From a virus: a stretch of DNA of 48,270 nt. The translations under genes were made by a program, and so were the position numbers. The notes beneath the pieces are model-generated. The model saw only the letters and a list, made by a program, of their open reading frames with translations, did not search any database and was not told the origin of the DNA. Shown piece after piece: positions 1 through 48,270 of this stretch. The stretch is from positions 1 to 48,270 of IMG/VR virus record IMGVR_UViG_3300017605_000884. One strand, 5' to 3'. Within the stretch, counting starts at the first letter, position 1. Each line of letters starts with the position of its first letter.

Positions 1-3000
1 CCGTCGGTGATCGAGTACAGGTGCGTGCCGGAGCCGGTCGGAGTCATCGTCAGGGTCGGCGCGCGCCCCGCGGCCTGCGTGCCCCACGAGATGAGCAGCG
101 AGGTCCCCGGGGCGCCGGGAACGGTCGACTCGAGCACGAGGCGCGTGGCCGTCGCTCCCTGCGGCGCCAGGTAGATCGAGAAGGTGTAGTCCTGGCCGTC
201 GTCGAGCAGCGCGATCTCGATGTCGCGCGACCAGCGCCCCTCCACTGACGCGCTCGAGTCCGTGAGCGTGTCGGCCGTGGCCGTACCGTCGGGCGCGAGC
301 CGGTTGTTCTCCGTGACCGTGACGCTCGAGGTCGACCAGTACGCGGTGGCCACGCCCAAGAGGTTCAGCGGCGTGCTGCCGAAGCGCTCCGAGAAGCCGA
401 GCAGGTTGCGCGCGAGCCCCGGGTTCGACTCGGCGTAGATCGGCGGCGTCGGGTTCACCACCACCGCGCGCCCAGGTCGGAACGTGTCCAGGCTCGTGCG
501 CCCCACGTCGAGGTCGTGGACCAGGTACAGCTCCTTGTCGTACACGCGCATCGTGAACGCGCTCTTCGAGATCACCGAGGAGGTCGGCGTAGGGAAGGCC
601 CCGGGGATGAACACGTTGCCGAACTTGTCGATGGCGATGCGCGGCAGGCTCGTGGCGAGCGAGCCCGTCGGCTCGTTGAACTTCTGCATCCCGCTCTCGA
701 CTCCAGCCGAGGACGCGAAGCGGTTGCGCTCGAACATCGCCCCGTAGGCGTAGCAGTCGAGCGTCGTCGCGTTGGCGTCGGGACGGATCGTGACCGTGAG
801 CGCGCCCGAGTCGGTGGTCAGGAAGTCGAGCGTGACCTGCACGCGGAACCAGCCATTACCGACGTCGTCGACCTGGAAGCGGTGATGACGCGTCGTGTTC
901 GAGCTCGGCGCGAAGCTCGGCGTGATCGCGCGCGTCGCGTAGGTGAACACCACCGAGGTCGAGCCCGAGGTCTGCGCAATCGTGATCTGCGAGGCCAGCG
1001 CGCCGCTCGCCACGGCCGTCTTCAGGTACACCGAGAAGGTGAAGTCCGAGCCGTCGAAGAGGTCGGCCGTCGCGTAGGCGTGCGAGACCGTGCCGCCCGC
1101 AACCGTGGTGTCGAGCTTGTCGGCCAGGCCGCCGCCGAAGGGGTCCACCGTCTCGGCCGTGTTGCCAGCCGACACGTTGGTGTTCGTCCAGAAGCCGCCG
1201 CCCGAGTCGAAGGCGTTGCTCGCCGACGTGGTCCCGAGGCGCAGCTTGTTCTGGCACCAGTCGGCCACGAAGCTGTCCGCGTTGACCGAGCTGCCGAGGT
1301 CCAGCAGCTTGCGCACCCAGCCGTTGCGCCCGCGGTTGGCGACTCCCGAGTAGGCCGTCGAGACCTCGCTCACGTCGTACTCGCCGAAGCTGTAGAGGTT
1401 GCCGTCCGCGTCGAGAGCCAGGTCGTAGCCGACGCCCGAGTAGTTGACCGCGCTCCACTTCAGGTCGCCGCCCGGCCCGTACTTCGCCGCGACCGTGCCG
1501 CGCCGGTTGACCTGGTTCACGTCGGCCTTGCCCGTCGAGATCGGAGCGTGCGAGGGCGGGTCGGGTCGGGGCGCAAGGCCCGGCGTGATCTTGTAGGGGT
1601 GCGAGGAGTCGAGGCACCCCTGCCCGCCGAAGCGGTTGGCGAAGTAGCCCTCGTGCAGCTCGATGTCGGTGGACGAGAGCAGCGAGGCATAGGTGTAGAT
1701 CGCGAGGATCTCACCCTCGAAGAATCCGAAGTTGGCGTCCTGCTCGAAGTAGCCGATCGTGCTCGCGAGCGTGTTGCCGAGCGGCGAGCTCTGGTAGAGG
1801 TTGCTCACCAGCAGCCCGTTCAGGCGCACCTGGCTCTCGTTGGCCACGTTCGAGACCTGGAGCGTGGCGACGCAGAAGTTCACACGCGAGCCGCTCTCGA
1901 CCGTCGCGCCGTTCGGGTGCGCGCCGGTGCCGGTCGCCGGGTCCGCCGTGGCCGCGTGGTCGAAGACCGACACGAAGCCCTGCGAGGCATTCACGATCGA
2001 GTTCGACTCGTCGCGGTTCGCGCACAGCACGTAGTACTGGTCGTTCGGGCTCGCGGTGTGCAGCGGCTGGCCGATCACCGCGCCCTGCGTCGCCTTGAAG
2101 GCTGGACGGAACACGACGAAGGTCGTGAACTTCGCGGCCGTGTACGCCGGCCAGATTGTGCGGTGCAGGTCGAGGTTCGACGCCGCGATCCCAGGGTTCG
2201 GGTTCGAGACGAGCGCCTTGTCGAGCCAGAACTTGATCCCGGGGATGCCGTTCATCCCCTTCAAGTTCACGACAGGCGCCTCGTGCGTGGTCGGCTTGTA
2301 GGCGTTGCGGTTCTTGCCCGACTTGTCCACCCAGGTCAGGACCTCGTCGTCCTGCTCGAAGTCGTCGATCGTGCGGCGCCCCTCGCCGTTCACGAACTCG
2401 CAGTCCAGCGCCGACCAGATCAACGTCTTGTAGTTGGCGAAGTCGTTCTCGGGCGTCCAGCTCACCGCCGTCGGCCACGGGCCGTTGTCGTCCGAGCCGT
2501 TCGAGCTCGGGTCGAGCCCACGGTTCGCGTTCGTCGGGTGGCACGTGACGAAGCTGCCGTCGTCCTTCACCACGAAGCCCGCGCTCGGGTACGCGATCGG
2601 GTACTCGGCTTCCACGTCCGGCCCGCGCGGGAAGTCCAGCGCGCTGTAGAGCACCATGCCCGAACGCGCGTGGACCGGGTCGTCCTGCGTCGTGTAGAGC
2701 AGGGCCTCACGGCTCTTGATCGTGCGCACGTAAGCCTCGGTCGCGACCGTCCACAGGAGGTGCCAGGAGTCCTCGCGCAGCGTCCCGCTCACAACCTCGG
2801 GTCCCTGGCGGAAGCAGAAGAGCTTCGCCTTGGCCGAGTCGCCGCCCGAGGACACGCCAACGTAGATCTGATCGCCCAGGTCGACGTGCAGGGCCTCGCA
2901 CACGTGCGCCGTGTCGGAGACCGGAACCGGGATGGTGAACACGTGCGTTCCGGCCGAGTTGAACTTCACCACCGCCTGCGCCTCGAGCACGTAGCGGTTG

Positions 3001-4046
3001 TTCAGGCGGTCGTAGGCGACGGCGAGCGCGGCCTGCTTGCTCGGCGTCGAGTAGCTCGAGCGCGCGCTCAGCGACTGCCCGCGGCGCGTGTAGTCGACCT
3101 TGTGCGCCAGGTGGCTCACCGCGACCAGCGCGGCCGGCTTGCGCGAGCCGAGCGGGTTGTTCTTGCCGGCGCTGGGCTCGTACCGCGACGGCTCCTGCGC
3201 GCCGGTCGCGACCACCTCGAGCGCGGCGCCCCAGGCGTACGTGCCCGCGACGGCCGTGCTCGCCTGGTTGGGCTGGATCGAGCAGCGCAGCACGGTTCCG
3301 AACTCCGACGCCGGCAGCGACTCGTTCGCCAGGCTCCAGGTGATGCCGACCCAGAAGCGGTACCAGCCGTTGCCCTCGTCGCTGAAGCCGAAGGGGTGGT
3401 TGCCGGCCGTGCCCGAGCTCGCCATCGCCACCGTGGGCACGCCGCCGCTCCACGTGATCGTCAGCACCGTGCGCCGGCCGTTGATCCCCGCGAGGCTCTG
3501 GCGCAGCGTCAGCAGCGTCGCCGTGGCGGCCCCGGCCTTCAGGTGGACCGAGAAGACCAGGTCGCCCGTGCTCCGCAGGAAGAGCGCCCCAGGCTTCGCC
3601 GTGTTGCTCGTGGCCGGGTCGGTCACGTCGAAGTTCTGGCCCAGCTCGACCCGGCTCGCACCGCCCGACGGGACCAGGAGCTGCTTCAGGAGTTGTGCGC
3701 TTACAATCCCGTCCGGGCCGAGCGTGCCGTCCACCGTCGCCGAGAAGGACGCCGCGCCCGTGCCCGAGTCGACCAGCCAGCCCTCGGAGACCGGGAAGGG
3801 CAGGTCGCCCTCGAGCGTGTCGCGGAAGTGCGAGAAGTCCTCGCCGAAGGCCAGGTAGTTCTTCCCGATCGCGCGCGTGTTCATGCGCGTGTGGCCGTTG
3901 CGCGAGCCGACGCGAGACTTCCCGCTCGAACTCTGGTACGTGCGCGTGTTCCTCGAGACCGAGGTCGTGAGCGGCGGTTGCTCGGCCGCGGCCGTCGCGT
4001 CGTTCAGCCCCAGCCGGGTCGGAACGATCGGGATGGACTCGCTCAC
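1..4046 (-). CDS. Tail nozzle (tail tubular protein B-like) with inserted carbohydrate-binding modules, N-terminal 1,349 residues; continues at 48270
   Basis: The gene starts at a GTG (4046-4044) that shares GTGA with the stop of the adaptor gene, and stays open to base 1. The codon broken at base 1 is completed by base 48270, and the frame then runs to a TGA at 46644: 1,891 codons in total. Visible parts are a spike-fibre-like module at about residues 95-280 (signature GNGWYRFWVG, then TYAWGAAL), a LamG/concanavalin-like region at about 645-785 (TTFVVFRP, later EGEILAIYTYASLL), a second spike module at about 920-1100 (GNGWFRVQV), and the start of a third at 1240-1350 that crosses the junction. 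Podovirus nozzles are usually 600-800 residues, so much of this half is inserted modules. It probably sits at the distal tail and contacts host surface glycans. The module assignments are by eye; the identity as one gene is firm. Confidence 0.85.
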   Translation of the reverse strand, partial: MSESIPIVPTRLGLNDATAAAEQPPLTTSVSRNTRTYQSSSGKSRVGSRNGHTRMNTRAIGKNYLAFGEDFSHFRDTLEGDLPFPVSEGWLVDSGTGAASFSATVDGTLGPDGIVSAQLLKQLLVPSGGASRVELGQNFDVTDPATSNTAKPGALFLRSTGDLVFSVHLKAGAATATLLTLRQSLAGINGRRTVLTITWSGGVPTVAMASSGTAGNHPFGFSDEGNGWYRFWVGITWSLANESLPASEFGTVLRCSIQPNQASTAVAGTYAWGAALEVVATGAQEPSRYEPSAGKNNPLGSRKPAALVAVSHLAHKVDYTRRGQSLSARSSYSTPSKQAALAVAYDRLNNRYVLEAQAVVKFNSAGTHVFTIPVPVSDTAHVCEALHVDLGDQIYVGVSSGGDSAKAKLFCFRQGPEVVSGTLREDSWHLLWTVATEAYVRTIKSREALLYTTQDDPVHARSGMVLYSALDFPRGPDVEAEYPIAYPSAGFVVKDDGSFVTCHPTNANRGLDPSSNGSDDNGPWPTAVSWTPENDFANYKTLIWSALDCEFVNGEGRRTIDDFEQDDEVLTWVDKSGKNRNAYKPTTHEAPVVNLKGMNGIPGIKFWLDKALVSNPNPGIAASNLDLHRTIWPAYTAAKFTTFVVFRPAFKATQGAVIGQPLHTASPNDQYYVLCANRDESNSIVNASQGFVSVFDHAATADPATGTGAHPNGATVESGSRVNFCVATLQVSNVANESQVRLNGLLVSNLYQSSPLGNTLASTIGYFEQDANFGFFEGEILAIYTYASLLSSTDIELHEGYFANRFGGQGCLDSSHPYKITPGLAPRPDPPSHAPISTGKADVNQVNRRGTVAAKYGPGGDLKWSAVNYSGVGYDLALDADGNLYSFGEYDVSEVSTAYSGVANRGRNGWVRKLLDLGSSVNADSFVADWCQNKLRLGTTSASNAFDSGGGFWTNTNVSAGNTAETVDPFGGGLADKLDTTVAGGTVSHAYATADLFDGSDFTFSVYLKTAVASGALASQITIAQTSGSTSVVFTYATRAITPSFAPSSNTTRHHRFQVDDVGNGWFRVQVTLDFLTTDSGALTVTIRPDANATTLDCYAYGAMFERNRFASSAGVESGMQKFNEPTGSLATSLPRIAIDKFGNVFIPGAFPTPTSSVISKSAFTMRVYDKELYLVHDLDVGRTSLDTFRPGRAVVVNPTPPIYAESNPGLARNLLGFSERFGSTPLNLLGVATAYWSTSSVTVTENNRLAPDGTATADTLTDSSASVEGRWSRDIEIALLDDGQDYTFSIYLAPQGATATRLVLESTVPGAPGTSLLISWGTQAAGRAPTLTMTPTGSGTHLYSITD

Positions 4047-5392
4047 GGGTAGTTGACCAGCTTGCCGGGGTCGATGAGACCGGAGCGGCGCGCGCCCTGC
4101 ATCGACGCTGCGGTGCCGCGCATCGGTCCGAAGGCGACCTGCTGGCCCTCGTCACGCTCGACCAGGCGCTGGAAGTGCTTCGAGCGCCAGACCGGCTCGA
4201 GTCGATCGATCCCACCCCCGTTCGATTCCTCGTGCCACCCGCGCGCGAGCGAGCGGCAGATCTCGAGGAAGAGCGTGTCGAACCAGCGCGGGATGTTGAT
4301 GCTCTGCGACTCGGACGTGATCCGCGACCACGCGCGCCGGTAGGTGACGAGGAAGGCGTGCAGCGCGTCCGCGGTCGGCACGCGCCACAGGGCGAGCCGG
4401 CGCGTCGGGACCTGGTCGGTGAGCGGAGTTGCCACGCTGTTCGGCCGGTAGCGGCGCGCGACCATCTCGTCCACGTCGAGCTGCCCGGTCGAGAGCTCGA
4501 GCTGCGCGCCCCAGGCCAGCACGGTGCCGATCGCCAGGACGCCGGGACGGATCAGGCAGCGCAGCTCGTCGGACGGCTTCGCGGGGTCGTTGTCGAAGGT
4601 GATGCCCACGGTGACGCGGTACCAGCCGTCGCCGATGCTCTCCACGTTGGCCAGGTGCGAGCCGCCACCCTGCGAGGTCTGGAGCGCCACGCTCGCCACG
4701 CCCGCGCTCCAGGTGATGCGCGCGGTGGTCTTCGGCGCGCGCGAGCTCGTCTCGGGCGTCGCCACACTGGAGCCCTGCTGCACGAGCTCGATCTCGCTCG
4801 CGGTCGCCGTGCCGGCCTTCAGGAAGATGCTGAACAGGTACGTGCGCCCGTCGATGAGCGCGCTCTTGGGCATGTCCAGCGCCGCGAGACCGCTCGTCGA
4901 CGTGGTCGTGAGCGTGGTCGCCGCGAGCGTCCCGTTCGGCGACGTGAAGCCGGCCACGGTCGTTACGCTGTTGAGGATCCAGAGCGGATCGGTGAAGTCC
5001 TCCGTCGCGCTGAGCAGGTTCCAGTTGTCGGGCGTCGCGTTCTCGATCAGCCAGTAGTAGCCGAGCGAGCTCTTCGGCGAGACCGCGCCTGCGCGCAGGT
5101 CCAGCATCTCGCGGTACGACGCCGGTTGCGCCCACCCGAGCAGACCGGGTCCCTTGACCAGGTCCACGAGCGCGTCGAAGTCCTGCGGCAGGTCTGCCCA
5201 CGCCTGGCCGGTGAGCACGTTCACCGGAGCGGATGGCACCACGAGCCAGGACCACTCCGAAGCGGTCCACAGCGCTTCGCCGGCCTCGTTGATGATCTGG
5301 AGCTCGGTGCCCGGCGTCGTGCCGAGGTCGCTCGCAGCCGACGAGCCCGTCAGGGTGTAGCGGATGGCGTCTGCTGTTACCTGAGCTTGCAT
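4043..5392 (-). CDS. Head-tail adaptor (tail tubular protein A-like) with an inserted spike-fibre module
   Basis: The protein has 449 residues. The N-terminal 100 residues (LQIINEAGEALWTASEWSW, then a DLPQDFDAL stretch) and the C-terminal 120 (AFLVTYRRAWSRI, then IPRWFDTLFLEICRSLA) resemble the two halves of podovirus adaptor proteins that form a ring under the portal. Between them, at about residues 110-320, lies a beta-rich module ending GDGWYRVTVGITF and VLAWGAQLEL, the same kind as found three times in the neighbouring nozzle gene. Typical adaptors are about 200 residues, so this is a split adaptor with a decoration domain inserted. It follows the capsid genes after a hairpin and overlaps the nozzle start by four bases. 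Adaptor identity comes from pattern and gene order, not from a search. Confidence 0.75.
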   Translation of the reverse strand: MQAQVTADAIRYTLTGSSAASDLGTTPGTELQIINEAGEALWTASEWSWLVVPSAPVNVLTGQAWADLPQDFDALVDLVKGPGLLGWAQPASYREMLDLRAGAVSPKSSLGYYWLIENATPDNWNLLSATEDFTDPLWILNSVTTVAGFTSPNGTLAATTLTTTSTSGLAALDMPKSALIDGRTYLFSIFLKAGTATASEIELVQQGSSVATPETSSRAPKTTARITWSAGVASVALQTSQGGGSHLANVESIGDGWYRVTVGITFDNDPAKPSDELRCLIRPGVLAIGTVLAWGAQLELSTGQLDVDEMVARRYRPNSVATPLTDQVPTRRLALWRVPTADALHAFLVTYRRAWSRITSESQSINIPRWFDTLFLEICRSLARGWHEESNGGGIDRLEPVWRSKHFQRLVERDEGQQVAFGPMRGTAASMQGARRSGLIDPGKLVNYP

Positions 5393-5431
5393 CGGGTTCT
5401 CGTCCTGCCGGCTGGGAGAAGAAAGCTGGCA

Positions 5432-5460
5432 GGGAGTCCGGGTGCGGGTCCCGGACTCCC
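5432..5460 (-). terminator. Hairpin downstream of the capsid genes
   Basis: A perfect 11-bp inverted repeat, GGGAGTCCGGG (5432-5442) and CCCGGACTCCC (5450-5460), is separated by 7 nt. On the leftward transcript it is followed by a pyrimidine-rich tract (CTTTCTTCTCCC). It lies in the 89-bp gap between the putative decoration gene and the adaptor gene. It may act as a partial terminator that keeps capsid mRNA in excess over tail mRNA, or as a processing or stability hairpin. Confidence 0.6.
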
Positions 5461-5481
5461 CACCAGTAGCCCCGTCAGAGG

Positions 5482-6012
5482 CTAGGTCCCGGGACCGGAA
5501 CCGAAGCCGCCGGGAAGGCCACGGAAGTGGACCTTCGTCAGCGCCGCGGTGATGGTGCCCACGTCCACGAGCAGACGGCCGACGACTGGAGAGCCGATGG
5601 CCGGTGCGGTGGAGTTGAGAGGCGTGCCGGCCGTCGGGTACAGCGAAGTGCGCGGCACCTTGCTGCCACCCGTGGTGACGAGCGCGTCGACGTAGTACGC
5701 CTCGAGGAGCCCGTTGAACGGGGCTCCGTCGATGACGGCTTCGGTCGCGAGCACGTAGAAGCCGATCGGTCCACCCGCGGTCGTGGCGGCGAGGCCAGCG
5801 ACCACGCCCGAGGTCGGCGTGACCACGTTGGCCAGCGCGCCGACATCGGTGTTGGAGTTCTCGGCGGTGACCGTGGCGTTGTCGGTGACGACGTCCTCGG
5901 CCAGCATGTAGACGCCACCCACGACGGTCGCGCTGCCGCGAACGATGAAGATGGAGTCCTTGCGCGCGACCTTGATGCCCCGGCCGACGGTAACGATTGC
6001 GAGTTCGGTCAT
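5482..6012 (-). CDS. Putative capsid decoration / minor head protein
   Basis: This is a 176-residue protein starting at ATG 6012, with AGGAG about 8 nt upstream on the leftward strand. It is rich in Val, Thr, Ala and Gly with predicted beta strands, and has no transmembrane segment or cysteine cluster. It lies 11 bp after the major capsid gene and before a strong hairpin, so it is probably made at a high level with the coat protein. Position and composition suggest a decoration or head-stabilising protein; no catalytic motif is seen. A longer open frame runs through the same start but its upstream part overlaps the capsid gene and looks like non-coding translation. Confidence 0.7.
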   Translation of the reverse strand: MTELAIVTVGRGIKVARKDSIFIVRGSATVVGGVYMLAEDVVTDNATVTAENSNTDVGALANVVTPTSGVVAGLAATTAGGPIGFYVLATEAVIDGAPFNGLLEAYYVDALVTTGGSKVPRTSLYPTAGTPLNSTAPAIGSPVVGRLLVDVGTITAALTKVHFRGLPGGFGSGPGT

Positions 6013-6023
6013 GGGGGAATCTC

Positions 6024-7304
6024 CTAGACGCCCACGCTGGGCGCGGCCGGGATGTTGAGGTCGAGCGTGTTGGCGGTGGCGGACGGGCTCATGACGCCCA
6101 ACTCGCGGCGGTTCTGGACACAGGCGTTGTACCAGGTGTCCGTGACCAGCACCTTCATGAAGGGCTGGCGGTCCGGCGAGAACGGCGGCAGTCGGTGGAA
6201 CACGCGATCGCGGTGCATCACGATGTTCACGACGGAGCCGTTGATCGCCAGCACGCGCGGGCCGCCCGGGAGGTCGGTCGTGACCACCGAGCCGCCGACG
6301 GCCACGTTGCCCTGCTCGTTGTAGAGCTTGGTCGTGTCCGCCATCGAGTTGTACATGACGGCCGAGTTCAGGCCGGCGATGTACACGTAGGGCACGCCGT
6401 GGAACATCGGCGCCGGCCAGGCCGGGTCTTGGCGACCCGCGAGGTAGGCGTCCTGTTCCGAGCGCATCGAGCTCTCGGCGCAGATCAGGCCCCACAGAGA
6501 CACGGCGTAGAACGCCGGGCTGCGCGAGGGCTCGCTGAACTCGCCGTACCGAGGGAGACGCTCGAACTTGCACTTGTGGTGCAGCTCGCGCATCCCCTGC
6601 CACCAGTTCTCCGGCGAGAGCGTGACGACGCCGCCCGAGACGGGACCGATCACGTAGCTCGCGGTCTGGTTGCGCCACTTCGGGAACGTGGTCGGGTTGA
6701 TGTTCTGGACCGTGGTCCACGCGGCCGTGGAGACGCCCTGGTTCGGAACGCCCGGGTTCGTGGTGCCGGGGAAGACCGTCGGCGACGTGATGAAGCAGCC
6801 GAGCGAGTACGGCAGCTTGCCGTCGCCCGCTTCCATCTCCTGCTGCACCGGAGTCGCCAGCAGCGCGTCCTCCATCTTGTGGATCTGCGTGGTCCACAGG
6901 TTCATGTACTTCAGGCGCTGGATCCGCTTGTAGCGGTGGAAGCGCCCGATGCGGTCGGAGAGCGAGCCGCCCTCGTTGAGCCCAACTTCCTGGTCGGTCC
7001 AGGAGGTCGAGTTCTTCAGGAATCGCCAGCCCACTTCCCAGGCCGTGCCGACCTGTTGGTTGCGGTAGTCGAAGTCCTGCGCGTTGCTCGCGTAGAACTC
7101 GGCATCCGAGTCCTCGGCGAGGTAGATCACGTCCTGGATCTTCGTGCCGCCTTGCAGCAGAAGTTCCGCTTCCTTGCCCTCCATGAAGCGAGGCAGGAGG
7201 TAGCTGTTCCGAACGACCGCGTTGATGATGGACTCGTCGTCCTTCAGGAACGCGGGCCCCGTGGTCAGCATGAACATGCTGAACGGGTCCATTGCGGTGG
7301 CCAT
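6024..7304 (-). CDS. Major capsid protein
   Basis: This 426-residue protein starts at ATG 7304 with AAAGGA about 10 nt upstream. It has the size, composition and gene position (scaffold, coat, decoration, adaptor order) of a podovirus major coat protein. Landmarks are an N-terminal segment with NSYLLPRFMEGKEAELLLQ, a central region rich in Trp and Asn, and a C-terminal DRVFHRLPPF stretch ending near LDLNIPAAPS. It would form the HK97-fold shell. No protease is encoded nearby, so maturation by scaffold exit rather than cleavage is likely. The fold is inferred, not shown. Confidence 0.85.
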   Translation of the reverse strand: MATAMDPFSMFMLTTGPAFLKDDESIINAVVRNSYLLPRFMEGKEAELLLQGGTKIQDVIYLAEDSDAEFYASNAQDFDYRNQQVGTAWEVGWRFLKNSTSWTDQEVGLNEGGSLSDRIGRFHRYKRIQRLKYMNLWTTQIHKMEDALLATPVQQEMEAGDGKLPYSLGCFITSPTVFPGTTNPGVPNQGVSTAAWTTVQNINPTTFPKWRNQTASYVIGPVSGGVVTLSPENWWQGMRELHHKCKFERLPRYGEFSEPSRSPAFYAVSLWGLICAESSMRSEQDAYLAGRQDPAWPAPMFHGVPYVYIAGLNSAVMYNSMADTTKLYNEQGNVAVGGSVVTTDLPGGPRVLAINGSVVNIVMHRDRVFHRLPPFSPDRQPFMKVLVTDTWYNACVQNRRELGVMSPSATANTLDLNIPAAPSVGV

Positions 7305-7331
7305 CTGTCAGTGTCCTTTCGGGCCGGTCCG

Positions 7332-8546
7332 CTACTGCGGTCCGTACCCCAGGCTCGCGGTCGCCGCGCGAGACATCTCTTCGGCCCGGATGAAGGAGGC
7401 GAACTCCTCCGCGTCCTTGCCGAGCGCGCCCGTCGCAGGCGCACGTGTCCCGATCGTCAGACCGCTCGCTGATTTCTGTTGGAGTAGCGCTTCGTCGGCC
7501 GCGTTGCGCGAGGCAACGGATGCGGGCTGCGCTCCGGGCATGTGGATCCGGCGCGCGTGTTCCCACGCCGCCTCGATTCCTTCCATGCCCTGGTACCTGC
7601 CCGTCGCAAAGAGCTGTTGCTGCGTCTTCTTGATCGCGTCCCAGTTCTCTGCCTTCACCGCGTCGGGGAACTCGGTCTTCCACTCACGGCGAACGTCACG
7701 CGCTACCGCCCCTTCGATGAACTCGAAGGCGACCTCGAGGCCCTGCACGAGCGGTGCGACGCTTGCCTGTAGAGCCGACTCGAACACCTTGGCGCCTGGC
7801 TCGCCGAACTCTTCACCGAGCTTCGACGAGAGGAAGTCTCCGAAGGACTTCGCCGCTTCCTTGACCGAGGGCAGCGTCGCTGTTTGTCCGGGGCCACCGC
7901 TGGCCGGGGTCGCGTCCGTCTTGCCGTCCGTCGTGGTCGCAGGCGCGCCTTCGCGCAGCTCCGCTCGTCGTTCGTTCAGCTTCGAGTCGACTGCCGCTTG
8001 GGCCGTGTGGCGTTGCGTGCCGACCTCCATCAGCTCCTCGTCGGAGAGCTTCTGGATCGTCTTGTCCGACCACCCGTCGCGCTTCATGGCAGCCAGGGCG
8101 TTCACGCGCTCCTGAGTGCTCGGAGCCGTCGGGGGGGCGTTCGGTTGCGCCGGCGCGCCCGGGGCGGGCTGCTGCGCGGCGGTCGGTGCGGTCTGGACCT
8201 GCTGTCCGCCCGCGGGGCCAGCCACCCCGCCAGACGCCGTAGGCTTGCCCGCACGGAGCAGCGCGGCGATCTCGGGCGGAAGGGTGCCCATCAGCGCGTC
8301 GTCGCTCAGCGCGCCGCGCGAGGGCGTCCCCACCGTCGCCTCGCGCTCGGCCCGCTCGAAGGTTGCCCAGTCGGCATCCTTCGTCGCGTCCTGCTGCGGC
8401 GACAGCATCGGCCCGAGCATCTGCTCGGCGGTGGCCGTGCGCTTGCCCTGGCCCGCGGCGACCGCGTTCTCGGCCTTCGTCGTCCCTGCCGGGAACGCCT
8501 TGGACGTGTCGACACGCCCACCCACAACGACGGATTCGGACGGCAT
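7332..8546 (-). CDS. Scaffold protein
   Basis: This is a 404-residue hydrophilic protein directly upstream of the coat gene, starting at ATG 8546. The N-terminal half is rich in Ala, Pro, Gln and Gly and likely disordered (about residues 90-150). The middle has charged helices with coiled-coil character (LNERRAELREG). The C-terminal third is helical and charged and ends near SFIRAEEMSRAATASLGYG. Coat-proximal position, low complexity and charged helices are the usual marks of an assembly scaffold that lines the prohead and leaves before packaging. No protease catalytic motif is seen. Confidence 0.75.
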   Translation of the reverse strand: MPSESVVVGGRVDTSKAFPAGTTKAENAVAAGQGKRTATAEQMLGPMLSPQQDATKDADWATFERAEREATVGTPSRGALSDDALMGTLPPEIAALLRAGKPTASGGVAGPAGGQQVQTAPTAAQQPAPGAPAQPNAPPTAPSTQERVNALAAMKRDGWSDKTIQKLSDEELMEVGTQRHTAQAAVDSKLNERRAELREGAPATTTDGKTDATPASGGPGQTATLPSVKEAAKSFGDFLSSKLGEEFGEPGAKVFESALQASVAPLVQGLEVAFEFIEGAVARDVRREWKTEFPDAVKAENWDAIKKTQQQLFATGRYQGMEGIEAAWEHARRIHMPGAQPASVASRNAADEALLQQKSASGLTIGTRAPATGALGKDAEEFASFIRAEEMSRAATASLGYGPQ

Positions 8547-8617
8547 GAGAGAGGTCTCCCACCAGCCGCCCGCACGTCTGGTGTTGATGAGGTTCTAGGG
8601 TACCAGGGGTTGTAGCG

Positions 8618-8995
8618 TCAAGGGAGGAGGAGGTAGGCCACCAGGAACGCCCCGGCCGTGCCGCCGCTGAAGGAGAGCCCGTCCGGCATCACGCAACTGA
8701 GCACGTGACCGGGGACGTTCAGGTTGCCGCCGATCGTCCACGAGTTCGTGCCGAGGTAGTTCGTCGAGCCGTCGCCCTTGAGAACCGAGATGGGCGTCGT
8801 CTGCGTGAAGTTCAGGAGGGCGACGATGGACTGGAGCAGCACGCGCTTGCCCGGTCCGGTCGTCGCCGTCGCCGGAACCGCCGCGCCGCTCACGCCGACG
8901 CCGTTGCCCACGCCCCACGTCGGGTTGGCTGCGGCGCACGTGACCACGAAGAAGTCGAACATCAGCCCGACATCGGGCACGCCAAATCGGGGCAT
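8618..8995 (-). CDS. Hypothetical small virion protein
   Basis: This 125-residue protein starts at ATG 8995, whose A is reached through a TGATG overlap with the upstream gene, so the two are translationally coupled. It is beta-rich with many Gly, Val and Thr (GVGNGVGVSGAAVPATATTG) and ends in a hydrophobic run AGAFLVAYLLLP. It has no signal peptide. It lies between portal and scaffold, where podoviruses often carry head fibre or decoration proteins, and the composition fits a virion surface or stabilising protein. No family was recognised. Confidence 0.65.
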   Translation of the reverse strand: MPRFGVPDVGLMFDFFVVTCAAANPTWGVGNGVGVSGAAVPATATTGPGKRVLLQSIVALLNFTQTTPISVLKGDGSTNYLGTNSWTIGGNLNVPGHVLSCVMPDGLSFSGGTAGAFLVAYLLLP

Positions 8996-9456
8996 CAGCT
9001 CACCTCCGGTACTTTGCTAAGAGCCTCGTTCCGCGCGACCTCGGCGAGCTGCTTCGACTTGTGCTCGACCGTGCGCTTCACGTGCTCCTGAGCGACTTCC
9101 TTCGGGTTGCCGACGGCGAAGCGACCGTCGCGCGCGCAGTAGTCCTTGAGCTGGTCGGGACTCGTGAACACGGCCCGGCCATTCTCGTCGTACTTCGGCG
9201 CGCGCACCGGCATCGCCGTCCCGAGCGCGCGAGCACGACGCTCCGCGTACTCGATGCTCGACAGGCCAGGGCACGCCTCGCTGTGCAAACGGTAGGCGAC
9301 CTGGCCCTTCGAGTTGGCGATCTGCGGCGCCTCGATCACGCGCTGGTACGCGACGCCGTCGTGCTCGATCCACGAGCCCATCGTCGGCGCGTCGACGAAC
9401 TTGTAGTAGCGCTCGAGCTCCTCGCCGTCCTCGCTGCGGAACTGGTAGACCGGCAT
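8995..9456 (-). CDS. FmdB-like protein lacking the zinc-ribbon cysteines
   Basis: The protein has 153 residues. The opening MPVYQFRSEDGEELERYY matches the start of FmdB zinc-ribbon proteins (MPxYxFxCxxCG...FE) but Ser and Asp stand where the first two cysteines belong, so the metal site is lost. The rest is charged and helical, with one cysteine near residue 63 and one near 107. The start ATG 9456 lies 1 bp after the portal stop. Phages often carry FmdB-like proteins near portal genes, role unknown. Here the fold seems kept without metal binding. Confidence 0.65.
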   Translation of the reverse strand: MPVYQFRSEDGEELERYYKFVDAPTMGSWIEHDGVAYQRVIEAPQIANSKGQVAYRLHSEACPGLSSIEYAERRARALGTAMPVRAPKYDENGRAVFTSPDQLKDYCARDGRFAVGNPKEVAQEHVKRTVEHKSKQLAEVARNEALSKVPEVS

Positions 9457-9457
9457 G

Positions 9458-11428
9458 TCAGCTCACCTTCCTCAGCTTCGACGGGCCGCTGCTGGTCGGC
9501 CGCGCGCCGGCCGCGCCACGCGACTGGCTCTGCTTCGCGCCGCCCGGCTTCGAGCCACCACCCGCGCCAGGTCGCTGTGTCGGTGGCGACTGCGAGCCTG
9601 GGACGCGCGGCTGTTGACCGCCGCCACCTTGTCCGCCCTGCATCGCCATCTGCACCTGGAGCGCGCCCTCGGCGATCTGGTCGGGGTTGCCGAACATCTC
9701 GCCGAGCTCGGGGAAGTCCAGGATCGCTCCCAGCTTCTGCGCCAGCTTGCCCCAGCCGAACGTCGGGTACTGCGCCGCGAGCTGCACCATCTGCGCCGTG
9801 ACCTGGAGCACCGCCATCGTGCGACCCTGCGCGCGCGCCTCGCCGTTGCGCTCCATCGAGCCCTTGACGAGCTTGATCGACAGCGCCTGCCACGGGACGC
9901 GCTTGATGCCCTGGCGCTCGCCACCGAGGTAGATCGGTTCGGGTGCGCGCTGCTCGACCTGGCCGTCAGGGAGCTGGTGCTGCTGCGCCGGCGCGAGCCC
10001 GCGCTTCATGAGCTCGCGGCCCTCCTTCGGACCGAGCTCCTTCGCGTAGCGGTTGTCGTTGTAGATGCAGAACGCGCCGCGGTACAGCATGTCGAGCACG
10101 CCGTCCTCGAAGGCCTGCTGGATCCCGGCGAAGCGCGCCTGCGAAGCGTTCTCGGCGTAGGTCTGCTCGGTCGCCGTGCCCACGCCCGACACGTTGCCGG
10201 CGTGCATGTCGTTGAACCCGAGCGTGCCCTCGAGGTTGTCCTTCGAGAACTGGATGTGCTGGAGCGACTGGTCGGTGAGCCCGCCGATCTCGGCCGCGAA
10301 GAGGTCGTCCTTCGTCACGCCGGTCAGCCGGTAGATGAAGTCGTTGACGCCGTCCTTGATCGCCTCGATCTGCGTCGGCGAGCCCTTGGCCGCGATGAGC
10401 AGGCGCTTGTACGCGCGCATGAGCGCCTGCGCCACGCCCACGTCGGTGTTGAGCTGGCGGATCTCCTCCTCGCACGCCGTCAGCGCGCCGAGCGGGAGCG
10501 TGTTGTTCGGCACCGTGTACTGGCCGAAGACGACGTAGGGGCCGCGCTCCGAACCGAACCAGGGACGCGGCGCGCGCGGGAACTTGCCGCCCTTGCGCGC
10601 TGCGTCGAGCTGCTTCTTCAGCTCGGTGTCGATCGCGGCCGAGATGCCTCCCGCCGCGTTGCTGCGGTGGACCAGGATCGTGAACATGGTCCCGTGCGCA
10701 CCACCCTTCGCGCCTGGCGACGCCTTCACGCCCCAAGGGTTGCCCTCCTCGAGCTCGTACTCCTCGACCCAGATGTCCGCGCCCACGATCTCGTCGCGCT
10801 TCACGTCGACACCACGGCCGTAGTCGGGTCGGCCCAGCGAGCTCACCTCGGAGTCTGTCGCGTAGTCCTGGATCGCAGCGAGGTCCCAGCCGCCAGCCTC
10901 GCCCTCGCGCAGGATGTCGTCCTTGTCGCGCGCCCAGATGTGTCCCTGGAGTCGGATGTCGTCGCGCTGCTGAGCGAGCGCGTCCTCGAAGTACCGGCCC
11001 TGCGGGATGCGGTAGAACTTGTTCGTCCAGGGCGTGCGCGGGGGCGGGCCGCCCTTGGTCGGATCGCCAGGGAGCTGGTCGGTCCCGACGCCCTCGATCG
11101 GCCGCGCGCCGGCCATCGGCTCGCTGGTCATGACGACCACGCCGAAGTTGTACTGCATGTCGCTGGCGGGTCCGCGCGCGAGGAACTGCCGCATCTGGCT
11201 GTCCTCGATCCAACGGTTCACCATCAGCTCGAGCTCGAACTCCTCGCCGCCCTCGCTCGCCACCGTCGAGCCGACCGACGCGCGCGGGTCGTCCCACACG
11301 AGCTGCGGCACGACGTACGCCATCCAGCGGTGGTAGTAGTTCTGCCGGAATATGTCCTCGGCGCTGAGGTCCTTGAAGTAGTGCGGACCCGCGCGGCGCT
11401 GGATCTGCTTCTCGTAGGACGCGAGCAC
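9458..11428 (-). CDS. Portal protein
   Basis: This 656-residue protein (from GTG 11428) forms the dodecameric DNA channel at the capsid vertex in related phages. The N-terminal part has YYHRWMAYVVPQLVWDDPRA, the middle has segments typical of P22/T7-type portals (IWVEEYELEEGN, YVVFGQYTVPNNTLPLGAL), then a helical stem and crown, and a disordered Gly/Pro/Gln/Ser-rich C-terminus. The true start is unclear. The frame stays open and protein-like for about 22 more codons (LKLTPDDLYREFEAGIAKTR) up to the stop of the upstream gene at 11488, but that stretch has only CTG codons (11494 and 11491) as possible starts. GTG 11428 is therefore a minimum. Confidence 0.85.
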   Translation of the reverse strand: MLASYEKQIQRRAGPHYFKDLSAEDIFRQNYYHRWMAYVVPQLVWDDPRASVGSTVASEGGEEFELELMVNRWIEDSQMRQFLARGPASDMQYNFGVVVMTSEPMAGARPIEGVGTDQLPGDPTKGGPPPRTPWTNKFYRIPQGRYFEDALAQQRDDIRLQGHIWARDKDDILREGEAGGWDLAAIQDYATDSEVSSLGRPDYGRGVDVKRDEIVGADIWVEEYELEEGNPWGVKASPGAKGGAHGTMFTILVHRSNAAGGISAAIDTELKKQLDAARKGGKFPRAPRPWFGSERGPYVVFGQYTVPNNTLPLGALTACEEEIRQLNTDVGVAQALMRAYKRLLIAAKGSPTQIEAIKDGVNDFIYRLTGVTKDDLFAAEIGGLTDQSLQHIQFSKDNLEGTLGFNDMHAGNVSGVGTATEQTYAENASQARFAGIQQAFEDGVLDMLYRGAFCIYNDNRYAKELGPKEGRELMKRGLAPAQQHQLPDGQVEQRAPEPIYLGGERQGIKRVPWQALSIKLVKGSMERNGEARAQGRTMAVLQVTAQMVQLAAQYPTFGWGKLAQKLGAILDFPELGEMFGNPDQIAEGALQVQMAMQGGQGGGGQQPRVPGSQSPPTQRPGAGGGSKPGGAKQSQSRGAAGARPTSSGPSKLRKVS

Positions 11429-11487
11429 CGAGCGCGTCTTGGCGATGCCGGCCTCGAACTCTCGGTAGAGGTCGTCGGGGGTGAGCT

Positions 11488-11784
11488 TCAGCAGGGCGGC
11501 ACGGAAGCCTCTCCCCGCATGATGCCTTGGACCGCGAGCAGCTCTTCCTTCGTGCGCCAGACGATCGGCACTTGACCAGGCAGCATCGTGAACCGCCAGG
11601 GCGTGTCCCAGTCGGTCACGATGCGGGTTCCGCGCCCGCGCTCCCAGTACTCGTATCCGACGATCTCCTGGTTATGAGCCAGGCGTGCTACCACTGCACT
11701 ACGCTGCGTCGCGCGCGGCTTCACGAGAGCGACGGCGCCGGCCAGGCCAGCAGCCACCGCAGCGAAGAAGCCGCGCCGGTTCAC
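11488..11784 (-). CDS. Small exported protein with twin-arginine-type signal
   Basis: This 98-residue protein starts at GTG 11784, which shares GTGA with the stop of the gene before it. It opens with VNRRGFF and a hydrophobic stretch AAVAAGLAGAVAL, the layout of a Tat signal (twin Arg at 3-4, aromatic pair at 6-7). The mature part of about 75 residues has an aromatic WERGRGTRIVTDWDTPWRF region and MLPGQVPIVWRTKEELL. A longer in-frame start exists upstream but adds a non-coding-looking tail. It is one of two Tat-type cargo candidates in the phage; the other lies beside tatA. The signal assignment is inferred; the function of the mature part is unknown. It also contains a tRNA-like segment. Confidence 0.7.
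   Translation of the reverse strand: MNRRGFFAAVAAGLAGAVALVKPRATQRSAVVARLAHNQEIVGYEYWERGRGTRIVTDWDTPWRFTMLPGQVPIVWRTKEELLAVQGIMRGEASVPPC
11667..11701 (-). other. tRNA-Met-like D-arm and anticodon arm inside a CDS
   Basis: On the leftward strand there is a D-arm with stem GTGC/GCAC and loop AGTGGTA, one spacer base, then an anticodon arm with stem CCTGG/CCAGG and loop CTCATAA, that is a CAU anticodon with U33 and A37. These are the conserved bases of tRNA-Met. No T-arm or matching acceptor stem follows or precedes, so it is not a functional tRNA gene. It may be a tRNA relic, a tRNA-mimicking RNA element or coincidence. Confidence 0.45.
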
Positions 11785-11936
11785 CGGAAGAGCCTCGCAG
11801 CCTTCCAGGCGTTGTACTCCTGCGCCTCTCCAATCTGAGGCTTGCCCTTCAGGAAGCGCCGAGCCTTGCGCGCTGCCTGCTTCTGCTTCGACGTGGTCTC
11901 CCACCGTCGACACCGGAGGTACGTCGTGTTGCTCAC
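11781..11936 (-). CDS. Small basic protein, unknown
   Basis: This is a 51-residue protein from GTG 11936, linked at both ends by GTGA overlaps (with the beta-helix gene before it and the Tat-type gene after it). It is strongly basic in the middle (SKQKQAARKARRFLKGKPQ) with an aromatic C-terminus (YNAWKAARLFR) and an N-terminal Cys. It may bind nucleic acid or be a basic virion peptide. The overlaps are the main support that it is a gene. Confidence 0.6.
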   Translation of the reverse strand: MSNTTYLRCRRWETTSKQKQAARKARRFLKGKPQIGEAQEYNAWKAARLFR

Positions 11937-12745
11937 CGGACCGTCCCCGTCTCGAACTGGTACCCCGTCGGACCCGTGCAGCCGCCCCACAGCACCCCGC
12001 GCCCGCCCAGCACGGTGCTCGAGCGCACGATGACCGCGCCGTGTTCAGAGATCACGCCAGAGCCACCACGGCCCACGCAGGACCACGAGCACGGCCCGAG
12101 CGCGCGCGGCGCGTCGCCGCCCTTCACGTAGCTGTTCTGGATCTGCACGACGCAGAACGGCGCGGCCCAGACCGCGGGGAAGCCGCGCTGGAAGCTGTTG
12201 TCGTTCGGCACGCAGTCCACGTCGACCGGCCACGCGCCGGCCTGGAGGATCGAGTTGCGAACCGTGAGCGCGAGCGTGCCGCCGATGCAACCACCGTTCG
12301 AGCGGATCGAGCACGTGTCGAGGATCACGCGACCGATGCCGCCGGTCATGAGCCCGGGGGCCGCGACTCCGTTGAACGTCCCGCGCCACTTCGGCGTGCC
12401 CGGGATCACCGCGGTCCCGTAGAAGCTCACCGTGCGCGTGCGCGACTCGAACGTGCCCGGGCCGTCGCTCGTGTCGAAGAGCAGCGCCGGCATCACGTCG
12501 GTCGACTGGAACACCCCGCCCACGAAGGTCAGGTCACGGTCGCCGCGCACCCTCACGTTGCGCTTAACGACCGGCTCCCAGTCGTCGACGCGGATCACCG
12601 CACCGTTGGGCGCGGCGTTCACGGCCTGCTCGAAGATCGAGGGCGGGGGCGTTCCCGCGTCGCTCGGGTTGGTTGGGGTCGGAAGCTTCTGCGCGCTGGT
12701 CAGCCCAGCGAGCGCAACGAGGATCGAGAGAGCCCGCATGTTCAT
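11933..12745 (-). CDS. Exported, cysteine-rich right-handed beta-helix protein
   Basis: This 270-residue protein starts at ATG 12745 (ATGA overlap). It has a short Sec signal peptide: MNMR, a hydrophobic core ALSILVALAGL, and a likely cut after TSA. The mature part has repeating short strands of pectate-lyase-like beta-helices (AVIRVDDW, LTFVGGVF, RVILDTCSI, ALTVRNSIL, VVQIQNSYV, AVIVRSSTV) at about 20-25-residue spacing. About eight cysteines lie in the second half (CSWSC, GGCTG), which suggests disulfides and thus a periplasmic or extracellular protein. Polysaccharide binding or cleavage is possible but no catalytic residues were identified. It is unusual to find a Sec-exported beta-helix protein between terminase and portal genes. 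Confidence 0.75.
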   Translation of the reverse strand: MNMRALSILVALAGLTSAQKLPTPTNPSDAGTPPPSIFEQAVNAAPNGAVIRVDDWEPVVKRNVRVRGDRDLTFVGGVFQSTDVMPALLFDTSDGPGTFESRTRTVSFYGTAVIPGTPKWRGTFNGVAAPGLMTGGIGRVILDTCSIRSNGGCIGGTLALTVRNSILQAGAWPVDVDCVPNDNSFQRGFPAVWAAPFCVVQIQNSYVKGGDAPRALGPCSWSCVGRGGSGVISEHGAVIVRSSTVLGGRGVLWGGCTGPTGYQFETGTVR

Positions 12746-13044
12746 GATCGTGGTCCGATGATCTTCTGAGCTGCGCGTCGTCCCACCGCGACAGCCCGGC
12801 CAGCGATGGACAGCGGAACGTGCGTGCGCTCGAAGACCTCTCGCGGTACGACCCGCGCGCCTTCCTCGTCGTACACGACCCACGTGCCCATTGGGACAAG
12901 CACCCGCCCGAAGGGGGTCATGAAGGTGTAGCACGTGTCCGATCCGACGCCAAGGGGCCGATGATCGATGCCCTGCGGGATGTTCTCCGGCGTGAGCTGG
13001 TCCGCCTCGCACAGGAGGCTCTTGCGCTTCCAGGCCGCTCTCAT
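12742..13044 (-). CDS. Conserved phage-type small protein, unknown role
   Basis: This 100-residue protein starts at ATG 13044 and is coupled by ATGA overlaps on both sides. The core FGRVLVPMGTWVVYDEEGARVVPREVFERTH resembles a widespread small phage protein whose usual pattern is GDWIV..NGE.YP..P..FE.TY. Function is unknown. An N-terminal basic segment RAAWKRK precedes it. An upstream in-frame start would add a segment that looks non-coding and overlaps the previous gene, so ATG 13044 was chosen. Confidence 0.65.
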   Translation of the reverse strand: MRAAWKRKSLLCEADQLTPENIPQGIDHRPLGVGSDTCYTFMTPFGRVLVPMGTWVVYDEEGARVVPREVFERTHVPLSIAGRAVAVGRRAAQKIIGPRS

Positions 13045-13316
13045 TGAGCCGTCACGATTCCCTTCATCATCGCCGCGTGCTCGCGTCGCGCCTTCTCCAT
13101 CTTCAGCGGACCGCACGCGCACGAGAAGTACGCCTCGGGCGGCTTCTGCTGAGCCGGTGCCGCGGCGCAGAACCAGATCGGCGCGCCGCAGTCGGGACAC
13201 TTCGACACCGCGGCCCAGACCTGGCCGGCCGGCTGCGAGTCGATCGGAGCTGCGCCGTTCATGGCCTGGCGCTGAAGAGCGGTGCGGAAGGCGGGGTCTT
13301 GGTCACGTGCGTCCAT
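13041..13316 (-). CDS. Small zinc-ribbon protein
   Basis: This 91-residue protein starts at ATG 13316 through a TGATG overlap. Two cysteine pairs, CPDC at about residue 40 and CAC at about 67, flank a Pro/Gln-rich loop, a likely treble-clef or zinc-ribbon site. The C-terminus is a charged helix (KMEKARREHAAMMKG). It lies among packaging genes; a nucleic-acid or protein adaptor role is possible but not shown. Confidence 0.65.
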   Translation of the reverse strand: MDARDQDPAFRTALQRQAMNGAAPIDSQPAGQVWAAVSKCPDCGAPIWFCAAAPAQQKPPEAYFSCACGPLKMEKARREHAAMMKGIVTAQ

Positions 13317-13636
13317 CAGTCGACCTCGAAGCTCAAGGGTAGGAGCCCGCCGAGCAGGCCCGTCTGCGTGGTGATGACGCCCTTCGCGAGCGTCACGTCG
13401 GCGTCGAGCATGATCGCCGCGATCTTGCCGAAGCAGCTCGCGCCGCCCAGCTCGGTGTTCGCCGCGGCGACGATCGTGTTGACGTTCTGCATGTTGGCGA
13501 GCGCGTCGGCACGCAGCGCGACGGCCAGCTCGAGCAGCGTCTTGAGCTGCGGGTCGGCCGAGGGCGTGACCATCAGGCTCTGGATCCCGCGGACCAGGGT
13601 GCGCATCCGCGGGGTGAGGTCGACCATCGCGCTCAT
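13316..13636 (-). CDS. Hypothetical helical protein
   Basis: This 106-residue protein starts at ATG 13636, which overlaps the terminase stop by ATGA. The first two thirds look like two amphipathic helices (LTPRMRTLVRGIQSLM, LKTLLELAVALRADALANM), the last third is Gly/Leu/Thr-rich (TTQTGLLGGLLPLSFEVD). No metal-binding or enzyme motif is seen. Its place directly after the large terminase suggests a packaging or head role; nothing more can be supported. Confidence 0.65.
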   Translation of the reverse strand: MSAMVDLTPRMRTLVRGIQSLMVTPSADPQLKTLLELAVALRADALANMQNVNTIVAAANTELGGASCFGKIAAIMLDADVTLAKGVITTQTGLLGGLLPLSFEVD

Positions 13637-15489
13637 CGTGTTCTCCCGTTGCTGCGGCGCATCACGTCCTCGTGCCCCATGCGGTGGCCAGCCGTTCCAA
13701 TCGGGTGGCGCTCGACGACCTTGGGGCCTTTGGGGTCCATGAGCCACTGATAGACTGCCGCGTACCGCGTGGCCGCGCAACCGTCCTGCGGGACAGCGGG
13801 ATCCGGCTCCTCGTCGTCGGGCCGCCCGTCCTCGTGCTCGCGGAACACGAACCCGCCGATCTCCTCCTCGCTCGCGCACGGCAGGAACTTCTCGGCGCTG
13901 ATCGGGCAGCGCCCCTCGCGCAGCCCGTTGCGGCCCCAGTACATGCGCGGGCCGCCCTTCTGCGTGGGCAGCAGCATCTCGCGCACGAGGTCCAGCGACG
14001 TCGGCACGAACTTGGTCCGGTTGCCCTTGCGCACGCTCTTGTCCACGCCCTGCGCGATCGAGAGCGCTCCCTTGGCCTCGAGCCGGTCGTTGATCTTCAC
14101 GATGCGCTCCGGGTCCTCGCAGTCGAGCACCGCGGCGTGCAGGTCGAACTCGATCCAGAAGTCCAGCACGCGCTCGGTCCACCAGTCGTCGAGCATCTCG
14201 CGCCGGTGAACCTCGGCCGCGCGGAAGATGCGGTCGTCGTAGGTCACGAGCCAGACCTGGAGCGCGCCCGCGTTGCGGTAGCCGAGGTCCTGCGACGCGA
14301 ACGCCCACTTCACGTCGAGCCGCTCCGGCAGCCACGGGCCGCGGTCACCAAGGAAGTGCAGGCGCATCGGGCGGCGGTCCGAGATCACGTTCTTCTTCAC
14401 GTTGGCCGCCTTCTCGGCCTCGGTCAGCGGCACCGACGCCGGGTCGCGCTCGCCCTCGCGCTCAACCTCGAACGTGACCATGTGGACGGTCGGGTCGAAG
14501 CTCGGCCAGATCTGCCCCGCCGCGCCCTGCCACAGGCCGAGGAACAGGTTCGCGCGGCGGTGCCCGGTCAGCGCCTTCAGCTTGGCCAGGTCGTCCTCGG
14601 TGCAGGCGGGGTTGTCCTCGTGGCGTGACAGGATGCGCGTGAACGGGTGCGTCGGCGAGCGGAACACGCGCCGGCTCGGGGGCTTCTCGTCCTTGATCCG
14701 CTCGAGCTCGACGCCACCGATCGGCGCGGCCATCTGGTTGAGCTGCGCGAACTCGCTCGAGGGGTTCGTGTCGAGCACCATCTGCTGCCAGCAGCCGAAG
14801 TGCCCGCTCGGGTTCTTCGCGGCGAGCTCGCGCACCTTGGCCGGGGCCGCTGCGATCGTCGCCGGGTCGGTGACGCCGTGGTACTTCGCCCAGCACTCAT
14901 CCATCCAGTTCGCGCCCTTCGGCACCGCCACGCCGAACTCGTTCTTCACCCAGCGCGCGCCCACGAGCTCGGTCAGCCCGCGGTTCCACGGCGCGTACCG
15001 GCACAGCACGTGATTGCGGTTCGCGCGGTAGAGCCGCTCGATCGAGTCGCGCGAGAACTCCCACGCCTCGAAGCCGCCGATCAGGTCGTACTCCATCGAG
15101 TACGTCCAGCCCGGATCCTCGAGCCCGCCGATCACGTAGCGCGTGCCGTTGGGGAAGACGTAGTCGCGCCGGTTCGCACGCAGCGCGGTCCCGTGCTGCG
15201 CGGGATGGCGCTTGCCGTCCATCATCGGCGCCCAGACCTTCTCCTCGAGCGTGGCGAGGGTCGACTCGCGCAGGCTCTGCATCGTCTGGCGCAGTAGCAG
15301 CACGCGGATCCCGGGGCAGTTCCAAGCGTAGTGCTCGAACACGCGCAGGATGCCCGAGCTCTTGCCCGTGTCGGCCGGGCCCTCTACCAGAATGCGCGGG
15401 TCGTAGCAGCGCGCGAGCGCGGTGATCGCGCCGTAGCACTTGATCGTGCGCGCGGCGCCGATCGAGTCAGAGAGGGTCGGGGTCGTCAC
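13633..15489 (-). CDS. terL: Terminase large subunit (TerL)
   Basis: This 618-residue protein packages DNA into the prohead as ATPase and nuclease. The start GTG 15489 shares GTGA with the preceding 20-codon ORF. The Walker A motif EGPADTGKSS is at residues 36-45, followed by IRVLLLRQTMQSLRES, a typical TerL adenine/Walker-A-downstream element. The acidic Walker B region is near YDLIGGFEAWEF. The C-terminal RNase H-like nuclease has FASQDLGYRNAGALQVW with its first Asp, later HAAVLDCEDP. Length and order fit podovirus TerL. The frame continues open upstream of GTG 15489 but that part is low-complexity and overlaps the Tat-cargo gene. Confidence 0.9.
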   Translation of the reverse strand: MTTPTLSDSIGAARTIKCYGAITALARCYDPRILVEGPADTGKSSGILRVFEHYAWNCPGIRVLLLRQTMQSLRESTLATLEEKVWAPMMDGKRHPAQHGTALRANRRDYVFPNGTRYVIGGLEDPGWTYSMEYDLIGGFEAWEFSRDSIERLYRANRNHVLCRYAPWNRGLTELVGARWVKNEFGVAVPKGANWMDECWAKYHGVTDPATIAAAPAKVRELAAKNPSGHFGCWQQMVLDTNPSSEFAQLNQMAAPIGGVELERIKDEKPPSRRVFRSPTHPFTRILSRHEDNPACTEDDLAKLKALTGHRRANLFLGLWQGAAGQIWPSFDPTVHMVTFEVEREGERDPASVPLTEAEKAANVKKNVISDRRPMRLHFLGDRGPWLPERLDVKWAFASQDLGYRNAGALQVWLVTYDDRIFRAAEVHRREMLDDWWTERVLDFWIEFDLHAAVLDCEDPERIVKINDRLEAKGALSIAQGVDKSVRKGNRTKFVPTSLDLVREMLLPTQKGGPRMYWGRNGLREGRCPISAEKFLPCASEEEIGGFVFREHEDGRPDDEEPDPAVPQDGCAATRYAAVYQWLMDPKGPKVVERHPIGTAGHRMGHEDVMRRSNGRTR

Positions 15490-15548
15490 GCTCCCAGTAC
15501 AGCCCGCGGAGGATGACCAGGTCGTTGCTCCTTCAGGTTGGTGTCCAT
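15486..15548 (-). CDS. Twenty-residue coupled mini-ORF between Tat cargo and terL
   Basis: The ORF starts at ATG 15548 through a TGATG junction with the stop of the Tat-cargo gene and ends with a TGA that shares GTGA with the terL start. It encodes 20 residues beginning MDTNLKEQ. A ribosome finishing the upstream gene could restart here and hand over to terL, so it may exist mainly as a translational bridge. The AAGGAG inside codons 6-7 could not serve the terL start. It may still be chance. Confidence 0.45.
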   Translation of the reverse strand: MDTNLKEQRPGHPPRAVLGA

Positions 15549-16267
15549 CACGCCAGCGTGCAGCCCTTGAAGAGCTCGCCGCGGCGCGCGCCGGTGTCCG
15601 CCATCGCCACGGCACGCTCGCCCAGGCGCGCACGGCGGAACCCGCGCGAGCCCAACGCGACGCGGTCGCCCGCCTGGATCTGCTGCGACGCCACCCCGGC
15701 GAAGAGCGTCCCGGCCGGCACCGTACCGATGTTGCGCGCGTCGACTCGGCGCACGCCAGAGCTGAGCATGGCGGTGACGCCTGCGATGCCGGTGAGCTTC
15801 TGGAGCGCGGCCTGGTCCTGCATGGCGAGCTCGGCGCGCGCGTGCTGCATCCCCCACTGGGTTCCCGCGCGCCCGATCTCGTACGGCTTCTGCCAGTACT
15901 GGATGCGTTCGAGCACGTCGGGGTTGTTCCGCGCCCACGGAGCGAGCAGGTAGAGCATCCCCTCCAGGTTCGACGGGTTGATCTCGCGCCACGCCGCGCC
16001 GCCCGACTCGAACAGCAGCGACAGGTCGCCGAACGCCTGCTTCAGGTAGGCGTACTGCGTGCGCAGCGCGTCCAGCTCGCGCTCGAGCTTCTTGTTCTCG
16101 ATCAGCAGCGTCTTGGTCAGGCCCGCGCGCTTGCGCACCGGGGCGGATTCGAGTGCGGCCTGCGCGCTCGCCACGATCGAGCCTTGCGAGAGCACGGCCG
16201 CGAGCGCACCGAAGATGCCGGCGCCGCGCAGGATGTCTCGACGGGATGCGGTGAGAGAGTCGCTCAT
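15548..16267 (-). CDS. Twin-arginine-signal protein beside tatA
   Basis: This 239-residue protein starts at ATG 16267 with GAGGA about 7 nt upstream. Residues 8-14 are SRRDILR, a close match to the Tat consensus (S/T)RRxFLK, followed by a hydrophobic GAGIFGALAAVL and a signal-peptidase site near ASA-QA (about residue 35). The mature part begins with a long charged helix/coiled coil (about 45-80, KTLLIENKKLERELDALR), then a helical domain rich in Trp, and a beta-rich C-terminal 60 residues (IQAGDRVALGSRGF, GERAVAMADTG) like small capsid-cement or SH3-like barrels. It lies 26 bp downstream of tatA and just before terL. Export by Tat is inferred; the role outside the cytoplasm is unknown. Confidence 0.75.
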   Translation of the reverse strand: MSDSLTASRRDILRGAGIFGALAAVLSQGSIVASAQAALESAPVRKRAGLTKTLLIENKKLERELDALRTQYAYLKQAFGDLSLLFESGGAAWREINPSNLEGMLYLLAPWARNNPDVLERIQYWQKPYEIGRAGTQWGMQHARAELAMQDQAALQKLTGIAGVTAMLSSGVRRVDARNIGTVPAGTLFAGVASQQIQAGDRVALGSRGFRRARLGERAVAMADTGARRGELFKGCTLA

Positions 16268-16293
16268 GGGTAGTCCTCGCAGTCGGTTCTCGC

Positions 16294-16503
16294 TCACGGC
16301 TTGATTTCCCGCTTCAGCTCGTCGACCTCGCCCTTGACCTCCTCTACGCCCTGCAACCCCTTCTTCAGCTCGAGGATGCTCTGCCCGAGTCCGCGGCCGA
16401 GCTCCGGCAGCTTCTTCCCGCCGAAGATCATGATGACGACGCCGCCGATGATGAGCGCCTCGGTCATGCCGATCATGGCCAGGCACGGAACTCCCGCAAG
16501 CAT
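16294..16503 (-). CDS. tatA: TatA-family twin-arginine translocase subunit
   Basis: This 69-residue protein starts at ATG 16503 with AAAGGA about 8 nt upstream. It shows the full TatA plan: a short N-terminus, a single transmembrane helix with an acidic residue (residues 9-28, GMTEALIIGGVVIMIFGG), the hinge FGGKKLPEL at 27-35, an amphipathic helix LGRGLGQSILELKKGL at about 35-50, then a charged tail. In bacteria TatA oligomers let folded proteins with RR signals cross the inner membrane together with TatBC. No tatC or tatB is present, so it must use host partners or act alone. Its two RR-signal neighbours make a functional link likely. The phage may use it to raise Tat capacity or as a membrane-weakening protein. 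Confidence 0.9.
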   Translation of the reverse strand: MLAGVPCLAMIGMTEALIIGGVVIMIFGGKKLPELGRGLGQSILELKKGLQGVEEVKGEVDELKREIKP

Positions 16504-16519
16504 GGTTGTCCTTTCGCCC

Positions 16520-16927
16520 CTACTCGGGGCTGGTCACGGTGAACAGGTTGGTCTTCACGATCGAGAACGTCCCCGAAGGGCTCTCGACGGTGAGCTCGAT
16601 CGAGTACGTGCCGAGCGTGGCGAACACCATCGCGAGCGGCGAGTCGCCAGGCTCGATCGTGGAGTCGCCCGGGTTCGGGATGCCTGGCCCGGAGAAGACC
16701 GAGTAGCTCGCCTGCGTCCACAGGCCGTTGATGAGCTGCGTGAAGGTGATCCCCGACGGCGCTTCGGGGTTCTGCACGAAGGAGAAGTCCACTACCGGCG
16801 GCGGCACCAGCGTGATCTGCTTCAGCGCCGACAGGTTGCCGCGCATCCGCTGAAGCGCTCGATCGGGCGGGAAGCACTCGCCGACACCGGGAGCGCTGCC
16901 TGCGACGCCGCGTTGGTACTTGCTCAT
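16520..16927 (-). CDS. PKD/Ig-like fold protein
   Basis: This 135-residue protein starts at ATG 16927 (ATGA overlap with the small-terminase-like gene). Residues 45-133 read as one PKD-type beta sandwich: VVDFSFVQNP, YSVFSGPGIPNPGDSTIEPG, and the closing pattern MVFATLGTYSIELTVESPSG. It has no signal peptide. PKD/Ig domains in phages usually decorate virions and bind cell-surface sugars weakly. It stands directly before tatA. The fold call is by pattern. Confidence 0.65.
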   Translation of the reverse strand: MSKYQRGVAGSAPGVGECFPPDRALQRMRGNLSALKQITLVPPPVVDFSFVQNPEAPSGITFTQLINGLWTQASYSVFSGPGIPNPGDSTIEPGDSPLAMVFATLGTYSIELTVESPSGTFSIVKTNLFTVTSPE

Positions 16928-17463
16928 TTGGACTCCTGCGTGGGGTTGTCTGCTTGAACTTGACTCGGGATGGTACCCTCGGTCGGGTCACCGGGCTCCG
17001 GAGGTGCTGGGTTCACCGTGTCGTAGAGCTCCAGGCGGATGTGCGGCACCACCAGGGCCTCGCCATCGTGGCCGGCAAGGCGCGTCTCGAGCGGGCCGTC
17101 CTCACGCGCCCACAGCTCCTTCAGCAGCGGCGCGCGTCCGGGCTCATCGGAGTTGGCCAGCACGTCGACGTACCAGCGCGCAGCCGGGGCGAGCTCGTCC
17201 GCGTCGCCATCCTCCATCCGCTTGGCCAGCTCGCGCCGGACGGCGGCCTGGAATCGCTGCTTGCGGTTCGAGCCTGCGGGGTTGCCGCTCTGGCCAGGCT
17301 GCCACGCCGGAGCGGCCCCTGGAGGTTGTGTGCCTGGCACCCACGAAGGGTTGCCCCTCCCCTTGGTGCTCTTGTTCGTGCCAGCAGCAACCTCCTGCCC
17401 TCCAGACGCTCCAGGCTCGCTCGTGGGCGAGGCTGCCGGCGGTTGGCCTTCCGGGTCACTCAT
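16924..17463 (-). CDS. Small-terminase-like protein (DUF5681-type N-terminal motif)
   Basis: This 179-residue protein starts at ATG 17463. After a disordered Pro/Ser/Gly-rich N-terminus comes WQPGQSGNPAG at residues 54-64, the hallmark of DUF5681, which often occurs in proteins encoded just before terL. A basic helical part follows (KQRFQAAVRRELAKRME) with DEPGRAPLLKELWARED after it. Packaging-region position supports a DNA-recognition (TerS) role, though four small genes, including tatA, separate it from terL. The ORF stays open farther upstream but that extension is arginine-rich and non-coding in style. Confidence 0.65.
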   Translation of the reverse strand: MSDPEGQPPAASPTSEPGASGGQEVAAGTNKSTKGRGNPSWVPGTQPPGAAPAWQPGQSGNPAGSNRKQRFQAAVRRELAKRMEDGDADELAPAARWYVDVLANSDEPGRAPLLKELWAREDGPLETRLAGHDGEALVVPHIRLELYDTVNPAPPEPGDPTEGTIPSQVQADNPTQESK

Positions 17464-17506
17464 GGCGCTTTGAGCGTAGGGCGAGCCAGGCTGGGCGGCA
17501 AGGTCC

Positions 17507-17878
17507 TCACGTGACGAGCTCCAGCGTAACGGTCCTGGTGGGCCGCCCGACACCGAGCAGCTTGCGCAGCGCGGCCACCTCGAGCCCGAGCGAGTACGGC
17601 GCGCGGTAGGTGACGCCGTTCTGCTGGATGCGGGGGAGCGACTCGATCAGGTCGCACACCTCACGGTCGATGCGCTCTTGGCCGTGCGCTTCTCGAGCTC
17701 GCGGTCGGAGCTCATCGAGTTCGCGCCGCGCTTCCCAGTCGGGCTCGTTCATGGCGGACCACGAGTCGCGGAGGTCGTCGGTGCCGCGCTTGGCGCTGCG
17801 ACGTGCAGCGACGAGATCCTGCACGTGCTTTTCGACCCAGAGACGGAGACCGGGGTTGCGAATGTCGTTGACCTTCAA
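17507..17878 (-). CDS. Hypothetical charged protein with TTG start
   Basis: This 123-residue protein begins at TTG 17878, which shares TTGA with the preceding stop; no ATG or GTG fits better. It is charged and helical in the middle (EARRELDELRPRAREAHG) and has a C-terminal LRKLLGVGRPTRTVTLELV. It could bind nucleic acid, but no family is recognised. It is the last gene of the early block before the packaging genes. Confidence 0.65.
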   Translation of the reverse strand: MKVNDIRNPGLRLWVEKHVQDLVAARRSAKRGTDDLRDSWSAMNEPDWEARRELDELRPRAREAHGQERIDREVCDLIESLPRIQQNGVTYRAPYSLGLEVAALRKLLGVGRPTRTVTLELVT

Positions 17879-18336
17879 GGCTTCCTCCTGGCGAGCGGGA
17901 CGATGCGGACGCGGATTACCTGATCGCTGAGGAATCCCTTTTTGTCAAGGCGCTTCTGCGCGTCGGCTCGACTGTCCGCGATCCATCCACCGCGATCTTC
18001 GTCAGCGACGGGCACGACGAGCCTTCCGGCGCACGTAGCAGCCCACGCCGTGATCGCCTTGATCCTCTTCGCCTTCGGCTTTCGTGTCACTTTAGCCATG
18101 AGGCCTATCTCCTTCTCCAGGTACGCCCATGCGCTTCCGTAGATGCTCTCCGATTCCACGATGACGTGCGCGTCGCGAATCACCTTGCGCAGCCTGTCGC
18201 GCTCCTGCTCCAGCGCGGAGAGGGCGGCGAGCATATCGCCGAGTAGCGCGACGCTGCTCTGCGCGAGCAAGTCATCGTCCGCGAGTCGAGTCTCGATCCG
18301 CTCCCGCAGCGCGCGCACGTCGAGAGGGCTGGTCAT
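17875..18336 (-). CDS. Hypothetical protein with N-terminal coiled coil
   Basis: This 153-residue protein starts at ATG 18336 (ATGA overlap). Residues 8-55 form a likely coiled coil (LRERIETRLADDDLL, LSALEQERDRLRKVIRDA). A basic patch KVTRKPKAKRIKAI and a beta-rich RLVVPVADEDRGGWIADS follow, ending in basic VRIRIV-like strands. No enzyme motif is visible. Confidence 0.6.
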   Translation of the reverse strand: MTSPLDVRALRERIETRLADDDLLAQSSVALLGDMLAALSALEQERDRLRKVIRDAHVIVESESIYGSAWAYLEKEIGLMAKVTRKPKAKRIKAITAWAATCAGRLVVPVADEDRGGWIADSRADAQKRLDKKGFLSDQVIRVRIVPLARRKP

Positions 18337-18554
18337 CGGCGCACCTTCTTGCACTTCTTCACGTCACGGCACCAGAACCGCACGGAGTCGTAGAACACCT
18401 GCGCCGTGCAGCGGGCCGCCCAGCGGCGACGGTTGCAGCGCCAGCAGCGGACGAGCGCGCGCGGGGCGAGCTCGAAGACCATCGGCGGGTCGAAGGTGTC
18501 GTCAACGATGCGCACGGCCTCGTGGAGCGGCGCGGTGTAGATGTGGCTAGTCAT
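18333..18554 (-). CDS. Small cysteine-rich protein
   Basis: This 73-residue protein starts at ATG 18554, overlapping the previous gene by 8 bp. CWRC at about residue 37 and later cysteines at about 48, 61 and 67 within a basic C-terminus (WCRDVKKCKKVRR) suggest a zinc-binding treble clef. It may bind nucleic acid. No specific family is recognised. Confidence 0.6.
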   Translation of the reverse strand: MTSHIYTAPLHEAVRIVDDTFDPPMVFELAPRALVRCWRCNRRRWAARCTAQVFYDSVRFWCRDVKKCKKVRR

Positions 18555-18810
18555 GGGGCTTTCCCTCCTCTGGGCCGAGGTGGCGTTCCTCGTCCAGCCG
18601 CCATCTGGCGCGCGCGGAGTCGAGACCGCAGTCGCATGGCTTCGCGTCGCCGATGCCGATGTTGCACTCCAGCGTGTGCGCCGAATACTTCTCGAAGTCC
18701 GCCGCGAGCGCGCGGAGGAGGCGGGCGGCGTCCTCTGCCATCCACACTAGATCGCCGCTCTCGTCCAGCGCGGCCAGCACGCGGGCGAGCTCGGTGGGGG
18801 AGGTGGTCAC
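18547..18810 (-). CDS. Hypothetical early protein
   Basis: This 87-residue protein starts at GTG 18810 (GTGA overlap). The N-terminal half is helical (TELARVLAALDESGDLVWM, then AARLLRALAADFEKYSAH). The C-terminal half has ECNIGIGDAKPCDCGLD, whose cysteines may bind a metal. A plus-strand frame over this region also stays open but has no supporting start context. Confidence 0.6.
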   Translation of the reverse strand: MTTSPTELARVLAALDESGDLVWMAEDAARLLRALAADFEKYSAHTLECNIGIGDAKPCDCGLDSARARWRLDEERHLGPEEGKPHD

Positions 18811-18959
18811 CGATTGGCCTTCGGTCGCTTGTCTTCTATGGCTACCTCGTCAGCGATCAGCACGATGTTCACCGGCATCGCCGCCGGAGACGCGATCTGC
18901 ACGTAGACGCCGCTGCCCGTCGCCGTAGGGCTGACGGTGATGGTGAGTTTCCCGATCAC
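18807..18959 (-). CDS. Small beta-rich protein
   Basis: This 50-residue protein starts at GTG 18959, sharing GTGA with the upstream stop and GTGA with the downstream start. The sequence begins VIGKLTITVSPTATGSGVYV and alternates hydrophobic and polar residues like a small beta sheet, ending in a charged tail. Its reality rests on the double overlap and good composition. A longer upstream extension looks non-coding. Function unknown. Confidence 0.55.
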   Translation of the reverse strand: MIGKLTITVSPTATGSGVYVQIASPAAMPVNIVLIADEVAIEDKRPKANR

Positions 18960-19246
18960 ATACACTCCTTGATCCGCGCGAGCGCGGCGCGGGCAGAAAC
19001 CAGAGCCAGCCCCAATCGTCGCGCACGTTCCCTCGCCACCCTGAGCGCCTCGGCGGTGGCCTTGCGCTCGGCGAGCAGGCGAGGGAATGCCTCGTGCGAA
19101 GCTGATCCCCAACGGTGCGCGTCGGCTCCCCAGGAGCGATCATCTGCTGACACGGTTCCCCATGGGCCACCGTCGCATGGTTCAGCGTTAGCGTGCAGCC
19201 GCTCCAGTTCCGCCGCCTCCGCCTCGCTCAGCTTGTCACCCGGCAT
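18956..19246 (-). CDS. Hypothetical helical protein
   Basis: This 96-residue protein starts at ATG 19246, preceded by a near-perfect AAGGAGG at 6-nt spacing that lies inside the previous gene. It has a helical N-terminus (LSEAEAAELERLHANAEP), a central CDGGPWGTVSADDRSW, and a C-terminal helix rich in Arg and Ala. An in-frame start farther upstream lacks this binding site. Function unknown. Confidence 0.6.
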   Translation of the reverse strand: MPGDKLSEAEAAELERLHANAEPCDGGPWGTVSADDRSWGADAHRWGSASHEAFPRLLAERKATAEALRVARERARRLGLALVSARAALARIKECM

Positions 19247-19484
19247 CGGCGGCCTCCTTCGCGGCGCGCTTGGCTTCCTCGGCACGGGCGAAGTCCGTGG
19301 CGGTTCGCAGCGGGCTTTCTGTTCCGAGTCGCTTCGTCTCGTCGAGCACGCGCTGCATCTGTTCGCACGCGAGAAGGTAGCGCAGGCAGTCGCCAGATAC
19401 CTCGGCCATCGCGACCGGACCGTGCGGACTCCATCGCGTCAAAAGGTCGCGCAGGTATTTGATCTCATCTTCGATGACCGTCAC
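19236..19484 (-). CDS. Hypothetical helical protein
   Basis: This 82-residue protein starts at GTG 19484 (GTGA). It is mostly helical: VIEDEIKYLRDLLTRW, CLRYLLACEQMQRVLDETKR, and an Ala/Lys/Glu-rich end EEAKRAAKEAADAG. Its end carries the strong ribosome binding site of the next gene. It resembles small helical phage accessory proteins; no family is recognised. Confidence 0.6.
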   Translation of the reverse strand: MTVIEDEIKYLRDLLTRWSPHGPVAMAEVSGDCLRYLLACEQMQRVLDETKRLGTESPLRTATDFARAEEAKRAAKEAADAG

Positions 19485-19789
19485 GTTGCCTCCTTCGCGC
19501 GGATCGTCGCGGCGAGCGCCTTGACGATGGTGGGGAGTGGGGCGGTGCGGATCTGCGCCGCATTCGGTGAAGGCATTGCCGGTCCTCCTGGCACGCAGCC
19601 GCTCATTATAACTTCCAAGGTGCGTCCGTACGCCTCGCCGAGCCCGCGCTCGACCATTCGATGTTCGCACTCTGCGACCCAGTAAGCGTTCTCAGCGAGC
19701 GCCTCGGCGCCTTCGACTGACGGCCCACATTGCGACAGGTCTGGACCGTAGCGCCACTCCATTACCACCAGCGCGTCAGAGTCGCTCAC
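19481..19789 (-). CDS. Hypothetical protein
   Basis: This 102-residue protein starts at GTG 19789 (GTGA) and ends in a GTGA overlap. It has an acidic N-terminal half with EWRYGPDLSQCG, a helix AEALAENAYWVAECEHRMVE, and a C-terminal TAPLPTIVKALAATIRAKEA. The composition is clearly protein-like. No motif is recognised. Confidence 0.6.
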   Translation of the reverse strand: MSDSDALVVMEWRYGPDLSQCGPSVEGAEALAENAYWVAECEHRMVERGLGEAYGRTLEVIMSGCVPGGPAMPSPNAAQIRTAPLPTIVKALAATIRAKEAT

Positions 19790-20022
19790 TTGGTTCCTTC
19801 CTTCGCGCGGCGGTCGGACTCGGCGAGCATCGCGCGCGCCGGAGCTGTCTGGACTGCTTGGAGAACGTACTCGGCGCCGCAGTACAGGCAGCGCGCGCGG
19901 TAGCGGCGTCCGTCTGTTCCTATCCTGAGAGCGAAGTGGATCAGGCGGTCGCGCTGTCCTCTCTTGGTTTCGTGGCGACACGATGCGCGCCGGCCTCGGT
20001 CCCACAAGACGGCTCGGCTCAC
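19786..20022 (-). CDS. Small protein with possible zinc finger
   Basis: This 78-residue protein starts at GTG 20022 (GTGA). It shows SCRHETKRGQ at about 14-23 and CLYC at about 44-47, a possible C-H...C-C metal site around a basic strand-rich segment (FALRIGTDGRRYRARC). The C-terminus is helical. A nucleic-acid-binding role is plausible. The ORF stays open upstream but that part is shadow-like. Confidence 0.55.
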   Translation of the reverse strand: MSRAVLWDRGRRASCRHETKRGQRDRLIHFALRIGTDGRRYRARCLYCGAEYVLQAVQTAPARAMLAESDRRAKEGTK

Positions 20023-20417
20023 GTCCCACCTCCATCGCCACGCGCGGCGGTGGTGAGCACGATGAAGTCGCGCACATTCTTCAAACCGGCGCGCGACGGG
20101 TGCGGGTCGTGCCTCAGAATCCCAGCGAATGCCACCACGGAGTGCAGCCAGTCGCCACGCTCGGTCGTTCCAGACATGATCGCCCATCCGGGCGGGGGCG
20201 CGTCACCTTCGGTCGAGTAGAAGTCCACGCCTCGGTCGGCGCACCACTTCACAAATAGCGTGCTCCACTCTATCACGTCGCCAGCGTCGCTCGCTAGCTG
20301 GTTGAAATGAGGCACATCCTCTAGCCGGAGCTCCAAAAGCGAAGCAACGCACGCACGGAAGCAGTCTCCGTGCCGCGAGACGCTCTCGTGCATGAACTCT
20401 TGATCGACGGGCTTCAT
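20019..20417 (-). CDS. Conserved phage protein with papain-like Cys-His-Asp pattern
   Basis: This 132-residue protein starts at ATG 20417 immediately after the previous stop. It carries GDCFRACVASLLEL at residues 17-30, DVPHF at 34-38, LHSVV around His92 and RHDPHPS with Asp104. Phage and bacterial proteins of this pattern are common; Cys19, His92 and Asp104 would be placed like a papain/C39-type triad, so a protease- or amidase-like fold is a reasonable guess. It lies among early genes, not next to the lysis candidates, so it is unlikely to be the endolysin. Activity is not established. Confidence 0.6.
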   Translation of the reverse strand: MKPVDQEFMHESVSRHGDCFRACVASLLELRLEDVPHFNQLASDAGDVIEWSTLFVKWCADRGVDFYSTEGDAPPPGWAIMSGTTERGDWLHSVVAFAGILRHDPHPSRAGLKNVRDFIVLTTAARGDGGGT

Positions 20418-20801
20418 TTAGTCTTTCTCCTCTTCTCGCGCGGCGGCGCCGGGGGCGCGGAGCAGTCCTTTGGAATTTGCCACTTCGCGCGCTTTCTGCA
20501 CCCACTCGCGCACGAGGCCGTCGTCGATCGAGCAGAGTTCACAGCACGCCCCCTGCGCGCGGCGGGCTAGGGCGAGAAGAGTGAGCACGGTCGCGGGGTC
20601 TAGCGCGGCGCATAGGTTGTCGTCCGCGCTGACGTGCACGCCACCGTCGCTGTCGGACTGCACGCCCTGGCCTTGCGCAGAGAAGTGCAGCACAAGCCCG
20701 GTGGGCGGATTCTTGACGCCGACGCAGAACGTCGAGCGCTTGCCAGGCGTAGCCGCCTTCGCCAGTCGCTCGATCGCGTCCAGGTCCACGGGGTAGCTCA
20801 C
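20418..20801 (-). CDS. Hypothetical early protein (Ead/Ea22-like)
   Basis: This 127-residue protein starts at GTG 20801 (GTGA). Early IERLAKAATPGKR and the middle LCAALDPATVLTLLALAR are typical of Ead/Ea22-like proteins in early regions of many phages, whose function is unknown. A Cys-containing CCELCSIDD segment and an acidic C-terminus follow. The family resemblance is by short motif only. Confidence 0.6.
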   Translation of the reverse strand: MSYPVDLDAIERLAKAATPGKRSTFCVGVKNPPTGLVLHFSAQGQGVQSDSDGGVHVSADDNLCAALDPATVLTLLALARRAQGACCELCSIDDGLVREWVQKAREVANSKGLLRAPGAAAREEEKD

Positions 20802-22792
20802 TTCCGCACCTCCGCCTCATGTGCAGGCACAGAACCTGCACAGTCTGTTGCAGCGGTCTTCGCTGCAACATCGCCCTGCGCCGAGCCCGCGTTGAGCGCG
20901 TCCACGATGAGCTGCGCGCCGCCCTCGGCCTCGTTGCGGGTCGTGCCTCGTTCGAGGTGCAGCTCCCAGCGTCCGCCTCGGCTGATGGCAAACGCGAGGC
21001 CGTGCTCGTCGCGTTCGAGCTTCCAGGGGCCGGACGGCGCCTCCCGCTGTTCGGGTTCGGGGCGACGGAGGGCGGACACGTCGTCCGCGGCCTCGCGCAG
21101 CGCGTACTGCGCCTTCAGCGACAATCCACGCTTGCCGCTCCTGTCTCTGAGCAGCTTCGCCGCCGCGTCGCGCCCCTCGGCCCAGGCGCGGTCTAGGTCT
21201 TCTTCTCGGCCTTTGGCCAGCGCGAGCGAACGTGCGCGCTTCTGATCGCGCTCGTCCTTCAGCCGCTCGACCTCGCGCTCCAGCTCGGCGACGCGCGCGG
21301 CCTGGGCCTCGATCGCGTCCGCGGCTTCGAGCTGGATCGGCACTGTTGGAAACTGCCGATAGCCGAACTCCGGGGGGCGCACGCCAGGAGGACCGATCGC
21401 ATACTGGCCGCGGAGCCGCTCCACGAGCTCGGCGCGAGAGAGGGCCGGAGACGCCGTTGATCCACGCTCGGGAGTCTCTGGATGTCCCGAGGTTCTGCCG
21501 CGATCAACTTCGTCCAGAGCCGCTTCTGGCGTCTCCGGCCTTTTCGGTTCGCCCGCGGGCGGCATGGATAGCTGGCGCTCTGCGTCTTCTCGTTCAGCCT
21601 GGGACATAGCTACCCACTGTGGGAACGTGACCTTGGCGGTAATGAGCTTGTCGGCCAAGCGCGTGCGAAACGAGTTCCATCCATCGAACGCGATTATGCG
21701 CGCAAGACACCCGGGGCAGTTGACTTCGCTAGACCTGAACGTGAACGAATCCCCTGGGTTATGCGACTCGCACCAGAGACCGACAGCGCCAGTGTGCGTG
21801 CGCACCTGGTCGCCCGCGGGCGGCTGAGAGGTGCGGGCGCGCGACATCGCCAGCTCTGCGCCCTGGAAGTTGCCGTCCTCGGTGAAGAGCTTGGCAATCT
21901 CCTCCGCCACCTTCCTGCGCTCATCCGCGCGGGCCTGGGCGAGCTCGGCAGTGATCGCCTGTCTGTATCCAGGCGAGGTCAGCGCCTCCGCCTTCTCCGC
22001 CCGCGCCTTCCACGAGTCGCGGTCGGCCTCGATCGAATTGGCGCGCGCCTCCAGCCGCCACACGTCACTGCGCAGGCCACTCTCGATCACACGCGACAGG
22101 CGGTCTCCGTCTTCGAGTTCGAGCGTGCGCTGACGCAGGAAGTTCCTCTCGGCCTCGGTTCTCTTCGCTGACTCTCGCCACTGCCGCGCGGTCTCGCGTT
22201 CATCGTCCCTCTCGCGCGCGAGCCGGCCGAAGCGGGCGCGGAGGACATCGGCGACCAGGAGCGGGTTGTCGAACTGAGCCAGGCACTCCCGCGCCGCCGC
22301 GTCGAACTCGTCACCGCGCGGAGCGGGGGCGGGGATGGCCGGGTGGATCATTTTGACGGAGGGGTCAACATGATCGGCAGCTCCCACTTCCCGTCCGGCG
22401 TCTCCACGACCTCGCCCCGCTTCGCCATGCGCCGCAACAGGGCCTTGAGCGATAACTTGCACATCCGCACTCGGCGCGATTTCTTGCCCTCGTTGCGTCG
22501 GAAGCCTCGACCCACGCGCTTCCGCTTCTTCATGCTGGCCTCGTTCCTTCCCGCGCAGCGCGGCGAGCTCGGTCTCTGCTGTCTCCGCGCGCGCGAGCAG
22601 CTTGCGGATCGCCTGCCTCCAGACGGTCAGCTCGTTCGACGGCATCGGCCTCTGTGAGCAGTCGTCTGGCGCCGCGCATCCATCCGTGCGCGGGCCGAGC
22701 GGCCAGCCGCAGTAGTCGCAGCGCGACAGCCAGTCGGTGCCGAGCTCGGTCAGCGCGGCGATTCCGCCGCGGATCTCGTCTTGCGTGCTCAC
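20798..22792 (-). CDS. Early-region coiled-coil protein(s); may be two genes
   Basis: The open frame spans 664 codons from GTG 22792 (GTGA with the initiator stop). Residues 1-85 look coding: CDYC and CAAPDDC form a probable zinc site, then a helix LLARAETAETELAALRG. Residues about 88-147 look non-coding in this frame, because another well-coded gene (22348-22533) occupies the same DNA. From ATG 22351 (residue 148; ATGA with that small gene's stop) the frame is strongly coding again: long charged coiled coils, a Cys motif VNCPGC at about 380, Pro-rich linker, more coiled coil, and a beta-rich C-terminus. The most likely product is a 517-residue protein from 22351, with a separate short upstream gene whose own stop is missing. 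Confidence 0.6.
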   Translation of the reverse strand: MSTQDEIRGGIAALTELGTDWLSRCDYCGWPLGPRTDGCAAPDDCSQRPMPSNELTVWRQAIRKLLARAETAETELAALRGKERGQHEEAEARGSRLPTQRGQEIAPSADVQVIAQGPVAAHGEAGRGRGDAGREVGAADHVDPSVKMIHPAIPAPAPRGDEFDAAARECLAQFDNPLLVADVLRARFGRLARERDDERETARQWRESAKRTEAERNFLRQRTLELEDGDRLSRVIESGLRSDVWRLEARANSIEADRDSWKARAEKAEALTSPGYRQAITAELAQARADERRKVAEEIAKLFTEDGNFQGAELAMSRARTSQPPAGDQVRTHTGAVGLWCESHNPGDSFTFRSSEVNCPGCLARIIAFDGWNSFRTRLADKLITAKVTFPQWVAMSQAEREDAERQLSMPPAGEPKRPETPEAALDEVDRGRTSGHPETPERGSTASPALSRAELVERLRGQYAIGPPGVRPPEFGYRQFPTVPIQLEAADAIEAQAARVAELEREVERLKDERDQKRARSLALAKGREEDLDRAWAEGRDAAAKLLRDRSGKRGLSLKAQYALREAADDVSALRRPEPEQREAPSGPWKLERDEHGLAFAISRGGRWELHLERGTTRNEAEGGAQLIVDALNAGSAQGDVAAKTAATDCAGSVPAHEAEVRK
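22348..22533 (-). CDS. Small basic DNA-binding-like protein nested in a longer frame
   Basis: This 61-residue protein starts at ATG 22533, with GAGG 6 nt upstream. It is very basic at the start (MKKRKRVGRGFRRNEGKK) and then has LSLKALLRRMAKRGEVVE, like a small winged helix or MarR-type helix-turn-helix wing. Third-position GC is higher here than in the overlapping long frame, so this is the better-coded frame. Its stop overlaps the downstream ATG by ATGA. A role in transcription or replication is possible. Confidence 0.65.
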   Translation of the reverse strand: MKKRKRVGRGFRRNEGKKSRRVRMCKLSLKALLRRMAKRGEVVETPDGKWELPIMLTPPSK

Positions 22793-23592
22793 AGTCCAAG
22801 CTCCTTCAGTGTGCTCTGGCGGCTCCGCTCGGCCGCCTGGTCGTCGTGGTGTCCGTTTCGGTCCAGGAAGCTGCTACGTGAAAACGGCTCCTGGATGTTC
22901 TTCAGCCCGTTGTCGATCGCGAACGTGATCCAGCGAGTCGCCTCGACCAGCCCGAGCTTCTCGAGCGCGGCGAGCTTTCGCTGCGCGGCGATGGTGGTCC
23001 ACTTCTCTCGAGGCCACCCGTCTCGGCGGTGCTTGCACCAGAGCAGGTAGTGGGCCTGGAAGTTCGGGTCGAGCAGGCAGCCAGGAAGGACCACGTCCTC
23101 GGGTCGGGTCGGGGGCTTGGGTCCGACCTTCAGGGGACCGTCCGTAGGGGGTAGGGGGTATCTCTTAAGAGTCTCTGTCTGAGTCTGAGTCTTAGAGCGG
23201 ATTGTCCGCGCTTTGTCCGCGCTTTGTCCGCTACTTGTCCGCGGACAGTCCGCGGACACCGAATCGGCCTTCTTGCGCCTCTCCGCGCGTCTTTTGGCCT
23301 CCTTGGCGCTCCCCAACCATTGCTCGAACTTCGGTATTCCGAGTCCGTCATCGTCCTGCACGAGCCACCCGACCTCCAACATCGCGTCGGTGAACCCCGG
23401 CATGTCCGCGATTTGGTCGAGACTGTCCGCGGACAGTCCGCGGACACGTCCGTCGCAGCTCTGCCGGCTGAACCAGGCCCACACGAGGATGAGTCGGCCG
23501 AGCGTCGTCGGCACCTTCTCGTTGAGCCGGCGCGAGATCTCGAGCACCTCGGGCTTGCTCGGCGTGTCGTGCTCGACCTTGAACCAGCCCAT
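22789..23592 (-). CDS. Replication initiator (lambda O-like)
   Basis: This 267-residue protein starts at ATG 23592 (TGATG with the rusA-like stop). The N-terminal 100 residues (GWFKVEHDTPSKPEVLEISR, later TDAMLEVGWLVQDDDGL and PKFEQWLG) match the winged-helix domain of phage replication proteins that bind the origin. A basic, Ser/Ala/Asp/Thr-rich linker follows (about 100-160) and a C-terminal helical domain (WPREKWTTIAAQRKLAALEK) that could contact a host helicase loader. The gene contains two groups of 11-bp iterons, as lambda O contains ori. No helicase or loader gene is present, so host DnaB must be recruited. Identity as initiator is a strong inference. Confidence 0.75.
   Translation of the reverse strand: MGWFKVEHDTPSKPEVLEISRRLNEKVPTTLGRLILVWAWFSRQSCDGRVRGLSADSLDQIADMPGFTDAMLEVGWLVQDDDGLGIPKFEQWLGSAKEAKRRAERRKKADSVSADCPRTSSGQSADKARTIRSKTQTQTETLKRYPLPPTDGPLKVGPKPPTRPEDVVLPGCLLDPNFQAHYLLWCKHRRDGWPREKWTTIAAQRKLAALEKLGLVEATRWITFAIDNGLKNIQEPFSRSSFLDRNGHHDDQAAERSRQSTLKELGL
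23161..23200. other. Possible DNA unwinding element beside the iterons
   Basis: This 40-bp stretch is far less GC-rich than its surroundings. It contains the palindrome CTCTTAAGAG and GTCT repeated four times at 6-bp spacing (23171, 23177, 23183, 23189). It abuts the iteron array, the arrangement seen at lambda ori. It lies in the linker-coding part of the initiator gene. Function is inferred. Confidence 0.45.
23202..23256. repeat. Five tandem 11-bp iterons, putative replication origin
   Basis: Five 11-bp units follow each other without gaps: TTGTCCGCGCT twice, TTGTCCGCTAC, TTGTCCGCGGA and CAGTCCGCGGA. The core GTCCGC is in all five. Since 11 is not a multiple of 3, the reading frame shifts in each unit, so the DNA, not a peptide repeat, is conserved. 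A unit every 11 bp puts the cores on one face of the helix. This suits binding by the initiator encoded around it. Confidence 0.65.
23423..23447. repeat. Second iteron pair, 24-bp exact repeat of the origin end
   Basis: Two further 11-bp units, CTGTCCGCGGA and CAGTCCGCGGA. The 24 bp at 23424-23447 repeat 23236-23259 exactly, 188 bp away. GTCCGCGGAC is a perfect palindrome, so each copy holds two overlapping inverted sites. It lies in the winged-helix-coding part of the initiator gene. DNA looping between the two groups is possible. Confidence 0.6.
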
Positions 23593-24047
23593 CAGCGGGC
23601 CACCTGTTCGAACGCCGGCGCCGCGATCTCCGAGACCTGGATCACGACGCGGTCCGAATCGGCGTAGCGCTTCTTGGTCATGTGCTCCACCACCTGGCTG
23701 TCGTCGCGCCAGACGATGCCCTTCAGGGCGTCCTCGAGCGCGCGCACGTACTTCGTGAGGTCGGGCTTGACCGCAGGGTAGCTCGGCGCGGACGGGAGGA
23801 GGCCCTTCTTCCCCCAGTGGCCCTTAGGACGCACCAGGAAGACCGTGGCGACGAGCAGGAGCGGCCCCGACATCGGAGCCGCCCCATCCATCGCCGTGGC
23901 CGCAGCGAGCGCGACGCGGTCCTTCCAGGCCCCGACGTTCTTGTTCGCGTCCACGAGCCGCACGCGAGGCCCCTTGGCCCCCCGGTTGATGAAGCCCCGC
24001 TTCGACCCGCCGGGTTGCGCGCGACCGTGGACGACGAAGGAGATCAC
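23592..24047 (-). CDS. rusA: RusA-family Holliday-junction resolvase
   Basis: This 151-residue protein starts at GTG 24047 (GTGA). It would cut branched DNA before packaging, as RusA does. The N-terminal strand SFVVHGRAQPGGSKRGF is typical. The signature KPDLTKYVRALEDALKG (residues 94-110) and IVWRDDSQVV (111-120) hold the catalytic Asp96 and Asp115/116 with Lys99. The second Asp of the usual PDLDN motif is Thr98 here. Length is normal (120-150). Longer upstream frames are shadows of two genes. Confidence 0.85.
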   Translation of the reverse strand: MISFVVHGRAQPGGSKRGFINRGAKGPRVRLVDANKNVGAWKDRVALAAATAMDGAAPMSGPLLLVATVFLVRPKGHWGKKGLLPSAPSYPAVKPDLTKYVRALEDALKGIVWRDDSQVVEHMTKKRYADSDRVVIQVSEIAAPAFEQVAR

Positions 24048-24484
24048 GACGCCGGCTCCTCCTGCTTCGGCTCGGCCTGCGGCTGCTCGCCCTTCTTCGG
24101 CGGCTCGACCTTGCGAGCTCGGATGCGCACCGCCGAGACGATCTGTCCGAACGCCTGGACGTGGTCGTCCACGTAGAGCGCGATCCACTGGCCGAACCAC
24201 GCGCTCGTGTTCGAGCCGAAGAGCGCGGCGAGGATCTTCATGTTCGTGACGTTGAGCCCGAGCTCCTTCTCCTTGCCGACGAAGCGCAGCGACCCGAAGA
24301 CCTTCTTCGTCTCCGCGGTGAACTTCACCTCGCGGCGCCGGATCACGGCCTCGATCTGGACCACGGTGTCGCGGTCGGTCGGCAGGGTCTCGGCGGTCAG
24401 CCAGTTGGAGTCCTTCAGGACGCCGCACGGCCCCTTGTAGATCTCGCCCACGTCGAGCTCGTCCTTCTTGTTGCGCGCGCCCAT
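24044..24484 (-). CDS. Conserved phage replication-region protein
   Basis: This 146-residue protein starts at ATG 24484. It matches a widespread phage family found beside recombination nucleases: TVVQIEAVIRRREVKF, then FVGKEKELGLNVTNMKILAAL, FGSNTSAWFGQWIALYVDDH and a final VRIRARK strand. An acidic/Pro-rich C-terminal tail follows. The family is beta-rich and may bind single-stranded DNA, but its function is not established. It lies 3 bp after the RecE-like gene. Confidence 0.65.
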   Translation of the reverse strand: MGARNKKDELDVGEIYKGPCGVLKDSNWLTAETLPTDRDTVVQIEAVIRRREVKFTAETKKVFGSLRFVGKEKELGLNVTNMKILAALFGSNTSAWFGQWIALYVDDHVQAFGQIVSAVRIRARKVEPPKKGEQPQAEPKQEEPAS

Positions 24485-24487
24485 GAG

Positions 24488-25345
24488 CTACACCTCCTCG
24501 ACTTCCGGCCCTGCGTACGTCATTTCGCCGAACTCGACCAGCGCCGACGCAGGCGGTTCGATCTTCACCCACGACTCGGGCGTCCCTTCCCACTCGCCGC
24601 GCTCGCGGCACTCGCGCATGGCCTTGAGCGTCGCGATGTTCTCCAGCTCGAGCATGTCGAGCGCGTCGATCTTGACCTCCAGGCAGTAGACGTAGTGCGG
24701 CTCGGTCGGTGAGACGACGACGAGGCGCCCGCCCTTGACCTTGAGGCCCAGGACCATCGCGCCGGTGCGATAGTGCGTGACCTGGTGCATCCAGCCTTCG
24801 ACGTAGGCGCGGTACGCCAGGCTCTTGCCCTCGGCGTGGCGGCTCACCTTGAGGTCGTAGATGTAGCCGCCCTCGATCCAGTCGGGGCGGGCCTTGCAGA
24901 GCTCGCCCGTGCTCGGACAGACCCACACCATCGAGACCTCGCGGTACTCGGAGTTGGCCAGCGACTCGCCGGCCGTGATGTGCTGGAGCACCTCGCGCGA
25001 GATCGCGCCGACCTTGGTGCCGACGTCGTGCGACAGGATGACCTTGCCGTCCTCGACGCAGTCCCGCCACGCCTTGCCCTCCTTGGTGGCGAAGCTCATC
25101 CCGTCGGGCTTGTGCGCGTAGCTCGCGCCGTAGAGCTCGGGCTGGAGCACGCGCATGTGGACGGCCGAGCCGAGGCGCGTCGCGTCGGTGTCGCCAGAGG
25201 GCCGCTCCTGCTCCCAGACGACACGCGCGGGCGGTCCGCGTCGCATCGCCTTGAGCGAGGACGAGCCCCAGCCGGGCAGCTTGTGGTACTCGCCGAGCGA
25301 GAGGGTCGTGTTGATGCCCCGCACGGGGCTTGAGGTAGTTTCCAT
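24488..25345 (-). CDS. RecE/exodeoxyribonuclease VIII-like PD-(D/E)xK nuclease
   Basis: This 285-residue protein starts at ATG 25345. RecE-type enzymes degrade one strand of dsDNA for recombination. Landmarks are GSSSLKAMRRGPP at 27-39, RLGSAVHMRVL with His63, Glu136, KARPDW with Asp155, and YDLKVS with Asp164 and Lys166, the PD-(D/E)xK core; TGAMVLGL and a C-terminal helical part follow. No annealing protein (RecT or Beta) was recognised next to it, which is unusual for a recombination pair, though an unknown early gene could fill this role. Confidence 0.75.
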   Translation of the reverse strand: METTSSPVRGINTTLSLGEYHKLPGWGSSSLKAMRRGPPARVVWEQERPSGDTDATRLGSAVHMRVLQPELYGASYAHKPDGMSFATKEGKAWRDCVEDGKVILSHDVGTKVGAISREVLQHITAGESLANSEYREVSMVWVCPSTGELCKARPDWIEGGYIYDLKVSRHAEGKSLAYRAYVEGWMHQVTHYRTGAMVLGLKVKGGRLVVVSPTEPHYVYCLEVKIDALDMLELENIATLKAMRECRERGEWEGTPESWVKIEPPASALVEFGEMTYAGPEVEEV

Positions 25346-25360
25346 CGGGGTTGCACTCTT

Positions 25361-25480
25361 TCAGGAAAGGGTCAGAAGGATCACGCCGAGGATCGGGATG
25401 ATGAACACGAAGACGAAGACGATCGCGACGCCCAGGAGCAGGCGCGCGCGCTTCTGTGCGACGCGGGCGAGGGAGCTCAC
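25361..25480 (-). CDS. Single-span membrane peptide
   Basis: This 39-residue protein starts at GTG 25480 (GTGA). A basic N-terminus (ARVAQKRAR) precedes one long hydrophobic helix, LLLGVAIVFVFVFIIPILGV, reaching almost to the C-terminus. The positive-inside rule predicts N-in topology. It lies 15 bp before the RecE-like gene. Small early membrane peptides of this type can interfere with host membrane proteins or superinfection; no evidence for a specific role. Confidence 0.6.
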   Translation of the reverse strand: MSSLARVAQKRARLLLGVAIVFVFVFIIPILGVILLTLS

Positions 25481-25824
25481 AGGTTCGCCTCCTCTCCGAG
25501 CAGACCGAGCGAGCGCGCGGCGGCGTCGATGTCTTGGAGCGCGCACAGGCGAGCCGTAGCACTCGCGCCGTCTCGCGGCAGGATCTCCAGCACGCGCGCG
25601 CCGAGCTGGGCGAGCACCTTCTCCTGCGCGTCCATCTCCGCGCTCTCGCGCGCCGTGACGCCTTCGCCATCCCCGCAGCACGCGGGGCACAGGTTCGCCT
25701 GCCCGTTGCCGCGCTCGACGGCGCTGGCGATCTCGCCACACCGATCGCAGTCGCGCACAAGCGGGCCATTGAGCTTCCCGTTTGCCTGGTCGAGATGGGC
25801 GAGGGCCTGGTCAAGCGGATTCAT
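25477..25824 (-). CDS. Small zinc-finger protein
   Basis: This 115-residue protein starts at ATG 25824, overlapping the previous gene by 14 bp. CDRCGE (about 26-31) and CPACCGDG (about 46-53) make a four-cysteine zinc site like DksA/TraR or DnaJ-like knuckles. The N-terminal helix LDQALAHLDQANGKLNG and C-terminal helices resemble TraR-type folds, but the acidic tip motif was not identified. A role in host RNA-polymerase control is possible, unproven. Confidence 0.6.
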   Translation of the reverse strand: MNPLDQALAHLDQANGKLNGPLVRDCDRCGEIASAVERGNGQANLCPACCGDGEGVTARESAEMDAQEKVLAQLGARVLEILPRDGASATARLCALQDIDAAARSLGLLGEEANL

Positions 25825-26134
25825 CGCGCACCGCCTTCAGCTCGATGGGCCGCTCCAGGACGGCAGGGTCGCACTCCGGCACAGGCTCGGGCAACGCGAG
25901 CGGCGCGCCGCGACGCGACAGCAGCGTCCCGACCACCTCGAGCGTCTCCTCCAGCGCGAACCGCTCCTCGCTCTCGGTGTCGTAGTCGGGCAGCGACTCG
26001 GTCAGCAGGTCGTGCGCGCGCAGCAGGCGCCACACCTTCTTCGACTTCACCGCGACGGCCTCGGCTCGGTAGCGCAGAGCCTTCTGCTCGGCGATGCGCG
26101 CGCGGGTGTCGGGGTCTTTTCGCATTGCACTCAT
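25811..26134 (-). CDS. Hypothetical charged early protein
   Basis: This 107-residue protein starts at ATG 26134 with AGGA 8 nt upstream. It has charged helices (DTRARIAEQKALRYRAEAV, KKVWRLLRAHDLLTESL), an acidic DYDTESEERFALEETLEVV and a Pro-rich C-terminus. It is the second gene of the leftward early operon, 10 bp after the repressor candidate. No family recognised. Confidence 0.6.
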   Translation of the reverse strand: MSAMRKDPDTRARIAEQKALRYRAEAVAVKSKKVWRLLRAHDLLTESLPDYDTESEERFALEETLEVVGTLLSRRGAPLALPEPVPECDPAVLERPIELKAVRDESA

Positions 26135-26144
26135 GGTTAGATCC

Positions 26145-26303
26145 TCACTTCTTGGCTCGCTCGAACGCCAGACGCCGGATCACTTCCCCCCAGGTGCATC
26201 CCCACGCCCGCTTGAGCAGGGCGAGCTTCGCCTTCGTGGCGGCGTCGAGGTACACGTTGAGGGGACCGCCACGCAGGCGGACACCGGGCTTGGTCGTGCT
26301 CAT
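26145..26303 (-). CDS. Ribbon-helix-helix DNA-binding protein, likely autorepressor
   Basis: This 52-residue protein starts at ATG 26303 with AGGA about 8 nt upstream; an ATG 9 bp earlier lacks a good binding site. The plan is that of CopG/Arc-type dimers: a basic N-terminal strand (VRLRGGPLNVYLD), helix 1 (AATKAKLALLKRAW), turn, helix 2 (TWGEVIRRLAFERA). It is the first leftward gene and faces a control region with repeated ATGCGCA sites, so it probably regulates both divergent operons, including its own. Confidence 0.7.
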   Translation of the reverse strand: MSTTKPGVRLRGGPLNVYLDAATKAKLALLKRAWGCTWGEVIRRLAFERAKK

Positions 26304-26435
26304 GGTCTTCATCCTATCGACTATGCGCATACTCATGCGCAGACTTTCCTGAGAATCTTCTTGCGGGTGCGCCGGGCCGGCCCGAAGGTAGCGCACGTCG
26401 GGCGCGAGTGCTCGACCTGGACAAGGAGTGCGACG
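26304..26435. promoter_or_regulatory. Divergent control region between early leftward and rightward operons
   Basis: This 132-bp gap is the only place where two operons start back to back. It must hold the promoters for the 46-kb leftward unit and the 2-kb rightward cassette. The left part is less GC-rich (26310-26360) and carries the ATGCGCA repeats. No unambiguous -35/-10 pair is seen by eye. The rightward side ends in AAGGAG (26423-26428), 7 nt before ATG 26436. Confidence 0.6.
26323..26342. promoter_or_regulatory. Probable operator: two ATGCGCA sites
   Basis: ATGCGCAT (26323-26330, itself a palindrome) and ATGCGCAG (26335-26342) repeat with a 12-bp step. It lies 20 bp upstream of the ribbon-helix-helix gene. 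Adjacent short direct or palindromic sites about one turn apart are usual for such regulators. Binding is inferred. Confidence 0.5.
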
Positions 26436-26852
26436 ATGTTCAAGGTAGCCGTGAGAGGCCCGGTCTCGGGCTGGCAAGTTGGCGAGTCCGAGGAGGACGG
26501 GCTCGATCTGCTGATGCAGGACGAGGAGTGCGCGGAGACGGTCGAGTTTCCGCTGCACAAGGAGGTCTGTGGCCGGTGTCGCGGCGAGGGCCACCACGAC
26601 CATCCAGCCTTCTCCAACGGCTTCACGTCGTCAGATTGGGCCGAGGCGTGCGAGGATGACCCGGACTGGTCCGAGAATTACCGCTCAGGCATGTACGACG
26701 TGCCGTGCGAGGAGTGCGGCGGCCTGCGCGTCGTGGACGTGATCGACGAGTCGAAGCTGTCCGCCGACGTGCTCAAGGCCCTGCACGAGCGCTACCACGA
26801 AGAGGCGTGCTACCGGCGCGAGTGCGAGGCCGAGCGCAGGATGGGGGCCTAG
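26436..26852 (+). CDS. Acidic protein with DnaJ-like cysteine knuckles
   Basis: This 138-residue protein starts at ATG 26436 with AAGGAG 7 nt upstream. CGRCRGEGHHDH (about 48-59) and CEECGGL (about 93-99) match the CxxCxGxG knuckles of the DnaJ zinc domain, in two copies instead of four. The remainder is very acidic with a charged C-terminal helix (CYRRECEAERRMG). It is the first rightward gene, two genes ahead of a GroES-like gene. A chaperone-partner role is a guess; it could be any zinc-knuckle protein. Longer in-frame starts upstream cross the control region and are unlikely. Confidence 0.7.
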   Translation: MFKVAVRGPVSGWQVGESEEDGLDLLMQDEECAETVEFPLHKEVCGRCRGEGHHDHPAFSNGFTSSDWAEACEDDPDWSENYRSGMYDVPCEECGGLRVVDVIDESKLSADVLKALHERYHEEACYRRECEAERRMGA

Positions 26853-27032
26853 ATGGTCACCTGGAAATGTCCTGGATGCGACGAGCCGGTCACGGCCGAC
26901 GAGAAGCCGACCAGCACAACGAGCTCGTACTGCTCGACGCTCTGCTGGAGCCTCGACCACCCGGACGACGACGAGTACACCGCCGCGGTGGAGAACCTCG
27001 CGGCCTGCGAACAAGCCGACTCCCCCTCCTGA
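26853..27032 (+). CDS. Small cysteine-rich protein
   Basis: This 59-residue protein starts at ATG 26853, directly after the previous stop. WKCPGCDEPV at the N-terminus, with cysteines at about 27 and 31 (YCSTLC), forms a probable four-Cys zinc ribbon. The rest is acidic (HPDDDEYTAAVEN). Good third-position GC and exact abutment with the previous gene support it. Confidence 0.6.
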   Translation: MVTWKCPGCDEPVTADEKPTSTTSSYCSTLCWSLDHPDDDEYTAAVENLAACEQADSPS

Positions 27033-27052
27033 GTGCAGAGGCTATGCTCGCT

Positions 27053-27121
27053 GCGCCCCGGCCCGATCCCTCCTCCCCCTCGCGCTGCTGCACTCGCGCG
27101 AAACCGTTCGGGTCGGGGCGC
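27053..27121 (+). terminator. Long hairpin with T-run; terminator or attenuator
   Basis: The arms GCGCCCCGGCCCGA (27053-27066) and TCGGGTCGGGGCGC (27108-27121) pair at 13 of 14 positions around a 41-nt loop, followed by TTTT. It occupies most of the 109-bp gap inside the rightward cassette. It could stop transcription after the first two genes or adjust expression of the next ones; the binding site CAGGAG of the next gene starts only 8 nt later. Confidence 0.5.
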
Positions 27122-27141
27122 TTTTCTCCAGGAGCTTCATC

Positions 27142-27477
27142 ATGAGCCGAGTCGAAGGCCGCTGGACGCGCCAACCTCCCCCGGGCTCGAACCCGGTCTG
27201 CGTGTTCATCTTCATCCCGAAGCTGCTGGCCGAGTTCCTCGAGCACAACAAGCAGGTCATCCAGGAGCGCCAGGTCACGCGCGTGCCGTCGCGCGTCGCG
27301 CAGCGCATCACCGGACCGGACGGCGCCCTCTGGATGGTGGCTGGCTCCGCGGTACTCTGGAACGAGGCGCAGCTCAAGCTGAACCGCGCCCTCTGGTGGT
27401 CCAAGACCATCGACGTCCAATTCCTCTCGATCGACCCAGGAGCCCCTCCGAGTGAAGATGCCCCCGACGTTCGCTGA
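27142..27477 (+). CDS. Hypothetical protein
   Basis: This 111-residue protein starts at ATG 27142 with CAGGAG 7 nt upstream. A hydrophobic strand CVFIFIPKLL is followed by a helix AEFLEHNKQVIQERQ, beta-rich SRVAQRITGPDGALWMVAG, and SAVLWNEAQLKLNRALWWS. The acidic tail overlaps the next gene by 26 bp. No family is recognised. Confidence 0.65.
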   Translation: MSRVEGRWTRQPPPGSNPVCVFIFIPKLLAEFLEHNKQVIQERQVTRVPSRVAQRITGPDGALWMVAGSAVLWNEAQLKLNRALWWSKTIDVQFLSIDPGAPPSEDAPDVR

Positions 27478-27835
27478 AACCATCAAGACCCGCGGCAACA
27501 TCCTGCTGGTGAAGAAGCTGCCGCGCACGCAGACCGCGGGCGGCATCCTGCTGACCGACCAGCAGAAGGTCTTCGAACTCGACTTGTTCCGGATCGTCTA
27601 CATCGGCCCGGGCAAGTACAACCTGTACTCGAACTCGCGCGTGGAGATCGACCTGAGGGTGGGGCAGCTCGTGCTGGCGAACCCACAGGCGGCGCTCACC
27701 TACGCGGACTGGACGAGCCAGGAGCTCTACATGCTGTCGGAAGGCGAGGTCTTCGGCGTGATCTCTCCCGAGGGCGAGTCGCTCTACACCGCGGTGCAGG
27801 TCGAGAAGATCGAGCAGGCGGCTGGCGTCGCATGA
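27452..27835 (+). CDS. GroES-like co-chaperonin
   Basis: This 127-residue protein starts at GTG 27452 (AGGAG 9 nt upstream; ATG 27458 is possible). GroES rings cap GroEL during folding. The N-terminal RGNILLVKKLPRTQTAGGIL holds the mobile loop with GGILL at 30-34, where GroEL binds. RIVYIGPGKYNL, the strand VEIDLRVGQLVLAN and SEGEVFGVIS match the remaining GroES barrel. No GroEL gene is present, so it would work with host GroEL, as T4 gp31 does for capsid folding. The sequence is diverged and has an extra C-terminal stretch. Confidence 0.75.
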   Translation: MKMPPTFAETIKTRGNILLVKKLPRTQTAGGILLTDQQKVFELDLFRIVYIGPGKYNLYSNSRVEIDLRVGQLVLANPQAALTYADWTSQELYMLSEGEVFGVISPEGESLYTAVQVEKIEQAAGVA

Positions 27836-28035
27836 GCTTCCCCTGGCATCGGCATTGGGAGAAGGTCGGCGAGTTTGGCCCGGGCATGCCGTTCGTTCAC
27901 CGAATGAGCTTCGCGCGCTGGCTGCGCTGGAAGTTGGGTCTGCTGCGGCCCGAGCTCATCGACCCAGCTCTGCTCGGGAGCATCGACCCGCTCAAGCCGT
28001 CGGACTGGAAGAACCGCGTGGAGACGTACCGATGA
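27832..28035 (+). CDS. Hypothetical small aromatic protein
   Basis: This 67-residue protein starts at ATG 27832, sharing ATGA with the GroES-like stop, and ends in another ATGA overlap. It is rich in Trp, Phe and Pro (SFPWHRHWEKVGEFGPGM, FARWLRWKLGLLRPELID). No transmembrane span of normal length. It could be a partner of either neighbour; function unknown. Confidence 0.6.
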   Translation: MSFPWHRHWEKVGEFGPGMPFVHRMSFARWLRWKLGLLRPELIDPALLGSIDPLKPSDWKNRVETYR

Positions 28036-28433
28036 GCTTCCTCACCTACCACGGCAAGCTGCTCCTGGTGGTCGACGGCGAGACCGCGGTCGTGCGCCTC
28101 AAGTTCGCGCCCTTCGGCGTCAACCTGGACGCGCGCATCACGCTCGCCAACTACGTGGCGCCCGAGACGATCGGCCCGGAAGCCGACCTCGGGCGCCAGG
28201 CGCGCGCCGCGCTGAACGAGCTACTCGCGCGCGGCGAGCTCGACATCCTGCTCGACGACGAGCGGAACGAGGCGCGCTCGAGCTACCCGGCGTCGGTCGT
28301 CGTGAACACGCAGGACGGGCCCGTCGACGTGGTCACCGAGCTCATCTCGAAGGGCTGGGGCCGCGAGGGCAACCCGACGCAGGCGCGCGCGCCGTTCGAG
28401 CGCGAGCGCTACCCCGCGGCGCCCGCGGTCTGA
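28032..28433 (+). CDS. Staphylococcal-nuclease-like protein
   Basis: This 133-residue protein starts at ATG 28032 (ATGA). The order VVDGETAVVRLKF, then ARITLANYVAPE, a GRQARAALNELL helix and VVTELISKGWG follows the SNase fold. Arg35 and Glu45 match two of the catalytic residues. The third (Arg87 of the Staphylococcus enzyme) appears replaced by Ala in the YPAS segment, so the protein may bind without cutting. It has no signal peptide. It is the last rightward gene and converges with the leftward unit. Confidence 0.6.
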   Translation: MSFLTYHGKLLLVVDGETAVVRLKFAPFGVNLDARITLANYVAPETIGPEADLGRQARAALNELLARGELDILLDDERNEARSSYPASVVVNTQDGPVDVVTELISKGWGREGNPTQARAPFERERYPAAPAV

Positions 28434-28501
28434 CCCTCCGGGCTCTGGGTGGCGCAGGAGACGACCAGGAGCACGCAGGCGAGGATGAGGAGGTTCTTCA
28501 T
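28409..28501 (-). CDS. Small lipoprotein, o-spanin (Rz1-like) candidate
   Basis: This 30-residue peptide starts at ATG 28501. MKNLLILACVLLVVSC is a compact lipoprotein signal with the lipobox VVSC (Cys16 lipidated), leaving a 15-residue tail rich in Gly, Ala, Gln and Pro. Phage outer-membrane spanins can be this short. Its last 25 bp overlap the convergent nuclease-like gene. It is the final gene of the leftward unit, downstream of a membrane/coiled-coil gene that could be its i-spanin partner. The binding site is modest (AGG 9 nt upstream). Confidence 0.55.
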   Translation of the reverse strand: MKNLLILACVLLVVSCATQSPEGQTAGAAG

Positions 28502-28523
28502 CCCCGCCAGCCTACCGCGCGCC

Positions 28524-28754
28524 CTACCCGTTCGCAGCGAGCGCGGCGCCCAGGGCCGCCGTCTTGGCTCCGAGGTCGTCGGCGAGCTGCTGTAGGGGAG
28601 CGAGCTGCTGCTCGGTGGCCCCGTTGGCGAGCGCCTGAGCGACCGCGCCCTGCACCAGTGCCGGCACGCCAGCGATGAACGTCACGGCCGAGTCGATCAC
28701 GCCCTCGGTGTCGGTCACGGCCTGAATCAGGCGGTCGAGGTTTTGGTTAGACAT
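28524..28754 (-). CDS. Small phage protein, unknown (late region)
   Basis: This 76-residue protein starts at ATG 28754 with AAGGAG at 9-nt spacing. It is helical and Ala/Leu/Gln-rich: LDRLIQAVTDTEGVID, VTFIAGVPALVQGAVAQAL, LQQLADDLGAKTAALGAAL. Similar small proteins ending in a DDLxAKxxxL repeat pattern are common near lysis or tail genes in phages, function unknown. The central part is mildly hydrophobic but not a clear membrane helix. Confidence 0.65.
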   Translation of the reverse strand: MSNQNLDRLIQAVTDTEGVIDSAVTFIAGVPALVQGAVAQALANGATEQQLAPLQQLADDLGAKTAALGAALAANG

Positions 28755-28757
28755 GGG

Positions 28758-28946
28758 TCAGGTCTCCTTGTGGTGTTTGGCCGCGACCAGCGCGGCGATG
28801 AGCTTCAGGCGGGCGACCTTCAGCCGGTGGACGAGGACGAGCATGGTGCCGTCGTCGCCATCCAGCCGCGCCTCGATCTTCTCCAGGCGGGCCTCGAGCT
28901 GCATCCAGAAGGAGGCGGGCTCGTTGGGCTTGAGGGATTCCGTCAC
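28758..28946 (-). CDS. Small amphipathic coiled-coil protein
   Basis: This 62-residue protein starts at GTG 28946. A helix FWMQLEARLEKIEARLDG is followed by LVLVHRLKVARLKLIAALVA, amphipathic and basic. It could associate with membranes (holin-like accessory) or be a coiled coil. No ribosome binding site is visible; TACGGT lies 6 nt before the GTG, so leaderless translation is possible. Confidence 0.55.
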   Translation of the reverse strand: MTESLKPNEPASFWMQLEARLEKIEARLDGDDGTMLVLVHRLKVARLKLIAALVAAKHHKET

Positions 28947-29109
28947 GCCCGAACCGTAGCGGGCGGGCGGGTCAACGTCTAGCGTGACGTGCCCTTAAGG
29001 ATTCTCGCGGCCAGGAAGCACAGGCTGAACGCATGGCCTTCCTGCTCCTGTCGGTCTGCTTCGTCCTCGCCTGCGCGCTCCTACGCCATCTACGGCATGC
29101 GAGGGCTCT
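28947..29109. other. Intergenic region, 163 bp
   Basis: This gap in the leftward unit has no convincing gene. On the leftward strand TTGACC (28970-28975) and TACGGT (28953-28958) look like promoter boxes but only 11 nt separate them. On the plus strand an ORF of 28 codons at 29033-29119 starts MAFLLLSVCFVLAC; it opposes the unit and is doubtful. Confidence 0.4.
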
Positions 29110-29388
29110 TCATCGCTGAGCGAGACGCTGCGCCAGGTCCGCGAGCTGCCGATCGACCGCCCTGCGCCACTCGTCGTTCGCGGCCTTCCACGTAGCGTCG
29201 ACCTGTGCGCGCTCGGATTCCTTCTGCGCCAGTGCAAGGGCGCGTTCGGTCTCGGCGTGGTCGAACCTCCACATGCTCACGAAGAGCCCACCGATGCCGA
29301 CCAGGATCGCCCAGGCGAGCCGAGCGGTCACGATGAGCTTGCGGGACGGATCGACGCTGATCGTCCCGTTCTCCCGGTGCGAGGCCAT
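29110..29388 (-). CDS. Membrane-anchored coiled-coil protein, i-spanin candidate
   Basis: This 92-residue protein starts at ATG 29388 (TGATG with the previous stop). A basic N-terminal part precedes one membrane helix WAILVGIGGLFVSMW (about residues 27-41), then a long charged coiled coil (HAETERALALAQKESERAQ, to the end). This is the layout of inner-membrane spanins, and a lipoprotein gene follows three genes later. It could also be a holin-region structural protein. No endolysin gene was recognised nearby. Confidence 0.6.
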   Translation of the reverse strand: MASHRENGTISVDPSRKLIVTARLAWAILVGIGGLFVSMWRFDHAETERALALAQKESERAQVDATWKAANDEWRRAVDRQLADLAQRLAQR

Positions 29389-32300
29389 CAGAGGTCCTTC
29401 ACCACGTAGGCGAGCTGCGGCCACCAGGCCTCGTACAGCACGTTGCCGTAGATGCCGAGCAGGCGCTTGCGGATGATCGTCTGGTAGGCCGTGTAGGTCG
29501 AGACGAACTCGCTGCGCAGCGACACGTTCCTCCAGTAGCCCGGCGGCTCCTCGCCGATCTCGTCGGCGAAGAAGCCCCAGATGCCCATGTGCGGCTGGAG
29601 CGAGGAGAACTGGATCGCCTGCGCGCCGGCCGCGTTAGGGTTCCACGGGTCGGTCCCGATCGTGCGGATGCAGATGTCGCGCGGCGAGAAGTCGGCGCGG
29701 CTGGCGTAGCGCGTCGAGCCGGGGAACGGGCCGAGTGGGAAGACCTTGAAGCAGCTCCCGCCGTCGCCTGTGCCGACAGCGTCGAGCACGGGCGCATTCC
29801 AGGTGAGCGTGTCGACCCGCAAGCCCTGGCCGGTCGCGCTGCGCGTGACTGTGATCGCACCCGCGCCGTTTCCGCCCTGGATGTTGAAGGTCGCCGGGGG
29901 CGGAACGTGGTACCTGCCGTCGTGCAGGGTGCCGTCGTTCAGGATCGACACGGCCGAGATGACCCCACCCGCGATCGTGATGCGCACGATCGCCTTGTCC
30001 TGGTCGCCGCGCACGGGCACGCCACCGGGCACGGTCACGTTGATGGTCCCGTTGCTGTAGCCGGAGCCGGGCGCGGAGACCGCGGCCGCGGTGATCTTCG
30101 AGTACGTGAGCGCGCCGGGGACCTGCGCGCCGTTGTGAACGGGCACGGCCAGGCCGTCGCTGAAGTCCGGCGCGGTCCCCGTCGTCGGGTCCTCGAACAC
30201 CTTGCCGGCCGTCAGCACCGTGAACGCTGTCACGCCCCCGCCGCCGTCGACCGAGTCGATGCGCAGCGTCGGCATCGTGTTGCTGATGACCGGGAAGATG
30301 AAGCGGTCCTTGTCCGAGAGGATCGTGACCACGTCGAGCGCGGTGTAGCCCGAGCCCTTGCCATCCGGCCCAGCCCCTGCACCGGCGATCGCTCCACCCG
30401 TGAGCCCGTGGCTCTCGGCCAGCATCAGCGTCTCGACCGTGCGCGCCATCTTGAGCGACATCCCCCGCACGCTGATTGGTGACCCGGCCTCGTCGTTCCA
30501 CGCGTCACCGAACACGCCGTAGCAGGCGGACAGCGCGTGCAGGCCGTAGAAGAGCTCGAAGTTCTGGTGGTCGAAGTACCCGCTCGAGAAGGGTGGCGTC
30601 GTGAAGACCTTGGAGCCCGGTGCCGCCGTCCCGTACCACGCGACCCCGCTCGGCATCATCGCCTTGGCCGCGGTCTGCACGAAGGCCGCGAGCTCGTTGA
30701 GCTGATAGCGCGAGCGGCGCTGCGTCGCGTTCTGCGCGATCCCGTCGTCGTCGACGGCCGAGGACGAGCCGACCGAGAGCGCGGCAGCGTGCGCGATCAT
30801 GAAGAACGACCAGAACTGCCCGCGCCCGACCTCGAAGCCCTGGCCGGCGGTCACACTCGCCACGGTAGAGAAGGCCGGGTTCGGTCCGCACCACACGTGC
30901 ATCCGGCAGACCTCGGCGCCAGCGATCACGTTGCGGATCGAGAGCGTCTCGGCGGTGAGCCACGCGAGCGCGATGTCGTCTGCGTGCGCGAGGAGCCGGT
31001 GTTGGTCGTCCCACGAGTCCCACGCGCCGCTGGCTCCATAGCTGAGCTGGAGCTTACAGCCCGTGCCCGCGAGGTTGCTCGTCGTGCCGCAGACGCCGAA
31101 CGGAGTGCTGCTGTCGCTGTCCTGCGGGAAGGCCGAGTAGACGCCAGAGCCCCAGCCCACCGCGGGCTCGACGACCTGGACAGCGGTGACCGCTCCACCC
31201 GAGACCGCCACGACGCGGATGCTGGCCTGCGACTCGTAGACGCCGAACCCGTCGGTCGCGGTCCCAGGGGTCAGGAGCTCGCCCACGACGTAGCCTGAGC
31301 CGCCCGACGCGCCGATGTTGCCCGAGTTGAACCACAGCCCTGCGCCGCGCACGGGGACAGCGTCGTCGCCGGTTACGACCTCGTACCCGCGCCGGTTCGT
31401 CGGGTAGCCCCAGTTCGGATGAAAGCGGCGCTTGTTGTACGCGCTGAGCCCGATGCCTTGGTCCTGCCACAGTTGGTTCGGGGCGGTGTAGTGCGGGTCG
31501 GCGCTGTTCGTCTGGAAGACGCGGCCCGAGCCGAGCGAGAGGTTCCACGCGCGCTGTCCGCCAACCAGGTGCCGGTCAGGCACGATCACGTCGCCGTCGG
31601 CTTCGTAGAGCGCGGTGAAGTCGCGCGCGTGGTGCCGGAGCTGGCGGATCTTGTGCGACTCGAGCGCGGAGCGCTCCGCGGTGAGCAGTGCCTTGATTCC
31701 CGGGTACGGCTGGTACTTGCCGTCCGAGCCGGTCGGGCCTCCGTACTGCTGGCCGAGCACGGGGAAGAGCCAGTTGGGGGGGGGCTGCCCTTGGCTGTGC
31801 CCCGTCGCGTCGTCGATGTTGCGCAGCGCGGTCAGGTTGCTGCGCACAACCTGCTGGTCCGCCTTGACGGCCTGCGTCATCGTGGAGAAGAGCGAGCGCA
31901 CCGCGCCGTTCGAGTCGAGAGCCTGCGTGACGAGCGCGCCCTTCACCGGGAGCTGCGCCGGCATGTATCCGCCACCGCTCCAGTCGCCCACGCCCCAGCC
32001 AACGTCTTGACCCGGTGCCGCCGTGTTAGCCGGGTAGAAGTTGATGCGGAAGCTGCGCTGCGCCATGCGCGGCAGCACGTGGAACTTGGTCGGGTCGGAG
32101 CACGGCTTGAGGAGGAAGCTGGAGCCGGCCTGAACCGCAGGGTCCTCGAACTCGCTCGACCACCAGTAGCCGTAGCTGCCCGTGTTGGCGAGAACCTGGA
32201 TGTCCTGGACGACGGGCTCGAAGCGCGACACGCCGGCGACCTCGGACGCGAGGCCCGCGTGCCAGTTGATCGTCAGGCGAATCACGGGATCGTTCGTCGT

Positions 32301-32879
32301 CGTCTCCCACTCCCAGTGAATCCCGCCGAGGTTCGGCGTGAGCACGTGGTTCGACGAGATCACTTTGCAGCGGCCGTTCTCGACGAAGGATTGCGAAGGC
32401 GTGCCGAGGTCGAGCACGTAGGTCTGGATCACGCCGTTGTCGTCCGGGTAGTGGAACCGGAGCTTCACCTTCCCCGGCGTCACCCAGTAGTTGAAGTAGT
32501 CCCAGGCGTAGGCGTTGGTGTTGCCGAGGCCCGAGTTCGGGCCGTCGAGCGTCGGGGTGTAGCTGCCTTGCGCGCCCCCCGATCCGAGCGGAGGAGGAAC
32601 CGGCGCCACGCCGATGTGTCCGCCTCCTGGCGCCGTGCTCGCACCCGGGTCGAAGAGCTCGGACAGGTGAACGACCGACGTGCTCGGAGGCGCGAGCACA
32701 CAGAACTTGTAGATGTCGAAGTCGAGCGTCTTGGCGAACAGGCGGTACTGCTGCGGCGCGCCGAACTCGTTGCCGATCGTGCTGATGTCCGTTCCGGTCG
32801 GGAACGGCATCGTCGCCCAGGCCACGAAGGAGCGAGTCGTCGGGGGACCCTTGACCGAGATCGTCTGCGTGATCGTCAT
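29388..32879 (-). CDS. Large virion protein with possible glycan-lyase-like part and GSGY repeats
   Basis: This 1,163-residue protein starts at ATG 32879 (ATGA with the giant gene). The N-terminal 300 residues are beta-rich (SFVAWATMPFPTG, LFAKTLDFDIYKFCVL), resembling N-terminal domains of exo-rhamnogalacturonan-lyase-type proteins. The middle (about 640-830) looks like an alpha toroid (LAWLTAETLSIRNVI, FFMIAHAAALSVG, FELFYGLHALSACYG). Inserted glycine-rich modules carry GSGY starts (GGSGYVVGELLTPG, GKGSGYTALD, APGSGYSNGTINV) as in tail fibres. There is no signal peptide. It probably belongs to the tail and degrades or binds surface glycans; the enzyme family is a moderate guess. Confidence 0.6.
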   Translation of the reverse strand: MTITQTISVKGPPTTRSFVAWATMPFPTGTDISTIGNEFGAPQQYRLFAKTLDFDIYKFCVLAPPSTSVVHLSELFDPGASTAPGGGHIGVAPVPPPLGSGGAQGSYTPTLDGPNSGLGNTNAYAWDYFNYWVTPGKVKLRFHYPDDNGVIQTYVLDLGTPSQSFVENGRCKVISSNHVLTPNLGGIHWEWETTTNDPVIRLTINWHAGLASEVAGVSRFEPVVQDIQVLANTGSYGYWWSSEFEDPAVQAGSSFLLKPCSDPTKFHVLPRMAQRSFRINFYPANTAAPGQDVGWGVGDWSGGGYMPAQLPVKGALVTQALDSNGAVRSLFSTMTQAVKADQQVVRSNLTALRNIDDATGHSQGQPPPNWLFPVLGQQYGGPTGSDGKYQPYPGIKALLTAERSALESHKIRQLRHHARDFTALYEADGDVIVPDRHLVGGQRAWNLSLGSGRVFQTNSADPHYTAPNQLWQDQGIGLSAYNKRRFHPNWGYPTNRRGYEVVTGDDAVPVRGAGLWFNSGNIGASGGSGYVVGELLTPGTATDGFGVYESQASIRVVAVSGGAVTAVQVVEPAVGWGSGVYSAFPQDSDSSTPFGVCGTTSNLAGTGCKLQLSYGASGAWDSWDDQHRLLAHADDIALAWLTAETLSIRNVIAGAEVCRMHVWCGPNPAFSTVASVTAGQGFEVGRGQFWSFFMIAHAAALSVGSSSAVDDDGIAQNATQRRSRYQLNELAAFVQTAAKAMMPSGVAWYGTAAPGSKVFTTPPFSSGYFDHQNFELFYGLHALSACYGVFGDAWNDEAGSPISVRGMSLKMARTVETLMLAESHGLTGGAIAGAGAGPDGKGSGYTALDVVTILSDKDRFIFPVISNTMPTLRIDSVDGGGGVTAFTVLTAGKVFEDPTTGTAPDFSDGLAVPVHNGAQVPGALTYSKITAAAVSAPGSGYSNGTINVTVPGGVPVRGDQDKAIVRITIAGGVISAVSILNDGTLHDGRYHVPPPATFNIQGGNGAGAITVTRSATGQGLRVDTLTWNAPVLDAVGTGDGGSCFKVFPLGPFPGSTRYASRADFSPRDICIRTIGTDPWNPNAAGAQAIQFSSLQPHMGIWGFFADEIGEEPPGYWRNVSLRSEFVSTYTAYQTIIRKRLLGIYGNVLYEAWWPQLAYVVKDL

Positions 32880-35800
32880 TGGGTGATGGGTCGCTCGGGT
32901 CGCTTCGGTCGGGGCTCGCGGAACGGGATGTAGACGCCGGACAGGATCGCGGTCGTGTCCTCGCGACTCAAGCGTTCGTCGAGCATCTGCTCGATCCGCT
33001 TGCGGTTCATGCCCAGGCTCGACGCCGCAGCGACCTTCGAGCCGAGCTCGGCGTACAGCGCGCGCCGCTCGTCTTCCTGGTCAGCACGCCGCGCGGGCTT
33101 GTCCGACCCGTGGCGGATCTGGCGGTTGGCGACCTCGGTTGACTCCGACTTGCCGCGCGCGAAGCGCTGGATGTCGAAGGAGAGCGAGCGCTCCACGTCG
33201 TACGGGTAGGGCCGCGCGAGCGCGAACGAGGCCAGGCTGCCGGCGTCGAAGCCGTCCTTCGCCTCGCGCTCTGCCCAGGCCACCACGCCCGGCTGGACCT
33301 CCTTCAGCACGTGCTCGCCCATGTTGTCGATCGGGATGCCGTCGCGCGTGTGGCGCGTGTAGGCGTCCACGATGAGCTGGGAGATCGGCGACGGGCCGAA
33401 GAAGGTCCGCCCCTGGTCGCCGAGCCAGTGCAGCATGGCCTCGCGCGGGCGCGCTCCACCGAGGACGCGGAACATCGGGTCGGTGAAGTTGGTCAGCGGG
33501 TCGATGTCGGACAGGTCGACGTACTCGCCCTTGAGCGAGTCGCCCTTCCAGAGCACCTCGTTGTCCGCGTCCCACTCCGGCATGAACTGGCGCCGCTTCT
33601 CGTCCTCGTCGCGGTCGATCCCGTTCAGCATGTTCCACAGGATCACCGCCGCGGGGGTGAGCCCGGCCGCGACGACCTGGCCGGCGATCCGGCGCAGCCC
33701 CATCGCGCGCACCGCGGGGTTCTTGCTCTTCAGCTCCTCGCCGATCAGCTCGAGCCGGCGCGCGAGCGTGCGCACGAGCTCGGCCTTGAACGCGAAGTAC
33801 TGCCCGAGGAAGGGCTGCCCGCGGTAGGTCTTGGCGAGCTGCGCCATGCGCGCGGGCGTCGGGTACAGGTTGCTGGTTCGATCCGCCGCGAGCTCCTCGG
33901 CCGTGTGCTTGCCGTAGCCGGCCTCGATCAGGTGCTGCCGCTCGGCGTAGAAGCCCATGATCTTCGGCATGTTGTCCGCCGCCGTGTAGGCGCGCTCGAT
34001 CCCGCCCTTCACGCGCTCGAAGAGCCCGCTCTGCGCCTTCAGCATCTCGTCGGGCGAGAGGCGCAGCGAGTTGCGGTAGTCGTTCCACTCGTAGGCGTTG
34101 ATGCTCTCGTCGATCACGCGCAGGCGGATGAGCTTCTTCCGCTCCTCGAGCTCGCCCCCACCGAATGCGAGCTTCCATGCCTCCAGCTTCGTCCAGGTCG
34201 GCAGGTGTCCGTTGGCGATGGAGAGCGTGACGTTCGACGCGAGGTTGCGAGCGAAGGCCGTCGGCTGGCCGATCACCTTGGCCCACTTGATCGAGCTGTT
34301 CGCGCGCATCAGCAGCTTCAGGTACAGCGCCGACTCCTTCGGCCCGATCTGCGTCAGCGCCTCCTTCACGTCTGGCGTCGTGTGCATCCCGTCGAGCGGC
34401 CCGAGCGCGGGGTTGCCCTCCTTCGAGATCGTCGCGCTGTGCCCCGGCGCGCGCGAGCCAGGCTCCGAGAGCCAGCCCGCGTCGAGCCCGAGCTCGCGGA
34501 TCGCCGTGTACGCCTTGTGGCGCGCGACGATGTTCGCCATGCGCATGACCGAGTTGGCGTAGTTCGCGAGCGGGTCCTTGATCTCGCCCAGGAGGTCGCG
34601 CAGCTCGACAGGCAGGTCCTTCCGGCGCTTGAAGATCGACAGGTCCTTCGAGCCCAGCTTCGAGCTCGAGAGCTGGCGGAACGGGTTGGCGGCGCTCTCC
34701 TTCGCCTCCTGAAGGATCGCCTCCATGATCCCGTGCGCGTCCTCCTCGCTCTTGCCCTCGGCGACGAGCATCGAGACGAAGCGCTGCTTGATGTTCTCGG
34801 GGACCTTGTCGGCCCACTCGACGTTGGAGAACGCGCGGTACTCGCGTTTCAGGTACGTGCCCAGGTTGCCGAGCATGATCTCGGCCAGCTTCGACTCGGG
34901 ATCCACCGCGCCGGCCTGGAGCATCAGGCGGGTCATGCGGTCGACGTGCGCACGCATCGCGGCCAGGGGGCGCTGGATCGCGTCGGGCAGCTTCTCCAGA
35001 AGCTCGGCGTCGCGGAAGGCCGCGTCGATCCGGCCAGCGATGGGCTGCACGCGCCAGCCCTTGCCGAACGCCGCGGCCACAGCCCGGTCGAGCTCGCGCG
35101 CGCGCTGCGCCACCTCGTTCAGCTCGGCCTCGACCTCGCCGTGCGCCAGCTCGAGCTCGCGCGCGCCGGACTCGGGCGTGTTGCCGTGCCAAGTCATGTG
35201 TTTCTGGAACCACGCCTTCACCGCCGAGAGCGGGATGATCCCGGTCGGGAGCGGCGGGCCGGCGTGCATGCCGACGATGCTCGGAGAATCGAGGTCGACC
35301 GCCTTCTCGCCGGTGATCTTGCGCGCCTCGGCCTGGTGCTCGGTCGTCAGGAACTTCGCGCCCAGGTCGCGCTCGTAGATCGCCAGGGCCTTCTTCACCG
35401 CCTTGCGGTCGTTGGTCGAGAAGACCCACTCCTTGTTTCCGCGCCGGCTCTCGAAGTCGCCCCCCAGCGCGGCGCGCGCGGCCGAGGACAGGTAGTAGCC
35501 CTTGCCGCCCTTGTTGTTCGCGACGAGCGTGAGCGCGTGCCCGGGCCCCTGCGAGGAGATGGTGAGCAGGCCGTCCTCGGTCTTCACGTACGTCCCCAGG
35601 CGGTCCACGAGCTCGACGGCGTGCGCGCCGCTCATGTAGACGGGCTTGCCGGCCAGGATCTCGCCGGGGTTCGCGCTGCGCTTCAGGAGGATGCCCTGGC
35701 GCACGTGGCCCTTGTCGTCGGTGTAGAAGGTGATCTGCCCGTGCCCGCCCATCTTGGCGAAGCCCGAGAGCAGGTTGCCGGTCACGATCCAGCGCCGCTC

Positions 35801-38800
35801 GCGCGTCTCGGTCGCCTTGCCGGTGAAGTCCTCGGGGCCAACGCCGTGGCGCAGGTCGGTCAGCGCGACGTAGCCGTCCGCCTTCGGGTCGGCCGCGGCC
35901 ATCAGGCGCGAGACCGCGATGCGCACGAAGCGGTCGCTGCCCACCGGCGCGAGCACCACGCTCCAGTTCGACGGCGCGAGCAGGTTGCCCTTCTTCGGTG
36001 CCTCGATGCCGACGACGTAGGCCGGCGTGCGCTCGTCGGCGGTCTCCATCGTGACCGAGCCCGTGCGCAGCAGGTTGATCCGCTGGCGGATGGCGTCGGC
36101 GTTCAGGCTCTGCTTGGTCCAGCGCTTCTCGACGGCCTTGAGCTGCGCGTGGATGGGGTGGCCAGCGGGGGCGCCCTCGGGCAGCTCGGCCTTCAGCCTC
36201 CGGTGCTCGCCCTGGAGCTTCGCGCGCACTTCCTCGGCCGCGTCCTTCAGGCGCGTGTCCATGTCCCCCGCGGCCTTGTAGCGCGCCTGCGTGTTGTCCG
36301 TGCCCTCCTCGGCGTTGGCGAGCAGCCGTTCCTTGGCGCGGATCGCGTCCCACGTCATCGGCTTGTAGGCGCGCGTCGCCATGACCTGCTCGAGCATAGC
36401 CGGCTTCGAGAACTCGCTGCCCTCGTGGCCCGGGACGAGCTCGGTGGAGGAGACCGTCGTCGCGCGCAGGTCCTGCGTCGCGGCCTCGAGCAGGTTCTCA
36501 CCGCGCGCCTGAGCCTCCTCGAGGCGCATGGTGTAGTTGTTCTCGATCGCTTCGAGGAGCCGCTCCTGGTCGGCGATCTCCAACATCGGGAAGTAGCCCG
36601 TCGCGCGCCGCGCCAGGTTCTCGGCCTTGAACTCTCGGTCGATCACGTCCTGGTCGAAGCCGATCGCCGCGGCCAGCTCGGGCTCGCCTTCGAGAACCTC
36701 CTTCACGGCCTGGTCGCCGTACACGTTCATGAAGTCGACGGCGCCCTTGAGCGAGACCGCGCTGTCCTTGTTGGCGCTGGTGTTCGCGTTCAGGCTGCCC
36801 ATCTTCTTCATCGTGATCGCGGCCGGGCGCTTCTCGCTCGGCAGGTCGGAGACCACGAACTCGTAGCCGGGGAGCTCGGTCTGCCCGGTGCGGTTGATCC
36901 GACCGAGGAGCTGCATCAGCACGTCCACGTTCGGGTCCGCCTGCACGAGGAACATGTGCCGCGGGCGCACGTCCTTGCCGTTCTTCGGGCTCGCGTGCAG
37001 CGAGAAGCCTTCCGCCCCGCTCTGGTTGATGACGAGCGCGTCGAGCGCGCCGTCGTTGAACTCGCGCATCGAGCGCGTCTTGATCGACTGCGAGTCCTCG
37101 CGCTTCGCCACGATCGCCGAGCCGTCGGGCTGGTAGTCGACGCGCAGCTCGCGTCCGGTGATCTCGCCCACGCGCATCCCGCCGCGCTGCATCTCGGCGA
37201 TCATGGCGTCGAGCGGTGCGGCCGGCATGTCGCCCAGTTCGGCGCGCTCGATCCCGTCCAGCAGCCCGTCGAAGGCCGCGAGCAGATGCCCGCCGCCCGC
37301 CTCAGCCATCTCCTCGTCGGTGATGTAGTGCCGCACGCCCTTGGCGCCCTGCGACTCCTTGATCGTGACCGTGCGCGTGCGCTTCAGGTAGCGCGCGAAG
37401 CTCTTGGCGAAGGTGTAGTCGTCGAGCACGTCCCCGACCTTCAGCCCAGCGTCGGCGACCTCGTCCTTGAGCAGGCCCTCCATCGTGTTGGCGAGCGCGA
37501 TCACGGGCTTCTTGCCGCTCTTGAACGTCTCGACGGCCTGCTGCCCGACCTCGCGCGCCTTCAGCGAGAGCAGCATCTGCGCGATGACGTTGTGCATGAC
37601 CGACGAGAACCCACCCTGCTCGGCGCCACCCGAGCCGACGCCGGAGTCTCCGGTGCGCACGCCCCCGCCGCCGCCCGCGGTGCTCTGCCCGAAGCGCTCG
37701 CGGATGGGCTTCATCAGCAGGTCGAAGCGGAAGATGTCGCGCACGAACCCAGTCGCCCGGTCCGCGGCGGCGCGCTCGACCTTCGCGGCGCGCATCTCCA
37801 TCGAGATCCCGTCGAAGCTCTTCTCGCGGCGGATGTACTGGCCGTCGTCGGAGAGCATCGTCGCCACGGCCTGCTGAAGCGGCACGCCACCGTGGCGGAT
37901 CAGGTCGGGGAGCTTCGATCGGTCGTCCACCGCCAGGCCCATGTTGGTCCTGGTGTAGAGGCTCATGACGTGCGGGTTCTTCGCGTAGGTCGCGCTCGAG
38001 TAGAGCACCCCCGCAGCGGCGTCGACCAGGTCGCGGAAGAAGTCCGAGCGGCTGGCCTTCGTGATCGGGTCGCCGCTCTTGTCGGTGAAGAAGCCCTTCT
38101 GCTCGGTGCCGCCCGCCTTGTGGCTCTCGTCCATGACGAGGATCGCGTTCGGCGCGACTCGGCGCATGAAGGCGTTGCGCTTCGTCTCCTCGCCCTTCGC
38201 GGGGTTCATCTGGTCGTAGGTCGTGAAGATCGCGTCGAAGTCCGGGTGCTGCTTCCCGGCCTCCGCAGCCTTGGCGAAGACCTCCATCGCCTTCTCGTAC
38301 TCGGCCGCGGGAAGCGTCTCGATCATCTCGCCGCTGCGCAGCGGGAGCCGCTTCTCGCCGCGCAGGTCCGTGTTGGTCACGAACTGGCGGAACCCCGGCA
38401 TCCCGATGTCGGCCAGGTCGCGGCGCATGTCCACGAAGAGCGCGGGCTTGGCCGTGACGAAGACGGGGATCTTGCCGGTGCGCGTCGCGTAGCGCAGCAC
38501 CGCCGCCACCACGCGGCCCTTCCCGACTCCGGTCTGGTCGCCGATGATGAACCCGCCGCGCTTGTCCAGGTTGGAGATCGCGAGCGCGATCGCGTCGACC
38601 TGCTCGGCCGCGAAGTGTCCGGGCAGCTCCTCGCGCGTGTAGCCCAGCTTCTCGGCCACGTACTCGTCGACCTTCTTGCCCGTCTCCTTCTCGACGCGCG
38701 CGAGGGCGCGGTCGATCGCGGTCTGCATGTTCGCGGGGACGAGCGTCCCGATCGCGTTGGCCTTCGACTGCGGCTGGTAGGTCGCCTGGAACTCGTTGAC

Positions 38801-41599
38801 GCGCTCTAGCGCTCGAGGGGATCCGGCATCGCCAGGCTCAGCCAGCCCCGGAGCCCCACGCTCTCCAGCGCTTTCTCCGCGCGCGGGTCGCTCGTCGGTG
38901 GCACCCTCATCGGCCACGGGCCGCTCGACTGCCACGTCTGCGTCGACTGGCTCTGCTGCACCAGGTACTCCGGCCACGTCGACATCGCGTTCTCCAGCGC
39001 CGGGATGATCTCGTTCGCCCCGGTCCCCGCGCGGTGCTCGAACTCCTCCAGCAGGAGCTCCCTCGTCTCGTCCTCGCCCAGGCTCGCCATCGCTTCGAGG
39101 AGGCGCTCCTTCAGCAGGCCCAGGTACTGCGGCAGGCTCAACTGCGCCGTGCTCGCCGCCAGCACCCTCGGGACCCACACCGAGGTCAGGGCCGGATCGG
39201 TCTCCGGCGGGAACCACGCGATCGACGTTGAGGAGCTGTTCACGGAGGGCCTCCCAGGATCCTAGCACCCGCGGCGCTTCCTTGAAGGGCATCGGCAGGA
39301 CCTGGTTGCCGCCCTCACCGCGCCGCCCGTGGATCACGACGACGTCGATCGGCCAGGCCGCGCCCTGGCGGTCGTACAGCTTCCCGTCGACCGTGAAGTG
39401 ATCGACGACGTTGTACTGGCCGTAGACGGCCTTCCAGAAGCCTTGATCCTCGAGCGAGCGGTACTGGCGCGTGCGCGCGTCCTGGCTCTGGTCGCCGAAG
39501 GGCTTCTTCCCGCCCAGGATCAGCACGGCCCGGCCGTTGCTCCTCATCACGCCGAGCGCGCGCGCCGCGATGGCGCGGTCGATCTGCTTGGTCACGTACG
39601 GGACGGTGCCGATCTTTCCATTGAAGATCCGGTGGCGCTGGCCGCCCTCGCCCGCGACGACGCCGAAGGGTGGGTTCGCGATGACCACGTCGGCGCGCTG
39701 CGGCCGGTGTTCGAGCGAGAGCGCGTCCTGCACGGTCGGCGTGAAGCCGAGCGCCTGGAGGTTGGCCGCGCGGCGCGGGTCGAGCTCGTTCGCCTGGGTC
39801 GTCCCGAGCCCAGCCGTGATGAGGAGCGAGCCGTTGCCGGCCGTGGGCTCGTAGACGCGCGTGTGCTCCTCGATGCCGGCCAGGCGCGCGGCGACGAAGG
39901 AGATCGGCACCGGGGTCGAGTACGCCTGGAGCGCCTTGCTGGTGCTGGTGCGCGACTCCAGCTTCGGCTGGCGCTTGTAGAGCTCGAGGAGCCGGTCGAA
40001 GGTCTCCTGCTCGGGTAGGCCCTCGGCGACGATGGCGCGCGCGCGGCGCACGACGGCGTGCTCGACGGCCTCGTCCAGCTCCTTTGCCGTCCTCACTCCG
40101 TACCCGTGCCGCTCCGCGAATTCGCGCACCTTCCTCGCGTTGGAGAGGTCCTCGTCGCCAGCGAGCCCGGCCTCGAACGCGAGCGCGAGCCCGTGCTGCT
40201 CGGGCGCGACGGGCGCGGTAGACGGAGGAGCCGCCCCTTCTTCTTGGGCAGGTACAGACGGCTCCTCCGCACGGCGACTGCCAACAACTTCACCCGAGGG
40301 TAGCGAGGGGGCCGCCGGTTCGCCCGTCAACGTGGCCGACGCCGTGGGCATGGGCTCGCCGGGTGGGTTGATGCCCTCAGAAGAGGGTAGAGCTTCCTCG
40401 TCGGCGACTGCTGGCGTCTCTACCGGGCTCTCTGGCTCCATTGGAGCTTCCGGAGCGGCCCCCTGTTCTGGTTCAACCGGAGGCGCCGTCTCCGGAACGG
40501 ACCCCTCCGCGACGAGCGGCTGGCCCTGTTCACCCAGCGCCTCCGGTTGGGCAACGGCCGGAGCTTCGACGGGCGGGGTGAGGCCCTGATCCAGATTGTT
40601 TCCAGTCCCGCCCCCCTCGGCTCCGGCCTGTTCCTGCTGCTGCGCCTGCGCGTGCGCGACGTACTCGAGCGGCCCGCCCACGAGGAAGCCGCCGATGCCT
40701 CCCAGGGCGCCCGCCTTCAGCACCCCGTCCATGAACTGACGGTCCTTGTCGTAGCCGATCAGGTACGCCCCGACGTTCTGCGCGTACTGCTGGAAGCCCT
40801 CCTGCGCGGTCTCCTCCATGACCATCTTCGCGATGGCCTTGCCGACCTCGCCGTGCGACGCCACGTCGGCGCGGCCGATCACGTCGCCCAGGCCCACCGT
40901 CTCGGTGATGCCCACCGCGCCGTTCAGCAGGAGCGCCTTCGCGGCCATGTCGCGGTCGCCGGTCTGCTCGATCACGTCCTGGTACGCGCGGTCCACGTCG
41001 CTCGGGCTCGCGCCGGCCGCGCGCGCCTGATCGGCGGCGAACTGCGCGGCCTGGTGGTCGCCGGTCGCGGCCATCGCCTCGATCCAGCCCTGCGCCCCGT
41101 TCTGCATGATGCCCAGCGCGGCCGAGGTCAGCTCGCCGGAGATCGCCAGGCCACGCGAGATCGCCATGCCCGGGACCGCGAAGGACAGCGCCGACCCGAC
41201 CGTGCCCGCCACGTCGCCCGCGAAGCCCTGCGGGCGCTCCGGCTGGACCTGCTGGCCGAGACCCTCGACCGCGCGCCCGGCCTGCCCCAGCCCACCCGCG
41301 AGCGCGCGCAGGGGCGTCGTGACGAGACCTTGGTGCTCGGCCACCCCGGGCATGTTCAGCGCCTGCTCGGGGAAGCGCATCGTCTGGCCGACCCCGCTCA
41401 GGAAGTCGCCCGCGAACCGGCGCGCGAGCCCGCCGACGCTGGCCTCCGGCACGTACTGCTGGAAGCGCTTCAGGAGGTCCGGGTCGGGCGGTGCCGGACG
41501 TTCGCCGGACGCCTGCCGGACGTTCGCCGGACGCTCGCCGGACGGTTCCTGCCCGGGCCCCAGCGCGGCCTTGAAGCGCTCCAGGAGGTCCTGGCCCAC
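32876..41599 (-). CDS. Giant DarB-like polyvalent protein: N6-adenine methyltransferase, strawberry-notch helicase, LPD38-like C-terminus
   Basis: This 2,907-residue protein starts at GTG 41599, directly after the previous stop. Residues 55-330 have Gly/Ala-rich amphipathic stretches like internal virion proteins; 350-490 is a Pro/Glu-rich linker. The methyltransferase has VYEPTAGNGSLL at about 585 and catalytic NPPF at about 641. A superfamily 2 helicase follows, with GDQTGVGKGR at about 1023, MDESHK at about 1157, a SSAT motif and LLGRINRTGQ at about 1570. The C-terminal 700 residues (AVRAMGLRRIAGQVVAAG, GPSPISQLIVDAY) match the LPD38 type. P1 DarB has the same methyltransferase-helicase pair and is injected to protect DNA from restriction. 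Residues 786-931 coincide with another coding frame. Confidence 0.85.
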   Translation of the reverse strand: MGQDLLERFKAALGPGQEPSGERPANVRQASGERPAPPDPDLLKRFQQYVPEASVGGLARRFAGDFLSGVGQTMRFPEQALNMPGVAEHQGLVTTPLRALAGGLGQAGRAVEGLGQQVQPERPQGFAGDVAGTVGSALSFAVPGMAISRGLAISGELTSAALGIMQNGAQGWIEAMAATGDHQAAQFAADQARAAGASPSDVDRAYQDVIEQTGDRDMAAKALLLNGAVGITETVGLGDVIGRADVASHGEVGKAIAKMVMEETAQEGFQQYAQNVGAYLIGYDKDRQFMDGVLKAGALGGIGGFLVGGPLEYVAHAQAQQQEQAGAEGGGTGNNLDQGLTPPVEAPAVAQPEALGEQGQPLVAEGSVPETAPPVEPEQGAAPEAPMEPESPVETPAVADEEALPSSEGINPPGEPMPTASATLTGEPAAPSLPSGEVVGSRRAEEPSVPAQEEGAAPPSTAPVAPEQHGLALAFEAGLAGDEDLSNARKVREFAERHGYGVRTAKELDEAVEHAVVRRARAIVAEGLPEQETFDRLLELYKRQPKLESRTSTSKALQAYSTPVPISFVAARLAGIEEHTRVYEPTAGNGSLLITAGLGTTQANELDPRRAANLQALGFTPTVQDALSLEHRPQRADVVIANPPFGVVAGEGGQRHRIFNGKIGTVPYVTKQIDRAIAARALGVMRSNGRAVLILGGKKPFGDQSQDARTRQYRSLEDQGFWKAVYGQYNVVDHFTVDGKLYDRQGAAWPIDVVVIHGRRGEGGNQVLPMPFKEAPRVLGSWEALREQLLNVDRVVPAGDRSGPDLGVGPEGAGGEHGAVEPAAVPGPAEGAPPRSDGEPGRGRDEGAPAGGVRAPRGDRGERDHPGAGERDVDVAGVPGAAEPVDADVAVERPVADEGATDERPARGESAGERGAPGLAEPGDAGSPRALERVNEFQATYQPQSKANAIGTLVPANMQTAIDRALARVEKETGKKVDEYVAEKLGYTREELPGHFAAEQVDAIALAISNLDKRGGFIIGDQTGVGKGRVVAAVLRYATRTGKIPVFVTAKPALFVDMRRDLADIGMPGFRQFVTNTDLRGEKRLPLRSGEMIETLPAAEYEKAMEVFAKAAEAGKQHPDFDAIFTTYDQMNPAKGEETKRNAFMRRVAPNAILVMDESHKAGGTEQKGFFTDKSGDPITKASRSDFFRDLVDAAAGVLYSSATYAKNPHVMSLYTRTNMGLAVDDRSKLPDLIRHGGVPLQQAVATMLSDDGQYIRREKSFDGISMEMRAAKVERAAADRATGFVRDIFRFDLLMKPIRERFGQSTAGGGGGVRTGDSGVGSGGAEQGGFSSVMHNVIAQMLLSLKAREVGQQAVETFKSGKKPVIALANTMEGLLKDEVADAGLKVGDVLDDYTFAKSFARYLKRTRTVTIKESQGAKGVRHYITDEEMAEAGGGHLLAAFDGLLDGIERAELGDMPAAPLDAMIAEMQRGGMRVGEITGRELRVDYQPDGSAIVAKREDSQSIKTRSMREFNDGALDALVINQSGAEGFSLHASPKNGKDVRPRHMFLVQADPNVDVLMQLLGRINRTGQTELPGYEFVVSDLPSEKRPAAITMKKMGSLNANTSANKDSAVSLKGAVDFMNVYGDQAVKEVLEGEPELAAAIGFDQDVIDREFKAENLARRATGYFPMLEIADQERLLEAIENNYTMRLEEAQARGENLLEAATQDLRATTVSSTELVPGHEGSEFSKPAMLEQVMATRAYKPMTWDAIRAKERLLANAEEGTDNTQARYKAAGDMDTRLKDAAEEVRAKLQGEHRRLKAELPEGAPAGHPIHAQLKAVEKRWTKQSLNADAIRQRINLLRTGSVTMETADERTPAYVVGIEAPKKGNLLAPSNWSVVLAPVGSDRFVRIAVSRLMAAADPKADGYVALTDLRHGVGPEDFTGKATETRERRWIVTGNLLSGFAKMGGHGQITFYTDDKGHVRQGILLKRSANPGEILAGKPVYMSGAHAVELVDRLGTYVKTEDGLLTISSQGPGHALTLVANNKGGKGYYLSSAARAALGGDFESRRGNKEWVFSTNDRKAVKKALAIYERDLGAKFLTTEHQAEARKITGEKAVDLDSPSIVGMHAGPPLPTGIIPLSAVKAWFQKHMTWHGNTPESGARELELAHGEVEAELNEVAQRARELDRAVAAAFGKGWRVQPIAGRIDAAFRDAELLEKLPDAIQRPLAAMRAHVDRMTRLMLQAGAVDPESKLAEIMLGNLGTYLKREYRAFSNVEWADKVPENIKQRFVSMLVAEGKSEEDAHGIMEAILQEAKESAANPFRQLSSSKLGSKDLSIFKRRKDLPVELRDLLGEIKDPLANYANSVMRMANIVARHKAYTAIRELGLDAGWLSEPGSRAPGHSATISKEGNPALGPLDGMHTTPDVKEALTQIGPKESALYLKLLMRANSSIKWAKVIGQPTAFARNLASNVTLSIANGHLPTWTKLEAWKLAFGGGELEERKKLIRLRVIDESINAYEWNDYRNSLRLSPDEMLKAQSGLFERVKGGIERAYTAADNMPKIMGFYAERQHLIEAGYGKHTAEELAADRTSNLYPTPARMAQLAKTYRGQPFLGQYFAFKAELVRTLARRLELIGEELKSKNPAVRAMGLRRIAGQVVAAGLTPAAVILWNMLNGIDRDEDEKRRQFMPEWDADNEVLWKGDSLKGEYVDLSDIDPLTNFTDPMFRVLGGARPREAMLHWLGDQGRTFFGPSPISQLIVDAYTRHTRDGIPIDNMGEHVLKEVQPGVVAWAEREAKDGFDAGSLASFALARPYPYDVERSLSFDIQRFARGKSESTEVANRQIRHGSDKPARRADQEDERRALYAELGSKVAAASSLGMNRKRIEQMLDERLSREDTTAILSGVYIPFREPRPKRPERPITQ
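38806..39243 (-). CDS. Nested 145-codon frame within the methyltransferase-helicase linker
   Basis: This frame starts at GTG 39243 and ends at TAG 38806. It has very high third-position GC and normal protein composition (LSLPQYLGLLKERLLEAM, EDETRELLLEEFEHRAG). The giant frame over the same DNA is Gly/Ala/Pro/Arg-rich low complexity with low third-position GC, like a shadow. It begins where the methyltransferase domain ends and stops just before the helicase N-terminus. It may be an overprinted gene, or mark frameshifts that split the giant into two proteins. No function is recognised. Confidence 0.55.
   Translation of the reverse strand: MNSSSTSIAWFPPETDPALTSVWVPRVLAASTAQLSLPQYLGLLKERLLEAMASLGEDETRELLLEEFEHRAGTGANEIIPALENAMSTWPEYLVQQSQSTQTWQSSGPWPMRVPPTSDPRAEKALESVGLRGWLSLAMPDPLER
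41493..41547. repeat. Five tandem 11-bp repeats at the start of the giant gene
   Basis: Five units begin GCCGGACG and end TTC, CCT, TTC, CTC and GTT. The reverse core is CGTCCGGC, close to the GTCCGC core of the origin iterons, with the same copy number and the same 11-bp step. The encoded peptide does not repeat evenly because the frame shifts by two each unit. It lies about 50 bp after the GTG start. Confidence 0.6.
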
Positions 41600-44119
41600 C
41601 TACCCCGCGCCCTTCTTGCCGCGCGCCGCGCGCAGGGCCTCGCGCAGCTTCTGAGCCTCCTTCGAGGGGATGCTGCCGAGGTCGATGCCGAGCGCGCGCA
41701 GCACCGGCGCCAGCGCGCCGTGGAAGTCGTGGCGGGTGGCGGCGTGCGCGGCCTCGAGCAGGCTCTTCATCGCGGCGGCCTGCTTCTCGGGCGGGAGCCG
41801 CTTCCAGGTTGTCGCCTTCTCCCCCTCCTTCTTCTGCCAGGGCAGCGCAGGCGGCGCGCTCTGCTTGGGCAGGGACGGGCTGGAGAGCCCACCGAGCGGG
41901 CCGCTGTTGACCTTGCCGGCGATGCGCTCGTCGCGCGCGCGGGACGCGGCTTCCTTCTGGGCCACGGTCAGCGGGACGGCCTTCGGCGCGCCGCGCGGGG
42001 CCGGCTTCCCGGTCTCGGCGAAGTCCTGGACCTCGCCCGGGCTGCCACCCATCTGCTGCGCGACGTAGGCGCGGTACTCCTTGTCGGAGAGCGGCGGCTT
42101 TGAAGGCCCGCCGGCGGGCGGCGCGCCGCGCGCGGGTGGCTGGCCCTCGGGCTCGGTGAAGCGCCCCGGAGTGGGGCGCGCGGCGCGCGCGGGCGGCGCG
42201 GTGTTGGCCCCCGTGGCGCGCCCGCGGCGCTCGCCGGCCTGGAGCGCGCTCACCCGGTCGGTCTGGTCGGCCCCGCGCAGCGTCTGCCAGCGCGTCGCCA
42301 GCGTCTTCACCAGCCACTCGGGGATCGCGTCAGGCTCGAGCCCGGCCTTCTTCGCGCCGGCGGCGATCGTGGCCACGGCCTCCTCGAGCGTCTTCGCGCC
42401 GTCGACCGCGCCCGCCATCGAGTTGAGCACCGAGGGGGTGAGCGCTTCGACCTGCGCCTTGCGCATCTCCGGCTGCGGGAGGCCCGGCACGCCGAGCGTC
42501 GCCATGTTCCCGGTCGGCCCGCGCGCGGCGCGCTGCTGGTCGGGGATCGACTTGCCGGTCTTGGCGAAGCCCTCGGTCTCCTGCGGCGATCCGCCCATCA
42601 GGTTGGCGACGTAGGCGCGGTACTGCTCGCCGGAGAGCTGGGCCTGCTGCGCCGGGGCGCTCGCGCCGGGTTGCTGTAGCCCCCTGGCTTGGTCCTCATG
42701 GAGTTGCTGTGCGTAGGCGTTCGCGCTGGCGACGTCCTTGAACTTCCCCAGGTGCTTGCCGGTCCTGTGGTACTGGTCGATGGCCTCGGCGTCGCTCATC
42801 ACGCGCCCGTCGTCGCTGATGGTTGGAACGAGGATCTCCTGGCCGTCCTCCTCGAACGACATCGAGCGCACCGTGCTGATGCTGCCGTCCTGGTTCTTGA
42901 CGCGCGGCCGATTGGAGAGGTTGACGTTGCCTGGCTCGATCAGTCCGGCCGGTCCACCGCCCCCAGGAGGCCCGCTCGGCGCCGGCGCGCTCGCGCCGCC
43001 CTGGCCCGCCCCGCCCAGCGGCGAGCGCGGGAAGTTCTGCATGTCGGTCCGGAAGCGCGGGTCGTGCGGGAACATCACCGCGCCGGCCTCGAACACGTCG
43101 CCCTCGTTCGGCAGGCGCGGCTTCAGGTCGCCGAACTCGTCGCGCTCGGCCATCGTCAGCTTGGCGGCCTGCTCGTAGGCGGTCTGCCAGCGGTTCTTCC
43201 CGCCGTAGAGCGTCGAGCGGAACTCCTGCCACACGTCCTTGGGGTCGCGACTCTGGTCGGTCTGCGCGTCCAGGTAGATCTCGTGCGCCTGGTCGACCTC
43301 CTCCTGCGTCGCCGTCCCGGGGATGTCGGTCAGCGCCTGCTCCATGTTGCCCAGCACGCGCTCGCGCTGGATCTGCACCAGCCGGTCGCGCTTCATCTCG
43401 CCCTCGAGCTGCGCGACGACGTCGTTGATCTTGGCGGGGTCGGCCTTCTGGTCGATCATCCCCTGGATCTGCGCGAGGAGCTGGCCCTGCTCGGGATCCT
43501 GCGGGTCGAGCCCGGGCATCTCGCTCCCGCCCGGGCTCTTCGCCGGCATCGAAAGCTGCGCCACGCGCCGCGCGAGCGCGCCGTACTGCGCCGTGTCGGC
43601 CTTCTGCTGGCTCTCCTGCGCCAGGTAGCCGAAGAGCATCTTGCGCCCGTCGGGCGAGAGGTCCGGCGCGACCTTCTCGAACCCGTCCCACTTGCGGTTC
43701 TCCTGCTGCGCCATCGACTCGTCGGGCGTGCTCGCCTTGCCGCCGAAGACGCTGGCGAGCCGGTCGGCAACCATGCCCAGCGGCGTGTCCTTGAGCCCCA
43801 TCGCGGCCAGGACCGGGCTCTTCTCCGCGGTCGGCGTCGTCGCACCGCGCTGCTCGTCGAGCAGGAGTCGGGTCAGCTCCGCGTCGGCCGCGCGGGTCTT
43901 CTCGACGCGCGCGCGCTCGTCGCGCGTGTACTGGGTCTCCTCGTCCTGGAGCGCTTGGTGCGCGGCCTGCGCCTGCTGGTTCGCATCGAACTCGCGGCTC
44001 TGGAGGTCCAGGCTCGCGCCGGCCAGGTCGCGGCGACGCTGGCGATCGACCGTGCCCGGCCCGCCGGCGGCGGCTTCGAGCGCGCGACTCAGGCCGCTCT
44101 GCTTGTAGATGATGGTCAT
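41600..44119 (-). CDS. Internal virion / ejection protein
   Basis: This 839-residue protein starts at ATG 44119 (ATGA). It is mostly helical and hydrophilic with Gln/Ala-rich coiled coil at 35-90. In the middle VNLSNRPRVKNQDGSISTVR, then SFEEDGQEILVPTISDDGRV and YHRTGKHLGKF, is a segment widespread in phage internal virion and transglycosylase-linked proteins. Two repeats share YRAYVA..MGGSP and FA.TGK (about 490 and 695), separated by Pro-rich linkers. No catalytic Glu motif of a transglycosylase was identified. It likely exits the head with the DNA to extend the tail through the envelope. Confidence 0.7.
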   Translation of the reverse strand: MTIIYKQSGLSRALEAAAGGPGTVDRQRRRDLAGASLDLQSREFDANQQAQAAHQALQDEETQYTRDERARVEKTRAADAELTRLLLDEQRGATTPTAEKSPVLAAMGLKDTPLGMVADRLASVFGGKASTPDESMAQQENRKWDGFEKVAPDLSPDGRKMLFGYLAQESQQKADTAQYGALARRVAQLSMPAKSPGGSEMPGLDPQDPEQGQLLAQIQGMIDQKADPAKINDVVAQLEGEMKRDRLVQIQRERVLGNMEQALTDIPGTATQEEVDQAHEIYLDAQTDQSRDPKDVWQEFRSTLYGGKNRWQTAYEQAAKLTMAERDEFGDLKPRLPNEGDVFEAGAVMFPHDPRFRTDMQNFPRSPLGGAGQGGASAPAPSGPPGGGGPAGLIEPGNVNLSNRPRVKNQDGSISTVRSMSFEEDGQEILVPTISDDGRVMSDAEAIDQYHRTGKHLGKFKDVASANAYAQQLHEDQARGLQQPGASAPAQQAQLSGEQYRAYVANLMGGSPQETEGFAKTGKSIPDQQRAARGPTGNMATLGVPGLPQPEMRKAQVEALTPSVLNSMAGAVDGAKTLEEAVATIAAGAKKAGLEPDAIPEWLVKTLATRWQTLRGADQTDRVSALQAGERRGRATGANTAPPARAARPTPGRFTEPEGQPPARGAPPAGGPSKPPLSDKEYRAYVAQQMGGSPGEVQDFAETGKPAPRGAPKAVPLTVAQKEAASRARDERIAGKVNSGPLGGLSSPSLPKQSAPPALPWQKKEGEKATTWKRLPPEKQAAAMKSLLEAAHAATRHDFHGALAPVLRALGIDLGSIPSKEAQKLREALRAARGKKGAG

Positions 44120-44712
44120 ACGACGGAGGCGAGCGTTTCGGCGCCAGCGTCCACCGTGCTGCCGAGTGCGGCCCAGGGACGCGGAGGGCGTTGCTTCGTC
44201 AGCAGCGCGAACTTGGCCATCAGCGGGTCGCGCTCGAAGGCGGCGCGCTGGAGGAAGAAGCTCGAGAGTCGACCCTGCGCGCCCGCCACGTCCTGCGCCT
44301 CGCCGGTGTCGAGCCCAGCCGCGATCTGCGCGACGCGGTCCTGGATGCCCTGGATCGCGCGCGACGTGCCGTAGCCGATGCCCGCGCGTAGGTTCGCGGC
44401 GATCGAGCTCGCCCCGCTGTACCCCGAGTTGGTGAAGCGCGAGATCGCGTTGCCCGCGGCCACGTTGCCCTGCTCAACCGCGCCGGTCTGCGCGCCGCGG
44501 AACGCCCCGCCCACGTCCTTGCGCGCGAGCCGGTAGCCGGTCTGGATCGTCGGGATCTGGCCTTCGAGCGCGCGCTGCGACTGGCCCAGCCGGAGCCGAT
44601 CGGCGTTCTGCATCTCGTCGATCACGCCCAGGCCGCGCTTCTGCGCGTTGCCGAACTCCTTGCGAGCGGAGCGGCCTTCGAGGTACGAGCCGAGTGAACC
44701 GAAGAGTCCCAT
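44116..44712 (-). CDS. Internal virion protein (small)
   Basis: This 198-residue protein starts at ATG 44712 with AAGGAG 7 nt upstream. It begins MGLFGSLGSYLEGRSARKE like many podovirus internal virion proteins, continues as long helices (RALEGQIPTIQTGYRLARK) with Gly/Ala-rich segments (AGNAISRFTNSGYSGASSI), and ends in a short hydrophobic tail. It is coupled by ATGA to the larger ejection protein, as such pairs usually are. Confidence 0.7.
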   Translation of the reverse strand: MGLFGSLGSYLEGRSARKEFGNAQKRGLGVIDEMQNADRLRLGQSQRALEGQIPTIQTGYRLARKDVGGAFRGAQTGAVEQGNVAAGNAISRFTNSGYSGASSIAANLRAGIGYGTSRAIQGIQDRVAQIAAGLDTGEAQDVAGAQGRLSSFFLQRAAFERDPLMAKFALLTKQRPPRPWAALGSTVDAGAETLASVV

Positions 44713-44724
44713 GTGCGTGCTCCT

Positions 44725-46647
44725 TCAGGATGTCTCCACTCTACGCAACCAGATCATCCCGCGCGCGGGGCCTTCAACCGTCCCCGACGTGACCTTCACG
44801 GCCACGATCGAATCCGCCGCCAGGTCGTCGCTCATCAGCGTCTCGTCGGCCTTGGACTGAACCGCCGAGAGCGCGAGAGTCGCGTTGGTCACGGCCGAGC
44901 CGCTGGCGAAGACCTGGATCGTCGCGGTCCCGCTCGCGGCCATGTTCAGCGAGAGCCCGACCACGCGCATCTTGCCGTGGAACGGCCAGCCGATCGTCGA
45001 GCTGAACGTCGCGTGCGTGTTGAGCTCGCCCGTCTTCAGGTAGTTCGTGGCCGCGATGTCGGCGTCGATCCCGAACGGCACGCCATAGATCGCGTCCGAG
45101 AGCCAGCGCGTAGCCGCGTCGTCGCGCTTGAAGCCCGAGCGGAACGTGTCGTGGTACACCCACTGGCCGTCACACGGGGTCGCCGGGAAGGCTGTCGTCC
45201 CGCCGAAGCGCACGATGGCGATGTTGGTGGTCGTCGACTTCCAGAGCGGCACGGTGCAGTCGTTGGCCGGCTCCTTCCACTCGACGACGTCGCCGATGGT
45301 CACGTGCATGAGCGCCGACACACCGGAATTGGCCTTGAGCCACGAAATGAGCACCTTCCCGCTGCCACCGCCGCCAGCGCTCTCCGACATGACAACCGAG
45401 TCCGCCGTCGGCGTCGCCGTCGCGTCGAGCGCCGTGCGCGACTCGTCGCGAGTCATGTCCTGCGGATCGCCCGTGCCCGCCGCCGCCTTCCGACCCTTGA
45501 AGGTCTTCTGCACCATCTGCGCGAGCTTCGCGTTCGTGACCGCGTTGGCCGCGATCGTCGTTGCCAGAGCGCCCGCGACCGTCGTCACGTCTCCGGTCAG
45601 CGCGGGGAAGACCGCCGTCGGCAGCACGGTGAGGTCCTCGGGATCTCCCGTGCCTGCCGTGTTGCGGCCCTTGATCGTGCCGGTCGCCATGTTGGCGGCC
45701 TTGGCGTTCGTGACCGCGTCGTTGGCGATGGTGGCTGCGAACGAGCCCGTCCCGGTGCCCGTCACGTCGCCGGTCAGCGTGATCGTCTGGTCGCCGGTGT
45801 TCGTCCCAGAGATCCCCAGGATCGCCTTGGCTTGGGCCGCTGTCAGGTCGAGGGGGCTGCCGTTCGTGCCTCCCGTCCGCCCCTTGATCGTCTGGTCGGA
45901 CATGTCCGCCAGCTTCGCGTTCGTGACGTTCTTGTTGATGATCTTCGCCGTCGCAACCGAGTCGTCTTTGAGCCCGGCCGTGTTGACTTGGCCGAACCCG
46001 ACCGTGCCGAAGCCCGACTCGATCAGGACGGACTCGCTCCCCGACAGCGCGCTGATGTCAGCCGGGTCGCCCGTGCTGTTCACCGAGCGCCCGATCACCG
46101 AGAGCCCGACGGAGTTGCGCAGCTTCGCGTTCGAGACGGCATCGTTGGCGATGGTCGTCGCGTTGGAGCCGGCCGAGGCTGTCACGTCGCCCGTCAGCGC
46201 CGCGCGGTCGAGCGTCACCGCCGCGTTGGCCCCACCATCCACCAGCGACAGCCCGGCCCCTACCGCCAGCGAGCGCTCCGCGGTCAGCGTCGCGTCGAGC
46301 GAGATCACGACGTAGGTCGCGGTCGTTGGAGCTCCACCGCCGCCACCCGCGGCCACCCAGGTCCCGTCGTCCTGGAGCACCTTGCCGGTCTCGGTCGTCG
46401 GATCGGGGACCAGCCCGGTCGTCCCGGCGCCCGCGAACACGTCGACCTCGGCCGTTGCGCCGCTGTCGGCCGCTGCCGCCGCTGCGTCCGCCGCGATCTG
46501 GTCGAGCCCGAGCGCGCGCCGCAACGCTTCCAGGTTGATCGTGACGCGCCCGTCGCGCCCGAGACCAAGGAGCGCGGGGTCGAGGTCGTCCACGTAGATC
46601 GCGTCGCGCTCGCTCGCACCGCCCGCGTTCGTGACGCGGCGGCTCAT
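44725..46647 (-). CDS. Tail fibre with LTGDVT/ANDAVTNAK repeats
   Basis: This 640-residue protein starts at ATG 46647, sharing ATGA with the nozzle stop; an upstream start would add an arginine-rich shadow. After an Ala/Asp-rich N-terminus and a glycine linker, residues 150-400 hold about four degenerate repeats with LTGDVT, TIANDAVTNAKLA, TIKGR and GTGDP.DLT, usual for trimeric phage fibre shafts. The last 200 residues differ (DGQWVYHDTFRSGFKRDD, then TATIQVFASGSAVTNATLAL), probably a receptor-binding jelly roll. It is likely the main adhesin together with the nozzle modules. Confidence 0.8.
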   Translation of the reverse strand: MSRRVTNAGGASERDAIYVDDLDPALLGLGRDGRVTINLEALRRALGLDQIAADAAAAAADSGATAEVDVFAGAGTTGLVPDPTTETGKVLQDDGTWVAAGGGGGAPTTATYVVISLDATLTAERSLAVGAGLSLVDGGANAAVTLDRAALTGDVTASAGSNATTIANDAVSNAKLRNSVGLSVIGRSVNSTGDPADISALSGSESVLIESGFGTVGFGQVNTAGLKDDSVATAKIINKNVTNAKLADMSDQTIKGRTGGTNGSPLDLTAAQAKAILGISGTNTGDQTITLTGDVTGTGTGSFAATIANDAVTNAKAANMATGTIKGRNTAGTGDPEDLTVLPTAVFPALTGDVTTVAGALATTIAANAVTNAKLAQMVQKTFKGRKAAAGTGDPQDMTRDESRTALDATATPTADSVVMSESAGGGGSGKVLISWLKANSGVSALMHVTIGDVVEWKEPANDCTVPLWKSTTTNIAIVRFGGTTAFPATPCDGQWVYHDTFRSGFKRDDAATRWLSDAIYGVPFGIDADIAATNYLKTGELNTHATFSSTIGWPFHGKMRVVGLSLNMAASGTATIQVFASGSAVTNATLALSAVQSKADETLMSDDLAADSIVAVKVTSGTVEGPARGMIWLRRVETS

Positions 46648-48270
46648 CTGACCTTGGACCTTCCCGCGTCCTCGCCCTCGATCGCACCTTCCTCGAAGGC
46701 CCACCGCTGCCCCAACGTCTCCGAGCCGAGCTCGAGCCAGAACTTCGCGCCGCGCGCGCGCTGCATCTTGCGCGGGTTCCGGCCAGACACGAGCGTCCCG
46801 TCGCCACGGATCATCCCCAGCACCTCAGCCGAGTCGGCCGAGTACATGCGGAAGTAGGCGCCGGTCGTGTCTTCACTCATCACGATCGAGGGATTCGAGA
46901 AGCGCGCGTCCCGGTCGCCCTTGAGCGAGTACGGCCCGATGAGCTCGCGCGACGTGATGAGCTGCCCGTCGTCGGTTGAAGCGTTCTCGTCCCACTCGAG
47001 GAGGTTCCGGTTGCCGTTGGCCAGGATCAGCTTGCGGTCCTGCGGCTCGGTGCCGTCGAGCACGATCGTCGCGGTCGGCTGCACGAGCGCCGTGGCGAAG
47101 TCGTCCTCGCGCCAGTCGTGATCGAGCAGGCCGTAGAAGTAGTGCTTCAGGATCGTGCCCGGCGAGCCGTAGGGGATCACGTAGATGTGGATGCCCTGCG
47201 CGCGCCAGTTCCAGGAGAGCTCGACGTAGTTGCGCTTCAGGTCGATGTTGGCGAGGCGCCGCTGGATCCGACGCTCCGAGATCGGCTGCGGCTCGCCGCC
47301 CTTCCACGAGTAGAGCCCGCCACGCGCGCCGAAGAAGTACAGGACATTCCTGTCGTCGATGCACCAGCTCTTGTCACCGAAGGCGATGCCAACCGTCTGC
47401 GAGAGCTGGAGCCACTCGGCCTGTTGCCCGAGCGGGTCTCCGGCCAAGTACCAGATCGAGGAGTCGCACCCGACCAGGAGCTGCTGTTGGCTGTAGGGGA
47501 TGAGGCAGTTGATGATGTCCGGGGCCTGGCCGGCGCGGCTCGTGGTCGAGAACACGGCCATGTCGCTGCGCGGCGGGGGCGTGAAGAAGTCCCAGTCGAA
47601 CACGTCCTCGATCGCGCTCGCGGCCCAGAAGTGCGGGTCATCCTCGGTGCGCGCGCAGAAGGCTCGGCCGTGGTACTCGCTCCAGAGCTGCACGCCCTTC
47701 GGCACCTCGCCCTTGGTGGCCTTGAAGGCGCGCACGACGCCGTCCACGTGCGGCTGGTAGATCACCGATGAGCGGCCGTCGGAAGCGATCACGCGCTGGA
47801 AGATCGTCGTCGACGACACGTAGCGCGGGCTCTGGTCCAGCAAGCCCGATCCGCCGCGCGGGACCTGGTGCTCGCCGTAGCGGTCCACCACGTAGAGCGT
47901 GCCGCCGAGCACCGCGACGAGCTTCTTCTCGCGCGCGGGGAGTCCGTTCGGCGCCGAGTCGACCAGGTCGACCTCGTGAATCGCGTCGAGCGCGGTCGTC
48001 GAGGCGGCCTCGAGGTCGTTGTTCGAGCCGACCACGGTGCAGGAGTCGACCACGCCGATCGGGTCGAGCGCGGTGCTCACCGTCACGGGCTGGAAGCTGT
48101 TGCGCCCGTCCACGCGCTGATAGGGCGTCGGGCGCTGGCCACGCTCGAACTGCGCGCCCCAGGCTGAGACCGAGCCCACCCCGGACGGCGCCGAAGTATT
48201 TGGCGATACCTTGCAGTGCAGCACGCTCGGCGCCACGAAGGTCGCCGTCACGCTGATGCGGAAGAATTCG
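46644..48270 (-). CDS. Tail nozzle (tail tubular protein B-like), C-terminal 541 residues; start lies at 4046
   Basis: The frame is open at the right edge and continues in phase the gene that leaves the window at base 1; the junction reads SITD-G-EFFRISV, restoring a third spike-fibre module (GEFFRISVTATF, then VSAWGAQFERG). From about residue 1420 of the joined protein the sequence resembles a podovirus nozzle beta propeller: LVAVLGGTLYVVDRYG, GVVRAFKATKGEVP, CLIPYSQQQLLVGCDSSIW, VLYFFGARGGLYSWKGG and SERRIQRRLANIDL. It ends at TGA 46644 (ATGA with the fibre gene). Within it, GTG 48251 could start a 535-residue protein, but joining is far more natural. Confidence 0.85.
   Translation of the reverse strand, partial: EFFRISVTATFVAPSVLHCKVSPNTSAPSGVGSVSAWGAQFERGQRPTPYQRVDGRNSFQPVTVSTALDPIGVVDSCTVVGSNNDLEAASTTALDAIHEVDLVDSAPNGLPAREKKLVAVLGGTLYVVDRYGEHQVPRGGSGLLDQSPRYVSSTTIFQRVIASDGRSSVIYQPHVDGVVRAFKATKGEVPKGVQLWSEYHGRAFCARTEDDPHFWAASAIEDVFDWDFFTPPPRSDMAVFSTTSRAGQAPDIINCLIPYSQQQLLVGCDSSIWYLAGDPLGQQAEWLQLSQTVGIAFGDKSWCIDDRNVLYFFGARGGLYSWKGGEPQPISERRIQRRLANIDLKRNYVELSWNWRAQGIHIYVIPYGSPGTILKHYFYGLLDHDWREDDFATALVQPTATIVLDGTEPQDRKLILANGNRNLLEWDENASTDDGQLITSRELIGPYSLKGDRDARFSNPSIVMSEDTTGAYFRMYSADSAEVLGMIRGDGTLVSGRNPRKMQRARGAKFWLELGSETLGQRWAFEEGAIEGEDAGRSKVR

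Follow-up and report, generated by a model that had tools for sequence, protein, structure and literature searches.

What is a gene for TatA, a translocase subunit of the Tat pathway, doing among the packaging genes of a virus, immediately followed by one whose product carries a twin-arginine (RR) signal? The question arises from a linear virus record of 48,270 bases, possibly incomplete, which we analysed over its whole length and refer to as the window. The tatA gene (16294-16503, minus strand) has an ATG start with AAAGGA ahead of it and encodes 69 amino acids that had been predicted to form a complete TatA. Profile searches bore this out, with a match to the TatA/B family profile of Pfam (PF02416) at 57.5 bits (cut-off 21; 7.9e-16) and matches to the solved TatA structures 9e07, 7b7o, 2l16 and 2lzr. 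Alignment with cellular TatA revealed a short N-terminal membrane helix, an FGGKKLPEL hinge and an amphipathic helix. This layout, together with a score of 53.6 bits for the NCBIfam tatAE model TIGR01411 (just under its cut-off of 53.9) as compared to 23.4 bits for the tatB model, places the protein with TatA/E rather than with TatB. Pfam returned TatA_B_E only, no holin family was matched in Pfam or PHROGs, and the PHROGs matches were weak and to families of unknown function. The protein shares with bacterial TatA/TatE of the TatABC and TatAC translocons (PF02416, TIGR01411) its family, the short helix, the FG hinge, the amphipathic helix and the polar residue before the helix. Unlike these, it has a leucine in place of the phenylalanine of the amphipathic helix (ELKKG), and its gene is phage-borne, lacks a tatC partner and lies beside its own tagged cargo.

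That cargo, here called cargo 1, is a 239-residue protein (15548-16267, minus strand) with the N-terminus MSDSLTASRRDILRGAGIFGALAAVLSQGSIVASAQA, in which a twin-arginine signal (SRRDILR, a hydrophobic stretch and an ASA-QA cut site) is followed by a coiled-coil-like start of the mature part. Its start codon lies 26 bp from the tatA stop; an alternative in-frame GTG overlaps the tatA stop, which is the arrangement found in the relative G012. When all six frames of the window were scanned for RR followed by a hydrophobic uncharged stretch, the only two coding-strand matches were cargo 1 and a protein of 98 residues with a GTG start, cargo 2 (11488-11784, minus strand; N-terminus NRRGFFAAVAAGLAGAVALV), for which a longer reading from 11913 exists. 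Both RR-type proteins of the original prediction, the one 26 bp behind tatA and the one further along, were therefore recovered. In each, the RR lies near the N-terminus and is followed by the uncharged hydrophobic stretch, but generic Tat-signal profiles stayed below their cut-offs. Cargo 1 scored 7.1 bits with TIGR01409 (cut-off 16.7) and 20.3 bits (E 5e-4) with TIGR02811, the 'TAT target' model (cut-off 48.45); cargo 2 scored 12.0 bits with the latter and had no match to the former, and the Pfam profile PF10518 was matched by neither. Related cargos came near the TIGR01409 cut-off, with 16.5, 15.8 and 15.0 bits. An AlphaFold model of cargo 1 (pLDDT 39) was too poor for a structure search.

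The surrounding genes run on the minus strand in the order DUF5681, a 135-residue protein, tatA, cargo 1, terL, a set of small or secreted-looking genes that includes cargo 2, a portal-like gene and other head genes. The DUF5681 gene (16924-17553) was recognised by PF18932 at 27.6 bits, just over the cut-off of 27.5, and the 135-residue gene (16520-16927) separates it from tatA. Downstream of the pair lies the gene for the terminase large subunit, terL (13633-15489; phrog_2, 1.9e-10), which has relatives at 58-61% identity. The portal-like gene occupies 9458-11428; this name and that of the capsid-like protein of the window rest on position, size and relatives, with no family match of their own. 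Between terL and the portal-like gene there is also a possible Sec-type secreted protein (11933-12745, minus strand; MNMRALSILVALAGLTSAQ..., read from the sequence), which has no Pfam match; a similar signal-bearing protein stands at the same place in L002. No lysis cassette could be recognised between DUF5681 and terL, where tatA sits. Elsewhere, behind the tail genes, a small protein (29110-29388, minus strand), whose single N-terminal membrane helix precedes a coiled-coil-like tail, is a possible lysis gene.

We then asked whether relatives of the window phage carry the same pair. Scans of viral sequences with TatA, cargo 1 or the portal-like protein as single queries yielded few or no relatives, and a TerL search led to L002/G009 at 58-61% identity. 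The G009 contig starts just downstream of where the tatA/cargo region would be, and its end-to-start overlap with G012 (98.4% over 369 bp) joins it to a contig from the same metagenome. G012 is the nearest tatA-bearing relative; its TatA scores 60.4 bits with TIGR01411, over the cut-off, and it encodes a cargo homologous to cargo 1 in which the RR is conserved. The two cargos are 56-57% identical over about 110 residues: the mature N-terminal half is retained and the C-terminal halves differ. The pair in G012/G009 lies upstream of terL; the stretch between cargo and terL holds a further gene, a lipoprotein-like gene and a tRNA-Met gene, the last just upstream of terL (L061:857-931). The dN and dS values of the window-G012 pair were not informative. 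A third relative, G016 (L071), has a TerL at 58%, and its slot between DUF5681 and terL holds no tatA and no pair. Its interval between terL and the portal gene nevertheless encodes an RR protein, so that tatA appears dispensable for having such a cargo. Adjoining it is a secreted-looking sulfatase (L071:9981-11207; PF00884, 3.4e-21). The G016 RR protein stands at a place similar to that of cargo 2 and aligns with it weakly. Conservation of the RR, which had been expected of both cargos, thus held for cargo 1, in its one homologue, and is suggestive for cargo 2, with one weakly aligned relative. From these three genomes, the interval between terL and the portal gene seems to be a site of exchangeable genes for exported proteins.

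To see how widely the arrangement occurs, we searched viral contigs with TatA scans that are blind to neighbouring genes; the motif scans among them are not a census. Besides the window, 12 tatA-bearing contigs were found, with one further contig, G014, set aside. Eight of the 12 were rechecked by profile, all scoring over the family cut-off, and tatA in G010-G013 was identified by motif and alignment (in G012 also by profile match). The TatA signature is preserved among the phage copies, which resemble functional rather than truncated TatA. Head or tail genes support the phage status of G002, G003, G006, G008, G010 and G011, and replication genes that of G013; G004, G005 and G007 carry no such confirmation. 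Several candidates were discarded along the way: L004 and L005 were false matches to the C-terminus of a large phage protein, L031, L034 and L035 fitted the searched DNA pattern but had no TatA in the listed frames, and an alignment of eight TatA sequences was too diverse for scanning. A tblastn search of 50,697 phage records yielded no tatA that was convincingly phage-borne, as the matches looked like host sequence or were unrelated spanins.

In 7 of 12 tested contigs (the window, G001, G002, G004, G005, G010 and G012), an ORF with an RR signal began between -14 and +26 nt relative to the tatA stop, G008 having been left out of this test. Qualifying ORF starts occur at a background rate of 4.2e-5 per strand-base, from which 0.0043 would be expected per tatA (0.4%), and the nominal P for seven pairs is 2e-14. 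When related contigs were counted once, 3 of 8 were paired (nominal P 4e-6, with the grouping into eight made by eye). The test is conservative in its background, because this includes spurious ORFs. Of the remaining contigs, G011 has an RK variant at the same place behind tatA, G003 a signal of KR type (recognised by eye), and G013 an RR protein three genes beyond tatA; three RR-signal proteins lie elsewhere in G007 and two in G008, and the 24-kb record of G006 has no credible one. The three of G007 are related to each other (L059:19410-19916, L060:6997-7566 and L060:7603-8220). For both tatA and the cargo, dN/dS was below 1 in the pairs G001/G002 and G004/G005. Other phages with a tatA-cargo pair do therefore exist, but the packaging-operon setting, which holds in the window, is not general: elsewhere the pair sits outside it, and in G016 the corresponding slot is empty of it.

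The mature parts of the cargos are for the most part unrelated to each other and without a family match, and several are very short behind the signal. Shuffle comparisons pointed to head proteins for some of them; the pairs were picked by search before the shuffle test, so that short matches have inflated z values and count as weak evidence. The cargo of G001/G002 (L015:8132-8617 and L016:5791-6387) resembles the major capsid protein of its own phage (z about 12-14) and also a portion of the Tunturi_3 capsid protein, Tunturi_3 being an acidobacterial phage. In G008, a 343-residue RR protein (L083:8426-9457) resembles the capsid protein of the same phage (z 25; tblastn 7e-12) and a 102-residue one (L084:5802-6110) contains a stretch like the portal-like protein (z 8.5). 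The RR protein of G016 has a weak, 17-residue capsid stretch (z 9). An AlphaFold model of the capsid-like cargo of G008 (pLDDT 31) was too poor for a search. The window cargos had no convincing similarity to the capsid-like, portal-like or decoration-like proteins of the window by the shuffle test: the score of cargo 2 against the capsid-like protein was reached in 22 of 1000 shuffles, and the other comparisons were at chance. The cultured phage Tunturi_3, in which no tatA match was found, encodes a hypothetical protein (ORF49, L087:26312-26824) that scores 23.3 bits with the Pfam Tat-signal profile (cut-off 22.7).

TatC was not found in any tatA-bearing record except G014 (L025), a 6.9-kb contig classed as viral that holds a TatC fragment besides tatA; as a possibly cellular sequence it was left out. 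The window has a single PF02416 match. The prediction that neither TatC nor TatB accompanies tatA holds for TatC in this record, in which no second PF02416 protein was found, and is to be read against its linear and possibly incomplete state. If the cargo is exported, TatC of the host would be required, since the phage records do not supply it. As to that host, TatA relatives occur in Planctomycetota among others, and partial TerL relatives were found in 3 of 392 Planctomycetota genomes, which are only hints. In the case of G001/G002, TatA shares 67-71% identity with a TatA from Acidobacteria.

Taken together, these data, all of them computational, make it fairly probable that the window carries a phage-borne Tat-export module, in which the phage supplies extra TatA for its own RR cargo. 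What can be read directly from the sequences is a TatA/E protein, a cargo signal that combines RR with a hydrophobic region and a cut site, the direct linkage of the two genes and their recurrence in unrelated contigs. In the Tat pathway, which carries folded proteins, many copies of TatA gather at the TatC receptor once substrate is loaded, and extra TatA would plausibly raise the capacity for a cargo made in bulk. TatA would be made from the same gene run as the tagged cargo and, judging from its place among packaging genes, would be supplied during infection. It would join the receptor formed by host TatC (and TatB, if present) in the infected cell, so that the capacity to move folded cargo across the inner membrane would be raised or made specific. 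The cargo would then act in the periplasm or on the membrane and may change the envelope; we rank exclusion of other phages ahead of help in lysis as its purpose. The original prediction of extra TatA, a dedicated cargo and use of host TatC is thereby strengthened by the TatA profile, the conserved RR of cargo 1 and the recurring pair, with cargo 2 adding a suggestion. Against the module stand the generic Tat-signal scores of the window cargos and the RR protein of G016, which occurs without tatA.

Other readings were weighed against the same evidence. Phage TatA could compete with host TatA and block or redirect host export, with the RR cargo jamming or titrating TatC. The carriage of TatA without TatC would suit this, as would the very short cargos, which could serve as jamming peptides; however, the phage proteins do not look truncated, and a blocker needs no matched and selected cargo domain such as the mature N-terminal half of cargo 1 that is kept in the relative. 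We regard this as unlikely, albeit the foremost of the alternatives. Next comes the view, also unlikely, that the RR cargo is what matters to the phage and is exported by host Tat alone, tatA being a dispensable helper of some lineages. G016 and Tunturi_3, with RR proteins and no tatA in the record, speak for it, while the repeated and independent-looking pairing suggests that tatA brings an advantage; this view differs from a Tat-export module in degree only.

That TatA destabilises the membrane in the manner of a small holin or pinholin, its RR neighbour being coincidental or a regulator, had been offered at the outset as the second possibility and gained no positive support. It is a small single-helix membrane protein, and a lipoprotein-like coiled-coil gene with a conceivable part in lysis is among those that follow tatA in L019/G007, but the lack of a holin family match, the TatA signature kept among phages and an RR cargo far above chance all argue the other way, and the membrane protein at 29110-29388 is another candidate for lysis. 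We consider this reading improbable, below the two just given. Lower again we place the notion that tatA is a host passenger gene, or stems from cellular DNA within a viral record, without phage function. Close cellular relatives such as the Acidobacteria TatA and the host-like matches in the phage collection would fit it, whereas the window tatA lies inside packaging genes on the same strand, the pair is kept upstream of terL in G012/G009, dN/dS is below 1 in two pairs, phage genes confirm several other contigs and the linkage to RR proteins recurs. Least likely of all, and rather speculative, is that Tat hitch-hiking serves as a weapon or regulator, tagged head-protein mimics, aided by phage TatA, capturing those host factors by which head proteins are recognised (e.g. 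defence sensors) and removing them from the cytoplasm; head-protein-like cargos were seen in G001, G002, G008 and weakly in G016, and in neither window cargo.

A Tat-export module would have partial precedents. In the phoD-tatAd-tatCd operon of Bacillus subtilis, a cellular tat operon includes its substrate, so that a Tat component is likewise encoded beside the cargo it serves; the phage pair differs in lacking tatC, in its unrelated cargo and in lying in a phage genome. Phages are known to target proteins to the envelope, as in Sec-type exclusion proteins, spanins and SAR endolysins, which use Sec or direct insertion. The proposed module would similarly place a phage product in or across the inner membrane, but with a Tat-type signal and with a translocase subunit brought along. 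Holins and pinholins are also small phage membrane proteins, from which the window TatA is set apart by the absence of sequence match, its conserved TatA signature and its location in the window outside any lysis cassette that could be recognised. Searches of open-access full texts turned up no account of a tatA-cargo module in a phage; TatA and its pathway are themselves already described, and the phage-encoded pair is provisionally new.

Recurrence of the pair in unrelated environmental phages suggests a so far undescribed phage route for exporting proteins from the cytoplasm. If true, this would be a new route to the envelope beside Sec and direct insertion, comprising a translocase subunit and a tagged cargo, and would bring into view a set of uncharacterised proteins that phages of soil and other environments export. 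Two questions become open to test: does the supply of TatA limit Tat export in infected cells, and for what reason do some phages give head-protein-like domains an export tag? As a separate observation, the plus strand of the window encodes a GroES-like co-chaperonin at 27452-27835 (Pfam Cpn10, 36.2 bits; cut-off 21.1).
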